NCBI GenBank assembly: GCA_003224085.1 | Contig: QHYK01000038.1 | Location: 124,001-188,000, forward strand | Direction of reading: 5' to 3' | DNA from: Acidobacteriota bacterium | GTDB lineage: Bacteria > Acidobacteriota > Terriglobia > Acidiferrales > UBA7541 | DNA length: 64,000 nucleotides | In this document: one piece after another, positions 1-64,000 of the stretch | Layout of the letters: each line of letters starts with the position of its first letter | Numbering within the stretch: the first letter of the stretch is position 1 | Made by a program: the position numbers and the translations under genes | The notes under the pieces: generated by a model | What the model was told of the DNA's origin: nothing | The model's input: the letters and a program-made list of their open reading frames with translations, nothing else | Databases searched by the model: none

Positions 1-498
1 ACGTGGATTGGCCCGTTCGAACCAACAAACACTCCCTATGAGTTTGTTGAAAGACTCTCCGTGCTACTCAATCGCAGCGGGATGCGCGTGATCCCGCTCA
101 AAGATGCGCGCGGGGCGCAGTGGACGAAACTCATCTTCAATGCTTCGACGAATCCAGTGGGCGCGCTGACGCTGCTCGACCATCGCGCGGCCACGCGCCT
201 TGCTCAGACGGGGGCGCTGTTCAACGATCTCATCGCGGAAGGCGAAGCCGTGGCCAAAGCGCTGGGTATCCAGCTGCACGGGGATCCCAGGGTGCTCGTT
301 GAAAAAGGCGCCAACGCCCCGGGCAAGCACAACGCCAGTATGTTGCAGGACGTGCTGGCCAAGCGCCAGACCGAAGTAGATTTCATGAATGGCGCAATCG
401 TGGAATGGGGAAAAAAGACCGGCGTGCCTACCCCACTCAATCGAGCGATGTGGCAGTTGATTAAAGGGCTCGAACATTCTTGGACCGATCCGTCGTGA
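1..498 (+). CDS. 2-dehydropantoate 2-reductase-like (ApbA/PanE) C-terminal part, truncated by window start
   Basis: Frame is open from base 1; KLIFNASTNPVGALT resembles the ketopantoate reductase C-terminal domain. Confidence 0.75.
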   Translation, partial: TWIGPFEPTNTPYEFVERLSVLLNRSGMRVIPLKDARGAQWTKLIFNASTNPVGALTLLDHRAATRLAQTGALFNDLIAEGEAVAKALGIQLHGDPRVLVEKGANAPGKHNASMLQDVLAKRQTEVDFMNGAIVEWGKKTGVPTPLNRAMWQLIKGLEHSWTDPS

Positions 499-550
499 GC
501 ATATCTCGCATAACCTTCCAGACGGTCCGCAGTCAGAGAAACTCAAATCT

Positions 551-1636
551 ATGACACTGCCCTTCAAGATCGGCGTTCTGCAATTGAGCATGGAGCCGCT
601 CAACCAGACCGTGCACATGGCACAAGCATGCGATGCTGCGGGCTTCGATGTCTATTGGCTGGCAGAGGCTTATCCATGGTGGCGCAAGCAGTCGATGGAA
701 GCGCGCTCCTCCACTGCGGCGACGGCCATCATCGCTCGCGAAACAAAAAGGATTGCGGTTGGCTGGGGCATCATCTCGCCTTACACGCGTCATCCTGTAC
801 AGATCGCTATGGAAGCTCGAATTCTTCAAGAGGCTGCCGGGGAAGGGCGCTTCCTTCTCGGTCTCGGCGCGTCCAAAATCTTCATGAAGGAAATCGGCGA
901 AGGCGAGAAGGGCAGGGAAATCGGCCCCGCAACGGTGATGCGCGAAAGCATAGAAATCATCAAGGCCATGCTGTCAGGCGACGAGGTGAAATATGAAGGC
1001 AAAGCGTTTCAAGCTTTCGCTCCCGCCCTGAAGTCCGACGCTCACGCGCCGAGATGGCAGCCGCCAATCTACATTGGCGCGACAGGTCCCGTCTTGCAAC
1101 GGCTTGCCGGAGCGATGACCCAAGGCTTGCTCACAGCCAGCATCAGTACTCCAAAATTTGCGACTTATTCGCGCCGAGTCATGGAAGAAGGAGCGACAAA
1201 GGCGGGGCGAGCCGGTTCGCAACTCGATCTCGGGTGCGTAGTCGTTGGCAGCGTTGGTGAAGATCCAAGAACGTCTCGCGAAGGCGCGCGCGAAATGGCC
1301 GCCATGTATCTCGCCAACAAGGTGCAGAACATCAAGGGTTCGGCGGACACGCTTCTCGAATGCGCCGGCCTGACACGCGAGGAAATTCAGCCCATCGCCG
1401 ACGCCATGGAAAAAAGCGGCCGCAAGGGTGCGGCGCGCGCAGTTTCCGATGCCACGCTCGACAAAGTCTGCCCCGTCGCTGGCTCTCCCAAGCAGTGCAT
1501 CGAAAGACTCGAGGAATATCACTCCGCGGGTTGCACGCAGATGATGCTGGAACTATGGGGCGACGATCGCCTCCAGCAAGCCCGCCTGTTCGGCGAAAAG
1601 GTTCTCCCGCACTTCCGGGCGAAACGCCGCCAGTGA
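551..1636 (+). CDS. LLM-class flavin-dependent oxidoreductase (luciferase-like monooxygenase family)
   Basis: 361 aa ORF; motifs AGFDVYWLAEAYPWW, GRFLLGLGASK, IYIGATGP typical of the family. Confidence 0.85.
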   Translation: MTLPFKIGVLQLSMEPLNQTVHMAQACDAAGFDVYWLAEAYPWWRKQSMEARSSTAATAIIARETKRIAVGWGIISPYTRHPVQIAMEARILQEAAGEGRFLLGLGASKIFMKEIGEGEKGREIGPATVMRESIEIIKAMLSGDEVKYEGKAFQAFAPALKSDAHAPRWQPPIYIGATGPVLQRLAGAMTQGLLTASISTPKFATYSRRVMEEGATKAGRAGSQLDLGCVVVGSVGEDPRTSREGAREMAAMYLANKVQNIKGSADTLLECAGLTREEIQPIADAMEKSGRKGAARAVSDATLDKVCPVAGSPKQCIERLEEYHSAGCTQMMLELWGDDRLQQARLFGEKVLPHFRAKRRQ

Positions 1637-1698
1637 CGCGCCATGCGCGAGATTCGTGATAGGATACGCGCGATTCTTTGGCTCTGCTTGAGATTCCC

Positions 1699-3552
1699 AT
1701 GGGCTCTTTGCTTGATGCCACGTGCAAGAGCTTTTTAGGATTGGGTCGGGCTGGTGATAGCCGGCTGCGTCGTGGTCTTCTTTGGTTGTTCCTTGTATTC
1801 GCAGCTCTCGTAATCCCTGGTGCGGTTTCCGCTAACGAGGAAAGGCGCTCCTTGCCGTCGCACGTCCCTCCCAAGCGTTCTTCGCAAATTGGAGATGGCT
1901 TTGGGATCAACTCCGACCTTCCCCGCGATCCGTACCTGCCTTGGAATCGGCGCTGGTGGACGCGGCTGTTTGATGCAGGCTTTAAATGGGTCCGCATCGG
2001 GCAATACGAGAACAGCTCCGACTGGACGAGTTGGGATTGGGTCGAGCAAAAGCGCGGCGTCTTCTCTGTGCCGCAGCAAGTCGATGACTACGTGGACTCG
2101 CTGGTTGATAACGGCGTTCTCATCCAGGTGCAGCTCTTGTACGGCAATGCTATGTATACCTCGCCTTCGGGGAAACTGCCGGACGTCAGTGTTCCCGCTC
2201 CGGGTTCTTTTCACAACCCCGACCGTAGCCTCTATTCGATCTTTTGGCCTCCCAAGACACCGCAGCAAATCGCCGCGTTCAACCGATACGCTCAATGGAT
2301 GGTGAAGCATTTTCGCGGGCGCGTTTCCTACTGGGCCCTTTGGAATGAACAGGACATCGATTATTGGAATCCTGTTCCAAACGCCGAAGAATATGGCCGG
2401 CTGCTGAAATCCTTTGTGCAGACTGTACATGAAACGGATCAGCAAGCTAGAGTCATCTATGGAGCGCAAGCGGATCCGAGCAGAGACTTTACTCAGCGAG
2501 CGCTGGACAGTTGTCAATGCGCTTCTGGCATCGACGTCTATGCCTATCACACGTATCCCGGTTACGGCAGGAACTTGCATCCCGAGACGATGGATTCCGG
2601 CGCCTATCAGAAGGAATCTCCCAGAGCCTTGCGGCAGTTGGTCAAAAATTATGCGGCAATTCGCGCCGACACTCCGTTCTTTGACGATGAGTTCAATGCC
2701 ATCCCGTCTTGGAAGGGTTCCGACGAATCCGTGCAGGCCAAGTATGTCCCTCGAGGCGTGCTTTACAATTTTGCGGCTGGTGTCAAGACTTTTGTTTGGC
2801 TCCTTACGGCCGGAACCGATGGCAACGAATATGACGACTTCGGAATCGTCCACGGATTGACGAATCACGAAAATGATTTCATGCCGCGCCCCGTCTTTGC
2901 GGCACTCCAGAATACAAACGCTCTTTTTTCCGATACGCAGTTCGATCCTAAGATCGAGGTGACGCACGTCGAACCACCCGGGCGCTTGCGCGGCGATTAC
3001 CCTTTCCTTGCCTACGGCTTTCGCTCCAACTCCGGGAAAGCCATCGTGGCGTACTGGCTTGCTGGCCAGAGTTCTCCCGGCAATGTGTTTCCTCAGGTTT
3101 CTTCAGCGGTTAGGCTGAAGAACTCGGGCATCGAGCACCCGGTCCTGATCGATGTGGTCTCGGGAGAGATCAAGCCCCTCGCGTGGACGAAAGGAACAAC
3201 GGACACGCTCGGGGAGATCCCCATGCGCGATAGCGTGATGGCTATCGCCGACCAGAGCTATTTTGATTGGGCTGTGCTTCCGGAAACTCCTAGCTCCCTC
3301 AACGTCGTTTCGAACGTCAATTCGCTGAGGCTTACCTGGGAGGTTCACGAACAGAGTAAGGGTATTATCGTGGAGCGCCAAATTCTCGACAGCTCCGGCA
3401 GAGATTGGCAGCGGCTTGTGAAGCTTCCTGCGACAGCCACCGAATATACCGATTCCAGCGCTCCGCGCGGAAAATCCTTGGGTTATCGAGTTCGCGCCTT
3501 TAACGACGCTGGCGAATCCGCTTATTCGAACATCGTACGGATCAGCTGGTGA
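1699..3552 (+). CDS. Exported (beta/alpha)8 glycoside hydrolase, clan A/GH39-like, with C-terminal Fn3-like domain
   Basis: Signal peptide; WALWNEQDIDYW (acid/base Glu) and FFDDEFNAIP (nucleophile Glu); Fn3-like SLNVVSNVNSLRLTWEV tail. ATG at 1699 preferred to TTG at 1678. Confidence 0.7.
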   Translation: MGSLLDATCKSFLGLGRAGDSRLRRGLLWLFLVFAALVIPGAVSANEERRSLPSHVPPKRSSQIGDGFGINSDLPRDPYLPWNRRWWTRLFDAGFKWVRIGQYENSSDWTSWDWVEQKRGVFSVPQQVDDYVDSLVDNGVLIQVQLLYGNAMYTSPSGKLPDVSVPAPGSFHNPDRSLYSIFWPPKTPQQIAAFNRYAQWMVKHFRGRVSYWALWNEQDIDYWNPVPNAEEYGRLLKSFVQTVHETDQQARVIYGAQADPSRDFTQRALDSCQCASGIDVYAYHTYPGYGRNLHPETMDSGAYQKESPRALRQLVKNYAAIRADTPFFDDEFNAIPSWKGSDESVQAKYVPRGVLYNFAAGVKTFVWLLTAGTDGNEYDDFGIVHGLTNHENDFMPRPVFAALQNTNALFSDTQFDPKIEVTHVEPPGRLRGDYPFLAYGFRSNSGKAIVAYWLAGQSSPGNVFPQVSSAVRLKNSGIEHPVLIDVVSGEIKPLAWTKGTTDTLGEIPMRDSVMAIADQSYFDWAVLPETPSSLNVVSNVNSLRLTWEVHEQSKGIIVERQILDSSGRDWQRLVKLPATATEYTDSSAPRGKSLGYRVRAFNDAGESAYSNIVRISW

Positions 3553-3565
3553 ATCGCTCGGCCGT

Positions 3566-4900
3566 GTGAAGGGAATTTGGCGTATGGCCAAACTCGCAAT
3601 TGTCGGAGGGAAGCCGGTTCGGCGGAAGCCTTTCCCGGCTTGGCCCGCGTATTCCAATCAGGAAGCCCGAGCGCTCTTGCGGGTTCTACGCTCCCGCAAC
3701 TGGGGAGGCTATCCATTTCCCAACGCGCACGCCAGCACGTTCGCTGCTAGATTTGCAAAAGCTCACGGCGCGAAGTATGGAATCGCCTTAGCCAATGGTA
3801 CGGTGGCCATCGAAGTCGCTCTCAAAGCCATTGGCATCAAGCCGGGCGACGAAGTCATCGTTCCCGCCTACACCTGGGAAGGCACGGTCGGCCCCGTTCT
3901 GTTGCTGAATGCTGTCCCGGTGTTCGTTGACGTTGATCCCCACACGTATTGCCTCGACGCACGACGCATTGAAAAGGCCATCACTCCGAAAACGCGCGCC
4001 ATTCTTCCCGTGCACCTGGCCATGAACTTCGCGGACCTCGATGAAATTCTTCGCGTTGCTCGCGCGCGAAACATTGCCGTCATCGAAGACTGCGCGCACG
4101 CTCACGGCGGTCAATGGCGCGGCAAGGGCGCGGGAGCCTCGGGGGACCTTGGGTGCTTCAGTTTTCAGTCCAGCAAGATCATCACCGCCGGCGAGGGAGG
4201 CGCTGTAATCACCAGCAACCTCGAATTCTACGAGTGCGCCCAGTCCTATGTGAACTGCGGTCGCGCCAGCGTCAGCGACGAGTTCCGTCATCGCCTCATC
4301 GGTTTCAACTATCGCATCACAGAATTTCAAGCGGCGATCCTCGAGGTGCAATTAGAACGCATGCCCAAGCAGGCCAAGACGCGTCAAGCCAACATGGAGC
4401 ATTTCGAGAAGCGTATAAGAGGCACGCCCGGCCTAGCGTTCCTGAAACGCGATAAGCGTGTGACGCGCCTCGCGGCCTATCAATACGTCTTCAAGTACGT
4501 ACCTGAGAACTTCGGCGGCATTCCCCGTGCTGCCTTCCTCGGCGCTTTGGAAATGGAGGGTATCCCTTGCGACGGGCTCTTCTACGAGCCCGTCTATCGC
4601 AGTGCGCTCTTTCCTGTGGACCCCACCGATTTTCCCGCGCTGAGTTGGGGCCGCCCCGAGCCGCTAAACCTGAAATCGCTCTATCACTCTCCTGTCTCCG
4701 AGCGGGCCGCCTATGAAGAAGCGGTCTGGCTCCCGCACCATCTTTTCCTCGGGTCGCGCAAAGACGCAGACGACATTGCCAACGCAGTCCTCAAAGTGTG
4801 TGAAAACATAAATGAGCTGCGCGACCTCAAACATCCCGCGATCGCCCGCAAAGCCATGAGTCGCGCCGAACGTCCCCGCATCGAAAAACGCCAGTGGTAA
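3566..4900 (+). CDS. DegT/DnrJ/EryC1/StrS family PLP-dependent aminotransferase
   Basis: GDEVIVPAYTWEGTV, VIEDCAHAHGG, FSFQSSKIITAGEGGAV (PLP Lys) motifs. Confidence 0.88.
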   Translation: MKGIWRMAKLAIVGGKPVRRKPFPAWPAYSNQEARALLRVLRSRNWGGYPFPNAHASTFAARFAKAHGAKYGIALANGTVAIEVALKAIGIKPGDEVIVPAYTWEGTVGPVLLLNAVPVFVDVDPHTYCLDARRIEKAITPKTRAILPVHLAMNFADLDEILRVARARNIAVIEDCAHAHGGQWRGKGAGASGDLGCFSFQSSKIITAGEGGAVITSNLEFYECAQSYVNCGRASVSDEFRHRLIGFNYRITEFQAAILEVQLERMPKQAKTRQANMEHFEKRIRGTPGLAFLKRDKRVTRLAAYQYVFKYVPENFGGIPRAAFLGALEMEGIPCDGLFYEPVYRSALFPVDPTDFPALSWGRPEPLNLKSLYHSPVSERAAYEEAVWLPHHLFLGSRKDADDIANAVLKVCENINELRDLKHPAIARKAMSRAERPRIEKRQW

Positions 4901-4909
4901 TCTGGATGT

Positions 4910-5815
4910 ATGCCGGAGTTGCCAGACATTACGGTTTACATCGAAGCGCTCGAGAAACGTGTTCTCGGTCAAGTGCTCGAAGGCCTCCGCATTGTTAGCC
5001 CGTTTCTGCTGCGCACCGCGACCCCGCCGGTATCAGAGGCTGGCGGCAGAAAAGTTTTTCGCTTGCGGCGCCTCGGCAAACGCATCTGCATTGGCCTGGA
5101 AGACGATCTTTGGCTTGTCTTGCACTTAATGATTGCCGGCCGCCTCCATTGGCGTGCTCGCGGCGTGAAGGTTTCTCCGCCGCGCGGCCTCGCGGCGTTC
5201 GATTTTCCAAGTGGCTCGCTTCTTTGGACCGAAGCGGGCTCGCAAAAGCGCGCCTCGCTCCATGTAGTCGCCGGTGAAGCTGGTCTTTGTGAATTGGATC
5301 CCGGCGGCATGGAAGTTATGGAAGCCGATGCGTCCAGCTTTTCTGCGGCTCTTCTCTCCGCGAATCATACGCTGAAGCGCGCTCTCAGCGATCCTCGCCT
5401 TTTTAGCGGCATCGGCAATGCCTACTCTGACGAAATCCTATTCCAAGCAAAGCTTTCGCCGCTTGCTCTTACGCAAAAACTCGGTGTGCCGGAGATTCAT
5501 CGTCTTTTCGAAGCGACGCGCGCAACCCTTACCCATTGGATCGAGCACCTGCGCGCCGAAGCCGGGAACAAGTTCCCCGAGAACGTGACTGCGTTCCGCG
5601 AAGGCATGGCCGTTCACGGGCGCTACAAACAGCCTTGCCCCCGCTGTGGCGCGAAAATTCAGCGCATCCGTTACGCTTCGAACGAAACCAACTATTGCCC
5701 AACCTGCCAGACGGGCGGGAAACTCCTTGCCGACCGCGCTCTCTCCCGCCTTCTCCGGGAGGACTGGCCGCGCACGCTCGACGAACTCGAGCTTCTCACT
5801 GCCAAGTCCGGGTAA
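4910..5815 (+). CDS. Fpg/Nei family DNA glycosylase
   Basis: N-terminal MPELPDI; C-terminal zinc finger [28 protein letters not shown]. Confidence 0.9.
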
Positions 5816-5822
5816 CTATTTT

Positions 5823-7346
5823 TCAATGCAGGATCGTCGAAATCGTTCCATCTGCGATCAAAGCGGAGACCGCTTCTATATCCCCTGCGAGCGGCCGGTC
5901 CACCGACAGCATGCGCGATTTTGCGCGGACCGCTTCATAGGCTTTCGCGGCCAGCTTTCCCGTCTTCAACGGCGCAAGCAGATCAATCCCCTGGCACGCG
6001 CAAAGCAACTCAATGGCGATCGTATTTCGCAGATTCTTCAGCATCCGATCAAGCCGCCGCGCTCCACTCATTCCCATGGAGACGTAATCTTCCTGGTTCC
6101 CGGAAGTGGAAATCGAATCCACGGAATGCGGCGTCGCGAGCGCTTTGTTCTCGCCGGTCAGCGCGGCCGCGGTGACTTGCGCGATCATAAATCCCGAGTT
6201 CAATCCTGGTTCAGGCGTGAGAAACGCAGGCAGCATGCTGGTCAGCGGATTGGTCATCTGCTCCACGCGCCGCTCGACGATGCCGCCGAGCGAAGCCAAG
6301 GCAATGGCGACTTGGTCCGCTGCCATCGCCAAAGGCTGGCCGTGAAAATTTCCGCCGCTGACAATGTCACCGTTCGCCCCATCGCGCACGAACACCAGCG
6401 GATTGTCGGTTGCGCTGTTCAACTCGACCGCAGCGATTTCTCGCGCTTGGGCCAGCGCACCGCGCACCGCGCCGTGCACTTGAGGTGTGCAGCGTAGGCT
6501 GTAAGCATCCTGCACACGCGGATCTTTCTCCGCAGCGCGGTGCGACTCGCGAATCTGGCTGCCATCGTTCAGGTGTGCGAGGTTGCGCGCGGTCGTCGCG
6601 GCACCCGGATAGGCGCGCGCATGCATGATTCGCGCATCGAGAGCGCCGGGGCTGCCGCGCAGCGCATCCAGCGAGAGCGCAGCGGCAACGTCGGCGGTGT
6701 CCACAAGAATGTCGGCTTCGCGCAACGCAAGGCTGAGCAGCGCCAGCATTGCTTGCGTGCCGTTCAGAAGCGAAAGCCCTTCTTTGGCTTCCAGCTCAAG
6801 TGGAGCGATGCCCGCGCCCTTCATCGCTTCGCGGCCCGACAAAGCTTCACCGTGAAAAATCGCTTGACCCTCGCCGATCATCACCTGCGCCAGGTGCGCC
6901 AGCGGCGCAAGATCGCCAGATGCACCGACCGACCCTTGTGAGGGAATCACAGGATGTACTCTTGCATTTAGCATCTGGCACAGCGTTTCCACCACGCCAG
7001 GCCGCACACCGCTTAGTCCCTTTGCCAGCGCATTCGCGCGCAACAGCATCATTGCGCGAGTCTCAGTTTCGCTTAGCGGGGCACCGACTCCGCTGGCGTG
7101 CGAGCGCACGAGATTCAGTTGCAGTTGCCGAACCTGCTCGGGGGAAATGCGCACCGAAGCCAGCTTGCCAAAGCCCGTGTTGATTCCATAAGCTGCCGAT
7201 CCAGATGCCACAAGGTGTTCCACAATGCGGCGAGAAGCATTCATTCTTTCGACCGCCACCGGAGCCAGGCCTGCACTCTCCCCTCGCAGCGCCACGCCGT
7301 CCAGTTGCGCGAAGGTGAGGTCGTTGCCTGTCAGAAGAACGCTCAT
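5823..7346 (-). CDS. hutH: Histidine ammonia-lyase
   Basis: MIO-forming Ala-Ser-Gly in GSVGASGDLAPLAHLAQVMIGEG; GTQAMLALLSLAL; start MSVLLTGNDLT. Confidence 0.93.
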   Translation of the reverse strand: MSVLLTGNDLTFAQLDGVALRGESAGLAPVAVERMNASRRIVEHLVASGSAAYGINTGFGKLASVRISPEQVRQLQLNLVRSHASGVGAPLSETETRAMMLLRANALAKGLSGVRPGVVETLCQMLNARVHPVIPSQGSVGASGDLAPLAHLAQVMIGEGQAIFHGEALSGREAMKGAGIAPLELEAKEGLSLLNGTQAMLALLSLALREADILVDTADVAAALSLDALRGSPGALDARIMHARAYPGAATTARNLAHLNDGSQIRESHRAAEKDPRVQDAYSLRCTPQVHGAVRGALAQAREIAAVELNSATDNPLVFVRDGANGDIVSGGNFHGQPLAMAADQVAIALASLGGIVERRVEQMTNPLTSMLPAFLTPEPGLNSGFMIAQVTAAALTGENKALATPHSVDSISTSGNQEDYVSMGMSGARRLDRMLKNLRNTIAIELLCACQGIDLLAPLKTGKLAAKAYEAVRAKSRMLSVDRPLAGDIEAVSALIADGTISTILH

Positions 7347-7780
7347 GCGCGGCTCCGTTGCGGTTCGGGCACGCCGGCTGCGACCATAATCCTGCGGTAT
7401 TTTTCGGGCAGCAATTTCGGGTGGCCGTTGCCTCCGCAAATTACGTGCGTCGTTTCGCCGTTCGCAAGGACTTTTCCGTCTGAATCGCGAATCACCTCAT
7501 AGGAAAACACCACGACGCGATTTTTAGACTCGGTAATACGCGTGCGGATGCGCAGCTCTTCGTCGTAGCGCGCCGAGTGGTGGTACCGGCAGCGCGCGTC
7601 GGCTACCACAATGTGGCAGTCGTCCTCTTTTTCCATCTTCTTATATTCCAGGCCCAGCGCACGCATCAATTCCACGCGGCCCACTTCGAACCACACAAAA
7701 AAGTTCGCGTGATATACCACGCCCATTTGGTCCGTCTCCGCGTAGCGGACGCGCACGTTTGCATCGTGATATTCGAGCAT
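7343..7780 (-). CDS. Acyl-CoA thioesterase, 4HBT/YbgC-like
   Basis: RVRYAETDQMGVVYHANFFVWFEVGRVELMR hotdog motif; 4-bp overlap with hutH start. Confidence 0.88.
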   Translation of the reverse strand: MLEYHDANVRVRYAETDQMGVVYHANFFVWFEVGRVELMRALGLEYKKMEKEDDCHIVVADARCRYHHSARYDEELRIRTRITESKNRVVVFSYEVIRDSDGKVLANGETTHVICGGNGHPKLLPEKYRRIMVAAGVPEPQRSRA

Positions 7781-7793
7781 TCCAATCCTCTGT

Positions 7794-8579
7794 TTATTCC
7801 GGCTTGCCCTGCCAAACGGGTGTGCGCTTTTCAAGGAAAGAAGCAAGGCCTTCCTTGAAGTCGGAGGTGCAGCGAATGCGAGCGTTTTCCAGGATGGCGC
7901 GCTCCAAATCCGCATCCACGCTGGCGGCCGCCGCCGAAGTCAGCAGCCGTTTCGCGCGCGCCAGGCTTGCCGGGCTCGCGGCAATCAGAACCTCAGCGAG
8001 CTCCTTTGCGCGGGCTAGGAGACTCTCCGCGGAGATGATTTCGTTAACCAGTCCCATCTCCTTGGCTTCCGCCGCTTCCATGATCCGTCCGGTCAGCAAG
8101 AGATCCCGGGTCCGCTTTTCCCCGATTTGTCGAACCAGAAAGACGGAAACAAGCGCCGGCAGAAACCCGATTTTCACTTCCGTGTAACCGAACTTGGCTT
8201 CGGGAGCCGCGAGCGTGAAATCGCACAACGTGGCAATCCCGCAGCCGCCCGCGAGCGCGGCGCCGTTTACCGCGGCAATCATGGGCCGAGAGAAACTCCA
8301 GATCCGGCGGAACATTTTCGCCATGCGGCGTGAATCCTCTTGATTCTCGGCGGGGGATTGCTGCGCCATGGCGGCGAGCATTTCCAAGTCCATGCCGGAG
8401 CAGAACGCTCGGCCCGCGCCGGTAAGTATGACCACGCGCGTATGACTCTTTTCAATTTCGTCGAGCGCCGTCTGAATTTCGGCAATCATGGCCGCGGACA
8501 TCGCGTTGCGTTTGTCCGGGCGGTTCAGCGTGATGGTGGTGATTTGCCCGGTGGTCTCAAGAATCAACGTCGAATACAT
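7794..8579 (-). CDS. Enoyl-CoA hydratase/isomerase family protein
   Basis: Crotonase motifs GAGRAFCSGMDLEML, AAVNGAALAGGCGIATLCDFTLAA. Confidence 0.92.
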   Translation of the reverse strand: MYSTLILETTGQITTITLNRPDKRNAMSAAMIAEIQTALDEIEKSHTRVVILTGAGRAFCSGMDLEMLAAMAQQSPAENQEDSRRMAKMFRRIWSFSRPMIAAVNGAALAGGCGIATLCDFTLAAPEAKFGYTEVKIGFLPALVSVFLVRQIGEKRTRDLLLTGRIMEAAEAKEMGLVNEIISAESLLARAKELAEVLIAASPASLARAKRLLTSAAAASVDADLERAILENARIRCTSDFKEGLASFLEKRTPVWQGKPE

Positions 8580-8594
8580 GATTCAAATCTCCTC

Positions 8595-9530
8595 TCAATT
8601 CACGAGTGGAGCATGAGCATATTTTGCGCGAATTTCGTTGGTCATTTCGAGTGTCTTGGCTAACCGTGCGGGGTCGATCCCCGGGTCGCCCCCGGCTTTT
8701 TCCAGCGCCGCCAGCACGTTTTCGGTTGCGATATTGCCAACCAGATTGTCTCCAGCAAAAGGACAACCGCCAAGGCCGGTGAGTGCGCTGTCAAATCGGC
8801 GGCATCCGGCTTCATAAGCGGCAAGAATTTTCTCTTCCGCATTCTCCGGGCGGCTGTGCAGATGAACGCCCAGCGCAATCCCGGCGACGTGGTCTTTAAC
8901 CTCGCGGTACAAATTGCCAACGAGTTCGGGCGTGGCTGTGCCCACGGTGTCGGCCAAGGAGACCGTCCGCACCCGGATATCCTTGAGCCACTCCAATGCA
9001 TCGGTGACAATCTCCGGTCCCCAGGGTTCGTCATAAGGGTTTCCAAAGGCCATCGAAATATAAACTACCAGGCCCCGATTTGCCGCAGCGGTTTGCTTCT
9101 TCAATTTCTCAACGAGCTGACGCGTTTCCTCGCGCGTCATATTGGCGTTGGCGCGGCGAAAATACGCCGAGATGGAGTACGGATAGCCGATGGTTGTCAC
9201 TCCCGGGGTGGCCAGGGCGCGCTCCAATCCTTTTTCGTTCACAACAATTCCGATGATTTCTAGCGGTTCTATTGTGGCGCCGGTGTCTTGCCCACGATTC
9301 CGGTGCTCGGGGCTCAAAGAAGGCAGTGCAGCATTCAGTTTTGCCATTACTTCTTCGCTGTCAGCCATCTGCTTGACGTGCTTTGGCGAAACAAAACTCA
9401 CCGCGTCAATGTGGCGGAATCCGGCAAGCGCAAGTTGCTTGAGATACTCTGCCTTGTACTCCGTAGGAATGAATTCCTGCAATCCCTGCCACGCATCTCG
9501 AGGGCACTCGATCACTTTTACGGTTTCCAT
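8595..9530 (-). CDS. Hydroxymethylglutaryl-CoA lyase
   Basis: HMGL-like TIM barrel; GLGGCPFAGDNLVGNIATENVL. Confidence 0.88.
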   Translation of the reverse strand: METVKVIECPRDAWQGLQEFIPTEYKAEYLKQLALAGFRHIDAVSFVSPKHVKQMADSEEVMAKLNAALPSLSPEHRNRGQDTGATIEPLEIIGIVVNEKGLERALATPGVTTIGYPYSISAYFRRANANMTREETRQLVEKLKKQTAAANRGLVVYISMAFGNPYDEPWGPEIVTDALEWLKDIRVRTVSLADTVGTATPELVGNLYREVKDHVAGIALGVHLHSRPENAEEKILAAYEAGCRRFDSALTGLGGCPFAGDNLVGNIATENVLAALEKAGGDPGIDPARLAKTLEMTNEIRAKYAHAPLVN

Positions 9531-9531
9531 G

Positions 9532-11208
9532 TTAAGTCTGCAGGACCCCGGTTTTGAATTCGGGGACGTCGGGATTCAAAGCCGCCGCCACAAGCGCCCA
9601 CCTGAGTGCCTCGCGCGTATGGGCCGGATCGATGATGGCATCGACCCACAAGCGCGCAGCGGCGTAACGCGGATCGGTTTGATGCTCATAGGTTGCGCGA
9701 ACCGCCTCGTATAATTCTTTCTTCTGCTTTTCGTCGACCTTTTTGCCTTCGCGCTCGAGTTGCTTCAGTTTAATTTCCACCAGCGTTGCCGCGGCAGAAT
9801 CGCCGCTCATCACGGCATACCTTGCAGTGGGCCACGCAAAAATAAATCGCGGGTCGTACGCCTTGCCGCACATTGCGTAATGACCCGCGCCGAAGCTGCC
9901 CCCGCAAACGACGGAAATCTTAGGGACCACGCTGTTAGCGACGGCATTGACCATTTTTGCGCCGGCGCGGATAATGCCGCTCCACTCCGCGTCTTTGCCC
10001 ACCATGAAACCGTTCACGTCGTGCAGGAACACCAACGGGATCCGGTTCTGGTTGCAATCCAAAATAAAGCGGGCTGCCTTTTCTGCAGACTCGGTGTAAA
10101 TTACGCCTCCAAATTCGATGCGCTTCTGATCCGAGCCGCGGGCCAGCGTCTGTACATGTTTTTTCTGATTCGCAACGATGCCCACAGCCCATCCCTCGAT
10201 CCGCGCATAGCCGCAGAGCAACGTTTTCCCGTATTCCGAGCGATATTCCTCGAGTTCGCCCGCATCCACGATGCGTGCGATGATTTCGCGCATGTCATAT
10301 TGTTTGGCCGGGTCGCTGGAAAAGATTCCGTAGATTTCGTCCGCGGGAAAAAGAGGCTCCCGCGGCTTGGCATGGCTGAAGGGCGAGGGTCTGGGTGCGC
10401 CCATCTTGTCTACCAACGCGCGAATGCGGTGGAGACACGCCTCATCATCCGGTTCGCGAAAATCCACCGTGCCGCTGATTTGCGCGTGCACCTTCGCGCC
10501 GCCCAATTCTTCTGCGGAAGACTTCTGTCCAATGGCCGCCTGCACGAGCGCGGGCCCGGCCAGGAATAGTCCCGAGCCTTCCGTCATGAGAATGTGATCG
10601 CACATCACGGGCAGATACGCGCCCCCTGCCACGCACATTCCCATGATGGCGGTAATCTGCGGAATGCCCATGGCGCTCATGACCGCGTTATTGCGAAAAA
10701 CCCGGCCGAAGTCGTCGGTGTCCGGAAAAACGTCTTCCTGGAGAGGGAGAAAAACGCCCGCCGAATCCACCAAATAGATCGTCGGAATGTGATTCTCGAT
10801 GGCGATATTCTGCGCCCGAATCACTTTTTTTGCCGTCATGGGGAAGAACGCGCCGGCTTTCACTGTTGCGTCGTTAGCAATAAGCATGAAGGTGCGGCCG
10901 CAAACCGTGGCGAGGCCCGTGATCGTGCCAGCGCAAGGTGCGCCACCCCATTCTTCGTACATTTCGAACGCGGCATAAATCCCAAGCTCAAAGAATTGTG
11001 ATCCGGAATCGATGAGCTTGGTGATGCGCTCGCGCGCCGTCAGCCGGCCCTTTTGATGCTGCGACTCCATCGCTTTCGCGCCGCCGCCTTGGCGAATTTG
11101 TTCCTCTTCGTTCTTAATTTCCGTGAGGAGATCGATCATGCGGCGTGTGTTCTTTTCGAATTCGGGAGATTTGCGGTTTGTGGCAGTTTTCAGGACGGAA
11201 GCGGACAC
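9532..11208 (-). CDS. Acyl-CoA carboxylase carboxyltransferase (beta) subunit, methylcrotonyl-CoA carboxylase-like
   Basis: MESQHQKGRLTARERI, GMCVAGGAYLPVMCD, GGSFGAGHYAMCGKAYDPRFIFAWPTA. Confidence 0.9.
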   Translation of the reverse strand: MSASVLKTATNRKSPEFEKNTRRMIDLLTEIKNEEEQIRQGGGAKAMESQHQKGRLTARERITKLIDSGSQFFELGIYAAFEMYEEWGGAPCAGTITGLATVCGRTFMLIANDATVKAGAFFPMTAKKVIRAQNIAIENHIPTIYLVDSAGVFLPLQEDVFPDTDDFGRVFRNNAVMSAMGIPQITAIMGMCVAGGAYLPVMCDHILMTEGSGLFLAGPALVQAAIGQKSSAEELGGAKVHAQISGTVDFREPDDEACLHRIRALVDKMGAPRPSPFSHAKPREPLFPADEIYGIFSSDPAKQYDMREIIARIVDAGELEEYRSEYGKTLLCGYARIEGWAVGIVANQKKHVQTLARGSDQKRIEFGGVIYTESAEKAARFILDCNQNRIPLVFLHDVNGFMVGKDAEWSGIIRAGAKMVNAVANSVVPKISVVCGGSFGAGHYAMCGKAYDPRFIFAWPTARYAVMSGDSAAATLVEIKLKQLEREGKKVDEKQKKELYEAVRATYEHQTDPRYAAARLWVDAIIDPAHTREALRWALVAAALNPDVPEFKTGVLQT

Positions 11209-11247
11209 GCTAGGCCCTCACGAAATCGTCATAATCAATCATGCTCA

Positions 11248-11278
11248 TTTGGAGCGCGGCAGCCCAGCTGCCGCTTTT
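11248..11278. repeat. REP-like palindromic element, copy 1
   Basis: tttggagcGCGGCAGCccaGCTGCCGCtttt. Confidence 0.6.
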
Positions 11279-11455
11279 CTCGGTGGAAAGAAACCATTGG
11301 CCAGCCACAGTCCACAGTATACGAGGTTTATGCGAGTTGCGCGAACCTCTGGCAAATAAGTTGAGCAGCGGCACGCCGTTGTGCTTGACGGCTGGTATTT
11401 GCGGGCAGTTTAATGGCTGCCCTAAACCGGAGATCACTTGGCGGGGAGAACGAAA

Positions 11456-11767
11456 ATGGTCAAAGTCACAGTCGTGTATCCCCACACCGCGGGAAGCCGA
11501 TTTGACATGGCTTATTACTGCAAGACGCACATCCCGCTGGTTCGGCGGCTGCTCGGAGCAGCGCTAAAAGGCGTTGCGGTCGAGCAGGGCATCTCCGGCG
11601 GGACGCCCGGCTCTCCCGCTCCTTATCTGGCCATTGGACAGCTGCAATTCGATTCGGTCGAAGTGTTTCAGGCGAGTTTCGGACCGCACGCACAGGAAAT
11701 CATGGCGGACATTCCGAATTACACCAACATCCAGCCAGTTATCCAAATCAGTGAAGTGAAGATGTAG
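11456..11767 (+). CDS. EthD family reductase-like protein
   Basis: MVKVTVVYPHTAGSRFDMAYYCKTHIPLV...YTNIQPVIQISEVKM. Confidence 0.8.
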   Translation: MVKVTVVYPHTAGSRFDMAYYCKTHIPLVRRLLGAALKGVAVEQGISGGTPGSPAPYLAIGQLQFDSVEVFQASFGPHAQEIMADIPNYTNIQPVIQISEVKM

Positions 11768-11941
11768 GCGGAAGCTCGATACGGAAAGTCGTCTTACCGT
11801 TTGGGTCGTCAAGAGTATCGTCTGAACCAAAACGCTTGCGCTTCATTGCCCGCCAGGTAAGCTATTTGCGGGTTCTTCAGGCAGCCTGCGAGCGTGTCCG
11901 GCGGTTAGAATCAATCTGTACCGATCTGAAAGGAAACTTGG

Positions 11942-14836
11942 ATGAAGGTGCATTACAAGAGTGTCGTGATGCTCAGAGCAGGAATATTTTTGATTTTTGC
12001 GGTCGCTTCGTCTGGCCAGCAAGGGACTGCTCCGCAGGCGTCGCCCCAAGGCGCGAAGAAAGCTCCCGCTGCGACACAAACCCAGAAGTCTTCGCCCAGA
12101 CGAGCGCCGCTCGAGGTGCCGCAACTCAAATTCGAAAAATACAAACTGCAAAACGGTCTAGTCGTAATCCTTTCCGAAGATCACCGCTTGCCCATGGTGG
12201 CGGTGAGTCTTTGGTACCATGTGGGCCCCGCCTATGAAACGCCAGCGCGAACCGGCTTTGCCCATCTCTTCGAGCACATGATGTTCGAAGGCTCGCGCCA
12301 CGTCCGGGGGAACGCGCACTTCCATCTGCTGGAGGCTGCCGGAGCCACCGACATCAACGGGACTACGGATTTCGATCGCACGAATTATTTCGAGACACTT
12401 CCTGCGAATCAATTGGAACTTGCGCTATGGCTCGAATCCGACCGCATGGGTTACCTCCCAGACAAGCTGGACCAAGCCAATCTTTCCAATCAGCAGGACG
12501 TTGTTCGCAACGAGCGGCGCCAAAACATGGAGAACGCGCCCTACGGAATCGTCGAAGAAGGAATCTTCCACTTGCTCTATCCCAAGGGCCATCCCTACTA
12601 CGCCGACGTCATGGGTTCGCACGAGGACATTCAATCGGCGAAGCTCGAAGACATAAGGAATTTTTTCAAGCTGTACTACGCGCCGAACAATGCCAGCCTG
12701 GCGATAGTCGGAGACTTCGAGCCTGAACACGCCAAGCAGTTGGTCGAGAAATATTTTGGCCCGCTGAAGCGCGGTGAAGAGGTGCCAAAAATTACCGCAA
12801 AGACTCCGCCGATCACCACGGAAAAGCGTGCCGTGATTCAAGACAACGTGCAACTGCCACGGGTATATGAAGCGTGGCTGACTTCCCCGATTTTCAAACC
12901 GGGCGACGCGGAAGCCGATCTCACCGCTACGGTTCTGGGCGGCGGGAAGTCCAGCCGCCTATACAAGAAGCTTGTCTATGAAAAACAGATAGCGTTGGAG
13001 GTGGTGGCAGGTCAGCAATCCCTTATGCTGGGGTCGGAGTTTCTGGTGCAGGCAACGGCTCGTCCTGGTGTGAAGCCCGAGGACCTGGAGAAAGCCGTCA
13101 ATGCGGAGCTGGACGCGTTCCGCGCCAGCGGTCCAACGGAAGAAGAATTGACCCGCGCATGCAACGTGTTGGAATCGCGAATTATCTCGGGATTGGAGAC
13201 GCTTGGCGGATTTGGAGGCGTCGCGGATCGCTTGAACAGCTATAACCATTATCTTGGAACGCCGGATTTTCTCGCAGCCGACATTGCGCGCTATGAAAAC
13301 GCATCCGTCGAATCGTTAAAAGCATTTGCGCAGACGCAACTCGGCAACAATCAGCGCGTTGTGGTCTACGGCGTGCCCGGCAAACCGGATCTGGGCCCTG
13401 AGGTGCCGACTCCAAAGGCCGAAGTAAAGGACACCGCAAAAATGGACGGCGAGCCCGTCAATGCGGACGCAGAATGGCGCAAGGATCCTCCCAAGCCGGG
13501 CCCGTCGAGTCCGCTGCATCTGCCGGTTCCGCAGGAGTTCAAGCTTTCCAACGGGTTGACCGTGCTTTACAACGAACGTCCCGGCCTGCCCCTTGTGGCG
13601 GCGGCCTTGGTGCTGCGTTCGGGAAGCGGCGCGAATCCGGCCGACAAGCCTGGCCTCGCGAGCTTTACGTCACGAATGCTCCAGCAAGGAACAACGACGC
13701 GCAGCGCATTGCAAATCGCCGATCACGCGGCCGACTTGGGAGCTGAACTTTGGTCTCGATCCTCCATTGATAGTTCCATGATTGGCACGCGCGCGCTGAC
13801 ACGAAGTTTCCCCGATGCCTTGGACCTGTTGGCGGATATTGCGCTGCACCCGAGTTTCCCAAAGCAGGAGATCGAGCGCGTTCGGAGAGAAAGGGAAGCA
13901 GCTCTTGTACAGGAAAAGGATGATCCATTTTCCGTTGCTACGCGCGTGTTGCGCACCGCGCTCTACGGTCCGCACAGTTCTTACGGATATCCGGACATGG
14001 GGACGGCCGATTCGCTCAAAACCATTTCGCGGGAAGACTTGGTGAAATTCTGGCAAGAGCATTATTTCCCCAATGACGCGGCGTTGATCGTCGCGGGAAA
14101 CATCAAACTAACTACACTGAAGCCTTTGTTGGAGAAAGCGTTCGGCGCGTGGAAGGAAGGAAGGCTGGCGGCCTCAGCCATGGGAGGGCCCGAAAGCACG
14201 GATGCGCGCCTCATCTTCGTTGACCGCCCGGGCGCGCCGCAAACGGCCCTCGAGTGTTTTGAACTTGGCGCCTCCCGCTCAACTCCCGACTATGTTCCGC
14301 TGGAAGTGATGAACACAGAACTGGGAGGATTGTTCTCCAGCCGCATCAACATGAATCTGCGCGAGGCTCATGGATACACCTACGGAGCAGGGTCAACGTT
14401 TGCGTATCATCGTAGACCGGGACCGTTTGTCGCCTATTCCGCCGTGCGCACAGACGTTACCGCGCCCGCGACGACCGAAATGCTCAACGAACTTCGCAGG
14501 ATGCGTGACACGCAAATGACTGCCGAGGAGATAAAGCTCTCGAAAGACTCCATCACGCGCTCCATGCCTGGGCGCTTCGAACGCGGAACCGACGCCGCGG
14601 GAAACTTTGCCGAACTGTTCATCTACGACTTGCCGCTGGATTACTTTTCGAAACTCCCGGACGCGGTCGACTCCGTGACTCCGGAGCAGGCTCAGGCGAT
14701 GGCCCAAAAGTATCTTCACCCCGAAAAAATTGTCGTGCTGACCGTCGGTGACCGCGCGAAAATCGAAGACGAAATGAAAAAACTCAACCTCGGCAAAGTG
14801 GAAATCCGCGATACCGAAGGGAAAATCGTTCGCTAG
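11942..14836 (+). CDS. Exported M16 family metallopeptidase with two peptidase domains
   Basis: HLFEHMMFEGS (HxxEH zinc motif); second M16 copy lacks the motif. Confidence 0.9.
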   Translation: MKVHYKSVVMLRAGIFLIFAVASSGQQGTAPQASPQGAKKAPAATQTQKSSPRRAPLEVPQLKFEKYKLQNGLVVILSEDHRLPMVAVSLWYHVGPAYETPARTGFAHLFEHMMFEGSRHVRGNAHFHLLEAAGATDINGTTDFDRTNYFETLPANQLELALWLESDRMGYLPDKLDQANLSNQQDVVRNERRQNMENAPYGIVEEGIFHLLYPKGHPYYADVMGSHEDIQSAKLEDIRNFFKLYYAPNNASLAIVGDFEPEHAKQLVEKYFGPLKRGEEVPKITAKTPPITTEKRAVIQDNVQLPRVYEAWLTSPIFKPGDAEADLTATVLGGGKSSRLYKKLVYEKQIALEVVAGQQSLMLGSEFLVQATARPGVKPEDLEKAVNAELDAFRASGPTEEELTRACNVLESRIISGLETLGGFGGVADRLNSYNHYLGTPDFLAADIARYENASVESLKAFAQTQLGNNQRVVVYGVPGKPDLGPEVPTPKAEVKDTAKMDGEPVNADAEWRKDPPKPGPSSPLHLPVPQEFKLSNGLTVLYNERPGLPLVAAALVLRSGSGANPADKPGLASFTSRMLQQGTTTRSALQIADHAADLGAELWSRSSIDSSMIGTRALTRSFPDALDLLADIALHPSFPKQEIERVRREREAALVQEKDDPFSVATRVLRTALYGPHSSYGYPDMGTADSLKTISREDLVKFWQEHYFPNDAALIVAGNIKLTTLKPLLEKAFGAWKEGRLAASAMGGPESTDARLIFVDRPGAPQTALECFELGASRSTPDYVPLEVMNTELGGLFSSRINMNLREAHGYTYGAGSTFAYHRRPGPFVAYSAVRTDVTAPATTEMLNELRRMRDTQMTAEEIKLSKDSITRSMPGRFERGTDAAGNFAELFIYDLPLDYFSKLPDAVDSVTPEQAQAMAQKYLHPEKIVVLTVGDRAKIEDEMKKLNLGKVEIRDTEGKIVR

Positions 14837-15333
14837 CGCAGTTCTGCAGGAGCTGGAGCCTGTCCCTAGCGCTTGATGCGTGCTCGAATCGCTTGTCATG
14901 CCTCTTGTGCCCATCTGGGCAAGCCGCATTGTGGCGGAATCCTGGGGAGTGCCGTTTACCCTGAGCGAAGCGCGGCTCTACTACCACTTTTTTTTATGGC
15001 TCGCACCGCTCCTGTGCCTACCGAAATTCCCCTGCTATGAGTCGGGGTCCTCAAAGACTCCTCAAAGACCTGGGACCATTGACCGGAGAAGGCGCTCCGG
15101 TTAGCATTCGAACTGGGCCTAACTTGCGCGAGTGCGCAGGTTGGCTCAATCTCGCCAAGGAGGCGCCTGTGCGAACGCTCACCAAAGTTTGCGCGGGCGG
15201 GTGTGCCTCCGCAGCTCCTCTAAGCTAGCCGCGTCACTCCCTCCCGCGTTTACCATTTCCTTCATTCCATGAAGTTTTGTTTTGGACGCTAGCGGCGGCC
15301 GTGTGTTTCGTCACGGCCGCGGGAGATCTTCTC

Positions 15334-16407
15334 GTGTCGATTCTTCGTTGGGGATGGAACGCGTATTGCGAAGCAATTTGGAAAGATGCAGAGCGCGCAA
15401 ACACCGTGCCTGCACGCGTCGTGGCGCAAGGCCGCGGAATTTGGCGCGTTGAGGGTGATTTCGAAGAACGCTCGGCGGAGGTGTCGGGAAAACTGCGCCT
15501 AGCCGCCGACGAAGGCGGGGATTGGCCTGCCGTTGGTGATTGGGTGGCAGTAGAGCTGCGAGACGGAGGCAGCGCTGCCGTGATTCAAGAAGTTCTGCCG
15601 CGCCGCAGCTGTTTCCTACGTAAGATGGCGGGCAAGAAGCTTGTGGAACAGGTGATCGCAGCCAACGTAGACACGGCGGTGCTGGTGTCTGCGCTCGATG
15701 GCGATTTCAATCCACGGCGCGTCGAGAGGTACCTGGCGCAGTGTTGGCAATCCGGCGCGAAGCCCGTAATTGTCTTGAACAAGGCGGACGCCTGCGAAAA
15801 TTTGCGTGAAAAGGAGGAGCAAACGGAGAACGTTGCGATGGGCGTGCCCGTTTGCCTTATCAGCGCGAAAACCGGGCAGGGATTCAGCGAACTGGAAGCC
15901 CACTTTGCGCCAGGGCAAACGCTTGTGCTGCTCGGTTCCTCTGGGGTGGGGAAGTCGACCATCCTGAATCGCTTGATGGGCCATGCGATTCAAGAAGTCG
16001 AGGAAGTGCGCGAATCGGACAGCCGCGGACGTCACACCACCACGGCAAGGCAGATTTTCGTTTTGCCTGGCGGCCCGCTGCTGATGGATACGCCCGGGCT
16101 GCGCGAATTGCAGCTCTGGGATGCCGACGAAGGCATCTCGCACGCTTTTGCGGACATCGATGCATTTGCGGCGCAGTGCCGATTCACCAATTGCGGTCAT
16201 GAAACCGAGCCCGGATGCGCCGTTTGGAAAGCTATCCGTTCGGGGGCCCTAGATGAGGATCGGCTCGCAAACTGGCGCAAACTCCAACGGGAGCAGGAAT
16301 TTCTTCGCCGAAAAATCGACCCCGAAGCCAGGCGCAATGAAAAGCAGCGCCTGAAACAGCTCCTGCGCAGCGTGCGCAAAATGTATCGCGACAGGGAAAA
16401 AGGCTAA
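15334..16407 (+). CDS. rsgA: Ribosome small subunit-dependent GTPase A
   Basis: Circularly permuted order: G4 LNKAD precedes G1 GSSGVGKST and G3 DTPGLRE; Zn motif [17 protein letters not shown] at 15334 is a likely start (ORF opens at 15277). Confidence 0.88.
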
Positions 16408-16805
16408 GCGTGCGAAACTCGCTTGTGGATAAAATCCACTATTTCCTGCGTGGATGTGCCCGGAAGGAAAATCTCCGCGATGCCTGCTTTCTTTAGAGCC
16501 GGGATGTCCGCTTCCGGGATGATGCCGCCGACTAGCACGATGACATCGGTCATGCCCTTTTCGCGCAGCAAGTGCATCAGTTGCGGGCAAATCGTGTTGT
16601 GCGCGCCGGAGAGAATAGAGAGGCCAATCACGTCGACGTCTTCCTGGAGCGCGGCGGAGGCAATCATCTCCGGCGTCTGCCGCAGCCCCGTGTAAATCAC
16701 TTCCATGCCTGCATCGCGAAGCGCACGCGCAATGACCTTGGCACCGCGGTCGTGCCCATCCAGCCCCGGCTTCGCAATCAACACTCTGATTTTCTTCTCC
16801 GGCAT
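16404..16805 (-). CDS. Cobalamin-binding small subunit of methylmalonyl-CoA mutase type
   Basis: [36 protein letters not shown]: DxHxxG B12 motif; start MPEKK. Confidence 0.92.
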
Positions 16806-16851
16806 GATCCTCTTAGATCTCTTTTCCTTGTTTAAGCCGTATTTCCTCGAT

Positions 16852-17175
16852 CTAGGTCTCTCTGCGAGCCTCGGCGTTGTCCTTTTCTTTGTCAGGCCAC
16901 ACATAACGTCGAATCCCGTCTTTGAAGAAAGGCATATTGAAATGAATCAGCAGTCCTAGGGGAATCTCGGACAACCTCAGGTAGGCAAGCATGACGGTTT
17001 CACGAAGCGGCGCGATTGCTTCGATGGACTTAATTTCGACGACTATCCGTTTGCCAACGAGAGAACCGGGACGGTACCCGCAGTCGAGCTTGAGGTCCCT
17101 GTAAACCAAGGGGACAGGTTTTTGCCGCTCGTATAGAGTACGGTGAATGGCGTGAGTCAGCTCAAGATCTCGCAT
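16852..17175 (-). pseudogene. GxxExxY family protein remnant with internal in-frame deletion
   Basis: [59 protein letters not shown] matches the family, but the GxxExxY signature segment between ELTHAI and RQKPVP is absent. Confidence 0.6.
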
Positions 17176-17281
17176 GGTCAATAGGCCAGAGAAACGATAA
17201 CGCAGAGGCGCAGGGTAGGCAAAGACTCGCAAAGAGACCTAAGCCCAACACGCTGAGGACACCGAGAAGAAAAGCGAGAAA

Positions 17282-19000
17282 TCAAGTGATGGCGACTTCT
17301 TCGTAGGTGCCGAAGACGTGGCGCATGGCGTCGCAAATTTCTCCCAGCGTCGCGTAGGACTTCACCGCATCATAAATGAACGGCATCAGATTCTCGTTGC
17401 CCCTGGCGGCCTTGCGCAATGCGGAGAGCCGGCGATCCACTTCCGCCTGAGAACGCTCGGCGCGAAGTTTGCGGAGCCGTTCGGCCTGGCGGTGCGCCAC
17501 CGTTTCGTCAATCTGCAAAATATCCAGCGGCTTTTCTTGGGAGACGAAGTCATTCACGCCAACAATGATTTTTTCCTTTTTGTCCACGGCCACCTGGTAA
17601 CGGTAAGAAGCTTCCGCGATTTCGCGCTGTGGATAGCCGCGCTCGATGGCCGCAACCATTCCGCCCATCGCGTCAATTTTCTCGATGTAGTCCCACGCGC
17701 CACGCTCGACTTCGTTGGTGAGCGTTTCCACGAAGTACGATCCGCCAAGGGGATCGACTGTGTTCGTCACGCCCGTTTCATGCGCGATGATTTGCTGCGT
17801 GCGCAAAGCGATCGTCGCCGCGAATTCCGTTGGCAAAGCCCAGGCCTCATCAAGGGAATTGGTGTGCAACGATTGCGTGCCACCCATGACCGCCGCCAAC
17901 GCCTGAATCGCGGTGCGCACGACATTGTTGTAGGGCTGCTGTGCGGTCAGCGAGCAGCCCGCGGTCTGCGTGTGGAAGCGCAGAACCCACGAACGCGGGT
18001 TCTTGGATTTGTAACGCGCGGCCATGGCCTTGTGCCAAATGCGGCGCGCCGCTCGATACTTAGCAATCTCTTCGAAGAAATCATTGTGCGCGTTGAAGAA
18101 AAACGAAAGTTGCGGCACGAATTGATCTACATCCAAGCCGCGGCGCATGCCCCATTCGACGTACTCGAGCCCATCGCGCAAGGTAAACGCCAATTCCTGA
18201 ATGGCCGTCGAGCCGGCCTCACGAATGTGATACCCGCTGATGGAAATCGTGTTGAACTTCGGGGTGTTCTTGACGCCAAATTCAAAAGTATCAATCACGA
18301 GCCGCATCGAAGGCTCGGGTGGATAGATGTATTCCTTCTGCGCGATGTACTCCTTCAGGATGTCGTTCTGCAGGGTGCCCGAGATTTTTTTCCAATCCGC
18401 ACCCTGCTTTTCCGCCACCGCCAGGTACATCGCCCAAATCGCCGCGGCCGGCGAGTTGATGGTCATGGAAGTCGTGACGTTGGCGAGCGGAATCTTGTCG
18501 AAAAGAACTTCCATGTCCGCTAGGGAACTGATGGCTACGCCGCATTTGCCGACCTCGCCTTCCGAAAGCGGGTGGTCGGAGTCATAGCCCATTAGGGTTG
18601 GCAAATCGAAGGCTGTCGAAAGACCGGTCTGACCTTGCGAGAGTAGATAACGGAACCGGGCGTTTGTGTCTTCCGCGGTGCCGAAGCCTGCAAACTGGCG
18701 CATGGTCCAGAGGCGCGTGCGGTACATCGTGGGATGGATTCCGCGGGTATAAGGTGAGGCGCCCGGCAGCCCTAGGTCTCGCTGAGCATCCCAATCCAAC
18801 AGGTCCGCTTCGGTATACAGGCGGCGGATGGGATGACCCGAAGTCGTTGTGAAGTCACAGGCTCTTTCGGGGCTTTTCTCCAAGGATGGCTGAAGCGTGC
18901 TCTTTTCCCATGCGAGTTCTTTGGCTGAAGGTTGGCGATGCGCAGCCGAAGTTTCTTCAGGACTCAGGGTCTGCGTCGTGCCTTTTGGCTTATCGCTCAT
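17282..19000 (-). CDS. Methylmalonyl-CoA mutase large subunit
   Basis: [77 protein letters not shown]. Confidence 0.93.
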
Positions 19001-19139
19001 TCGCTGGTCTCCCCGTGGGCATAAGAACAAACTTGGAAGGACATTTTCACTATTAATGCTATGCGAATGCGTGGGAGCGAGCAAGGCTTTGAAAAAGCGC
19101 GGTAAGGCGATACAGCAGATAGCGCGAAGTCTTTCTCTT

Positions 19140-20027
19140 TCAAGGGATATTGAGGACGGTACCTAGGCCAGCGTAGACATAGTGGTCTCCAAACACTTTG
19201 CGGAGTGTCGCAAACATAGGCTCTCCCGTGCAGTGGCCCGGCGCCACCCTATCAAGTTTAAACTCGTCGTGCAACACTCTGGCGATACGCTCGACCTCGG
19301 GATCCGGCGTTTGGATCTGGTGCAGCCCGCCGAACAGAATTGTGATGTGAGAATCGATCGCTGTGGCTTCCTGCAGGATGTGCTCCACGCCGGGATGCGA
19401 GCAGCCGGCAATCAGGATGATTCCCTCCGGACTTTTCAGGGCCAGGGACAACTCTCTTAACTCCAGCGTTCCCGGAGTCGTTGACACGTCGGGGAGGATG
19501 AAGATTCCTGGCGCTACTTCGGTCTTTTGGCTGACGGGGATGAAGTTAGCGCCAGGCCAGGGCGTGCCTCCCTCCAGGTTTTCCGGCGGATGGCCTCCGT
19601 AGTAGCGCATCTCTGAAGGGAGCGACGGATCTTTGCGGTAGAAATCGTTTTTTGGTCCGTGGGCGAACAAGCCCCAGAGTTCGTCGGGGACATAAATCTT
19701 GGCCCTAGGGTTCACCGCCAACAAATAGGGGATGCCGCTAGTGTGATCGGCGTGGCGGTGCGAGATGACGGCAAAATCGATGTTCCGCAAGTCGACTCCC
19801 AGCGCCTTCACGTTGTGCTCGAAGATCTTGGCGTTGTTGCCCGTGTCGAACAGGATGCGCGTGCCCCTATACTCCACCAGAGCTGCGAATCCCCAATCCA
19901 TGGTCAAGGCGGGATTTTTGCCGAAGGAGTCGTACAGAATCGTGACGCGGTTGGCGGGCTGCGCGTGGGCTGTTCTTGCGAGTAAAAGGGCGGCAAGCAA
20001 AAAACTGACTCGCGCGCGATGGCTCAT
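19140..20027 (-). CDS. Exported MBL-fold metallo-hydrolase
   Basis: Signal peptide [41 protein letters not shown] metallo-beta-lactamase motif. Confidence 0.85.
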
Positions 20028-20125
20028 GACTCCGTCCCGTTGCTTAGAAGCAAGCAATCCAATGCCCGAGATTATAGGCCCGTTGATTCGGGGGACACAG
20101 ATTTTGGAAACGCGTAATAATCTCT

Positions 20126-20592
20126 TCACTTGGCGCTGAACTCCGCAAGCGGCGGGTTCCTTATGACCCACGGACTGCGGGTCTTGACCGTGCCTTCGGG
20201 AGCCTTCGTGTTGTCCGGCCACCACAAATGAAAAATGATTCCATCCGTGTGAGAGGCGGTCTCCGCGATGCTCTTGGCCTGCTCCGATGAGCGATCCCAT
20301 ACCTGGACGCGCCCGTGGCAATTTCCGCGGCGTGGTCATGGTAATACCTGTTCCAGTTTTCAAGGGAAATGTTGGATCGCGAAGTCGTCTTGGCCACGAA
20401 ATACTCGACTTGTTTCAGCAGGGCATTGGGCTCGGTGGATTCGTAGATAAGGAATTCGAGTACATCGCTAGAAACTGCCTGCAATAGGAATAGGGATGGT
20501 ACGGCCCCATCACTTTGGCATCGATTTTGTGCGGCGCAAGGACGTGGATGTCGTGGCCCACGCTCTTGATTTCTCTTGATTTTCCGCATCAT
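20126..20592 (-). pseudogene. Frameshifted conserved protein, DUF1264/OBAP-like
   Basis: Coherent protein spread over three frames: SVGHDIHVLAPHKIDAKVMGPYHPYSYC / SSDVLEFLIYESTEPNALLKQVEYFVAK..NWNRYYHDHAAEIA / HGRVQVWDRSSEQAKSIAETASHTDGIIFHLWWPDNTKAPEG..stop. Confidence 0.6.
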
Positions 20593-22664
20593 TTTTGGCC
20601 GGCCCCGGAGAAGAGCTTGTCCACGCCCACGACCTGGCCATGAAGCGTTCCGGGAATAAGGGTTTCGCGCTGGATTTCGCCAGAGATGGCTTCAGCGATG
20701 GAGACGCGGTTGACCTCGAGGGTGCGGCCGAGAGCGCGTTCATAATTGGCCTTGGCTTCCTCGAGGTTGGCCAGAGCGCGAATTTCCGCGCCCTGAGCGT
20801 TGATCAGGTCACGCTGAGTGAGAATGACGTTGTAAACGGTCGAGGCACCCAATTGGTACTTCTTCTGCTCCGCGTCAAAAGTCTGCTGCTGGAGTTCGCG
20901 CGCCTTACTGGCCGCCTCGACCTGGGCGCGATCCTGGGTGAGGGCGATGTAAGTATTGCGGACGTCCAAAAGCGCAGCATTCTTCAGCTGCTGCATTTGT
21001 GTTTCGAGCTGCCGCTGCACCAGTAGGGCGCGCGCGTTGTCGGCCTGGGCCGAGCGGTTGCGAATGGGCAGATTGAACGTCAATTGCAAATTGTAATCCG
21101 GAAACTGACTGTGAAACACCTGGCTCTGCACTGTGGTGAAACCTTGCTGAGAGATGCCGTTGATCGGAGTGCTGAATGTCGGTTCGAAAATGGGCACGCC
21201 GTTGACGGTGACGGGATTTCCGTTGGCATCCACGATGGGGATGCCGCTACTGACAACTCTCGGGGTCCCTTTATTGGGAGAATTACCCGCAAGTCCAACC
21301 GAGCTGTATTGCCCGGTTAAGGTAAGGGAGGGCAGCAGAGCGTTGTGCGTTGCGCGGACGTCAGTGGCCGCGTTCCTCAAATTGAGGACTTCCTCTTGAA
21401 TGTCGGGCCGCTTGGCAAACGCTTCCTTGATGGATTCCTCAAAGGAGGCAGTTTCGATCATTGCGGGCTGAGACGGCTTGTCCAAGGTGATGATTTCGAC
21501 GTTGACGAGATTCGGAGCCAGGGGATCTTTGCTAATCGCATTTTTCAGGATTTGTTCGTCCTGCAGGCGAATGGTCTGCGCGACGATTAGGTTTTGGTGG
21601 TCGGTGGCGAGTTCGGATTCTGCGCGGGTAACATCCAGCGGAGCCATGGTGCCGATTTCGAGCTGCTTTTTGTTGTCCTCGTATAGTTTTTGGGCCACGG
21701 TTACGGCTTGCTGCTGCACCTTGACGTTTTCTCTCGCGAATGCCAATTCCCAATAGGCGGTGATGGTGTTCGTCACGGTAGTGATGGCCTGCTGAGCGAA
21801 AGCCAAGTCCGAAATTTTGCGATTGTTCTTGGCGATCTGGATATTTCGGGTGTTGACGAAGGTGCCGAATCCGTTCAAGAGGGGTTGCGTAAAACCAGCC
21901 GTTAGAGTGGACTGCACTGCGGGGTTGAAAAAGTTGGCGCTGGAAGTCGAACTGCTGCGCTGATTGTCCCACAGGGCAAAGAAAGTTGTTCCCGTGTGAA
22001 AGGACTGCGTGTACTGATTGTTGTATTGGTCAGTGTGGGATTTAAGGGCGGTCAGGCTGCTGGTGCCGGTTCCGGAAATGAACGGGTTATTGATAGGACT
22101 GGAACGATCGTCCATGAATACGGTGCTCGTGAAGATGGGGTCATACGAAAAACCAAACGTCGAGAAGGGGTTTATGTTGGCAGTGGAAGAGGCAAAAGCC
22201 GCCCCGGGGGTGCCAAAGCCAAAGCCTCCGGCATGCGTTTTGAGGATGCTGAGGTCCGCAATCCACGGATAATAGCGCTGTACGGCAATGTCTACGCTGT
22301 TTTCGAGGGCCAGTTCGATGGCGTCCTGCAGGGTGATCTCAAGCTTGTTGTCGTGGATGAGCTGATCTATGCGTGGCGAGTTAACGAGCACGGTCGGCTC
22401 GATCTTTATGGAATGGTAAGGCGCAAATAGGTTCGGGAAGGCCCGGGGCCCGTGGCTAAAATTGTGTTTAGCCAATCCCAGGGACACGGGCACGACGGAG
22501 GACTCGGGTTTGGTTTGCGCGGGCGGCGGATTTTGCGGAGTATCCTGCGCATAGGCGGGAGAAAAGGGCCCTCCTGCAAGGGTGATAGCGAGGGTCATTG
22601 CCAACAGCGGTCGAGCCAACAGCCTTGATCCCGATACGGCCGGGGTCCTACGTAGCGACGTCAT
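20589..22664 (-). CDS. TolC-family outer membrane efflux protein
   Basis: LDVTRAESELATDHQNLIVAQ; ARELQQQTFDAEQKKYQLGASTVYNVILTQRDLINAQG. Confidence 0.88.
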   Translation of the reverse strand: MTSLRRTPAVSGSRLLARPLLAMTLAITLAGGPFSPAYAQDTPQNPPPAQTKPESSVVPVSLGLAKHNFSHGPRAFPNLFAPYHSIKIEPTVLVNSPRIDQLIHDNKLEITLQDAIELALENSVDIAVQRYYPWIADLSILKTHAGGFGFGTPGAAFASSTANINPFSTFGFSYDPIFTSTVFMDDRSSPINNPFISGTGTSSLTALKSHTDQYNNQYTQSFHTGTTFFALWDNQRSSSTSSANFFNPAVQSTLTAGFTQPLLNGFGTFVNTRNIQIAKNNRKISDLAFAQQAITTVTNTITAYWELAFARENVKVQQQAVTVAQKLYEDNKKQLEIGTMAPLDVTRAESELATDHQNLIVAQTIRLQDEQILKNAISKDPLAPNLVNVEIITLDKPSQPAMIETASFEESIKEAFAKRPDIQEEVLNLRNAATDVRATHNALLPSLTLTGQYSSVGLAGNSPNKGTPRVVSSGIPIVDANGNPVTVNGVPIFEPTFSTPINGISQQGFTTVQSQVFHSQFPDYNLQLTFNLPIRNRSAQADNARALLVQRQLETQMQQLKNAALLDVRNTYIALTQDRAQVEAASKARELQQQTFDAEQKKYQLGASTVYNVILTQRDLINAQGAEIRALANLEEAKANYERALGRTLEVNRVSIAEAISGEIQRETLIPGTLHGQVVGVDKLFSGAGQK

Positions 22665-23002
22665 AGCGCTCCTTTACCCTCAAGATTTATTTTCCCCAAG
22701 ACACAAAGACGAGTATTCAGATGGTCTCAACTCTGTAAAACGTTCACAGAATGGAATTTGTTTCACTGACGTTCGGCAATTTTAGGCGCCGAAGGACCGA
22801 AGAAGGTCAACCACTTCGTATCGGAGCCCGAAAAAATGTTGTCAGGAACTATTGAATGCGTTGCCTCATGGCTGACATTGCGCGTACCGGGCGGGAAGCA
22901 GTCTAACAGGGGCGTGTTTCCTTGACAATTGAATGGCAGCACGGCTAGTCTCACCGCTGGGCTGCTGGCCATTCGACGATGAGGAGCCGCTGAAAGTAGC
23001 TG

Positions 23003-23626
23003 ATGCCCATGCTGAAGCGCGAAGAAATCCTGAAGATGTTCGAGGCGGCGGGCGCCATCCGCCACGGCCACTTTGAGCTTTCTAGCGGGCGGCACAGCGG
23101 AACGTACGTGCAATGCGCGCTGGTTTTGCAATATCCGCGGGTCGCAGAAAAGCTCGGGCAGGCGCTGGCGGCGCTGTTTTCCGATGTACGCGTGGATGCA
23201 GTGGTTTCGCCGGCGATTGGCGGTTTAATTATTGGGCAGGAAGTGGCGCGAGCCTTGCCCGATCCGAAAGGCGGGGCGGGCGGAGGCGTACCGGCCCTGT
23301 TTGTTGAGCGCGACGCGAGCGGAATGATGACGCTGCGCCGCGGATTCGAGATTCGCCCAGACCAGCATGTGCTCGTAGTCGAGGACGTGTGGACCACCGG
23401 CGGGTCGACGATGGAGACCATTCACGTGGTGGAAGAGGCCGGCGGGCGCGTGATGGCCGCGGGCGCGCTGATGGACAGAAGCGGGGGAGCGATCGACTTT
23501 GAGGTAGACGCGCAGTCCCTGATACAAATGCCAATCAGCAATTACGAGCCGGAAGATTGCCCGCTGTGTCGGCAGGGAAGTGTTGCCATCAAGCCGGGAA
23601 GCCGTTTTGCGCGGACGGCACCGTAA
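23003..23626 (+). CDS. pyrE: Orotate phosphoribosyltransferase
   Basis: SGRHSGTYVQCALVLQYP; PRPP motif VLVVEDVWTTGGST. Confidence 0.9.
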   Translation: MPMLKREEILKMFEAAGAIRHGHFELSSGRHSGTYVQCALVLQYPRVAEKLGQALAALFSDVRVDAVVSPAIGGLIIGQEVARALPDPKGGAGGGVPALFVERDASGMMTLRRGFEIRPDQHVLVVEDVWTTGGSTMETIHVVEEAGGRVMAAGALMDRSGGAIDFEVDAQSLIQMPISNYEPEDCPLCRQGSVAIKPGSRFARTAP

Positions 23627-23645
23627 CCAAAGAGTTCCAAAAGCC

Positions 23646-23680
23646 GAAGAGTTTCAAGAGTCTAAGAGTCCAAGAGTCAA
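23646..23680. repeat. Short imperfect tandem repeat aagagtYN (about 8-bp unit)
   Basis: aagagtttc aagagtct aagagtcc aagagtca in the pyrE-truA gap. Confidence 0.75.
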
Positions 23681-23756
23681 AAGCAAAGCGGAACAACTGA
23701 AGTTATTCGGGGCGTCCTTGAACTCTCTGACGCTGCCCTCTTAAACTCTCTCCTGC

Positions 23757-24551
23757 ATGCGTCATTTCAAGCTCACCATGGCCTACGATGGCACGGACTA
23801 TCATGGCTGGCAGATGCAGGCCAACAAGCCGACGATCCAAGGCGAAATCGTCAATGTGCTGCAGCGCCTGACGCAGGAGAAGATTTTTCTGCATGGCGCG
23901 GGACGAACCGACGCGGGTGTACATGCGCTCGGCCAGGTGGCCAGTTTCAAGACGCACTCGGGGCTCTCGGCGCAGGAATTTCAGCGCGCGTTGAACGCGC
24001 TGCTTCCACCGGCGATTCGCATCGTTGAAGCGGAAGAAGTCGGGCCGGATTTCCATGCGCGGTGGTCGGCGCGTCGCAAAACCTATCGCTATCGCTTGTA
24101 CCGGGGGAAAGTGGTGCCCCCGGCGCTTTGGCGGTATGTGCTGCATTATCCTTTCCCGCTCGATGAGGAGGCCATGCGCGACGCCGCAGCGCGATTTGTA
24201 GGAACGCATGACTATACGGCTTTTGCGGCCTCGGCAGATTCGGAAGACGATGAGCGCGAGCGCTCGACCGAGCGTGAGATTTATACGGCGGAGTTAGCGC
24301 CTTCCCCTGATGGCGAGGAGTTGGTGTTCACGGTGAGTGGCCGTTCGTTTCTGCGTTACATGGTCCGCAAAATGGTGGGCACGTTGCTGGATGTGGGGCG
24401 CGGCAGACTTAGACCGGAAGACATTGACCGTCTCTATGAAAGCAAGGACCGCTCCAAGGCGGGGCCGACCGTGCCGCCCCAAGGGCTGGTCATGGTGGAA
24501 GTGCAACACGAAGAGGCCTGGCGAGTCGGGAAGCCCTTAAAGGCCTTCTAA
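23757..24551 (+). CDS. truA: tRNA pseudouridine(38-40) synthase
   Basis: MAYDGTDYHGWQMQ; GAGRTDAGVHALGQVASF; RSFLRYMVRKMVGTLLDVG. Confidence 0.95.
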   Translation: MRHFKLTMAYDGTDYHGWQMQANKPTIQGEIVNVLQRLTQEKIFLHGAGRTDAGVHALGQVASFKTHSGLSAQEFQRALNALLPPAIRIVEAEEVGPDFHARWSARRKTYRYRLYRGKVVPPALWRYVLHYPFPLDEEAMRDAAARFVGTHDYTAFAASADSEDDERERSTEREIYTAELAPSPDGEELVFTVSGRSFLRYMVRKMVGTLLDVGRGRLRPEDIDRLYESKDRSKAGPTVPPQGLVMVEVQHEEAWRVGKPLKAF

Positions 24552-24609
24552 CACTGGAGCGCTACGGTGGGGCGCTCTCGCTGAGGCAAAATCGGTTAGA
24601 ATCCGGGTT

Positions 24610-26181
24610 ATGGCTGCTACAGCCATCCCCATCGACACGCTGCCTTCCATCAACCCAGCCACTGGGCAGGTACTGGCGCATTTCGAGAAGACCCCGCCGG
24701 AAAGGGTTGCGCGGGCCGTGTTGCTGGCGCGAGCAGCGCAAAAGCAATGGGCAAAAGTTCCGATTCGGGAGCGTTGCAGGCGACTGCGCGCGCTGCGGGA
24801 GCGGATGATGGGGTCGCGCGATGAGCTGGCGGACACGGTCGTCAACGAAACTGGTAAGCCGCGCGTTGAAGCCCTCTTCGCGGACCTTTTTGTGGCGCTC
24901 GATGCGGCAAAGTATTGGTCCAGGAATGCCGCCGCTGCTCTGCGCACGGAACGTGTCCCGCATCACAGCCTTGCGGCGAAAACTAAATCGGGGAGCCTCG
25001 TTTATGAGCCTCTCGGAGTAATTGGCATCATCTCTTCCTGGAACTATCCGTTGGCGATACCAGTGAGCCAGATCATTCCGGCAGTGGTGGCTGGAAATGC
25101 GGTGGTCTGCAAGAGCAGCGACTTTACGCCAAAGTGCGGAATGCTTATCGAAAGGCTTTTTCGCGAAGCAGGATTCCCTCAAGACCTTGTGGCCGTGGTT
25201 CAGGGCGGGGCAGAGGTGGGACAGGCGGTAGTTGAAGCGGCGCCGGACAAAGTTGTTTTTACCGGCAGCGTGGCGACGGGACGGCGTGTCGCCGAGGCTT
25301 GCGCGAGGAAACTCATACCGACCGTTCTCGAGCTCGGCGGAAAAGACGCGATGATTGTTCTTGCAGACGCAGACCTGCAGACGACATCTAGCGCGGCCGT
25401 CTGGGGAAGTTATACGAATTGCGGACAAGTTTGCTTGTCGGTCGAGCGGTTGTTGGTCGAAGAATCGGTCTCGCAGAGATTTGCAGAGCTATGCGCGGAG
25501 AAAACGAAAAAGTTGCGCTTGGGACCTGGAAACGATTCGGCCACGGATGTGGGCCCGCTGATTCGGCCGCAGCATGTGCAGCGCCTGATGGATTTGGTAG
25601 AAGATGCCAGGGAGCGGGGAGCAAGAGTATTATGCGGCGGGCACCCGCGCCCTGATCTGGGACCGAGTTTCTTCGAACCAACGGTCATCGTAAACGTTGA
25701 TTCCAACGCGAGGCTGTCTCAGGAAGAGACCTTCGGGCCCATTCTTGCGATGCAAACGGTTAAGAATGCGGATGAAGCCGTAAGGTTGGCCAACGATTCG
25801 CCGTTCGCGCTGGCCGCCAGCGTGTGGACGGCCGATAAAAAGAAGGGAGAAGCGATTGCGCGGCAGCTTCGCGTAGGCGCAGTGATGGTGAACGACGCCA
25901 TTAGTTATTTTGGCATCGCCGAAGCACCCCACGGCGGATGCGGTGCAAGCGGCTGGGGGCGCACGCATGCCCGCGCGGGCCTGCTAGAAATGGTGCATAG
26001 GAAATATATCGACTTGGATCGCCTGCCGCGGAAGGAAAAGCCTTGGTGGTATCGTTATGGCGGCGAATTGGAGCGGGCCGCTGACGCCTTCCTGCGGTTC
26101 GAATTCTCCGGCGGCATCGGGGCGAAGTTGCGGAATGCCCGCGGCGCATTGAAAACTCTTTTCCGTGATCACGGGTTGTAG
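24610..26181 (+). CDS. Aldehyde dehydrogenase family protein
   Basis: PLGVIGIISSWNYPLAIP, FTGSVATGR, LELGGKD, NCGQVCLSVER (catalytic Cys). Confidence 0.92.
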   Translation: MAATAIPIDTLPSINPATGQVLAHFEKTPPERVARAVLLARAAQKQWAKVPIRERCRRLRALRERMMGSRDELADTVVNETGKPRVEALFADLFVALDAAKYWSRNAAAALRTERVPHHSLAAKTKSGSLVYEPLGVIGIISSWNYPLAIPVSQIIPAVVAGNAVVCKSSDFTPKCGMLIERLFREAGFPQDLVAVVQGGAEVGQAVVEAAPDKVVFTGSVATGRRVAEACARKLIPTVLELGGKDAMIVLADADLQTTSSAAVWGSYTNCGQVCLSVERLLVEESVSQRFAELCAEKTKKLRLGPGNDSATDVGPLIRPQHVQRLMDLVEDARERGARVLCGGHPRPDLGPSFFEPTVIVNVDSNARLSQEETFGPILAMQTVKNADEAVRLANDSPFALAASVWTADKKKGEAIARQLRVGAVMVNDAISYFGIAEAPHGGCGASGWGRTHARAGLLEMVHRKYIDLDRLPRKEKPWWYRYGGELERAADAFLRFEFSGGIGAKLRNARGALKTLFRDHGL

Positions 26182-26191
26182 AAAGGACTCC

Positions 26192-26434
26192 ATGACAGAA
26201 GAAACCGCAGCTAATCCCAGGATCAAGACGCGAAAGCCAAAGCAGCGGGCTTGCGACGAAAAGGATGAGAAAGGCAAACTCTGCGCCGGTCATTTGAAGC
26301 GCTGGTATGACTATCCGAAGGAAGTGGCCACGGTTATAGGGCCAAAGGCGGAAATCTATCGCTGCGAGTTTTGCAAGACGCTGTATCGCCCCGACCCAGC
26401 GCAGCAGCCGCAGAGCTACACGCTTAGAAATTAG
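26192..26434 (+). CDS. Small zinc-ribbon-like hypothetical protein
   Basis: About 80 aa; ACDEKDEKGKLC...CEFCKTLYRPDP (CX8C...CX2C). Confidence 0.65.
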   Translation: MTEETAANPRIKTRKPKQRACDEKDEKGKLCAGHLKRWYDYPKEVATVIGPKAEIYRCEFCKTLYRPDPAQQPQSYTLRN

Positions 26435-26463
26435 AGATCAGAGAACGGAGATCGGAGACCAGA
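26433..26463. repeat. AGATCAGA-type intergenic repeat, copy 1
   Basis: agagatcagagaacggagatcggagaccaga; near copy at 59090-59120. Confidence 0.65.
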
Positions 26464-26487
26464 GGCGGCCGTACCTAGCGAAACGCT

Positions 26488-27723
26488 ATGCAGCAAAACG
26501 AATGGGTCTACGACTGGAACACGGCTACCCCGCCGCAAATTCCTCCCGGCACTCGTGTGCTCCTCGACGATGAGACGCTGCGCGATGGCTTGCAGAATCC
26601 GTCCGTCTGCGATCCCCGTATCGAAGAGAAGATAGAAATTTTGCACCTGATGGAATCGCTGGGAATCGATTCGGTCAACATCGGCTTGCCTGGCGCGGGG
26701 CCGCGAGCGGCGGCGCATACCGAGGCGCTGGCGCGCGAAATCGCCACGAATCGGATGAAGATCAAACCGAATTGCGCGGCGCGAACCCACGAGAATGACA
26801 TTCGCCCCATCGTGGAAATATCCCAGCGGGTGGGGATCGCGATTGAAGCCGCGACGTTTCTAGGCTCGAGTCCCATTCGGCGGCTGGTGGAAGATTGGAC
26901 GGTCGAGCATCTCCAACGCACCACCGAGAAAGCGGTCAAGTTTGCCGTCGAACACGGACTCCCGTCCATGTACGTCACGGAAGACACGATTCGAACCGAT
27001 CCGGACACGGTGAAGCGGTTGTATGCGACGGCCATCCGCAATGGGGCGCGCGCCGTGGTGCTGTGCGACACCGTGGGGCACGCCACGCCGAACGGCGCTT
27101 TCAATCTGGTGAAATTCGTCGTCGAGGAGGTGGTGAGACTCTCCGGCGAGAAAATCCGCGTGGATTGGCACGGCCACAACGATCGTGGCCTGGCCGTCGC
27201 CAATTCGTTTGCAGCCATTGCCGCAGGAGCGCATCAAGTGCATGGCGCGGCCAATGCGCTTGGAGAGCGCGTGGGCAACACGCCGATGGAGTTGATGCTC
27301 GTCAATCTGCGGCTGATGGGCTTGATCGATCGCGACCTTTCGAATCTCAAGACCTATTGCGAGAAAGTTGCCGCCGCTACAAGAACCAAGATTCCTCCCA
27401 ATTATCCGGTCATCGGCCACGATGCATTTCGCACGGCCACGGGCGTGCATGCCGCTGCGATTGTCAAAGCAATGCAAAAGGGGAATGAACGGCTGGCTGA
27501 TGATGTATACAGCGGCGTGCCCGCACACTTGTTTGGTCTTGAGCAGGTGATTGAAATTGGCCCCATGAGCGGCAAATCGAACGTATTGTACTGGCTTGCC
27601 CGCCACCAGATTCCCGCCGATGACGCCTTAGTGAGCCGCATCTTGGACGCTGCCAAGCAGTCCGCCCGCGTGCTCACCGATGCCGAAATCCGCGCACTTT
27701 GCACGGAGCCCGCACCCCGTTGA
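26488..27723 (+). CDS. LeuA/HMGL-family (isopropylmalate/homocitrate synthase-like) protein without LeuA C-terminal regulatory domain
   Basis: LDDETLRDGLQNPSV; VDWHGHNDRGLAVANSFAAIAAGAHQVHGAANALGERVGNTPME. Confidence 0.85.
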   Translation: MQQNEWVYDWNTATPPQIPPGTRVLLDDETLRDGLQNPSVCDPRIEEKIEILHLMESLGIDSVNIGLPGAGPRAAAHTEALAREIATNRMKIKPNCAARTHENDIRPIVEISQRVGIAIEAATFLGSSPIRRLVEDWTVEHLQRTTEKAVKFAVEHGLPSMYVTEDTIRTDPDTVKRLYATAIRNGARAVVLCDTVGHATPNGAFNLVKFVVEEVVRLSGEKIRVDWHGHNDRGLAVANSFAAIAAGAHQVHGAANALGERVGNTPMELMLVNLRLMGLIDRDLSNLKTYCEKVAAATRTKIPPNYPVIGHDAFRTATGVHAAAIVKAMQKGNERLADDVYSGVPAHLFGLEQVIEIGPMSGKSNVLYWLARHQIPADDALVSRILDAAKQSARVLTDAEIRALCTEPAPR

Positions 27724-27758
27724 AACGAAATGGGCCGAACAGCGCAAGCAGGGCCACG

Positions 27759-29039
27759 ATGAAACGCGCCTTGGTTTGCGTTATTCTTCTCGTTATGCCG
27801 GTCCGCTCCGCCGCACCATCCCATGCGCATCGCCAGGCCGCGGCTTCCCGGCTCGCCGAGAACGCGCATGTTCGCGTGGCTCTCGATTGGTTTACCCACA
27901 ATCTTCCCTGGATCAATGACACGCAAGCGCGGTTTACGGAAATTCCTGCGCCGCCGTTTCAGGAGCAAGCCCGAGCCGCCGCCGTGAGCGATCTGCTCAG
28001 GGAAACCGGGCTCGCCGTGCACACCGACAAGATTGGCAACGTCATCGCGGAACTGGGTGGCGCGAACGAAAAGGAAATCGTCGTGCTCTCGGCGCACTTG
28101 GACACGGTGTTTCCCCGCGGAACGGACGTGAGAGTGCACCGCAGCGGCAACCGCATGATGGCGCCGGGGATTTCCGATAACGGTACCGGCATAGCCTCCT
28201 TAGTGGCGGTTGCGCGGGCACTGGAATCTGATCACGTCAAACCGCAGCGCACGATTTTGTTCGCGGCTAACGTGGGAGAAGAGGGGGAAGGAAATCTCCG
28301 CGGGATGCGCGAATTAGTCGAGACGTATCGGTCTAGACTGAAGGCTGTTGTCGTGCTCGACGGCTCCGGCACGGATCACGTCACGACACGAGCGCTGGCT
28401 TCGCGGCGGCTGGGAGCGACCATCACCGGCCCCGGCGGACACAGTTGGTCGGACTTCGGCATGCCCAACCCCATCAACGCGCTGGTTCGGGGCTCGGTAC
28501 GTTTTATCAACACAAAAGTTCCAAGCGGCCCGCGCACAACGTTCAACATCGGGGAGATCGAAGGTGGAACGTCCGTCAATTCTGTTCCTCATGAGGCGCG
28601 CATTAAGGTGGACATTCGGTCGGAAAACGAAGAGGAACTGGCCCGGCTGGAATCCGCTCTTCGCGAAGCGATCGCCGCGGGCGTGCGGGACGAAATGGAA
28701 CCGCCGCGCGACCGTTCCAGGGGAAATCTCGAATGGAAAGTGGAATTGCTCGGCAGCCGGCCCGGCGGGGAACTTTCGGCGGATTCACCCCTGCTGGCCG
28801 CTCTTCGCGCCGCTGATGAACTGGTCGGGAACCAGTCGCGCATGGAGCGCTCTTCGACCGACGCGAACATCCCGCTCTCCCAAGGAATCGATGCCATCTC
28901 CATCGGCGCAGGCGGAACCGGCGGCGGAGCGCATTCGTTGCAGGAATGGTATGACGCCACCGGCCGTGAAGTGGGATTAAAGCGCGCTTTGTTGACTGTT
29001 CTTGGAGTCGCGGGGGTCGCTGAGGAGAAAGCTCGATGA
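27759..29039 (+). CDS. Exported M20-family metallopeptidase
   Basis: VVLSAHLDTVFP; GISDNGTGIASLVAVARAL; FAANVGEEGEGNLRGMRE; signal peptide after MKRALV. Confidence 0.88.
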   Translation: MKRALVCVILLVMPVRSAAPSHAHRQAAASRLAENAHVRVALDWFTHNLPWINDTQARFTEIPAPPFQEQARAAAVSDLLRETGLAVHTDKIGNVIAELGGANEKEIVVLSAHLDTVFPRGTDVRVHRSGNRMMAPGISDNGTGIASLVAVARALESDHVKPQRTILFAANVGEEGEGNLRGMRELVETYRSRLKAVVVLDGSGTDHVTTRALASRRLGATITGPGGHSWSDFGMPNPINALVRGSVRFINTKVPSGPRTTFNIGEIEGGTSVNSVPHEARIKVDIRSENEEELARLESALREAIAAGVRDEMEPPRDRSRGNLEWKVELLGSRPGGELSADSPLLAALRAADELVGNQSRMERSSTDANIPLSQGIDAISIGAGGTGGGAHSLQEWYDATGREVGLKRALLTVLGVAGVAEEKAR

Positions 29040-30748
29040 GGAAGGGAACGATTGGCGTGCGCCCCGCTGTTTTCTGTTTCACGCTTGCGGTGGCGATGTG
29101 GGCTTCGGCGGCACGGGAGAACTCCTATGCGCAGGAACGGCCCAAGGCGGCCGTTTTTTACATGCACGGCCGGATTTACACGAACGATCCGGCGAGCCCC
29201 TGGGCCGAAGCCATGGCCGTTGCGGACGGAAAGATCACCTGCATTGGGAAAATGGCTCATGTGTTGCTCGATTGCGGCGGGAGCCAGGAAGGCGCGGAAA
29301 CGGTTCCTCTGCATGAGCAATTCGTGATGCCCGGGTTTAACGACGCGCACGTGCACCTGGGCAGCGCGGGAGCGGACGCGCTTTCGGTCGAATTGAGGGG
29401 CGTGACCTCGCCTCAGGAAATGCAGAAGCGCGTGGCGGAGGCTGTCGCGCATCACAAAGAAGGCGAATGGATTACTGGCAGCGGGTGGGACCACACGCTT
29501 TGGCCAGACAAAAGGTTTCCGAATCATCAGCAGCTCGATCCCGTCGCGCCGAAAAATCCGGTGCTGCTCACACACATTTCCGGTCACGTGGCGGTGGCCA
29601 ATTCGCTGGCGCTGAAAATAGCGGAAATCGACAAGTCCACTCCCAATCCGCCCGGCGGCGAGATTGAACATGATGGTCTAGGCGAGCCGACGGGAATGTT
29701 GAAAGAAGACACGGCGATGGCTTTGGTGCGCGTGCGGATTCCTGATCCCTCTATGGAGGAGCGTCGGCGCGGGATCGAAATCGTGCTGCAGAATGTCGCG
29801 CGCAACGGAGTTACTTCGGTGCAAGACAATTCCGCTTGGGAAGATTTTCAGGTTTACCAAGAGTTGAAAGAAGAGGGCAAGCTCACCGCACGCATCACGG
29901 AATGGTTGCACTTCAATGACTCGCTGGACGATCTGCAGAATAGGCGCGCTCAGGGCGGCACCACCGACCTGTGGCTGAAGACCGGCGCCCTCAAGGCCGT
30001 GACCGACGGCGCGCTAGGCTCGCGGACTGCGGCGATGCTCGAACCCTATAGCGACGATCCCTCCGCGACGGGAATCTTTACTTACGATCGCGACAAATTG
30101 CGCGCCATGGCCATCGAGCGCGACAAGGCCGGCTTTCAATTGAACTTCCATGCCATCGGAGACCGCGCCAACCGCATTTGCCTGGATGTTTTCCAGGCCG
30201 TCGTGAAAGCCAATGGGCGCCGCGATCGCCGCGACCGCATCGAGCACGCTCAGGTAGTGGCCCCTACGGACTTCAAGCGCTTTGCGGAACTCAAGGTGAT
30301 TGCCTCCATGCAGCCTTCACACCAAACTACGGACATGCGTTGGGCGGAGGACCGCATCGGCAGCGAGCGCATCAAGGGCGCGTATGCGTGGAATACCATG
30401 CTGAAGAACGGTGTTAGTCTCGCGTTCGGCACGGATTACCCCGTCGAGCCCATCAGCCCGTTTCGCGGTTTGTACGCGTGCGTTACGCGCGAGCGGCCGG
30501 AAGGCGGCCCCCGAAAAGGCTGGGAGCCGCAAGAAAAAATATCCCTGGAAGATTGTATCCGCGCCTACACTTCCGGGTCGGCCTACGCGCAGTTTGAGGA
30601 AGGGAAGAAGGGCGAACTAAGAGTCGGCGAATACGCTGACTTCCTGATTCTCTCCGACGAGCTCACGAAGATTCCGCCCTCTCAGTACACTAAGGTTCGC
30701 GTGCTTCGCACGGTCGTCGGTGGAAAAACGATGTATCAGGGAAACTGA
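29036..30748 (+). CDS. Exported amidohydrolase family protein (YtcJ-like)
   Basis: VMPGFNDAHVHLGSAG; FHAIGDRANRICLDVFQ; FGTDYPVEPISPFRGLYACVTRE; ATGA overlap with upstream CDS. Confidence 0.88.
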   Translation: MRKGTIGVRPAVFCFTLAVAMWASAARENSYAQERPKAAVFYMHGRIYTNDPASPWAEAMAVADGKITCIGKMAHVLLDCGGSQEGAETVPLHEQFVMPGFNDAHVHLGSAGADALSVELRGVTSPQEMQKRVAEAVAHHKEGEWITGSGWDHTLWPDKRFPNHQQLDPVAPKNPVLLTHISGHVAVANSLALKIAEIDKSTPNPPGGEIEHDGLGEPTGMLKEDTAMALVRVRIPDPSMEERRRGIEIVLQNVARNGVTSVQDNSAWEDFQVYQELKEEGKLTARITEWLHFNDSLDDLQNRRAQGGTTDLWLKTGALKAVTDGALGSRTAAMLEPYSDDPSATGIFTYDRDKLRAMAIERDKAGFQLNFHAIGDRANRICLDVFQAVVKANGRRDRRDRIEHAQVVAPTDFKRFAELKVIASMQPSHQTTDMRWAEDRIGSERIKGAYAWNTMLKNGVSLAFGTDYPVEPISPFRGLYACVTRERPEGGPRKGWEPQEKISLEDCIRAYTSGSAYAQFEEGKKGELRVGEYADFLILSDELTKIPPSQYTKVRVLRTVVGGKTMYQGN

Positions 30749-30751
30749 AAT

Positions 30752-31656
30752 TTAACCTTCCTTCGCCAGCCGTGAGAAAAAGTCAAGCTCAGTGATCTCC
30801 CCGGCATATTGTCTTCCGGGAGTCGCAGTGAACCAGTGAACCACACTCTTACGCGCCGTCCCTTCCACTCAGAACAAGTGTTTCTGGATGGCTCCGCCGT
30901 GCCATCCGCCCTTTCAATGAAACCTTTGCAATATCCGACGCATGGAAAGTCACCGGCCCGCTAGCCAAACTCACATTGAGAAACAACTCGGGTTTTGAAG
31001 AACAATCCGCGGAACTGAGGGACGGCCCCAAGCCTACGGTAATACAGGCGGATCGGTGCTTCCGACAGGGTTTCGGACGCGGAAGTGCCAGTGGATTTTT
31101 GGCTCGAGTTGTGGCCTATGGTGGTGGCGCTCACCGTGGAGTTCTCCGCAGAGGAATCGCTTGCCGGGGAGGGAGGCATTCTCCTGGGACTGCTTTTTCG
31201 GCGACCATTCTTCCGCTTGCTGAATATTGACCAGAAGGTTGTTGGCAACCTCTTTTTCTGCTGAAGAGGAAGCGGCGGCCTGAATTCGCTGAGCCATCGC
31301 CCGCGCTTCAGCGAACGGTCCCCTATTGACCAACAGGTAGGCCAAATTTATCCCATACGCGTGCCGTCCTGGGTCGAGCTCCACCCGGATAGCGGCATTG
31401 ACTCAAGGCTCTGCTTGGCCTGTTCCGCAGTTTTTTCATCCAACCTGCCATCCTGAACCAGAAGCATTCCGTGAAAACACAGCGGGGCAAAACCTGTTGC
31501 TCCCAGCCCCAGGGCCTGCGCCATCTGCGCGTCCACCTCGGCAAGTTCCCGCTGCCGGTCGTTGTAATAACGCAGGGCCTCGTGAGCAAAGGGCAGGAGT
31601 GGCTCTGTTTGCGTTCTATGAGTTTCAGTACTTTCTAGGCCCACAAATCCACCCAC
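30752..31656 (-). pseudogene. Decayed TPR-type protein with C-terminal domain, several frameshifts
   Basis: Pieces in different frames: EVDAQMAQALGLGATGFAPLCFHGMLLVQDGRLDEKTAEQAK; ELDPGRHAYGINLAYLLVNRGPFAEARAMAQRIQAAASS; LFLNVSLASGPVTFHASDIAKV; TPGRQYAGEITELDFFSRLAKEG-stop. Confidence 0.7.
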
Positions 31657-31699
31657 GCTAGATTTCTTCTAAAGACTAAAGACATGACAGATATTTAGG

Positions 31700-31728
31700 T
31701 TGACAACCTCTCTCGGCGGGATTATACA
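31700..31728 (+). promoter_or_regulatory. Sigma70-type promoter for the TonB receptor
   Basis: TTGACA-17 bp-TATACA. Confidence 0.65.
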
Positions 31729-31871
31729 CCGCACCTAAAATTGCGTTTCAATTATAACAAGGCGTTTTTGGCAAGCGGTTGCCCGTTTTTTGACGGAAAA
31801 AAAAGGGTTGGCGTGGGGCATCACTTGTGGCGCCCTTTGCGCGAGTGACCGTCAGTGAAAAACTTAGCGGC

Positions 31872-31913
31872 GCTCTATGAAAGTCCGTAGAAAGCTATGG
31901 ACTTTCGTAGAGC
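31872..31913 (+). promoter_or_regulatory. 15-bp hairpin in the TonB receptor 5' leader
   Basis: gctctatgaaagtcc - 12 nt loop - ggactttcgtagagc, all paired with one G-U. Confidence 0.6.
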
Positions 31914-32112
31914 CTTCGTTTAGTGATTTAGACCCGATTTATGTAATCGATGGCAAGTTTGGAAGTTATTTATGGTCGTTGCCTTGGCAGAAAACTTGCT
32001 GTATGTCCCAACAAGCAAAAGTCCCTATGGTGGAGTTTGCAGATTCCGAATTCTTCCAAGCCTTCTACGCAAGTCGAGGGGGCCTTCCCGGCCCGTCCAG
32101 GAGGTAGTTCGC

Positions 32113-35100
32113 ATGCTTAATAAGCGAGTGGTTCTAGCGGTGTTTTGTCTGTTTGCTGTAATTTGTATATGCTCCCCATCGACCATGGGCCAGGCGTCGG
32201 CGACTGGCACGGTCTCCGGCACGGTGACAGATACCTCTGGAGCTGCTGTCCCCAGCGCAGCCGTGTCCCTGATTGACGCGGCTACAGGGAGCGCTCGAAC
32301 TGCCACGACCAACGGTACCGGCGCTTACGTTATTACGTACGTCAATCCAGGCACGTATAACGTTAAGGTCTCAAAGCAGGGCTTCAAAACCACTGTCGTC
32401 TCGAACCAAGTCGTAGAAATCGGTCGCCAGCTAAGTGTAAACGCCATACTCGAGATCGGCTCTGTTTCGCAGACGGTCGAGGTTACCGTGACGGTGGGAG
32501 CCGAACTGCAAACCATGGACGCGACGGTTGGCGCGACGCTCAGCGGCACCACGCTGGTTAACCTGCCTAACACCAGCCGAGACGCTTCGACCCTGGCCGT
32601 CCTTCAGCCCGGCCAGAACATCAATGGCAACGTCGGTGGCGCGGCTTCGGACCAAAACTCCTTCTTGGTTGACGGCGGCTTTGCCACCGACGATATGAGT
32701 GGAGACAACAACACGTATATCACGGGCTTTGGTTCTGACACCGCGGGAGGAGCAGGCGCCATGCACAGCGCTGGCTTCGCCCAGACGCCGTCGGCCGTTA
32801 TTCCCCTCCCTGTCGCCAGCGTTGAAGAGTTTAAGGTTTCGACCTCAAACCAGACTGCCGACTTCACCGGCGGCGCCGGCAGTCAGGTGGAAATAGCGAC
32901 CAAGCGCGGGACGAACAGTTTGCATGGCGGTGTTTACGAATACTACCAGGACACCACCTTCGGCGGTGCCAATTCCTGGGACAATAACAATCATCCGAAG
33001 CCGATCCCCCTGGTCAGCTCGCGTTTCAGCCGCTTTGGGGCCGATGCTGGCGGAAAAATCCCCCACTCAAACTATTTCGGAGGAGACTGGTATATCTTCG
33101 GCCTCTACGAAGGTTTCCGTTGGCCGCAGAACATAACGTTCACTAGAACCATGCCACTACCGTCTATGCGCGCGGGCCTTATCCACCTCAACGGACAGAC
33201 GATAAACTTGAATCCGTTCCCTGTGGTTGACCCTGGATGCGGAGCAGCGGTAACTACAAGTTGCAAGATCACCACCGCGGGCCAAACTATTCAGCCTACC
33301 ATGTGCCCCGCGGGTCCCTGCGATCCGCGCGGCCTTGGCACAACGGAGAATGGCCAGCCAACCGGAACGTTGAACCCCGTCGCCACCCTCTGGAACACTT
33401 ATCTGCCTTTGCCCAACGACTGCACCAAGGGCGACGGTTTAAACTATTGCGGGTATACGAGCCCCATCGCTATTCCGCAGAGCAGTAACTTCGGGGTGAC
33501 CCGAATCGACCACGATTTCACCAAAGGCTGGCACTTCAACGGCACTTACCACTACTATAAGTTGACGAACACGGTTAACAACCAGTGGGATATCGGTGGA
33601 TTCTTCCCTGGGGACACGAAGGGCCAGTACGCGGCCATTCGTCAGAAGCCGCAGAATAGTTGGCTCTATACCGTTGGCCTGACCAAGGACATTAGGCCGG
33701 GCCTTACCAACGACTTCCACTTCAGCTATACGCGGAACTGGTGGGCCTATGGGAGTCCCAGCGGCGTGCCAAACGTTGCCGGATACCCTGCAGCACTCGA
33801 AGTCGGCGGCGAAAACTCCAACAACGTGTTTATTCCCTACAACACCAATAATCAGAGCGTTCGCACCCGTTATTGGAATGGCCACGACTACCTGTACCGC
33901 GACGACGTCTCTTGGTTGAAAGGCAGCCATCTGTTCCAGCTCGGCGGCAGCTACCTGCGGAACATCGACACCCACAAGCGCAACGACAACGGGGGAACCA
34001 TCAACACCTACGAGCAGTACCTGATCGGTGAGGGAAACTCGGTCAGTCTTGACTCCGTCGGCATCAGCATGGCCGGTTATGTTCCCAACGGCGTCACCTC
34101 CCTGGCGAAATATGGAAACCTTTACTCGGAGATTCTCGGTATGGTGGATTCGAGCCAGGGCCTTTTTAGCCGCGGCTTGGGTAATTTAGCTACTGGCTTG
34201 CCCCTCAACCCGATCAAGTCTTGTGCCATTTCCGGCGTCGCTGCCACGTCCGGCTGCATGTCGTCCCCACCGATAACAGGCCACAGCATCCTACCGACCT
34301 ACAGCCTCTACTGGACCGACAGTTGGCGCATGAAGACCAAGTTCACCCTGAATTACGGCATTGGCTACACCCTGGAAATGCCCCCCTACGAGACCCAGGG
34401 CGGCGTCCAGTCGGTTATGGTGGACTCAACGGGCCACATTTTCCGCACCGAGGAATTCTTGCAGAAGGAAAAGGAGCTTGCGCTTGCCGGCATCGCCTAT
34501 GCGCCCAACGTTGGCTTTGCATCGGTCCGCAACGTCGTAAACCACTCCAAGTACCCCTATGACCCGTTCTACGGCGGAATTAGCCCACGCGTCGGAATCG
34601 CCTGGAACTTCATGAAGGATACCGTGGTTCGCGGCGGCTACGCTCGCATCTTTGGCCGGATTAACGGGGTCAATCCCCTTCTGGTTCCGCTGCTCACTCC
34701 AGGCTTGTTGCAGCCGGACACCTGCCGCGGTCCCAACCTCTCGGGGGGCTGCGGCGGCAACCCAAATACCATTTTCCGAGTCGGTGTGGACGGAACAACT
34801 GCGCCGCTGCCCCCGCCGAGTCAGAACCTGCCACAGCCTTGGTATCCCGGCGTCAACGACGTCGCCACTGGGGCGGGCGAAACCGTCGACCCGAATTTCA
34901 AGCCGAACCGCTCGGATGAATTCACGCTCAGCATCCAGCACCAGTTCGGTCCGAAAATTCTTGCTGAGGCTGGCTATATCGGCCGCAAAATTTCCAATGA
35001 AATTGAATATTACAGCCTGACCACAGTTCCCTATATGCTGACCCTGAACGGGCAGAGCTTCGCCAACGCCTGGAAAAACGTGATGGTAACCACCAACTAC

Positions 35101-36321
35101 AGCACTAACGTTCCAGTCCCCAAAATATGCACGGCGAACTGCAAAACTAGTAATCCAACTCTAGTTCCTAACCCTGCATACTATGCATACCTCAACGGGT
35201 TGCCGCTCCAGCCTTTCTTTGAAGCGGCGTTAGGAGGGTCGAACTCATCCTACTGTAACGCCAGTGTGCCCGGCCTTACAAGTTGCACCGCCGCTTTCGT
35301 CGCGAGTAACGCCAACAACGCCAACGGCAACGGCCTCATGCTTGCGGATGACCCGTTCGATGCCTGGGCCACCATCTCGAACGCCGGCCAGTTTGTGTTC
35401 GGCCGGACCTTCACCAGCGATCCGCTGAACACCCCCTTCGGAGCGAATGGCCAAGCGCCATCCGTCATTACGACAGTCAGCAACGGCTATGGCAACTACA
35501 ACGCCGGCTTCCTGCAGTTGACCTTCACTGAATGGCATGGCCTGACCATGAAGACCAACCTCACCATGTCCAAGGCCCTAGGAACCGGAAACGTTGTCCA
35601 GGCCACCAGCTCATTTGCCACCATCGATCCCTGGAACCTGCATAGCCAGTATGGTCCGCAGAGCTACGACGAAAAATTCAACTTCAACCTCTTCTTCAAC
35701 TATGCCCCTCCGTTCTTCTCCAGCCAAAAAGGCATAATCGGCCATATACTCGGCGGCTGGAATATCTCGCCGCTATTCGTCTACGGCAGTGGCTTCCCGG
35801 TCCAACTCCAGACGGCGAACGGCAACTGCGGAAGCTTGGGCGAGTGCAACACTGCCTACGTCGGAGCCAACGAGAATATGGCGGGGAACTTCAGTTACAC
35901 CGCTACCCGCCATCAGAACGCGTTCGGCACTGTCTGTGGCACCTCAGGACCCGGCCAAAATATTTTGGCCAACCCCGATGCGTCCTGCCCGCAAGGCGGT
36001 GGCATATTCGGCGACGGGGTGCGCAACCCCATCCTCGGTTTGGATGGACAAGCGGGAGCCTTTCCGGTCCGCGGCTTTCCGTTCTGGAACCTGGACCTCG
36101 GCCTCAGCAAGAAAGTCCGGATTACGGAGCGATTCAGCGGTACTTTTCACTTTGATTCCACCAACGTGCTCAATCACATGCAGCCCAATGAGCCCTGCTT
36201 CAACGCCGCCGCCCCAAGCAGCTGGGGTGTGATAGGGTCGTCCGATTGCACAAACTTGAATGGAAACGTCCAGGGTAACAATGCCCGCCGGCTGCAGTTC
36301 GGCTTGACGATCGACTGGTAA
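32113..36321 (+). CDS. TonB-dependent receptor, Oar-like, with N-terminal carboxypeptidase-regulatory-like domain
   Basis: ATGTVSGTVTDTSGAAVPSAAVSLIDAATGSARTATTNGTGAYVI; C-terminal beta-barrel ending RRLQFGLTIDW. Confidence 0.92.
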   Translation: MLNKRVVLAVFCLFAVICICSPSTMGQASATGTVSGTVTDTSGAAVPSAAVSLIDAATGSARTATTNGTGAYVITYVNPGTYNVKVSKQGFKTTVVSNQVVEIGRQLSVNAILEIGSVSQTVEVTVTVGAELQTMDATVGATLSGTTLVNLPNTSRDASTLAVLQPGQNINGNVGGAASDQNSFLVDGGFATDDMSGDNNTYITGFGSDTAGGAGAMHSAGFAQTPSAVIPLPVASVEEFKVSTSNQTADFTGGAGSQVEIATKRGTNSLHGGVYEYYQDTTFGGANSWDNNNHPKPIPLVSSRFSRFGADAGGKIPHSNYFGGDWYIFGLYEGFRWPQNITFTRTMPLPSMRAGLIHLNGQTINLNPFPVVDPGCGAAVTTSCKITTAGQTIQPTMCPAGPCDPRGLGTTENGQPTGTLNPVATLWNTYLPLPNDCTKGDGLNYCGYTSPIAIPQSSNFGVTRIDHDFTKGWHFNGTYHYYKLTNTVNNQWDIGGFFPGDTKGQYAAIRQKPQNSWLYTVGLTKDIRPGLTNDFHFSYTRNWWAYGSPSGVPNVAGYPAALEVGGENSNNVFIPYNTNNQSVRTRYWNGHDYLYRDDVSWLKGSHLFQLGGSYLRNIDTHKRNDNGGTINTYEQYLIGEGNSVSLDSVGISMAGYVPNGVTSLAKYGNLYSEILGMVDSSQGLFSRGLGNLATGLPLNPIKSCAISGVAATSGCMSSPPITGHSILPTYSLYWTDSWRMKTKFTLNYGIGYTLEMPPYETQGGVQSVMVDSTGHIFRTEEFLQKEKELALAGIAYAPNVGFASVRNVVNHSKYPYDPFYGGISPRVGIAWNFMKDTVVRGGYARIFGRINGVNPLLVPLLTPGLLQPDTCRGPNLSGGCGGNPNTIFRVGVDGTTAPLPPPSQNLPQPWYPGVNDVATGAGETVDPNFKPNRSDEFTLSIQHQFGPKILAEAGYIGRKISNEIEYYSLTTVPYMLTLNGQSFANAWKNVMVTTNYSTNVPVPKICTANCKTSNPTLVPNPAYYAYLNGLPLQPFFEAALGGSNSSYCNASVPGLTSCTAAFVASNANNANGNGLMLADDPFDAWATISNAGQFVFGRTFTSDPLNTPFGANGQAPSVITTVSNGYGNYNAGFLQLTFTEWHGLTMKTNLTMSKALGTGNVVQATSSFATIDPWNLHSQYGPQSYDEKFNFNLFFNYAPPFFSSQKGIIGHILGGWNISPLFVYGSGFPVQLQTANGNCGSLGECNTAYVGANENMAGNFSYTATRHQNAFGTVCGTSGPGQNILANPDASCPQGGGIFGDGVRNPILGLDGQAGAFPVRGFPFWNLDLGLSKKVRITERFSGTFHFDSTNVLNHMQPNEPCFNAAAPSSWGVIGSSDCTNLNGNVQGNNARRLQFGLTIDW

Positions 36322-36345
36322 TTCGCTAACCACTACCAGCTGCAT

Positions 36346-36380
36346 TCGCGAGGGCTCGCAAGGGCCCTCGCGATTTTTTA
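36346..36380 (+). terminator. Rho-independent terminator of the TonB receptor gene
   Basis: tcgcgagggc - 8 nt - gccctcgcga followed by TTTTTT. Confidence 0.85.
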
Positions 36381-37010
36381 TGAGTAGTACTTCACGTCGA
36401 CGGGCTCGTACATCGTTGCGGTACCGGTGTGGGCTTTTTCGTAGGTATCGATGGCCGCAGCGTGCTGCATGGTAGTGCCGATGTCGTCCAGGCCCTTCAG
36501 CAGAACTTCCTTCCGCGACGGGGCGATCTCAAACTTGAACATCAGGCCGTGCTTATCGGCGATGGTCTGGTTCGGCAAGTTCACGGTCAGCGAATAGCCT
36601 TCTTCCTTTTCGGTGCGCTGGAAGAGTTCCTCCACCTGCTCTTCCGACAGGGTGGCCGGAAGAATCCCGTTTTTGAAGCAATTGTTGTAGAAAATGTCCG
36701 CATAGCTGGGCGCGATGATGACACGAAAGCCGTAGTCCTTGACGCCCCAGGGCGCGTGTTCGCGGCTCGAGCCGCAGCCGAAGTTCGCGCGCGCGAGGAG
36801 CACCGATGCGCCTTTGTATCGCGGAAAATTCAGCGCGAACTCCGGATTCGGCCTTTCACCGGGAAGATAACGCCAGTCGTAAAAGAGGATGCGGCCAAAG
36901 CCTTCGCGCGTCAGCGCCTTCAGGAACTGCTTGGGCACCATCTGGTCGGTGTCCACGTTGACGCGATCGAGCGGCGCGACCATGCCGGTATGTGTTGTGA
37001 ATGATTGCAT
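36378..37010 (-). CDS. leuD: 3-isopropylmalate dehydratase small subunit
   Basis: [63 protein letters not shown]. Confidence 0.95.
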
Positions 37011-37192
37011 GCATTAGTCCTCAGTGTTTGCGTCCACAGCTCTCAGTCCTTGCTCGGACGACCGGAATCGTGGTAACGAGCCACGATTCTCCAGATCTGA
37101 ACAGCCAAGCCGACTGACATTAGAATGCCGACGACCTCACTGGGATGGACCAAGAGCGGAGAACGGAACCTACCGAACAACTCACCCATCAC

Positions 37193-38614
37193 CTACTCCA
37201 CATGGGCCACGTCGAATTCGCGGACGTCGACAAAATGACCTGCGATGGCCGCGGCGGCGGCCATCACGGGGCTAACCAGATGCGTCCGGCTATCCTTGCC
37301 CTGGCGGCCTTCGAAATTGCGATTGCTCGTGCTGGCGCTGCGCTCGTGCGGAGGCAGAACGTCCGCGTTCATGCCGATGCACATGCTGCATCCCGCGTCG
37401 CGCCATTCGAATCCCGCAGCGGTGAAAATCTTGTCGAGTCCTTCTTTCTCCGCTTGCGACTTAATTCCGCGGGAGCCCGGCACAATCAGCGCCTGCTTAA
37501 TGTTTTTCGCCACGTGCTTGCCGGCCACGAGATTAGCAGCGGCGCGCAAATCGTCGAGCCGCGAATTCGTGCACGACCCGATGAACACGCGGTCTACGGG
37601 AATGTCCACGATGGGCGTACCCGGCTTCAATCCCATGTATTTCAGCGCACTTTCAGTAGCTTTCTGATCGTTGGGGTCGTGGAAGTCGTGCGGATCCGGC
37701 ACACGCGCGGTAACGCTCGTGACCATGCCCGGATTCGTGCCCCAAGTGACTTGTGGAGCAATCTTTTCCACCTGCAGCTCGACGGTCATGTCGAATTTTG
37801 CGCCGTCGTCGGTGCGCAATTGTTTCCAGTGCTCAACCGCTCCCTGAAACGCTTTGCCGCGCGGCACAAACGGCCGCCCTTCGAGATACGCGAACGTGGT
37901 TTCATCTGGCGCAACCATTCCCGCGCGCGCGCCGCCTTCGATGCTCATATTGCAGACGGTCATGCGCCCGTCCATCGAAAGCGCGCGAATCGCTTCGCCG
38001 CCATATTCCGCCACGTGCCCCGTGCCGCCGCCGATGCCGATTTTTCCGATAATGGCCAGAATAATGTCCTTGGCCGTGAGGCCTTTAGGACGCTTCCCGT
38101 GCACCAGAAGGTGCAGCGTTTTCGAACGCGACTGCACCAGGCATTGTGTGGCCAGCACATGCTCAACTTCGCTGGTGCCAATCCCAAAAGCCAGCGTGCC
38201 AAAAGCGCCGTGCGTCGAAGTGTGACTGTCGCCGCAAACAATCGTTTGCCCCGGCTGCGTGATCCCCAATTCCGGGCCAATGATGTGCACGATGCCTTGG
38301 TTGCGGCTATTCATGTCAAAAAGCCGCACGCCGAATTCGCGGCAATTTTTTCCGAGCGCTTCGAATTGCAACCTGGCGTCGTTATCGAGGATGGGTAGCG
38401 TGCGGTCGGTCGTCGGAACCGAGTGGTCCATCACCGCGAAAGTGAGGTCGGGTCGGCGCACCTTGCGGCCCTCGGCGCGCAGGCCGGCAAACGCCTGCGG
38501 CGAAGTGCCTTCATGAATCAAATGCCGGTCAATGTAGATGAGCGCGGGCTGGCCGGGCTCTTCCCAGACAACGTGGCTGTCCCAGATTTTTTGGTAAAGA
38601 GTTTTTGGTGGCAT
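37193..38614 (-). CDS. leuC: 3-isopropylmalate dehydratase large subunit
   Basis: [60 protein letters not shown]. Confidence 0.95.
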
Positions 38615-38748
38615 GGCAGTTCAGAATGAATTCTAGCACTCCCGTATTGGCGTGCAAATCGATGGGGCGTGCTGCCACAACATGCCCCGCAGCTGGGCCG
38701 GGCACTTGAACTTCACACGATGGAGTTTTTTGGCCGGTTTCGGGCGCG

Positions 38749-39327
38749 CTAATTTCCGGAAGACTTTCGGCGTTCGCAAAGCGTGACGATCTTCGTCGGG
38801 TCGATCGCCTCGCTGTCAATCTGCATCTCTACGACTTTGCCTTCCTTGTCGATCAAATAGTTGATGCGTCGCGCCGCTTTGTATTTCGGATTGTACAGGC
38901 CGTATTGCTTGGTGACTTCGCCGCCCCAGTCGCTTAGCAGCGGGAAAGTGACGCCAATTTTTTCCGCCCACGCATTATTGCTGAACATGCTGTCCATGCT
39001 CACACCCAATACTTGGGTGTCTGCAGCTTCCAGCTTGGCCAGGTTCTGCTGGAAGTTCTGCATTTGCTTCGTTCAACCACCGGTGAAAGCGAAAATGTAA
39101 AATGCCAGGGCGACGTTTTTCTTGCCGCGAAAATCGTGCAGCGACACCGGCTTGCCGTGGGTATCCATCAGGGTAAAGTCCGGGGCTAGGTCTCCCAACT
39201 TGACGGTGGGTTCGGGCACAGCGTCCTTCTTCTCCTGCCCCGCAAGCCGGTTTAGGGAGGCAAGTCCGCCCAGAACAATCGTGCCCAGTGCAAGGCCGAA
39301 AACCGGGACGATGAATCCTCTTCGCAT
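38749..39327 (-). CDS. Exported peroxiredoxin (AhpC/TSA/BCP-like), predicted selenoprotein with Sec at the TGA codon 39073-39075
   Basis: ORFs 39073-39327 and 38749-39063 are in the same frame, separated only by TGA: APDFTLMDTHGKPVSLHDFRGKKNVALAFYIFAFTGG[U]TKQMQNFQQNLAKLEAADTQVLGVSMDSMFSNNAWAEKIGVTFPLLSDWGGEV; TGA is at the peroxidatic Cys of the TPGCT-type motif. Confidence 0.85.
39022..39062 (-). promoter_or_regulatory. Candidate bacterial SECIS stem-loop directly 3' of the in-frame TGA
   Basis: RNA UGCAG-aa-CUUCCAGC-[AGAACCUGGCCAA]-GCUGGAAG-CUGCA: 13 bp with one 2-nt bulge, G in second loop position, loop starts 25 nt after the UGA. Confidence 0.75.
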
Positions 39328-39462
39328 ACGCGTTTCCTCCTCAGATGTTCTGCCGCGTCAGCCGTCCCATGGAGCTGGCCGCAGGCGTGATGATACCAGA
39401 CCAAGCGCCTTTTCGCAGGTCAAGAATCGCGGTATCGTCAGAGCGCAGCGGAGGTGGCAGCT

Positions 39463-40011
39463 ATGGCGGTCCGGACGGTGCGGCAACTCGGAGATCCCGT
39501 TTTGCGCGAGCCTTGCAAAGAAGTGCAAGACGCTTCTTCTCCCGAGATTCGCGCACTGGTCGAGGATTTATCCGACACGCTTGCCTTCTGGCGCAAAACC
39601 ACCGGCTACGGACGCGGAATCGCCGCTCCGCAAATTGGCGCCTCACAACGCGTCATTTTTCTCCGCTTGCCGGGCGAAGATCCATGGCCTCTTGTGAATC
39701 CGAGAATCATCGAGCGCAGCGCCGAACGCATCGTTGTGTGGGATGCCTGCCTCAGCTTTTTGTCCATCTTCATGCAAGTCGAGCGCAATCGCGAAATCAC
39801 CGTGGAGTACCAAGATTTGCAAGGCAAGACGCACGAGATTCAAGCCGGAGAATTGCGAGATCTTTCCGAACTGCTGCAACACGAAATCGATCATCTCGAC
39901 GGGATACTCTGCATCGATCGTGTGACGGACCTGCGAACGATTTGCACGAAAGAAGAATTCGAGAAGCGATATCGCGCGGCAAGTCCGTATGCGACAACCG
40001 CAAGGCAGTAA
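39463..40011 (+). CDS. def: Peptide deformylase family protein
   Basis: GRGIAAPQIGASQRV; QHEIDHLDGILCIDR; central motif is WDACLS rather than EGCLS. Confidence 0.85.
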   Translation: MAVRTVRQLGDPVLREPCKEVQDASSPEIRALVEDLSDTLAFWRKTTGYGRGIAAPQIGASQRVIFLRLPGEDPWPLVNPRIIERSAERIVVWDACLSFLSIFMQVERNREITVEYQDLQGKTHEIQAGELRDLSELLQHEIDHLDGILCIDRVTDLRTICTKEEFEKRYRAASPYATTARQ

Positions 40012-40041
40012 GAATCGCGACCAAATACTGAGGGCATTATC

Positions 40042-41055
40042 ATGAGTGGAAAAAAAGTCAAGTGGGGTGTGTTAGGAGTCGCAGCCATCGCGGTGAAAAA
40101 GGTGATTCCCGCCATGCAGATGGGCGAGTGGAGCGAAATTGCGGCCATTTCTTCACGAGAACCGAGCAAAGCGGAAAAAGCCGCCGCCCAATTGGGCATT
40201 GGAAAAGCTTGCGGCTCTTACGAACAGCTTCTCGCGGACCCCGAGATTGAGGCGGTCTACAACCCGCTCCCGAATCATTTGCATGTGCCGTGGTCCATCA
40301 AAGCCGCGGAAGCAGGGAAGCACGTCCTCTGCGAAAAGCCCATCAGCCTGACCGTGCGCGAGGCCAAGAGCCTGCTCGCCGCACGCGACCGCTGCGGCGT
40401 GAAAATCGGCGAGGCTTTCATGGTGAAGACGCACCCGCAGTGGCTGCGAGTGCGCGACCTGATTGGCAAGGGCGTCGTAGGAAAGCTGCGGTCCATTGTC
40501 GGCACCTTCAGCTATTTCAATCGCGACCCGAAAAATGTGCGCAACGTGGCGGAATGGGGCGGCGGCGGGCTGATGGACATCGGTTGTTACCCCATTACCA
40601 CCTCGCGCTGGATTTTCAGCGAAGAGCCGTCACGAGTGTGCGGAATGTTGGAGGCCGATCCGGACTTTGGCACCGACCGTCTGACTTCCGCAATGATGGA
40701 ATTTTCCTCCGGGCACTCGATTTTCACCTGCAGCACGCAGCTCGTTCCCTACCAGCGCATGCAGTTTTTGGGCACGGAAGGACGCATCGAAATGAAGATT
40801 CCTTTTAATGCCCCGAATGACCGCCCGTGCGAGATTCTGATCGACAGCGGCAAAGACGTATTCGGAGGCGGAATCACCACGGAAACGATTCCCACTTGCG
40901 ATCAATACACCATTCAGGGCGACGCCTTTTCGAGAGCCATCCGCGAAGGCATGGAAGTCCCCGTTCCTTTGGAAGACGCCATTGCCAATATGGCCGTCAT
41001 CGAAGCGATATTTAAGTCAGCGGAAGCGAAGCGGTGGGAAACTCCGAGAACCTAG
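40042..41055 (+). CDS. Gfo/Idh/MocA family oxidoreductase
   Basis: KWGVLGVAAIAVKKVIPAM; HVPWSIKAAEAGKHVLCEKPISLT; GGGLMDIGCYPI. Confidence 0.93.
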   Translation: MSGKKVKWGVLGVAAIAVKKVIPAMQMGEWSEIAAISSREPSKAEKAAAQLGIGKACGSYEQLLADPEIEAVYNPLPNHLHVPWSIKAAEAGKHVLCEKPISLTVREAKSLLAARDRCGVKIGEAFMVKTHPQWLRVRDLIGKGVVGKLRSIVGTFSYFNRDPKNVRNVAEWGGGGLMDIGCYPITTSRWIFSEEPSRVCGMLEADPDFGTDRLTSAMMEFSSGHSIFTCSTQLVPYQRMQFLGTEGRIEMKIPFNAPNDRPCEILIDSGKDVFGGGITTETIPTCDQYTIQGDAFSRAIREGMEVPVPLEDAIANMAVIEAIFKSAEAKRWETPRT

Positions 41056-41233
41056 CCTAAGTTACGAGTCCTGCCAGTTTGAGAATAGGGAGGTAACTGC
41101 CTTTGCCGGCGCGTAAAACGCAAACAGCACCATGGAAGCCAGGACGTAGATCAGTAATCGCAACCTCATACCTAAACAACACTTCCTGAAGCAAAAGGTT
41201 GCGGTGACAGCCAGAAAATATAGGGTGTAAACC

Positions 41234-41848
41234 TCAACGCAGCGTCAGGTCACCAGCCCCAACGTGAGCATGCAGCCGGTATTTGCCGTTGCCGCTCTTT
41301 TGAAACGAACGAAACAGGCCGCCATGGTCTTCGTGAAAAGGCGGCGCCTCCAGCCCGCCGGTTGTCACAGACGCGTCCACATGCGAATAATCGGCAGGGT
41401 CACCGATGTGGACAAGCAACTCGCCGGCGTGAAGCTGCACGTCCTTGTCGCCGGTCACGTCGCTGATTTCCAGTTGCCCCGCGGGCATGCGAACAAAAAG
41501 TCCGGTGGTTTTCGGAACTTCCACGATGATCTGCAGGTTGTTCTTGGGGCCGCCCGATACCCGCAGTTCAGCGGTGTGCTCAAAGCGCTCAAAAGCCACC
41601 CGGACCTCGCGGGCTTTGTCCAGGTTATTGGCGCCCACTCGAACGGCGATTTTCCCGCCATCCTTGCCCTCCACTCGGACGTCACCGGACCGTATGTGCA
41701 AGCTCAATTGGCTCCCCGAGGGGTAGTCCACCTCGAATGGATGATCGGGGAGGTTGGTCGCCTCGATTTTCTTGGATTGGGCCACGGCCAGGGGGGCCCA
41801 CAAAATCGCCAGGGATGCCAGGGAAAAGCCTCGGATAGCTTTGCGCAT
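41234..41848 (-). CDS. Exported hypothetical protein, DUF4097-like beta-rich
   Basis: Signal peptide MRKAIRGFSLASLAILWAPLAVAQ; repetitive SGDVRVEGKDG / AGQLEISDVTGD pattern. Confidence 0.6.
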   Translation of the reverse strand: MRKAIRGFSLASLAILWAPLAVAQSKKIEATNLPDHPFEVDYPSGSQLSLHIRSGDVRVEGKDGGKIAVRVGANNLDKAREVRVAFERFEHTAELRVSGGPKNNLQIIVEVPKTTGLFVRMPAGQLEISDVTGDKDVQLHAGELLVHIGDPADYSHVDASVTTGGLEAPPFHEDHGGLFRSFQKSGNGKYRLHAHVGAGDLTLR

Positions 41849-41954
41849 AGACACACTCCTTTCTTTGTTAAAGAAACGAGGCGACAAAGCAAAATGTTTC
41901 CGGAATTTCTGGAGATACCGGTGTCTGGCGGATGCTACGCGAAATTGCGGCCGG

Positions 41955-42242
41955 TTAGCTGCACTGTGAGCCGCCGGCGATCGAAGGAACGAGCAGAACT
42001 CGATCGCCTTCGCGTAGCGCGCAGGACTCGCCGCCAAGGAAGCGGATGTCCTCTTCATTGAGATAGATGTTGAGGAACTGGCGGATTTGCCCGCTCTCGT
42101 CGCGTACGTGGCGCGAGAGCTCGGGAAACTTCTTGGTGAGTGCGTCTAGTGCCTCTGCGACGGTCGCGGCGCTACAATTCACTTTTGGCGCGCCGTCGGT
42201 GAAGCGCCGAAAAGCGGTTGGAATTTCAATCGTAACTGGCAT
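41955..42242 (-). CDS. MoaD/ThiS-like sulfur-carrier protein with C-terminal extension after the diglycine
   Basis: MPVTIEIPTAFRRFTDG..FLNIYLNEEDIRFLGGESCALREGDRVLLVPSIAGGSQCS-stop. Confidence 0.85.
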   Translation of the reverse strand: MPVTIEIPTAFRRFTDGAPKVNCSAATVAEALDALTKKFPELSRHVRDESGQIRQFLNIYLNEEDIRFLGGESCALREGDRVLLVPSIAGGSQCS

Positions 42243-42302
42243 TGCTGTTAAAGCCTCCTCACACAAAAACCAAATGAGAAAAACCAAATGAGTTCGTGGA
42301 AT

Positions 42303-43574
42303 CTAAGCCCTTGCCGCTCTAGTCGTCGCGCCGATCTGCGCGTCCAGATACGCCTCGAACGCTTCCAACCGCGGTGCAATGGCTTCCGTCGCTCGGAATT
42401 CGTCAGCAATTGCATCGGTCGTTTTCAAACCATTTCCCGTGATGCACACCACCGTGGTTTCGTCGGGCTTGATACGGTCTTGGGAAATAAGCTTCTTCGT
42501 GACTCCGGCCGTAACTCCTCCGGCCGTCTCCGTGAAGATGCCTTCGGTTTCCGCAAGAAGTTTGATGGCCTCCACAATCCCCGGGTCGGAAATGTCTTCG
42601 GCCCAGCCGCCGGATTCTCGAATCAGCTTCATGGCAAACGGGCCGTCGGCCGGATTGCCAATCGCCAGCGACCGCGCGATGGTGTTGGGTTTCTGCGGCT
42701 GGAATCTCGCGAGATTGCGCTTCACACCGTCGGAAATCGGCGAGCAGCCCGTCGCCTGCGCGCCGAAGAATTTCACGGGCTTGTCTTCCACCCAGCCGAG
42801 CGTGACCAGTTCCTTGAACGCCTTAGCGATTTTCGTAATCAGCGAACCGCCGGCCATGGGAACAACAACGTTGTCCGGCAGTTTCCAACCCAGCTGTTCC
42901 GCGATTTCGTAGCCGTGCGTCTTCGAACCTTCGGCATAGTAGGGCCGCAGATTCACATTCACGAGGCCCCACTGAAACCGGTCAGCAATTTGCGCGCAAA
43001 GCCGGTTGACGTGGTCGTAGTTTCCGTTGATGCGCACGATGCGCGCGCCGTAGACGGCAGTGTTCAGCACTTTGGCGGGCTCGAGGTCTGCCGGGATGAA
43101 CACGCAAGCATCGAAACCCTGCTGCGCAGCTTGCGCAGCAACGGCATTCGCGAGATTGCCGGTGGAAGAACAACCCACCGTTTCGAAACCGAAGCGTCGC
43201 GCCGCCGCCAGCGCGGTTCCCACCACGCGATCCTTGAAGGAAAGAGAAGGGAAGCACACGGCGTCATTTTTCAGATAGAGATTCTGCAGGCCCCATTGCG
43301 CCGCCAGCTTGCGCGAACGGACCAGCGGTGTGCCTCCCGTGGCCGTGGGTGCGGTGAAATCGTCGGTAAGGGGAAGCAGTTCGGAATAGCGCCACATGTT
43401 GAACGCACGGCCAGCAAGATTTTCTCGGCGGGCAAACTTTCTCAGCGAGTCGTAATCGTAGGCAACTTCGAGGGGAGAAAAACAGTCGTCGCAGAACGAG
43501 CGTGGAACGTTGCCCCAGGTTTTGCCGCATTCGCGACAGCGAAGTTGATACAACGAGTCATCAGACATGGCCAA
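42303..43574 (-). CDS. thrC: Threonine synthase family PLP enzyme
   Basis: N-terminal Zn ribbon CRECGKTW..CDDCFSPLE; SLSFKDRVVGTALAAARRFG; GCSSTGNLANAVAAQAA. Confidence 0.85.
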   Translation of the reverse strand: MAMSDDSLYQLRCRECGKTWGNVPRSFCDDCFSPLEVAYDYDSLRKFARRENLAGRAFNMWRYSELLPLTDDFTAPTATGGTPLVRSRKLAAQWGLQNLYLKNDAVCFPSLSFKDRVVGTALAAARRFGFETVGCSSTGNLANAVAAQAAQQGFDACVFIPADLEPAKVLNTAVYGARIVRINGNYDHVNRLCAQIADRFQWGLVNVNLRPYYAEGSKTHGYEIAEQLGWKLPDNVVVPMAGGSLITKIAKAFKELVTLGWVEDKPVKFFGAQATGCSPISDGVKRNLARFQPQKPNTIARSLAIGNPADGPFAMKLIRESGGWAEDISDPGIVEAIKLLAETEGIFTETAGGVTAGVTKKLISQDRIKPDETTVVCITGNGLKTTDAIADEFRATEAIAPRLEAFEAYLDAQIGATTRAARA

Positions 43575-43652
43575 ATCCTTAGCGTTCTCAGTTGTCAGCC
43601 GCCAGTGCTAGGTAGCACTTGCTCCTGGACCCTCAAGTATTGCAAGGGGTCA

Positions 43653-43682
43653 CTTGGAGTGCGGCAGCCTGGCTGCCGCTGT
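43653..43682. repeat. REP-like palindromic element, copy 2
   Basis: cttggagtGCGGCAGCCTGGCTGCCGCtgt. Confidence 0.6.
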
Positions 43683-43804
43683 TCTGCCTGCCCGAACCGC
43701 TCTCTGCCAGGCGAGCCCAGTAGGAGGAATTTGCCGGCTTTGGGCAAATGTCCCACACAGGAGAACACGTAGCTGAAATTCGATTAGGGCAGCAAGGAGG
43801 GAAA

Positions 43805-43925
<121 letters not shown>

Positions 43926-43930
43926 AGTCT

Positions 43931-43959
43931 TTTATGCCTAAACAGCTGTGGGAAGTCAA
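43931..43959 (-). promoter_or_regulatory. Sigma70-type promoter
   Basis: Minus strand TTGACT-17 bp-CATAAA. Confidence 0.45.
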
Positions 43960-44145
43960 GGGAAGATTCGTGAGAGACTTGAGCCCCGGCTCGCAGGTCG
44001 GGTTAGGGACTGCGGATACCTGGCTAAACCTTGTCGCGTCAGCCGGTTACCCCGGCAGGCGGCTTTGAGGCACAAAGTACATGGCCCGCGCCCCCTCTCT
44101 ATGGTGCGGCCAGCTATCTCAGCCAGGGTCCCGGCAAATTGTCGC

Positions 44146-44871
44146 TCACTTTGTGGTTGAATTTTTGGCTAGCGTTTCGGAGACCGTCAGGTCTTTCGGC
44201 CCGATGAAATGGGTGGCCAAGTTTTGCGCGAGCAGCGAGTCGGTCTTAGCGCCCGCGAGCGCTTTTTGCGCGTGCTGCGCATGTTCGTCGCGAGGACCGG
44301 AAAGGGTAATCAGCGCGGCGGCAAATTCCATCTGCGGATCAGCGCCCCGGAGCCCGATTGCTTTCTTGATCATGGCGTAACCGTCCGTGCCCGTGGCCGG
44401 GTTAGGATCCATGCGCAGGCCTTCGGTCATGTGCGGCAGGTTCACCCCGATCCACTGCTTGTAGGTTTCTACGAGGTACCCGGCATCGAACCACGCCAAT
44501 GCATCGGGATGTCCTGCCGATTGCGCTGCCGTCGCGCGGGCGTGAAGCCGCGCGAGCAACTCCTTCGCCGCGACGGTATCTTTGCGCGCATAAAGCGTGG
44601 CGCGCCGCAGCGTTTCCATGCGCACAAGCACCGGTGTATCCGGCACGAGAATCTCCAGCGTGTCCTTGGCCAGATTCCTTGTGTCGTAGTTCTCGGAACC
44701 GCTGAGGTTCCAACTACGGCTTGCCAGCGGCAGCGATTTCGCCTGGCCGATTTCAAATGCATGACAGATGAGCGGCGGCCCCGCCAGCGCGCTGCCGGCG
44801 AAAAGCAAAATCGCCTTCAAAATCGCAGCGAAGCATAAACAACGGAATAGACGAATCTTCTTGAGCGTCAT
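44146..44871 (-). CDS. Exported hypothetical protein, third gene of the sigma/FecR cluster
   Basis: Signal peptide LCFAAILKAILLFAGSALAG; no family recognised. Confidence 0.65.
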   Translation of the reverse strand: MTLKKIRLFRCLCFAAILKAILLFAGSALAGPPLICHAFEIGQAKSLPLASRSWNLSGSENYDTRNLAKDTLEILVPDTPVLVRMETLRRATLYARKDTVAAKELLARLHARATAAQSAGHPDALAWFDAGYLVETYKQWIGVNLPHMTEGLRMDPNPATGTDGYAMIKKAIGLRGADPQMEFAAALITLSGPRDEHAQHAQKALAGAKTDSLLAQNLATHFIGPKDLTVSETLAKNSTTK

Positions 44872-44957
44872 CTTGTCTGGTCTCCTTTTTTCTTCGAGTT
44901 ATTCGAACTTCACAAAGCCAAGACGCTTCGATTTCGCAGTGTGTTAACCGCTCCGAA

Positions 44958-46010
44958 TTACTTCTCGGACCAAGTGCGTTCGTACATGTTCCAGAGGTAC
45001 ACGTCCCCGTAGCCCAGCGAATTCCACCAGGAATCCAGCATTTTCTGGTCGAGTCGCAAAATGCCTTTGCGCGTGACGTCTGCCGGCGGCGGCGCCAGCA
45101 TGGCGAGCCGATCGTAGACGGCAGCGCGATCCGCTTCGCTCACCCGCGATAGCAGATGCCATAAAGTGAGCGCATCTTCCTTCCGCGCATCCGAAAGCAA
45201 GACTCCCAGCAGGGCATGGCGCTCCGGCGGCGCAATCTTCGCGAAATCAAACTTTGTCAAAGCGTCGCGCAAAGAAGCCGACGCGTCTTCGAAGTAAGGT
45301 GTGCCCGGCCCGATTTTCGGCCGCGTCGCGCACACCGCGCCGGCAGGGATAAACGATTCATGACCGTTCAGCTTGAAGCCGACCCAGCCCATCGTCGTGC
45401 GCACAAGACCTGCCCCCGAATCATCCACGTGCAGCGTGAAGACGCAACCTAGGTCCACCGCAACCGCCGAAGGAGTATCCACGCCAAACGAGCCGGCCGG
45501 CCCCCAAATCGTTGCGTGAATCGTTCCGCGCTCGAGCGACAGCCGCTTGCGCTCAGGTCCGCTCGCAACAACCTTCAATCGCGAATCCGGCTCCACGTCG
45601 ATGCTCCCGGTTTCGTCGAGCGTGATGCTGGCCCGCGAAGAATTGTCCGTCACTAAGGTCTGTCCGACCTTTAACTTCGCGGTCTCCGCGTTGGCCTTGA
45701 GCGAATGCCATCCCACCCGCGGCGCGCCTTCGATGCGCGCAATGTCCCACGCCCGGCCGGAGTCTTGCGAATGTCCCGCGCGAAAGACGAAGAATGTCGC
45801 CACGCCAATCAGCAAAACAGCTGTGACCGCCGCCAGCTGAAATGAGAATCGAAACATGAGGCGCCAGCGCCGCGGCACAGGCTGTTCTGCGGTAACTTGA
45901 TCAAACGTCGGCGCAGGCTGGTCGTGCCGGAAGCGACCCAGCAAACTCTCCAGTTTCTGCACTTCGGGATCAGGCTCGCCAGAGCCGTCCCATAAATAAT
46001 CGTCCTTCAT
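44958..46010 (-). CDS. FecR-domain membrane protein
   Basis: Single TM segment followed by FecR-like ARIEGAPRVGWHSLKANAETAKLKVGQTLVTDNSSRASITLDETGSIDVEPDSRLKVV. Confidence 0.75.
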   Translation of the reverse strand: MKDDYLWDGSGEPDPEVQKLESLLGRFRHDQPAPTFDQVTAEQPVPRRWRLMFRFSFQLAAVTAVLLIGVATFFVFRAGHSQDSGRAWDIARIEGAPRVGWHSLKANAETAKLKVGQTLVTDNSSRASITLDETGSIDVEPDSRLKVVASGPERKRLSLERGTIHATIWGPAGSFGVDTPSAVAVDLGCVFTLHVDDSGAGLVRTTMGWVGFKLNGHESFIPAGAVCATRPKIGPGTPYFEDASASLRDALTKFDFAKIAPPERHALLGVLLSDARKEDALTLWHLLSRVSEADRAAVYDRLAMLAPPPADVTRKGILRLDQKMLDSWWNSLGYGDVYLWNMYERTWSEK

Positions 46011-46052
46011 GGCAGGGTCCTTTTCGCTACTCGCTTACTCGCGCCGGCAGTG

Positions 46053-46649
46053 TCATTCCGCGCCTAACGCTTTTCCGCTCCCTCGCGGTTTTTCCGCTAA
46101 CTTCTCGCGCAGCATGTGCATGCCGCGATGAAGGTTCACGCGTACGGAGCCATGCGTTAGTCCCATTCGCGCCGCGATCTCTGGCCCGGTCATCCCTTCC
46201 ACTAGCCGCAGCGTCAACGATTCGCGATACGTTTCGGGCAGCGTTCGAAGCACCGCCAAAGTCATCGCCGCTTCTTGCTCGACCACAGGATCGTTGGTCC
46301 GGCTCTCTGCCTGCTCTTCCGCGGCAGGGTCCGTCGAGCGATCCACGGGGCTTGCCTTGCGGTAGTGATCGTTGGCCCGATTCCGCGTGATAGTGGTCAG
46401 CCAGGCCCCGAACCGCGAGATGTCACGCAGCGAATGAAGTTGCTGCAACGCCAGCAGAAATACTTCCTGGACCAAATCGTCCACATCGCGGGGCGGCACG
46501 CGGCACAGCAGAATGCCATGAACCATCCGCGCGTAGCGATCGTAGAGCCGCCCAAAGGCCATGCGATCGCCGGCCCGCGCGGCGCTCACGAGCGCGTCGG
46601 AGGCGCGAGTTTCGGCAGCGCGCTCGGGAGTCACGGCCTCACGTTCCAT
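46053..46649 (-). CDS. ECF-type RNA polymerase sigma factor
   Basis: FGRLYDRYARMVHGILL, DVDDLVQEVFLLALQQL (region 2), ALTLRLVEG-type region 4 (SLTLRLVEGMTGPEIAARMGLTHGSVRVNLHRGMHMLR). Confidence 0.9.
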   Translation of the reverse strand: MEREAVTPERAAETRASDALVSAARAGDRMAFGRLYDRYARMVHGILLCRVPPRDVDDLVQEVFLLALQQLHSLRDISRFGAWLTTITRNRANDHYRKASPVDRSTDPAAEEQAESRTNDPVVEQEAAMTLAVLRTLPETYRESLTLRLVEGMTGPEIAARMGLTHGSVRVNLHRGMHMLREKLAEKPRGSGKALGAE

Positions 46650-47088
46650 GCTCGCGGTGCGAAAGTCAAGAATGTATTCCACGTTGCAAGCCCGATGAAC
46701 GACCGTTCCATCCAATCACCTAGACGCTCTTGCAACTCGAGTGTTAACAAAGATTCGTAAGCTTGTGGTCGTATAAATTTAGGGTTACTCTCTGTCTGCC
46801 AGCGAGTTACGCCCCTTGCCGCCCCTCGCGAATGCTTCTTGACAACAAATCGCGGGGTTCGTGCGTCCAATGAAACGTGGACAAAACAAAGAAGGCACTC
46901 GGCCCGAGTAGTTATCGCTTCGATGACTCACCGCAAGGACAGCAACTACAAAGGAATGGCAGTGTTATACTAGGCGGGCAGAAAAAGCTGTCTGTCCCGG
47001 AGTTTGGGCGAGCAATCCACTCCTGTCGATGAACGTTGTGCAGTTACTACACCGGCGTGGGGGCCGGTCGGAAGAGGAGTAAGGGAAC

Positions 47089-48663
47089 ATGGGCGATCAA
47101 GTAAGGGAGCTTTTGAATTGGGCGCGTCAACGCAAAGTGCTGACGGCAGCATTTGTTAGCCTCACGCTGCTCGTGGGAATCCTGATCGGCTCGGTAGTCT
47201 CTGGCCGGGTTTCCGCGACGAAGGGATTTGGATTCCCGGGGACAACGGCAACGGCCCTGACGGTGCCAGATCCCATTCCGGCGTCCAATACTTTTGCCGG
47301 CATCGTGAACAAGGTCGAGCCCGCCGTGGTGAACATCGCCACGACGCAGGTTTTGGAGCGCCGGCAATCGCGCAAGCGCCGCGCGCAGCCGTACGATCAA
47401 GACGACCCGATGCAGGACTTCTTCGACCGCTTCTTTGACGGCCGGCCCGACGGCCCCCCCCAGGCGGACCGCAGCCTCGGCTCCGGCGTCATCGTGGACA
47501 AGCGCGGCTACATTCTCACCAACAATCACGTCATCGAGCAAGCCACAAAGATTCAAGTGCAGTTGAATGGCGATACCACTCGTTACACCGCGAAGGTTGT
47601 GGGGACCGACGAAGACACCGACCTGGCAGTTGTCAAGATCGACGCCAACAAAGAATTGCCGGTCGCCAAGCTTGGCAATTCCGACGGAGTGCAAGTCGGC
47701 GACTGGGTTTTGGCGATTGGCAGCCCCTTCGGTTTGCAGGCCACCGTCACGGCGGGAATCATCAGCGCCAAGGACCGCGGCGGCATCGGCCAGCAGTTCC
47801 AGCGATTCTTGCAGACCGACGCGGCCATCAATCCCGGCAATTCCGGGGGCCCGCTGGTGGATCTTTCCGGCCAGGTGATTGGCATCAACACTGCCATCAT
47901 CACCGGCAGCCGCGGGTATGAAGGCGTTGGCTTTGCGCTTCCGTCGACGACAGCAATCCGCGTCTACGACCAGATCATCAAGCAAGGCCGAGTGACGCGC
48001 GGCTCGATTGGCGTCGTCTTCCAGGAAGAAATCAGCACCAATCCGATTACACTCAAATCTCTTGGCGCGCAGTGCGGCGTGGTCATTGAGAATGTGCAGC
48101 CCGGTAGCCCGGCCGAGAAGGCTGGGCTCAAGGGCGGCGACGTCATCACTAGCGTGAACGCCCATCCCGTTAAGACGGGCAACGACTTGGTCAATCCCAT
48201 CGCGGATGCGCCGATCGGGAGCAAGGTCAAGCTTACCTACATGCGTGACCGCCAGCAAAAGGAAACCACCGCAACGGTCGAAGACCGCACGCGCGTTTTC
48301 CCGAACACTGCCGGCCGGATAGCGGGCGAGCAGCCAGCTGAAGGCGGTCCAGCCGAGTTCGGTCTGCATGTCGAAGAGCTGACTCCGGACCGCGGCCGCC
48401 GCGTTGGTGTGGAGGGACAGAAAGGTGTCATCGTGACGGAAGTGGAGCCGGCCTCGTTTGCCGAAGACCTGAACTTTGGTCGTGGCGATGTGATTACGGA
48501 AATCAACCACACACCCATCAACTCCGTTGCCGACTACCGCAAAGCTGTGTCCGGTTTGAAGCCTGGAGATGACGTTGTCTTCAAAGTTCTTCGCCGGCAG
48601 GATGGCGACCGCATGCTGACGCTTTATCTGTCCGGCAAAGTCCCATCGGACAACCAGCAATAA
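47089..48663 (+). CDS. DegQ/HtrA family trypsin-like serine protease with PDZ domains
   Basis: Ser triad: TNNHV, DTDLAVVKID, INPGNSGGPLVD; two PDZ-like segments; N-terminal TM. Confidence 0.92.
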   Translation: MGDQVRELLNWARQRKVLTAAFVSLTLLVGILIGSVVSGRVSATKGFGFPGTTATALTVPDPIPASNTFAGIVNKVEPAVVNIATTQVLERRQSRKRRAQPYDQDDPMQDFFDRFFDGRPDGPPQADRSLGSGVIVDKRGYILTNNHVIEQATKIQVQLNGDTTRYTAKVVGTDEDTDLAVVKIDANKELPVAKLGNSDGVQVGDWVLAIGSPFGLQATVTAGIISAKDRGGIGQQFQRFLQTDAAINPGNSGGPLVDLSGQVIGINTAIITGSRGYEGVGFALPSTTAIRVYDQIIKQGRVTRGSIGVVFQEEISTNPITLKSLGAQCGVVIENVQPGSPAEKAGLKGGDVITSVNAHPVKTGNDLVNPIADAPIGSKVKLTYMRDRQQKETTATVEDRTRVFPNTAGRIAGEQPAEGGPAEFGLHVEELTPDRGRRVGVEGQKGVIVTEVEPASFAEDLNFGRGDVITEINHTPINSVADYRKAVSGLKPGDDVVFKVLRRQDGDRMLTLYLSGKVPSDNQQ

Positions 48664-48687
48664 CGGCTCGGCGCGACTCAAAAGCAA

Positions 48688-49167
48688 ATGCGCATAAGCC
48701 TTCGGAACGCAACGCACCTGGCCTCGTCGCTGCTTCTGGCAGCGGGGCTGGGTGTGTTTTCCGATTCGGTGAAAGCGCAGAGCGCGGCGGCCCCAGCGGT
48801 AAAGAATCCAAGGAGTTCTTCGGCGCACGGCACATCACGCGGAAAGAAATCCGCCAAGAGATCCCAGCGCCGCGAGCGCGGCCAGCAAGCTCCCACTCCC
48901 GACCGCATCGCCGAAATCCAGCAGGCGCTGGCAAAAGACGGCTCGTATGCCGGAACGCCCAACGGCAAGTGGGACGACTCAACACAGGAGGCCCTAAGGA
49001 AGTTTCAGGAGGCGCACGGCTTGACACCGACAGGGAAGCTCGACGCGAAGAGTCTTCAGCAGTTGGGCCTGGGCTCCCCGACAGCCGGCGTTGCGTCGCC
49101 AGCGCCTTCGGCGAACGCTTCCAAGTTAACGCCGCCTTCCGGGCCAGCTTCTCAGCACCCAAACTAG
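48688..49167 (+). CDS. Exported peptidoglycan-binding domain protein
   Basis: PDRIAEIQQALAKDGSYAGTPNGKWDDSTQEALRKFQEAHGLTPTGKLDAKSLQQLGL. Confidence 0.85.
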   Translation: MRISLRNATHLASSLLLAAGLGVFSDSVKAQSAAAPAVKNPRSSSAHGTSRGKKSAKRSQRRERGQQAPTPDRIAEIQQALAKDGSYAGTPNGKWDDSTQEALRKFQEAHGLTPTGKLDAKSLQQLGLGSPTAGVASPAPSANASKLTPPSGPASQHPN

Positions 49168-49283
49168 AATCCCTGCGACGAATCGGTCCTTCCGCTTTCT
49201 GATCGCCGCTCTTTCCGATTGCATTCCCTCGCCAAGTCCATTAGAAAGGCAAAACGTGCCGGGCAGAAAGTGCGCCTCAAGGG

Positions 49284-50606
49284 GTGTGCACCATGAAGCG
49301 AATCCATTTGTCCTTTTCGCTTGTCTTTCTTGTTCTCGCCGTTGTGCTTTCGGGCGCTTCAGCGCAAGACAAGGCGGTCCCAAAAGCGACCAAAGCCGTG
49401 CGTTTCGGCAAGCTTTGGGACGCCAAAGGCAAGCTTTGGACCAACGCCATTGCGATTGTGGAGGGCGGCCGCATCAAGGCGGTGACAAGCGACGCCTCCG
49501 CGATACCTTCTGGCGCGGCGGTGGTCGACCTCTCGAAATACACGGGCTTGCCCGGCCTCATCGACGTTCACACCCACTTGACCATGTACACCGACGAGAC
49601 GCCCGGCGAGCCGATGCTGAAGCAGCTGACGGCGAATCCGCCGGCCGTCGAAGTCTTCCTTGCGCGCAAAGGCGCTCTCCGCACGCTGGAGGCGGGCGTG
49701 ACTACCGTCCGCGATCTCGGCTCGGATCAATATATGGACATTGCCATGCGCGACCTGATCAACCGCGGCGAAATGATTGGCCCGCGCATGTTTGTGGTCG
49801 GCTATGGGCTCTACATTACGAACACGCCGTACAAGCCCGGCCTGAATCCTCCCGCAGGAGGAATCGCCGACGGCGTGCCCGAAGTCCTTCGCGCGGTGCG
49901 CCAGCAAATTGCCGCCGGCGTGGACCTCATCAAAATGTTCGCCTCCACGGGCACCGACGATGACGTCACCGGCTTCCAAACCTACAACTATGAAGAGATC
50001 AAGGCAGCGGTGGACACGGCGCACCAATTCGGCAAAAAGATTGCCATCCACTCTTATGGGCCAGACGGCGCGCGCGATGCCGTCCGCGCAGGAACCGATT
50101 CTCTCGAGCACGCCACCGACATGGACGACACCACGATCGCCGAAATGGCCAAGCGCGGCACGTTTTACGTCCCGACGATTGATCACAACCGCTATTACCT
50201 GGACAACTGGCAGAAGATTGGCTATGCGAATGGTTTTCAGGACAAGACCAGGGCGTTCATTGAGCGCAATCTGAAGACGGCCCGAACAGCGTTCCAGGCT
50301 GGCGTGAAATTTGCCATGGGCTCCGACGCGATCTACACGATGTTTGGCCAGAACACTCGCGAACTCGGCTGGTTTGTAAGAGCGGGAATGACGCCGGAGC
50401 AGGCGCTGCGCACCGCAACGAGCAATGCCGCGGAACTGCTAGGGAAAGAAAAGGAACTCGGAGCGGTCGCTCCTGGTTACTTTGCCGACCTGGTGGCCGT
50501 GGAAGGCGACCCGCTGGCGGACATTGATGTGGCGATTTCTAAGGTGAAATGGGTCATGAAAGGCGGCGCGGTAGTGGTGGACAAAACGAAACCTCAGCCG
50601 CGCTAA
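49284..50606 (+). CDS. Exported amidohydrolase family protein
   Basis: LPGLIDVHTHLTMYT; IAIHSYGPDGARDAVRAGTDSLEHATDMDD; ALRTATSNAAELLGKEKELGAVAPGYFADLVAVEGDPL. Confidence 0.9.
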   Translation: MCTMKRIHLSFSLVFLVLAVVLSGASAQDKAVPKATKAVRFGKLWDAKGKLWTNAIAIVEGGRIKAVTSDASAIPSGAAVVDLSKYTGLPGLIDVHTHLTMYTDETPGEPMLKQLTANPPAVEVFLARKGALRTLEAGVTTVRDLGSDQYMDIAMRDLINRGEMIGPRMFVVGYGLYITNTPYKPGLNPPAGGIADGVPEVLRAVRQQIAAGVDLIKMFASTGTDDDVTGFQTYNYEEIKAAVDTAHQFGKKIAIHSYGPDGARDAVRAGTDSLEHATDMDDTTIAEMAKRGTFYVPTIDHNRYYLDNWQKIGYANGFQDKTRAFIERNLKTARTAFQAGVKFAMGSDAIYTMFGQNTRELGWFVRAGMTPEQALRTATSNAAELLGKEKELGAVAPGYFADLVAVEGDPLADIDVAISKVKWVMKGGAVVVDKTKPQPR

Positions 50607-50622
50607 CATGCTTATTCACTAC

Positions 50623-50650
50623 TTTGGAGTGCGGCGGCTTGACGCCTCTT
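50623..50650. repeat. REP-like element, degenerate copy 3
   Basis: tttggagtgcGGCGgcttgaCGCCtctt. Confidence 0.4.
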
Positions 50651-51668
50651 TGCCTTTCCAACGGCGCGCAGGTAAACTCCCGCTGCTATGCCTGACTGGC
50701 CGCAGGCCCCGACACACCGTCTGGATAGTTCAGGCAAGTACCTGAGTTCACGCGCACTAGGCTCGCACCCGGAAAACGCGAATCACCGCATTCCCCGCAA
50801 GCGCGATAAGGTAGAGGAACCCCTCCACCAAGAAACACGCAAGTCAACCTCTAAAAGTGGGCCGTCTCATTGCATGAAATAGATTACTCGCATTCGAAGT
50901 GCCCGCGTGAGGACAACGTGCGGTTCCGCGCTGCCAGTCAGGTAAATACCTCATCAAGGTTCAGGCGATATACCGCTCGTGTTAAATCTCCGTTTGAGAG
51001 TAGCGTCACGGGCAGTCAGCCACAGCGACTGCTCACCGCACCCGCCTTGAGCCGTTCCTGTGAATTGAACGGAAGACGAGAAGGACGTCTGAGTGCGCAC
51101 GTGAGCATGGAATCCTTATTCGGCATTTTCAAGATCATAGCGGAGATCAGAGCGAAGGCGATGAGATGTGCTGGATTCAGTCCGCAGCGAGTCTGCCCGG
51201 CGCGAGAAAGCGTGTCCATGAACTTATGGCACATTGGCAAGCCGAATATCGGCAAGGAAATCTTTGTTAAGCCAGGTGGTGCTCCGCCAAGGAACCCCCA
51301 TTAGCTCTGGATAGACCGAATCGTCCATCAGCACTAGCTACGACGCCCTGACGGTGGACCGGAAGGGACTCTGAGATGGTTATGGCTGAACGCGAGAGGG
51401 TGGAAAAAGTCATTTCAGCCAGCCGCATCGCTATCTGTAAGTGTGGGGCTTGCCCTGGGTCGGACCTACTGCGAGATGGCGAGGCTAGTGAATCGCCCAG
51501 TTAGACGCAATCATCTTTTCACTCTTGCATGCGAAGCACTTCGTTTGACGCTATCGCCAGACAAAGTTAGAATTTTGTTTCCATTCGAAAGTGGCTCACG
51601 CTGCATTCCGCAGTGTCCCGGAACACAGTCAAATCGGCAGCTCTATAGAAGAGAGAGCAGGAGGAAGT

Positions 51669-53171
51669 ATGGCCACCGCAGTTGCCCCCAGAGTCTTCAG
51701 GAATTTTATCAACGGCGAATGGGTCGAGTCGCGTTCCGGCAAAGCCTATGAGAATCGCAATCCCGCGAATACCGATGAACTGGTCGGGATGTTTGTCTCA
51801 TCCACCGCGGAAGACGTCGACTTGGCGGTGGAAGCCGCGCAACAAGCCTACAAAACGTGGCGGCTGACGCCTGCTCCCAAGCGAGCCGAAATTTTGTTTC
51901 GCGCCGCCGAATTGCTGGTGCAGCGCAAAGAGGAATACTCCAAGGACATGACGCGCGAAATGGGTAAGGTTCTTGCCGAGACGCGCGGCGACGTGCAGGA
52001 AGCCATTGACATGACGTATTACATGGCGGGGGAAGGCCGCCGTTTGTTTGGGCAGACCACGCCTTCGGAATTGCCCAACAAATTCGCCATGAGCGTGCGG
52101 CAGTCGATCGGTGTCTGCGGAATGATTACGCCCTGGAATTTTCCGATGGCCATTCCCTCGTGGAAGATGATGCCGGCGTTGGTGAGCGGAAGCACCGTCG
52201 TGCTGAAGCCCGCGGAAGACACGCCGCTTTCTGCTTATCACCTCGTGCAGGTATTGACCGAAGCAGGCATTCCACGCGGCGTGGTCAATCTGGTGAGTGG
52301 CGACGGTCCCGGCGCGGGCGCGCCCCTTGCTCATCACAAACTCGTTCCGGTCATCAGCTTCACCGGATCGACCTCCGTCGGCCGAATCATCGCGGAAGCC
52401 TGCGCGCCGGATTTCAAGCACTGCAGCCTGGAAATGGGCGGCAAAAACGTCATCATCGTGATGGACGACGCGAACCTGGACCTCGCGATGGACGGCGCGG
52501 TGTGGGGTGGGTTTGGCACTACGGGGCAACGCTGCACCGCCGCCAGCCGCATCGCCGTGCACAAAAGTGTTTACAAAGAGTTCGTTTCGCGGTTTGTGGA
52601 GCGCGCCAAGTCCTTGAAAGTCGGAGATGGTTTGGACCCCGGGACGGAAATGGGCCCGTGCATCAACGAGCAGCAATTGAATACCGTGATGAACTATGTG
52701 GAGATCGGCAAGAACGAAGGCGCAAAGCTGCTCACCGGGGGAAAGCGTCTGACCGGCGGCGTGTACGCCAAAGGCTGGTTCCATGAGCCGACGGTTTTCG
52801 GCGATTGTTCGCCGAAGATGCGCATCGCGCAGGAAGAAATTTTCGGGCCGGTCGTGTCTGTGATTCCTATCAGCAGCTTGAACGAAGCGATTGAAGTTGC
52901 GAACGGCGTGCCCTACGGCCTTTCCGCTTCGATTTACACGCGCGACGTAAATCGTGCTTTTCAGGCCACGCGCGATTTGTACACCGGAATCGTCTACGTC
53001 AACGCGCCCACCATTGGCGCGGAAACGCATCTACCTTTTGGCGGCACAAAGCAAACTGGCAACGGCCATCGCGAAGCCGCCATCGCCGCTATCGATTTCT
53101 TCACCGAATGGAAGACCATCTACATCGACTATTCCGACAAACTCCAGCGCGCGCAAATTGACAATAATTAG
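51669..53171 (+). CDS. Aldehyde dehydrogenase family protein (semialdehyde dehydrogenase-like)
   Basis: [44 protein letters not shown]. Confidence 0.92.
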
Positions 53172-53250
53172 TTCCGCCTGGACCAACTTCGCGGCCGGCC
53201 CGGTGGCTCGATGGTTCGCCGCAATTCAGCCAGGTGTTCTTCGGAGTTGC

Positions 53251-53290
53251 GTTGACCGGCGTTGACCGACGTTGACCGGGCTTGACACAC
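53251..53290. repeat. Four 10-bp TTGAC-containing tandem units
   Basis: gttgaccggc gttgaccgac gttgaccggg cttgacacac. Confidence 0.85.
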
Positions 53291-53300
53291 TTTTTACAAT
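53272..53300 (+). promoter_or_regulatory. Sigma70-type promoter of hrcA-grpE-dnaJ
   Basis: TTGACC-17 bp-TACAAT upstream of hrcA. Confidence 0.65.
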
Positions 53301-53339
53301 AGATGCAACGCTTCTTGGCACTCGGAGTACACTGCTGCC

Positions 53340-54383
53340 ATGAGAACGGCCGCGTTGCAGGAACGGCGTAACCGCCAAATTTTGGCGGACATCGTGCGTA
53401 CGTACATCGAAACGGGGGAGCCGGTGTCCTCGCGGGCAATTTCCAAGGGCTTTGAGGAAAGCCTAAGCACGGCTACAATTCGAAACGTGATGGCTGATTT
53501 GGAAGACGGCGGCTTTCTTTACCAGCCGCACACCTCGGCGGGACGGGTGCCCACGGCGGCTGCGTACCGTTTTTTTGCGCAGGAGATTGCCTCGCAGGCC
53601 ACCATCAGCGTCACAGACCGCGAGTGGATTCAGCGGGAGATGGGGGGCGCGAAAACCGCCGCAGAAATCACCGAGCGCGCGGGTCGCGTGCTGGCCGAGG
53701 TTTCGAATGGGCTGGGCATCGTCGTTTCGCCTCCGCTGAGCAAAACCCTTTTGGAGCATGCGCGCATGTGGCTGCTTCCGGACGGTCGCGTGGTCGTTGT
53801 GCTAATCTCGCCTGGCGGCAAGACGCGTGACAAAATCTTGAAGCCTGCCAGAGTCTTTACCCAGGCTGAACTCGACGCTACCGCGGATTTCCTGAATCGG
53901 CATTATTCCGGCTGGACGCTGGAAAGCATTCGAACCGACCTGCTCCAGAAACTGGCCGCGGAGCGCGAGCGCTACGAAGGAATTGCGCAGAACGCACTTT
54001 CGTTGTGCGATCCCGGCGTGCTGGACGAAGAGTCCGCGGCGCAAGTGCACGTGGAAGGAACGGCGCAGATCGTCGGCGCCGCGGATTTTGCCGACCAGGC
54101 GCAGTTGCGCGACCTGCTCGCAGCCATTGAGGAGAAGCACCGGCTCGTGACGCTTTTGAACGCGTGCATCGAAGCGCCGGAGCCGGTTCACGTGCTGATC
54201 GGCGTGAAGGAAATTTCGCAAGCGGGAGACAACCTCGCACTTATCAGCGCTCCGTACATGCGCAACGATCTGGTGCAGGGCTCGCTTGGCGTTCTTGGCC
54301 CCACGCGGATGCCGTACGAACGAGCCATGACCGCGGTCGCCTACGTGGCCCAGCTTTTCAGCGAAGCGCTGAGCAAAATCTGA
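53340..54383 (+). CDS. hrcA: Heat-inducible transcription repressor HrcA
   Basis: RRNRQILADIVRTYIETGEPVSSRAISKGFEESLSTATIRNVMADLEDGGFLYQPHTSAGRVPT. Confidence 0.96.
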   Translation: MRTAALQERRNRQILADIVRTYIETGEPVSSRAISKGFEESLSTATIRNVMADLEDGGFLYQPHTSAGRVPTAAAYRFFAQEIASQATISVTDREWIQREMGGAKTAAEITERAGRVLAEVSNGLGIVVSPPLSKTLLEHARMWLLPDGRVVVVLISPGGKTRDKILKPARVFTQAELDATADFLNRHYSGWTLESIRTDLLQKLAAERERYEGIAQNALSLCDPGVLDEESAAQVHVEGTAQIVGAADFADQAQLRDLLAAIEEKHRLVTLLNACIEAPEPVHVLIGVKEISQAGDNLALISAPYMRNDLVQGSLGVLGPTRMPYERAMTAVAYVAQLFSEALSKI

Positions 54384-54424
54384 AATTTCAAAGAACATTT
54401 TAAGAACACAGGAGAAGTGCCCCG

Positions 54425-55027
54425 GTGAGTGACAAGGAGAGAAAGCAAGAGAAAGCCGACGTCAATGCCAGCAAGGATGTGGATAGCTCCGAACTCGAGC
54501 CGTCGCCCGAAGCCAAGACCGTGGAGGCCGACTCGGCAAAGGAAAACGCTGAAATGGCCAAGCTGACTGCGGATCTGGCGGAACTTAAACAAACACTGCT
54601 GCGGCGCCAGGCTGATTTTGAGAATTACCGGAAGCGCATCGAAAAAGAGCGCTTCGAGGATTCCAAACGCGCCACCGCCCGCGTGATCGAAGGCCTCATC
54701 CCCGTGATTGACGGCTTCGAGCACGCGCTTGCGGCCCATCGCGATGCGGAGGAATACGAGAGCTATCGTAAGGGCTTTGAGCTCATCTACAAGCAGCTCC
54801 TTGACAACATCACGAAGCTCGGCGCGCAGCGCATGGACCCCGTCGGACAGCCCTTCGACCCCAATCTCCATCAGGCCATGGACCGCACGGAAACGACGGA
54901 GGAAAAAGACGGGACGATTCTTCAAGTTTTCCAGCCCGGCTACGTTTTCCATGGCCGCGTGTTGCGTCCCGCGATGGTGCGTGTAGCAGTCCATCCGAGT
55001 CCCGCATCGAAAGAAGCTGTGAACTAA
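54425..55027 (+). CDS. grpE: Nucleotide exchange factor GrpE
   Basis: RRQADFENYRKRIEKERFEDSKRATARVIEGLIPVIDGFEHAL; QVFQPGYVFHGRVLRPAMVRVAV. Confidence 0.95.
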   Translation: MSDKERKQEKADVNASKDVDSSELEPSPEAKTVEADSAKENAEMAKLTADLAELKQTLLRRQADFENYRKRIEKERFEDSKRATARVIEGLIPVIDGFEHALAAHRDAEEYESYRKGFELIYKQLLDNITKLGAQRMDPVGQPFDPNLHQAMDRTETTEEKDGTILQVFQPGYVFHGRVLRPAMVRVAVHPSPASKEAVN

Positions 55028-55045
55028 GGAAGAGAGAAAGTTTCC

Positions 55046-56191
55046 ATGTCCAAAGGGAATCCCCGCGATTATTACGAGGTGCTCGGTGTTTCGCGCACGG
55101 CGACGCTGGAAGAGGTGAAGTCGGCGTACCGCAAAGCGGCATTGAAATGGCATCCGGACCGCAATCCGGAAAATAAATCCGAAGCGGAAGCCAGATTTCG
55201 CGAATACACCGAGGCTTACAGCGTCCTCAGCGATCCGCAAAAAAGGCAGGTCTACGACACTTACGGGCACGCCGGCCTATCGGGCGCCGGCGCGGGTCAA
55301 GGGTTTGACCAAACCATCTTTCAGGACTTCCACGACATCTTCGGGGACTTCTTCGGGTTCGAGGATATATTTGGGGGCGGATCCCGGCGAGGCCGGGGCC
55401 GCGGGCGCGCGCAGCGTGGGGCCGACCTGCGCTACGACATGTCGCTGACTTTTGAGGAAGCGGCGGCCGGGGTGGCGACAAAAATCAAGCTGCCCCGACA
55501 GGAATTCTGCGAAGCCTGCAACGGTACGGGCGCGAAAAAGGGCACGGGCGTGGTCACCTGCACATCTTGCGGCGGGCGCGGGCAGGTGGCTTATCAGCAG
55601 GGATTCTTTACGATTACGCGCACGTGCCCGTCCTGCCAGGGCGCAGGCCAGATCGTGAAAGAACGCTGCCTGGACTGCCGCGGGCAAGGCCGCGTGGAGC
55701 GCGAGAAGACCATTGAGTTGCGCATTCCGCCCGGAGTGGACACCGGCACGCGCCTGCGGGTCGCCGGGGAGGGCGAGCCCGGGCCGAACGGTGGCCCCAA
55801 CGGGGACCTCTACGTGGTGCTCGAAGTCAAAGAGCATTCTTATTTCGAGCGGCGGGGCGCGGATTTGTACTGCACCATTCCCATCAGCATCGCGCAAGCC
55901 ACGCTCGGAACCGAGCTCCCCGTTCCCGGTTTGAATGGCGAGGAGAAACTCAAGATTCCCGAAGGCACGCAGAGCGGCGCGGTCTTTCGCGTCAAGGGGA
56001 AAGGCCTGCCCGATCCGCACGGCGGCGGCCGCGGCGATTTGTACTATCACGTCCGCGTGCTGACGCCGACGAAGCTGACGCGCGAGCAGCGAAAACTCAT
56101 CGAACAGCTCGGCGCCACGCTGAAAGTGGAAAACAAGCCCGCCGAGCGCGGCTCCTCGATCTTCGACAAGGTGAAAGACATCTTCGGTTGA
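55046..56191 (+). CDS. dnaJ: Molecular chaperone DnaJ
   Basis: DYYEVLGVSRTATLEEVKSAYRKAALKWHPDRNPENK; four CxxCxGxG-type zinc repeats. Confidence 0.96.
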   Translation: MSKGNPRDYYEVLGVSRTATLEEVKSAYRKAALKWHPDRNPENKSEAEARFREYTEAYSVLSDPQKRQVYDTYGHAGLSGAGAGQGFDQTIFQDFHDIFGDFFGFEDIFGGGSRRGRGRGRAQRGADLRYDMSLTFEEAAAGVATKIKLPRQEFCEACNGTGAKKGTGVVTCTSCGGRGQVAYQQGFFTITRTCPSCQGAGQIVKERCLDCRGQGRVEREKTIELRIPPGVDTGTRLRVAGEGEPGPNGGPNGDLYVVLEVKEHSYFERRGADLYCTIPISIAQATLGTELPVPGLNGEEKLKIPEGTQSGAVFRVKGKGLPDPHGGGRGDLYYHVRVLTPTKLTREQRKLIEQLGATLKVENKPAERGSSIFDKVKDIFG

Positions 56192-57590
56192 CGACTCCCC
56201 ACGCCTAAAAGCGGGGGATTCCTCGGAGTTACTATGCGGCATGGCCACATACCTCCGACGATGTTTCCTGCTTCCCGGGCCCACGCCTAAACTCGCGTTT
56301 AGGTCCTACTGTGCCTCCACAGGCTAATACCGAGCGTCCCTCGGCTAAGATTCTCAAACCCTCGACGAAAATGTTTACGACGGCATTCTCGTCCCGCTGA
56401 TGTTCGGTATGGCAACTCGAACACGTCCAACGGTCTTGGAGTTTGAGGTCTATATTCTTTTGGTGACAAATGCAGCACAACTTTGATGACGGGAAGAACC
56501 TAGCTACTTTGACGAGCGTTCTTCCAGGCCACTTGCACTGGTATTCCAACATGCCAACGAACTCGCCGAAGCCCGCATCCGAGATGGCTCTGGCTAAGCG
56601 GCGATTCTTAAGTAGGTTCTTGGTGCCGGGCGTCTCAACCATAATCACTTGGTTTTTGTGAATCAGTTGCGTGCTCAATTTCTGGAGAAAATCCGTGCGA
56701 AGATCGGTTACTCGCTGACAAATATGAGCCACCCTGCTACGCGCCTTCTTGCGGTTCTTAGAACCCTGCTCACAACGGCTCAAACGCTTTTGGGCGGTGC
56801 GGAGCTTTGACAGTGCCGCCAGCAAAGGACGAGGCAACCACACCTGAGACCACCTTCTTCCATTGAAGAAGTTGAACGTCTTGGTGTTCATGTCCACAGC
56901 CTACAACAGGCAACGGCTGCTCTACTTGGAACGAAACATAATACAGGCGTCATGCTCAGCACAACCGAGGATGGCTCGCCGCTTACACGACGGTGCCAAA
57001 CAATGGGGATCGCACCGATCTTGGAAAGGCTTAGGACGCCATTTTTGAAACGGAAAGAGTTTCTGGTGAAACGAGCAGACTGACGGTTTGATTTCTTCTT
57101 AAACCTCGGTGGTTTTACTTTATCCGGACGCTTACCCATCAAGGAGTCGAACCAATTCTTGTACGCGGTATCTAAAGCACGCCCGGTCTGCTGTAACGAT
57201 TGGGCGCTGGCTTCGCGGAGCCAAGGCAACGCGGTCTTTATTCTGGTTAGTTCCAGACTGCGTTGTGCTGGAGAAGTCTTGGTTTGGTTGTGGGAGTATC
57301 TGGTTTGCGAAAAGTTCAAAAGATGATTGTACACAAATCGGGCGCAACCAAACTGACGCGCCGCCAGGAGAACTTGCTCTGGGGTGAGATATACCCGACC
57401 CTTGACGCCGTGTTTGGTGGAGTTAGACATTACTTCTGGTTGTCCACGTACTGCTTGTGACCTCGGCTCGATATCTAAAAGCCGCCTTAGGTATCAAATT
57501 GAAGAGACGCTCGGCAACCTTATCCACAAGCACTTTACGACGGTACACCTAAGGGCGTTATAGCCCTTCGCTTTTCTTTCGTCAACAGTT
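56189..57590 (-). mobile_element. IS200/IS605-family element (tnpB-only type); ends approximate
   Basis: tnpB-like ORFs flanked by right-end hairpin CCCCxCGC/GCGGGGG ending TCAA near 56188 and left-end hairpin AAGGGC-TATAAC-GCCCTT at 57551-57568. Confidence 0.65.
56232..57430 (-). pseudogene. tnpB: TnpB (OrfB) transposase/RNA-guided nuclease homolog, frameshifted
   Basis: N-terminal ORF 56888-57430 (VYLTPEQVLLAARQFGCARFVYNHLL) and C-terminal ORF 56232-56897 (ETPGTKNLLKNRRLARAISDAGFGEF; CCICHQKNI..CSSCHTEHQRDENAVVNI) in different frames. Confidence 0.85.
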
Positions 57591-57686
57591 TTCTGGAAGC
57601 CTTATATCCCCATGCCTGAAGCCAAGGGGCTTTACGGCTCCCCTCGGTAAATTGTGTTGCGCCTCCGGCGCGGAGAAGATCAGAGG

Positions 57687-59054
57687 CTAAGACTTGATGG
57701 TGTTGGTGGCGGCGTCCCAAGTGACCGCGGCTCTGCGAAAATAGGATTCGTTGGCCATGTGGCAGGCCAGCGCGGCGTTGTGGCCAAACACGGCGTCTTC
57801 GACGACGGGCTGGCGCGACTTGACTGCCTGGAAAAATTTCCAGAGGTGTGGTTTCTCTTCGTCCCAGGAAGCGCCTTTGTAGTTGTAACCCTCGGTGACG
57901 GGCTCTTTCCCCGGCTTGGGGTCGTGCTCTTCGTGCCATTTCTTGAAGTACGCTTCGCGCAAGGCGCGCGGGAAGCCGTAAGCGTAATAGCTGGGGGCTT
58001 CGTCCTGGCCGGACTGCGGGAAGTAGGTGATGGTGAATTCGGTCACTTCCAGAATTCCCTTGGAGCCCTGGAAGCGGTACATCTCGGGAGATTCGCAACC
58101 CAAATTCAAACGGAGATAAACAGGGGCGCGGTCTTCGCCGTACTCGAAGAGCGTTGTGTGAACGTCGGGCATATTGCGGCCATCTTTGAAGCGCAGGATG
58201 TTGCCAAGCGCCAAAGCGCGCTGGGGCGGCGCGTTCCAGCCCAGCATAAAGTTCATGCCGCTGACGAGATGGACAAGCAAATCGCCCGCCAGGCCGGTTC
58301 CGTATTCCTTCCAGCAGCGCCAGCGTGCGAAATATTTGGGGGACATGTCGGGGTCCCAAGGCCGCTTGGTCGCTTCGCCCTGCCAGGTGTCCCAATCAAA
58401 ATTGCTGAGAGCCAAATCGGGCGGAGGCGGATATTCCCACGCGCCGGTGGGATCGTTGCGGCCGTAGGTTCCTTCAACAAGAGTAAGCGTGCCGATGATG
58501 CCGTTTGCAAGAAGCTCTTTTGCTTTGGCGCAAATGACGGAGCTGACGCGCTGCGAGCCGATTTGCACAATGCGGCCCGTTTTTTTCGCCGCGGCCACCA
58601 TGGCCACGCCGTCAGCGGGAGAGTGCGACATAGGCTTCTCGCAGTAGATGTCTTTTCCGGCGTTTACGGCGTCCACGACGACTTGCTTGTGCCAATGGTC
58701 GGGAACGGCGGCGACGATGCAGTCGATCTCCTTGTTGTCGAGAAGTTCCTTATAGCGGCGCGTGGTGGGAATTTTCGAGCCGACGATTTCCTGCGCGAGC
58801 GTGTGGCGGCCGTCGTAAAGGTCGGCGGCCGCGACGCACTCGACACCGGGCAGCTGGATGGCATTGGTAAGCAGGCCGGAGCCCTGCATGCCGATGCCGA
58901 CGATGCCGAAGCGCACGCGATCGCCCGGCGGCGTGGATTGCAAGGGCAGAGGAATATGCTCCGGCTCGAGGAAAATTCTCGGCGAAGCGGCGAGCGCTCC
59001 GGTGGCGCCGGCGCTGCGCTGGAGGAATTCGCGGCGGGAGAGGTCTTTTTTCAT
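57687..59054 (-). CDS. Gfo/Idh/MocA family oxidoreductase with Tat-like signal
   Basis: SRREFLQRSAGATGALA; VRFGIVGIGMQGSGLL; YCEKPMSHSPADGVAMV. Confidence 0.92.
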   Translation of the reverse strand: MKKDLSRREFLQRSAGATGALAASPRIFLEPEHIPLPLQSTPPGDRVRFGIVGIGMQGSGLLTNAIQLPGVECVAAADLYDGRHTLAQEIVGSKIPTTRRYKELLDNKEIDCIVAAVPDHWHKQVVVDAVNAGKDIYCEKPMSHSPADGVAMVAAAKKTGRIVQIGSQRVSSVICAKAKELLANGIIGTLTLVEGTYGRNDPTGAWEYPPPPDLALSNFDWDTWQGEATKRPWDPDMSPKYFARWRCWKEYGTGLAGDLLVHLVSGMNFMLGWNAPPQRALALGNILRFKDGRNMPDVHTTLFEYGEDRAPVYLRLNLGCESPEMYRFQGSKGILEVTEFTITYFPQSGQDEAPSYYAYGFPRALREAYFKKWHEEHDPKPGKEPVTEGYNYKGASWDEEKPHLWKFFQAVKSRQPVVEDAVFGHNAALACHMANESYFRRAAVTWDAATNTIKS

Positions 59055-59089
59055 GGTGCGCTCCTTGAGGAAGTTAATGGTTGACAGCC

Positions 59090-59129
59090 AGATCAGAGAG
59101 CAGAGATCAGAAACCAGAAATCCGAAACC
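59090..59129. repeat. AGATCAGA-type intergenic repeat, copy 2
   Basis: agatcagagagcagagatcagaaaccagaaatccgaaacc. Confidence 0.65.
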
Positions 59130-59194
59130 AACTGCTCGGAATCAGGTTCTTGTAAAAACGAGGCCCAAAGTTGTGAAACAAAACCAGGAACACC

Positions 59195-59235
59195 GGCCGG
59201 GCTCGGAACGACCCCAGCTGGGCTAAAGCCCGGCC
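59195..59235. repeat. Nested inverted repeat
   Basis: ggccgggct ... cccagctggg ... agcccggcc; 9-bp outer arms plus inner palindrome. Confidence 0.6.
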
Positions 59236-59313
59236 TCTCGAAATGCTTGGCTTCGCGGGCTCAGCCCAACGAAAAGGCCACGTCCTGAGCTACAGCACGG
59301 CCAATGCCACAGC

Positions 59314-60237
59314 TCAAAATCGCAAATCGTGCAGATAGTTGTAACTGATCTTAATGTCGTCAAAAGCCGATTTCGGATAGTCGTTCTCGACGAAATAATG
59401 CTTGATGCCGGCTTTGCCGTCGTGCGCGAAAAGATTTTTCCAGTTGACGGAGCCTTTGCCGACGTCAGCGAGATGTCCCAGGAATTTGACCGAGCCCGTT
59501 GCCCCGCTGTAGCTGCTGGTACTGTTGGGATCGTTCACGTAATCCTTCACATGGACAAGCGGGAAGCGGCCGGGATATTTATTGAAATATGCGATGGGAT
59601 CTTTTCCCGCAACGGTGATCCAGCAGAGATCCATTTCCATGGCGACGAGCTTGGGATCCGTCTCTGCGAGAAGAAAATCGTACGGGAGTTTTCCGCCGAG
59701 AGCTTCGGACGGCTGGAATTCGAACGAGTGGTTGTGATAGCCGAACTGGATGCCAGCTTTCTGGCTTTCCTCGCCGGCTTTGTTAAAAAGCTCGGCGGCG
59801 CGCTTCCATCCGCCGGGCTCGGCGCGCTGCTTTTCGTCAATCCAGGGACAAACGATGTAGCTGTGGCCGACGATTTTGGCGGCCTCCAGAGTTTCCGGCC
59901 ACTTGTTTTCGACCGTGGGATAGTCGACGTGGGCGGAAGGAGAGGCGAGGCCGTTTTTGTCGAGAAGCGCGCGAACGTCTTGCGGCGAATGCTCGAAATA
60001 GCCGGCGAATTCGACTTCCTTGTAGCCGGTCGCGGCGACTTTGGCGATGGTGTCTTCGAAGTCGGTTTTCATGGCATCGCGAACGGTGTACAGCTGCAGG
60101 CCGATGCGGTCGATTTGGTGCACCGCTTCGGGCGGGTTGGATTTGAAAAAACGGGCGGAGTCCGCGGCCCAGGCGGGTCGGGCAGCGGCGGAAAGGGTTG
60201 CGGCAAGCGAACTGCCGATAAATGTGCGTCGGTTCAT
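59314..60237 (-). CDS. Exported sugar phosphate isomerase/epimerase (xylose isomerase-like TIM barrel)
   Basis: MNRRTFIGSSLAATLSAAARPAWA; QLYTVRDAMKTDFEDTIAKVAATGYKEVEFAGYF; LVAMEMDLCWITVAGKDP. Confidence 0.88.
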   Translation of the reverse strand: MNRRTFIGSSLAATLSAAARPAWAADSARFFKSNPPEAVHQIDRIGLQLYTVRDAMKTDFEDTIAKVAATGYKEVEFAGYFEHSPQDVRALLDKNGLASPSAHVDYPTVENKWPETLEAAKIVGHSYIVCPWIDEKQRAEPGGWKRAAELFNKAGEESQKAGIQFGYHNHSFEFQPSEALGGKLPYDFLLAETDPKLVAMEMDLCWITVAGKDPIAYFNKYPGRFPLVHVKDYVNDPNSTSSYSGATGSVKFLGHLADVGKGSVNWKNLFAHDGKAGIKHYFVENDYPKSAFDDIKISYNYLHDLRF

Positions 60238-60341
60238 GGGCTGCATTTTACCTCTTCAGGAAGAAAAGGGAACAGGGATAGCAGAAAAAAGAGTGGCGAT
60301 TCGAACTGGAGCCGAATCGCCGCCCTTTGGGGTTAGGGGTG

Positions 60342-63300
60342 TCAGAAGTAGAGGCGCAAGCCGAACTGCATGATGCGCGGCAGATGCGTGCCTGTGGCGT
60401 GCAGGAAGCTTGTGCCTGCGAAACTGCCAGGTGTGATCTGGTTCGGCATGCTGCTACTTATGCTATTGAACTCGGTGTGGTTGAAAACGTTGAAGTTCTC
60501 CCACCGGAAGTCCATCCCCGTTTTTTCGGTGAACGCAAACTTCTTAAAAAGACCGAAGTCGAAGTTCGTGCGCCGAGGCAAGTACAGGGTGGCACGTCCG
60601 ACATTTCCGAAGGTGAGTCCTGTGGGAAGTGCAAACGCCATCGGGTTGTACAAGAGCGGTCCTGGCTGGCTCGGGTCTTGATTTGCCGTGAAGCCGCTGT
60701 GAGGGTTGCTAACCTGGTCGGGGCGCGAGCCGGTACCCACGCCATTGCCCACGCCGGCGTTATCTCCAAAGGTCGTGCCATTGGTGACGCTAAACGGATT
60801 TCCTGTCGCAACCACTGTGATACCGGAAACTTGCCAGCCGCCAAGCAGCGTATGCGAAAATCCGGAACCCTTAAAGAAGGGCAAGCCATAAACATAGCTG
60901 ATCGCAAGATTATGGCGCTGGTCGAAAGAGGAGCTGCCCCTGTTAGCAGCTATATCGTAAGCATTCACGAACGCGCCATCGTAGCGGTCGGAGGAATTGT
61001 CAATGGAGTGGCTGTAGGTGTAGGCAAGGCTCAATGTTAAATCGCCGACATTGCGACGTGCCGCAACCTGAAGGGCGTTGTAGATCGAATTGGCCACATC
61101 CCGAAGATAAGTAAGGTTGCTGTAGCCGGGAAATGCAGTGCGCCGCGGGTCCACGCTGGTTCCGCAACCGGCGATGAGCAGGTTGGTCTCCGCCTGTCCA
61201 GTAACGGGTACACCGTTCACCGTGGGGTTAAGCACACCAGTTGTGGGGCAGACGGTGTTTATAGGAGGGCCGCCCGCTACGGCATTTTGCGAGGTAATAA
61301 TCGGTTCCCCCTTAGTATAGGGATTCGCGACGCCTGCGCCGCAAGGGCCACCGCCAATGATTGGGCAGAGCTGGTTACCGTTGCTAAGAGAGGTCAGATG
61401 CGTGCCTTTACTGCCGACGTAGGCAGCCGAAAGGACAACATGATAAGGGAGGTCTCTTTGGACGTTCAGGTTCCACTGCTGAACGTAAGGCCAGACCGCC
61501 TTGTTGGGAATGGAGTTCACCGAAAGCGGAAAGAGCGGAACACCAGCGCCAGCACCAATGCTTTGATAGCCAACGATGTTGGACTGAGTTGCTGCCAGGA
61601 TGAGCGGCGGAGAACCCTCGAGCGATTCCGTATTGCCCTCGTTGCCGTTGGTGTGTTCGAAGAAAATCCCAAAGCCGCCTCGAATAGCAGTTTTTCCATC
61701 ACCTTTCGGGTCCAAGGCGAAGCCGAAGCGCGGTGCGGGGTTGAAGAGATGTCCCGCTAGACAGCCAGCGTTGGGCGAAGAGCCAATAGAGACGGTTGGA
61801 AAAGCTGACCCGGGGAGCAAAGGCAAATTGCCTCCCGATCCACCGCACTGGACAAAGCCGTTCAACGGATTTCCGGTACCCGAGCCGGTGTTTAAGGAAC
61901 CATCGGCGTTAAATCCGGGTTCATTGGCCGCAACAAACTTGGTGGGGTCAAGGTTGAAGGCGTGTTTGTACCGTTCGCGGTAAGTGCCAAAAAGGCTCAG
62001 CCGCAAGCCCAGATTCAGAGTCAGGCGTTTGTTTACCCGCCAGTCGTCCTGGAAATAGGGCTCCACGATTTTGTAGCGATCATAGTACTTGAGGATCGCG
62101 CTCCACTGCTTGTAACTGGCAATATTTCCCAACAGCAAGTCAGCGAACGTGTTTCCCGTACTGACGGAGGAGCCCGTGCTGAAGCTCAAGATGCCCTGGA
62201 CGTTAGGGGAGTTTTCCTCGTTCTTCTGCGCGAAAGCTGTGTAAACGCCCATTTGCAGTGTATGCGTTCCGACGATCTTGGTGAGGTTATCGCGATACGT
62301 ATACGTGGGATTAGCGTTGTTCCATGGAAAGTAGCCCGTATCCTGGGCCAATGAGCCATTGGAGCCGCCGTCATACGCGGTGTTACCGCTAAGGGAGATC
62401 GAAGGCAGCTTTCCGCCAAAGCCATTATTGAAAAGAGACCCCATCGTTCCAGCAGGAAGCGGCGCGGGACCGTTCAATGCGGTTAGGAAAATATGATCAG
62501 CCGTGTAGCTGGCAACAAATTCGTTGAGCAGGGTCGGCGAAATGTTCGCGTTCAAGCGCGCCACGAAGCTCGACCCCGGACCGACGAATTTGGTCTGGAT
62601 GCTCTGAAAGTCCGAGGTACCGTTGCCCCACAGAGGGTTAGGCACGATGGTCTGCCAGGAATCATGGATGTAGCGGAAAGTCAGGCGGTAATTATTGGTC
62701 AGGTTATGATCGACGCGCAGGAGTTCTTCTCGCCAAGTCTCCGGCGTAGACACGGTCTGCACCACGGCCGGGAAGCCGCCGAGCGTAAGGCCAGGCGTCT
62801 GATGAGGAATCAACGCAAGCAACGCCTGCCCGACTGCGGTCGGTGTAATCGTATTGTTCGGGAAAGGCTGTCCGGCGTTTGGCCCGGTGGTTTGGTGCGG
62901 GCAGTCGGATCCTGGGCAAAGGTCACTAAAGTTGCCGCTGCGCTCGGCATCGGAGGGAACGTTCTGAGGGCTTATGGTGCTAGGAAACTTTTGCTTTCGC
63001 CACTCCTCGGAGAAGAAGAAGAAGGTTTTTTTCTTGTCGTTGTTGTAGTGGTTGGGAATGTAAACGGGTCCACCGAGAGTGTAACCGTAGTCGTGCTTCT
63101 TGTAAGGAGGCCTGGGGTTTTTGGCCGCGTTGTCAAAGAAATCGTTGGCGTTAAAGAAGTCGTTGCGGGCGTATTCGAAGGCACTGCCATGGAAACTCGC
63201 GGTTCCGCTCTTGGTCTCGATTTCAACGGTGCCGGAGCCGTTTCGTCCGTATTGAGCTCCATAATTGGAGGTCAGCACCCGAAATTCGGCGATGGCCTCG

Positions 63301-63995
63301 GGATTGGGATAAACGTTGAGTGTGCCATTGCTCCCGTTATCCATGTTGTCGCCGCCGTCGATCTCCCAGTTGTTATATTCGGTGCGCCCGCCGTTCATGC
63401 TGTAGGCCACGCTGCCATAGACCCCGACCCTGCCTTCATCCTGGCCTGTCTGGCTGACGACGCCGGGAGCAAGATTAACGAGCTGAGTGAAGTTCCGGTT
63501 ATTTAGCATTAGCTGGCTGATTTCTTTGCCGGTTACGGTGTTTCCAAGATCGGAAGAGGTCGTTTCTACCTGTGCGATGCTTTCGCCAGTAACTTCGACT
63601 ATCTCGTTGACTGCGCCGACCGTCAGAGTGATATCCACGCGAATCTTTTGGGCGACATCAAGTTTCACACCCTTGGCTTGATATTTCTGAAATCCTTTTG
63701 CTGTAACGGCGATGTCGTAGGTGTCGCCGGGCAAACCGGAGATAACGTACACGCCGTCGGTGTTTGTGGTTGTGTTGCGGGTCAAGCTGCCAGCGGCATT
63801 GGTGAGCATGACTTCAGCGCCGACCACAGCGGCACTGGATTTGTCCACGACCGTGCCGCTGATGTAGCCAGTGTCCTGAGCACGCGTGGCAAGAGGGAGG
63901 ACAAGCAAGGCCACCAACAAGCAGAGCCACAAGCGCGCAGCCCCCATTGTATTGATTCGTTGAATCAAGCGATCAATGTAAGAGTTTTCCGTCAC
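60342..63995 (-). CDS. TonB-dependent receptor, Oar-like, with N-terminal carboxypeptidase-regulatory-like domain
   Basis: DTGYISGTVVDKSSAAVVGAEVMLTNAAGSLTRNTTTNTDGVYVISGLPGDTYDIAV; plug and barrel; ends MQFGLRLYF. Confidence 0.92.
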   Translation of the reverse strand: MTENSYIDRLIQRINTMGAARLWLCLLVALLVLPLATRAQDTGYISGTVVDKSSAAVVGAEVMLTNAAGSLTRNTTTNTDGVYVISGLPGDTYDIAVTAKGFQKYQAKGVKLDVAQKIRVDITLTVGAVNEIVEVTGESIAQVETTSSDLGNTVTGKEISQLMLNNRNFTQLVNLAPGVVSQTGQDEGRVGVYGSVAYSMNGGRTEYNNWEIDGGDNMDNGSNGTLNVYPNPEAIAEFRVLTSNYGAQYGRNGSGTVEIETKSGTASFHGSAFEYARNDFFNANDFFDNAAKNPRPPYKKHDYGYTLGGPVYIPNHYNNDKKKTFFFFSEEWRKQKFPSTISPQNVPSDAERSGNFSDLCPGSDCPHQTTGPNAGQPFPNNTITPTAVGQALLALIPHQTPGLTLGGFPAVVQTVSTPETWREELLRVDHNLTNNYRLTFRYIHDSWQTIVPNPLWGNGTSDFQSIQTKFVGPGSSFVARLNANISPTLLNEFVASYTADHIFLTALNGPAPLPAGTMGSLFNNGFGGKLPSISLSGNTAYDGGSNGSLAQDTGYFPWNNANPTYTYRDNLTKIVGTHTLQMGVYTAFAQKNEENSPNVQGILSFSTGSSVSTGNTFADLLLGNIASYKQWSAILKYYDRYKIVEPYFQDDWRVNKRLTLNLGLRLSLFGTYRERYKHAFNLDPTKFVAANEPGFNADGSLNTGSGTGNPLNGFVQCGGSGGNLPLLPGSAFPTVSIGSSPNAGCLAGHLFNPAPRFGFALDPKGDGKTAIRGGFGIFFEHTNGNEGNTESLEGSPPLILAATQSNIVGYQSIGAGAGVPLFPLSVNSIPNKAVWPYVQQWNLNVQRDLPYHVVLSAAYVGSKGTHLTSLSNGNQLCPIIGGGPCGAGVANPYTKGEPIITSQNAVAGGPPINTVCPTTGVLNPTVNGVPVTGQAETNLLIAGCGTSVDPRRTAFPGYSNLTYLRDVANSIYNALQVAARRNVGDLTLSLAYTYSHSIDNSSDRYDGAFVNAYDIAANRGSSSFDQRHNLAISYVYGLPFFKGSGFSHTLLGGWQVSGITVVATGNPFSVTNGTTFGDNAGVGNGVGTGSRPDQVSNPHSGFTANQDPSQPGPLLYNPMAFALPTGLTFGNVGRATLYLPRRTNFDFGLFKKFAFTEKTGMDFRWENFNVFNHTEFNSISSSMPNQITPGSFAGTSFLHATGTHLPRIMQFGLRLYF

Positions 63996-64000
63996 GGTAG

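Follow-up and report, generated by a model that had tools for sequence, protein, structure and literature searches.

A threonine synthase-family enzyme and a capped sulfur carrier as a probable MetM-MetO system for methionine in Acidobacteriota

A protein-thiocarboxylate route to homocysteine in Wolinella succinogenes, HcyS-HcyF-HcyD with MetY, was reportedly described by Krishnamoorthy and Begley in 2011 (a work cited in PMC5764234), and it is said to use a fold type I acylhomoserine sulfhydrylase, not a threonine synthase homologue. In the chemistry of CysO, the product, CysO-Cys, ends in GG-Cys. According to the account given in PMC12172450, MetM of Streptomyces albulus is a homocysteine synthase that uses O-phosphohomoserine and is found with a SAM riboswitch (Hasebe et al. 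2024, AEM 90:e01247-24); the same account names metO as the sulfur-carrier gene of S. albulus and places MetM homologues in cyanobacteria. The Microcystis homologue, ThrC, has threonine synthase activity, and no rise in methionine was seen in vivo (PMC12172450). In a transcriptome study of an S. coelicolor mutant, SCO4293 and SCO4294, an annotated threonine synthase and its neighbour, are listed under sulfate assimilation (PMC2267785). Streptomyces also has capped sulfur carriers, PtmS2 (cap MV) and PtmS3 (cap C), and deletion of the JAMM protein PtmS1 abolishes thioplatensimycin (PMC6006322).

The locus described here is located in the 6.8 Mb genome of a soil acidobacterium, its nearest named relatives being MAGs of acidobacterial group 2. 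The window, the whole stretch of 64,000 nucleotides that was analysed, is part of contig C151, and contains the following features.

41955..42242, minus strand: MetO/CysO-like sulfur carrier, 95 aa; ATG at 42242, stop at 41955-41957; ends VPSIAGG-SQCS
41958..41969, minus strand: cap codons S-Q-C-S, four residues after the diglycine; compared with 86 related carriers
42303..43568, minus strand: MetM-like PLP enzyme, threonine synthase family; ATG at 43568, with an in-frame TTG start possible at 43574
43844..43914, minus strand: SAM-II/SAM_alpha-like riboswitch candidate upstream of the operon; below the Rfam gathering score, invariant in the clade

The preliminary description had reported a carrier ending GG-SQCS beside a PLP enzyme of the threonine synthase family. 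The two genes are indeed adjacent and co-directional, with the enzyme gene upstream and about 60 bp between them, and they match PF02597 and TIGR00260, respectively. Since a MetM/MetO pair with a SAM riboswitch has been published for S. albulus, in the account cited above, the pair is best called an acidobacterial MetM-MetO, and it very likely works like one. Our proposal, which we hold with high confidence, is that the operon is a methionine system in which MetM and the carrier thiocarboxylate would give homocysteine, with a cap trimmed by a JAMM protease and control by a SAM riboswitch. Elsewhere in the window (38749-39327, minus strand) there is a peroxiredoxin gene (AhpC/TSA, 125 bits in Pfam) whose reading frame contains a TGA codon at precisely the position of the peroxidatic cysteine, AFTGG-U-TKQMQNF; from its sequence, this is likely a selenocysteine peroxiredoxin, which ORF finders report as two pieces.

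The pairing of the two genes is widely kept, in line with the suggestion in the preliminary description that they work together. The carrier led to 80 related loci, and where enough sequence was available the enzyme gene is nearly always directly upstream, the exceptions being contig ends and a few loci (L053, L094, and L098). Over about 100 acidobacterial loci, only a few lack the pairing, and it is also seen in Nonomuraea; our counts of pairs, caps, and genomes among relatives are inflated by kinship. SCO4293-SCO4294 is presumably the same pair as MetM-MetO. The enzyme occurs without an adjacent carrier in clade members L199, L210, L215, L217, L218, and L223. In the window, as in MetM-MetO, a threonine synthase-family PLP enzyme is directly linked to a MoaD/CysO-like carrier. 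In some loci the pair has further partners: an aspartokinase gene follows the carrier in L235 and L236, the pair is joined to an E1 gene in L209, and in L208 the operon consists of an S-box, then E1 and cysteine desulfurase genes, then MetM and MetO. L214 and L237 (G059 C14) have one cluster with a MetM-like enzyme, its carrier, an SDR, CysM, JAMM, and a carrier fused to a MoeZ-type E1. The aspartokinase in L235 and L236 and the E1 and cysteine desulfurase in L208 point the same way, to a role in methionine formation.

The carrier (MPVTIEIPTAF...LLVPSIAGGSQCS) matches the Pfam ThiS model PF02597 with 47.2 bits (cut-off 22.5). The solved structures most closely related to it are M. tuberculosis CysO (3dwg, E 1.1e-16) and an Amycolatopsis carrier (4n6e), and both matched chains end in GG. 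It is closest to CysO and has the GG for an E1, but the GG is capped; the genome's own MoaD and ThiS terminate in SGG and GGG. The preliminary description had argued that such a carrier needs proteolytic maturation, and had seen no JAMM or E1 gene in the window. There are indeed none in the window, and a search of the rest of the genome located both on contig C103, together with a CysM-like enzyme and a second CysO-like carrier, which is also capped (IAGG-GCCSR). The E1 is a ThiF-rhodanese protein, and the JAMM protein (YECCG...YHSHPDHPARPSQYD) has an intact E / HSH-x7-S-x2-D metal-binding motif, so the genome contains both proteins expected with a JAMM-processed carrier. This agrees with the predicted need for trimming. 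JAMM is present in 49 of 50 related genomes, which leaves no contrast for a rule of the form "tail where JAMM, none where no JAMM", and we rejected it. The JAMM-linked carriers recognised in relatives are capped in 27/27 distinct loci; in five cases (L034, L037, L040, L043, and L046), a genome whose MetO-like carrier ends in GG nevertheless has a capped JAMM-linked one. L214 has its JAMM-linked carrier fused to the E1 via GG-SAVV, an arrangement that would require a cut after GG. The Aliarcobacter cibarius plasmid pACIB (L150) has a CysO-like carrier, a cysteine synthase, an M67 (JAMM) peptidase, and a family 2A encapsulin with cysteine desulfurase cargo, interrupted by IS elements.

Residues past the GG are found in 79 of the 87 close carriers, the window included; there are usually one to three, with two the commonest, and the remaining eight end at GG. 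The tail is therefore no sequencing accident, a possibility that the preliminary description had raised. On this comparison, capping is the rule for carriers of this clade. Linked carriers from Nonomuraea and from other lineages of Acidobacteriota mostly stop at GG, and an eight-residue tail was seen in L221. The preliminary description also proposed a check of relatives for the pair with an xGGSxCx tail. The pair is conserved, but this tail is not: the later letters of the cap vary among relatives, only GG plus a short cap is kept, and so xGGSxCx represents a single variant of a loose cap. Since CysO-Cys ends in GG-Cys, translation of a carrier ending in GGC would yield the very same molecule, and by this analogy the identity may explain the preference for Cys and other small residues in caps. 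The cap alone might be explained by neutral read-through, with stop codons drifting a few codons past GG, a protease that trims any tail, and no role for the cap. The variation of cap letters between close relatives and the eight uncapped carriers fit this explanation. However, the cap has at most three residues in 71/87 carriers, against 11% expected from random downstream frames, and its first residue is S, A, or C in 60/79 capped carriers, against 23% of in-frame codons past the stop. Both trends persist after clustering at 80% identity into 14 clusters, with a length of at most three in 8/14 (p = 4e-5) and S, A, or C first in 7/11 (p = 0.005). The consistent capping of the JAMM-linked carriers of these genomes also argues against drift, and we consider neutral read-through rather unlikely.

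The enzyme has an N-terminal Cys4 zinc-ribbon-like segment and matches TIGR00260 (thrC) with 280.7 bits against a cut-off of 167.1, and thus passes the family model for ThrC. Its signature is PSLSFKDRVV, NVNLRPYYAEGSKT, MAGGSLI, and ETAGGVT. Carrier-linked enzymes have in common P[ST]xSFKDRV, NVNLRP[YF]YxEGSK, an A[GS]GS-type loop, and ETAGG, and these differ from the solved threonine synthases. The residues GNAGN, NPxR before EGQKT, and EPAS, conserved in the solved enzymes, are not kept in the carrier-linked members, which have AGGSL, RPYY before EGSKT, and ETAG. The Arg that binds the phosphate of O-phosphohomoserine in Thermus threonine synthase is Tyr in the window enzyme. We dropped the reading that O-phosphohomoserine can therefore not be used, since MetM is reported, in the account of the S. 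albulus work, to act on this substrate. The NLRxYY loop alone was also rejected as the mark of the system, since a sister branch with SYKDR has a similar loop, mostly without carriers. No S-box was found upstream of the SYKDR-branch genes in the three carrier-less loci searched, and MetX is present in two genomes of this branch and MetA in two. In L231 and L234, the SYKDR-type relative is directly followed on the same strand by a canonical-looking threonine synthase (NSMNSLRLEGQKT). The carrier-linked enzymes form a clade well apart from canonical threonine synthases, and the genome has a distinct E. coli-type ThrC on contig C19; of 9 relatives tested, 8 also have an additional, distinct threonine synthase, which is of the E. 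coli or the Thermus type. Judged by this placement and by the coexisting ThrC, the window enzyme is not the usual threonine synthase of the cell.

The Rfam scan of the whole window at the gathering threshold gave no match. At a relaxed threshold, a candidate element appeared about 270 bases upstream of the enzyme gene, with 22.7 and 21.5 bits against SAM_alpha/SAM-II (gathering threshold 36). Its core is 99.9% identical over 27 loci of the window clade, while its flanks are 51% and 60% identical. The pairing fits P1 and a three-pair pseudoknot, with 94% of cells able to pair; no two-sided covariation is seen among the aligned copies, and the changes in P2 are one-sided only. Related elements in other lineages score up to 33.4 bits, still below 36, singly in L212 and as two copies in L213, L214, and L216. 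The tandem copies are about 120 bases apart and lie upstream of the MetM-like gene. An S-box (RF00162) above threshold lies upstream on the same strand in 53 loci, including Nonomuraea; it precedes the operon in 43 of 44 sister-clade loci searched, whereas the window clade has the SAM-II-like element instead. If the window leader senses SAM, it is a form missed by current RNA models.

Among 199 Acidobacteriota genomes, searched for all three proteins and treated as one sample, the MetM-like enzyme is present in 26, MetX or MetA in 66, and both in none (Fisher 1.1e-5, uncorrected for kinship). Within the class, the comparison stands at 0/15 against 5/6, and even within a single family (f33) two genomes (G101 and G113) have the pair and three others (G146, G173, and G215) have MetX. 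In the genome of the window, MetA was not found, and the search for MetX gave nothing convincing, only weak, secreted-looking paralogues. Two MetX-like α/β hydrolases with apparent signal peptides, in G000 on C69 (L161) and C87 (L162), are probably exported and other than homoserine acetyltransferases. Since 107 of the 199 genomes have, at the thresholds applied, none of the three proteins (MetM-like enzyme, MetX, and MetA), the absence of MetX alone proves little. Furthermore, the genome of the window encodes two PLP enzymes of Cys/Met metabolism (C30 and C58), which could take part in another homocysteine route. Nevertheless, with no MetA in this genome and neither MetX nor MetA in the 26 genomes with the enzyme, the MetM-MetO pair appears to stand in place of the textbook methionine route, by replacing homoserine acylation.

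The proposed mechanism is as follows. MetM would bind activated homoserine, most likely O-phosphohomoserine, eliminate phosphate through PLP, and add sulfur at C-γ to give homocysteine. MetO, made with a short cap, would be cut after GG by the C103 JAMM protease, and its C-terminus would be adenylated by the MoeZ-type E1, also from C103, leading to the thiocarboxylate that MetM would take as the nucleophile. SAM would turn expression down via the riboswitch, SAM-II-like in the window clade and S-box in the sisters. Formation of homocysteine by this pair had been suggested in the preliminary description, with O-phosphohomoserine as the substrate of the enzyme, and the SAM riboswitches, the exclusion with MetX/MetA, and the published MetM-MetO, as far as it is described in PMC12172450, all agree with it. 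The pair belongs with MetM-MetO by its gene linkage, by the SAM control seen in relatives, and by taking the place of MetX, and the homocysteine reaction is predicted from this membership. It is also possible, and we suggest it tentatively, that the sulfur of homocysteine comes from cysteine via the desulfurase, the E1, and the matured carrier into MetM, which would be transsulfuration without cystathionine, in an operon under two unrelated SAM riboswitches (S-box and shortened SAM-II, sometimes tandem) in sister lineages. The L208 operon is the strongest hint for this.

Could the enzyme be a conventional threonine synthase, or one that doubles as a deaminase, which the carrier regulates or modifies in the manner of a SAMP-type small modifier? 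The TIGR00260 score, the Microcystis homologue, which makes threonine from O-phosphohomoserine in vitro (PMC12172450), and the best NCBIfam name of the carrier, SAMP1, below its cut-off, are in line with this, but the separate ThrC, the upstream SAM riboswitches, the exclusion with MetX/MetA, and the E1 and cysteine desulfurase in the L208 operon make it improbable. Nor do the relatives fit a standard threonine synthase lacking a linked carrier, which the preliminary description had named as evidence against its own reading. Since a homologue of MetM, the ThrC of Microcystis, acts as a threonine synthase, the window enzyme may by analogy serve both threonine and homocysteine synthesis. A second cysteine synthase of CysO-CysM type, converting carrier thiocarboxylate and O-phosphoserine to cysteine, is highly improbable: the carrier is closest to CysO and L214 has both pairs in one cluster, but a full CysM-JAMM-CysO-MoeZ cluster is already present on C103, and SAM control and linkage to aspartokinase (L235 and L236) indicate the aspartate family, not serine.

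The MetM-MetO assignment would account for methionine formation in a large group of soil bacteria that lack both MetX and MetA, corrects the annotation as threonine synthase, and predicts that a single, shared JAMM protein matures the capped carrier. It also ties a pathway described in 2024 to a natural genetic experiment, in which single families have either the pair or acylation.

The MetM-MetO type is already published; what the present analysis adds to it are the caps, the SAM-II-like element, and the exclusion with MetX. Like MetM-MetO of S. albulus, as far as the account in PMC12172450 describes it, the present system has a threonine synthase-like enzyme and an adjacent carrier gene, with a SAM riboswitch upstream in relatives and a SAM-II-like candidate in the window. 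Unlike that system, it has an Acidobacteriota host, a capped carrier in the class of the window, a SAM-II-like element instead of an S-box, and a documented exclusion with MetX/MetA. With M. tuberculosis CysO-CysM-Mec+ it shares the carrier family (3dwg), a fold type II PLP enzyme, and a JAMM partner, but its PLP enzyme belongs to the threonine synthase branch rather than CysM, the JAMM gene is outside the operon, and the genome has a separate CysM set. As in QbsE/QbsD and PtmS2/PtmS3-PtmS1, there are residues after GG, and a single JAMM and a single MoeZ-type E1, encoded at another site of the genome, would serve the carriers (PMC6006322); the cap sequence varies, and trimming is here a prediction.
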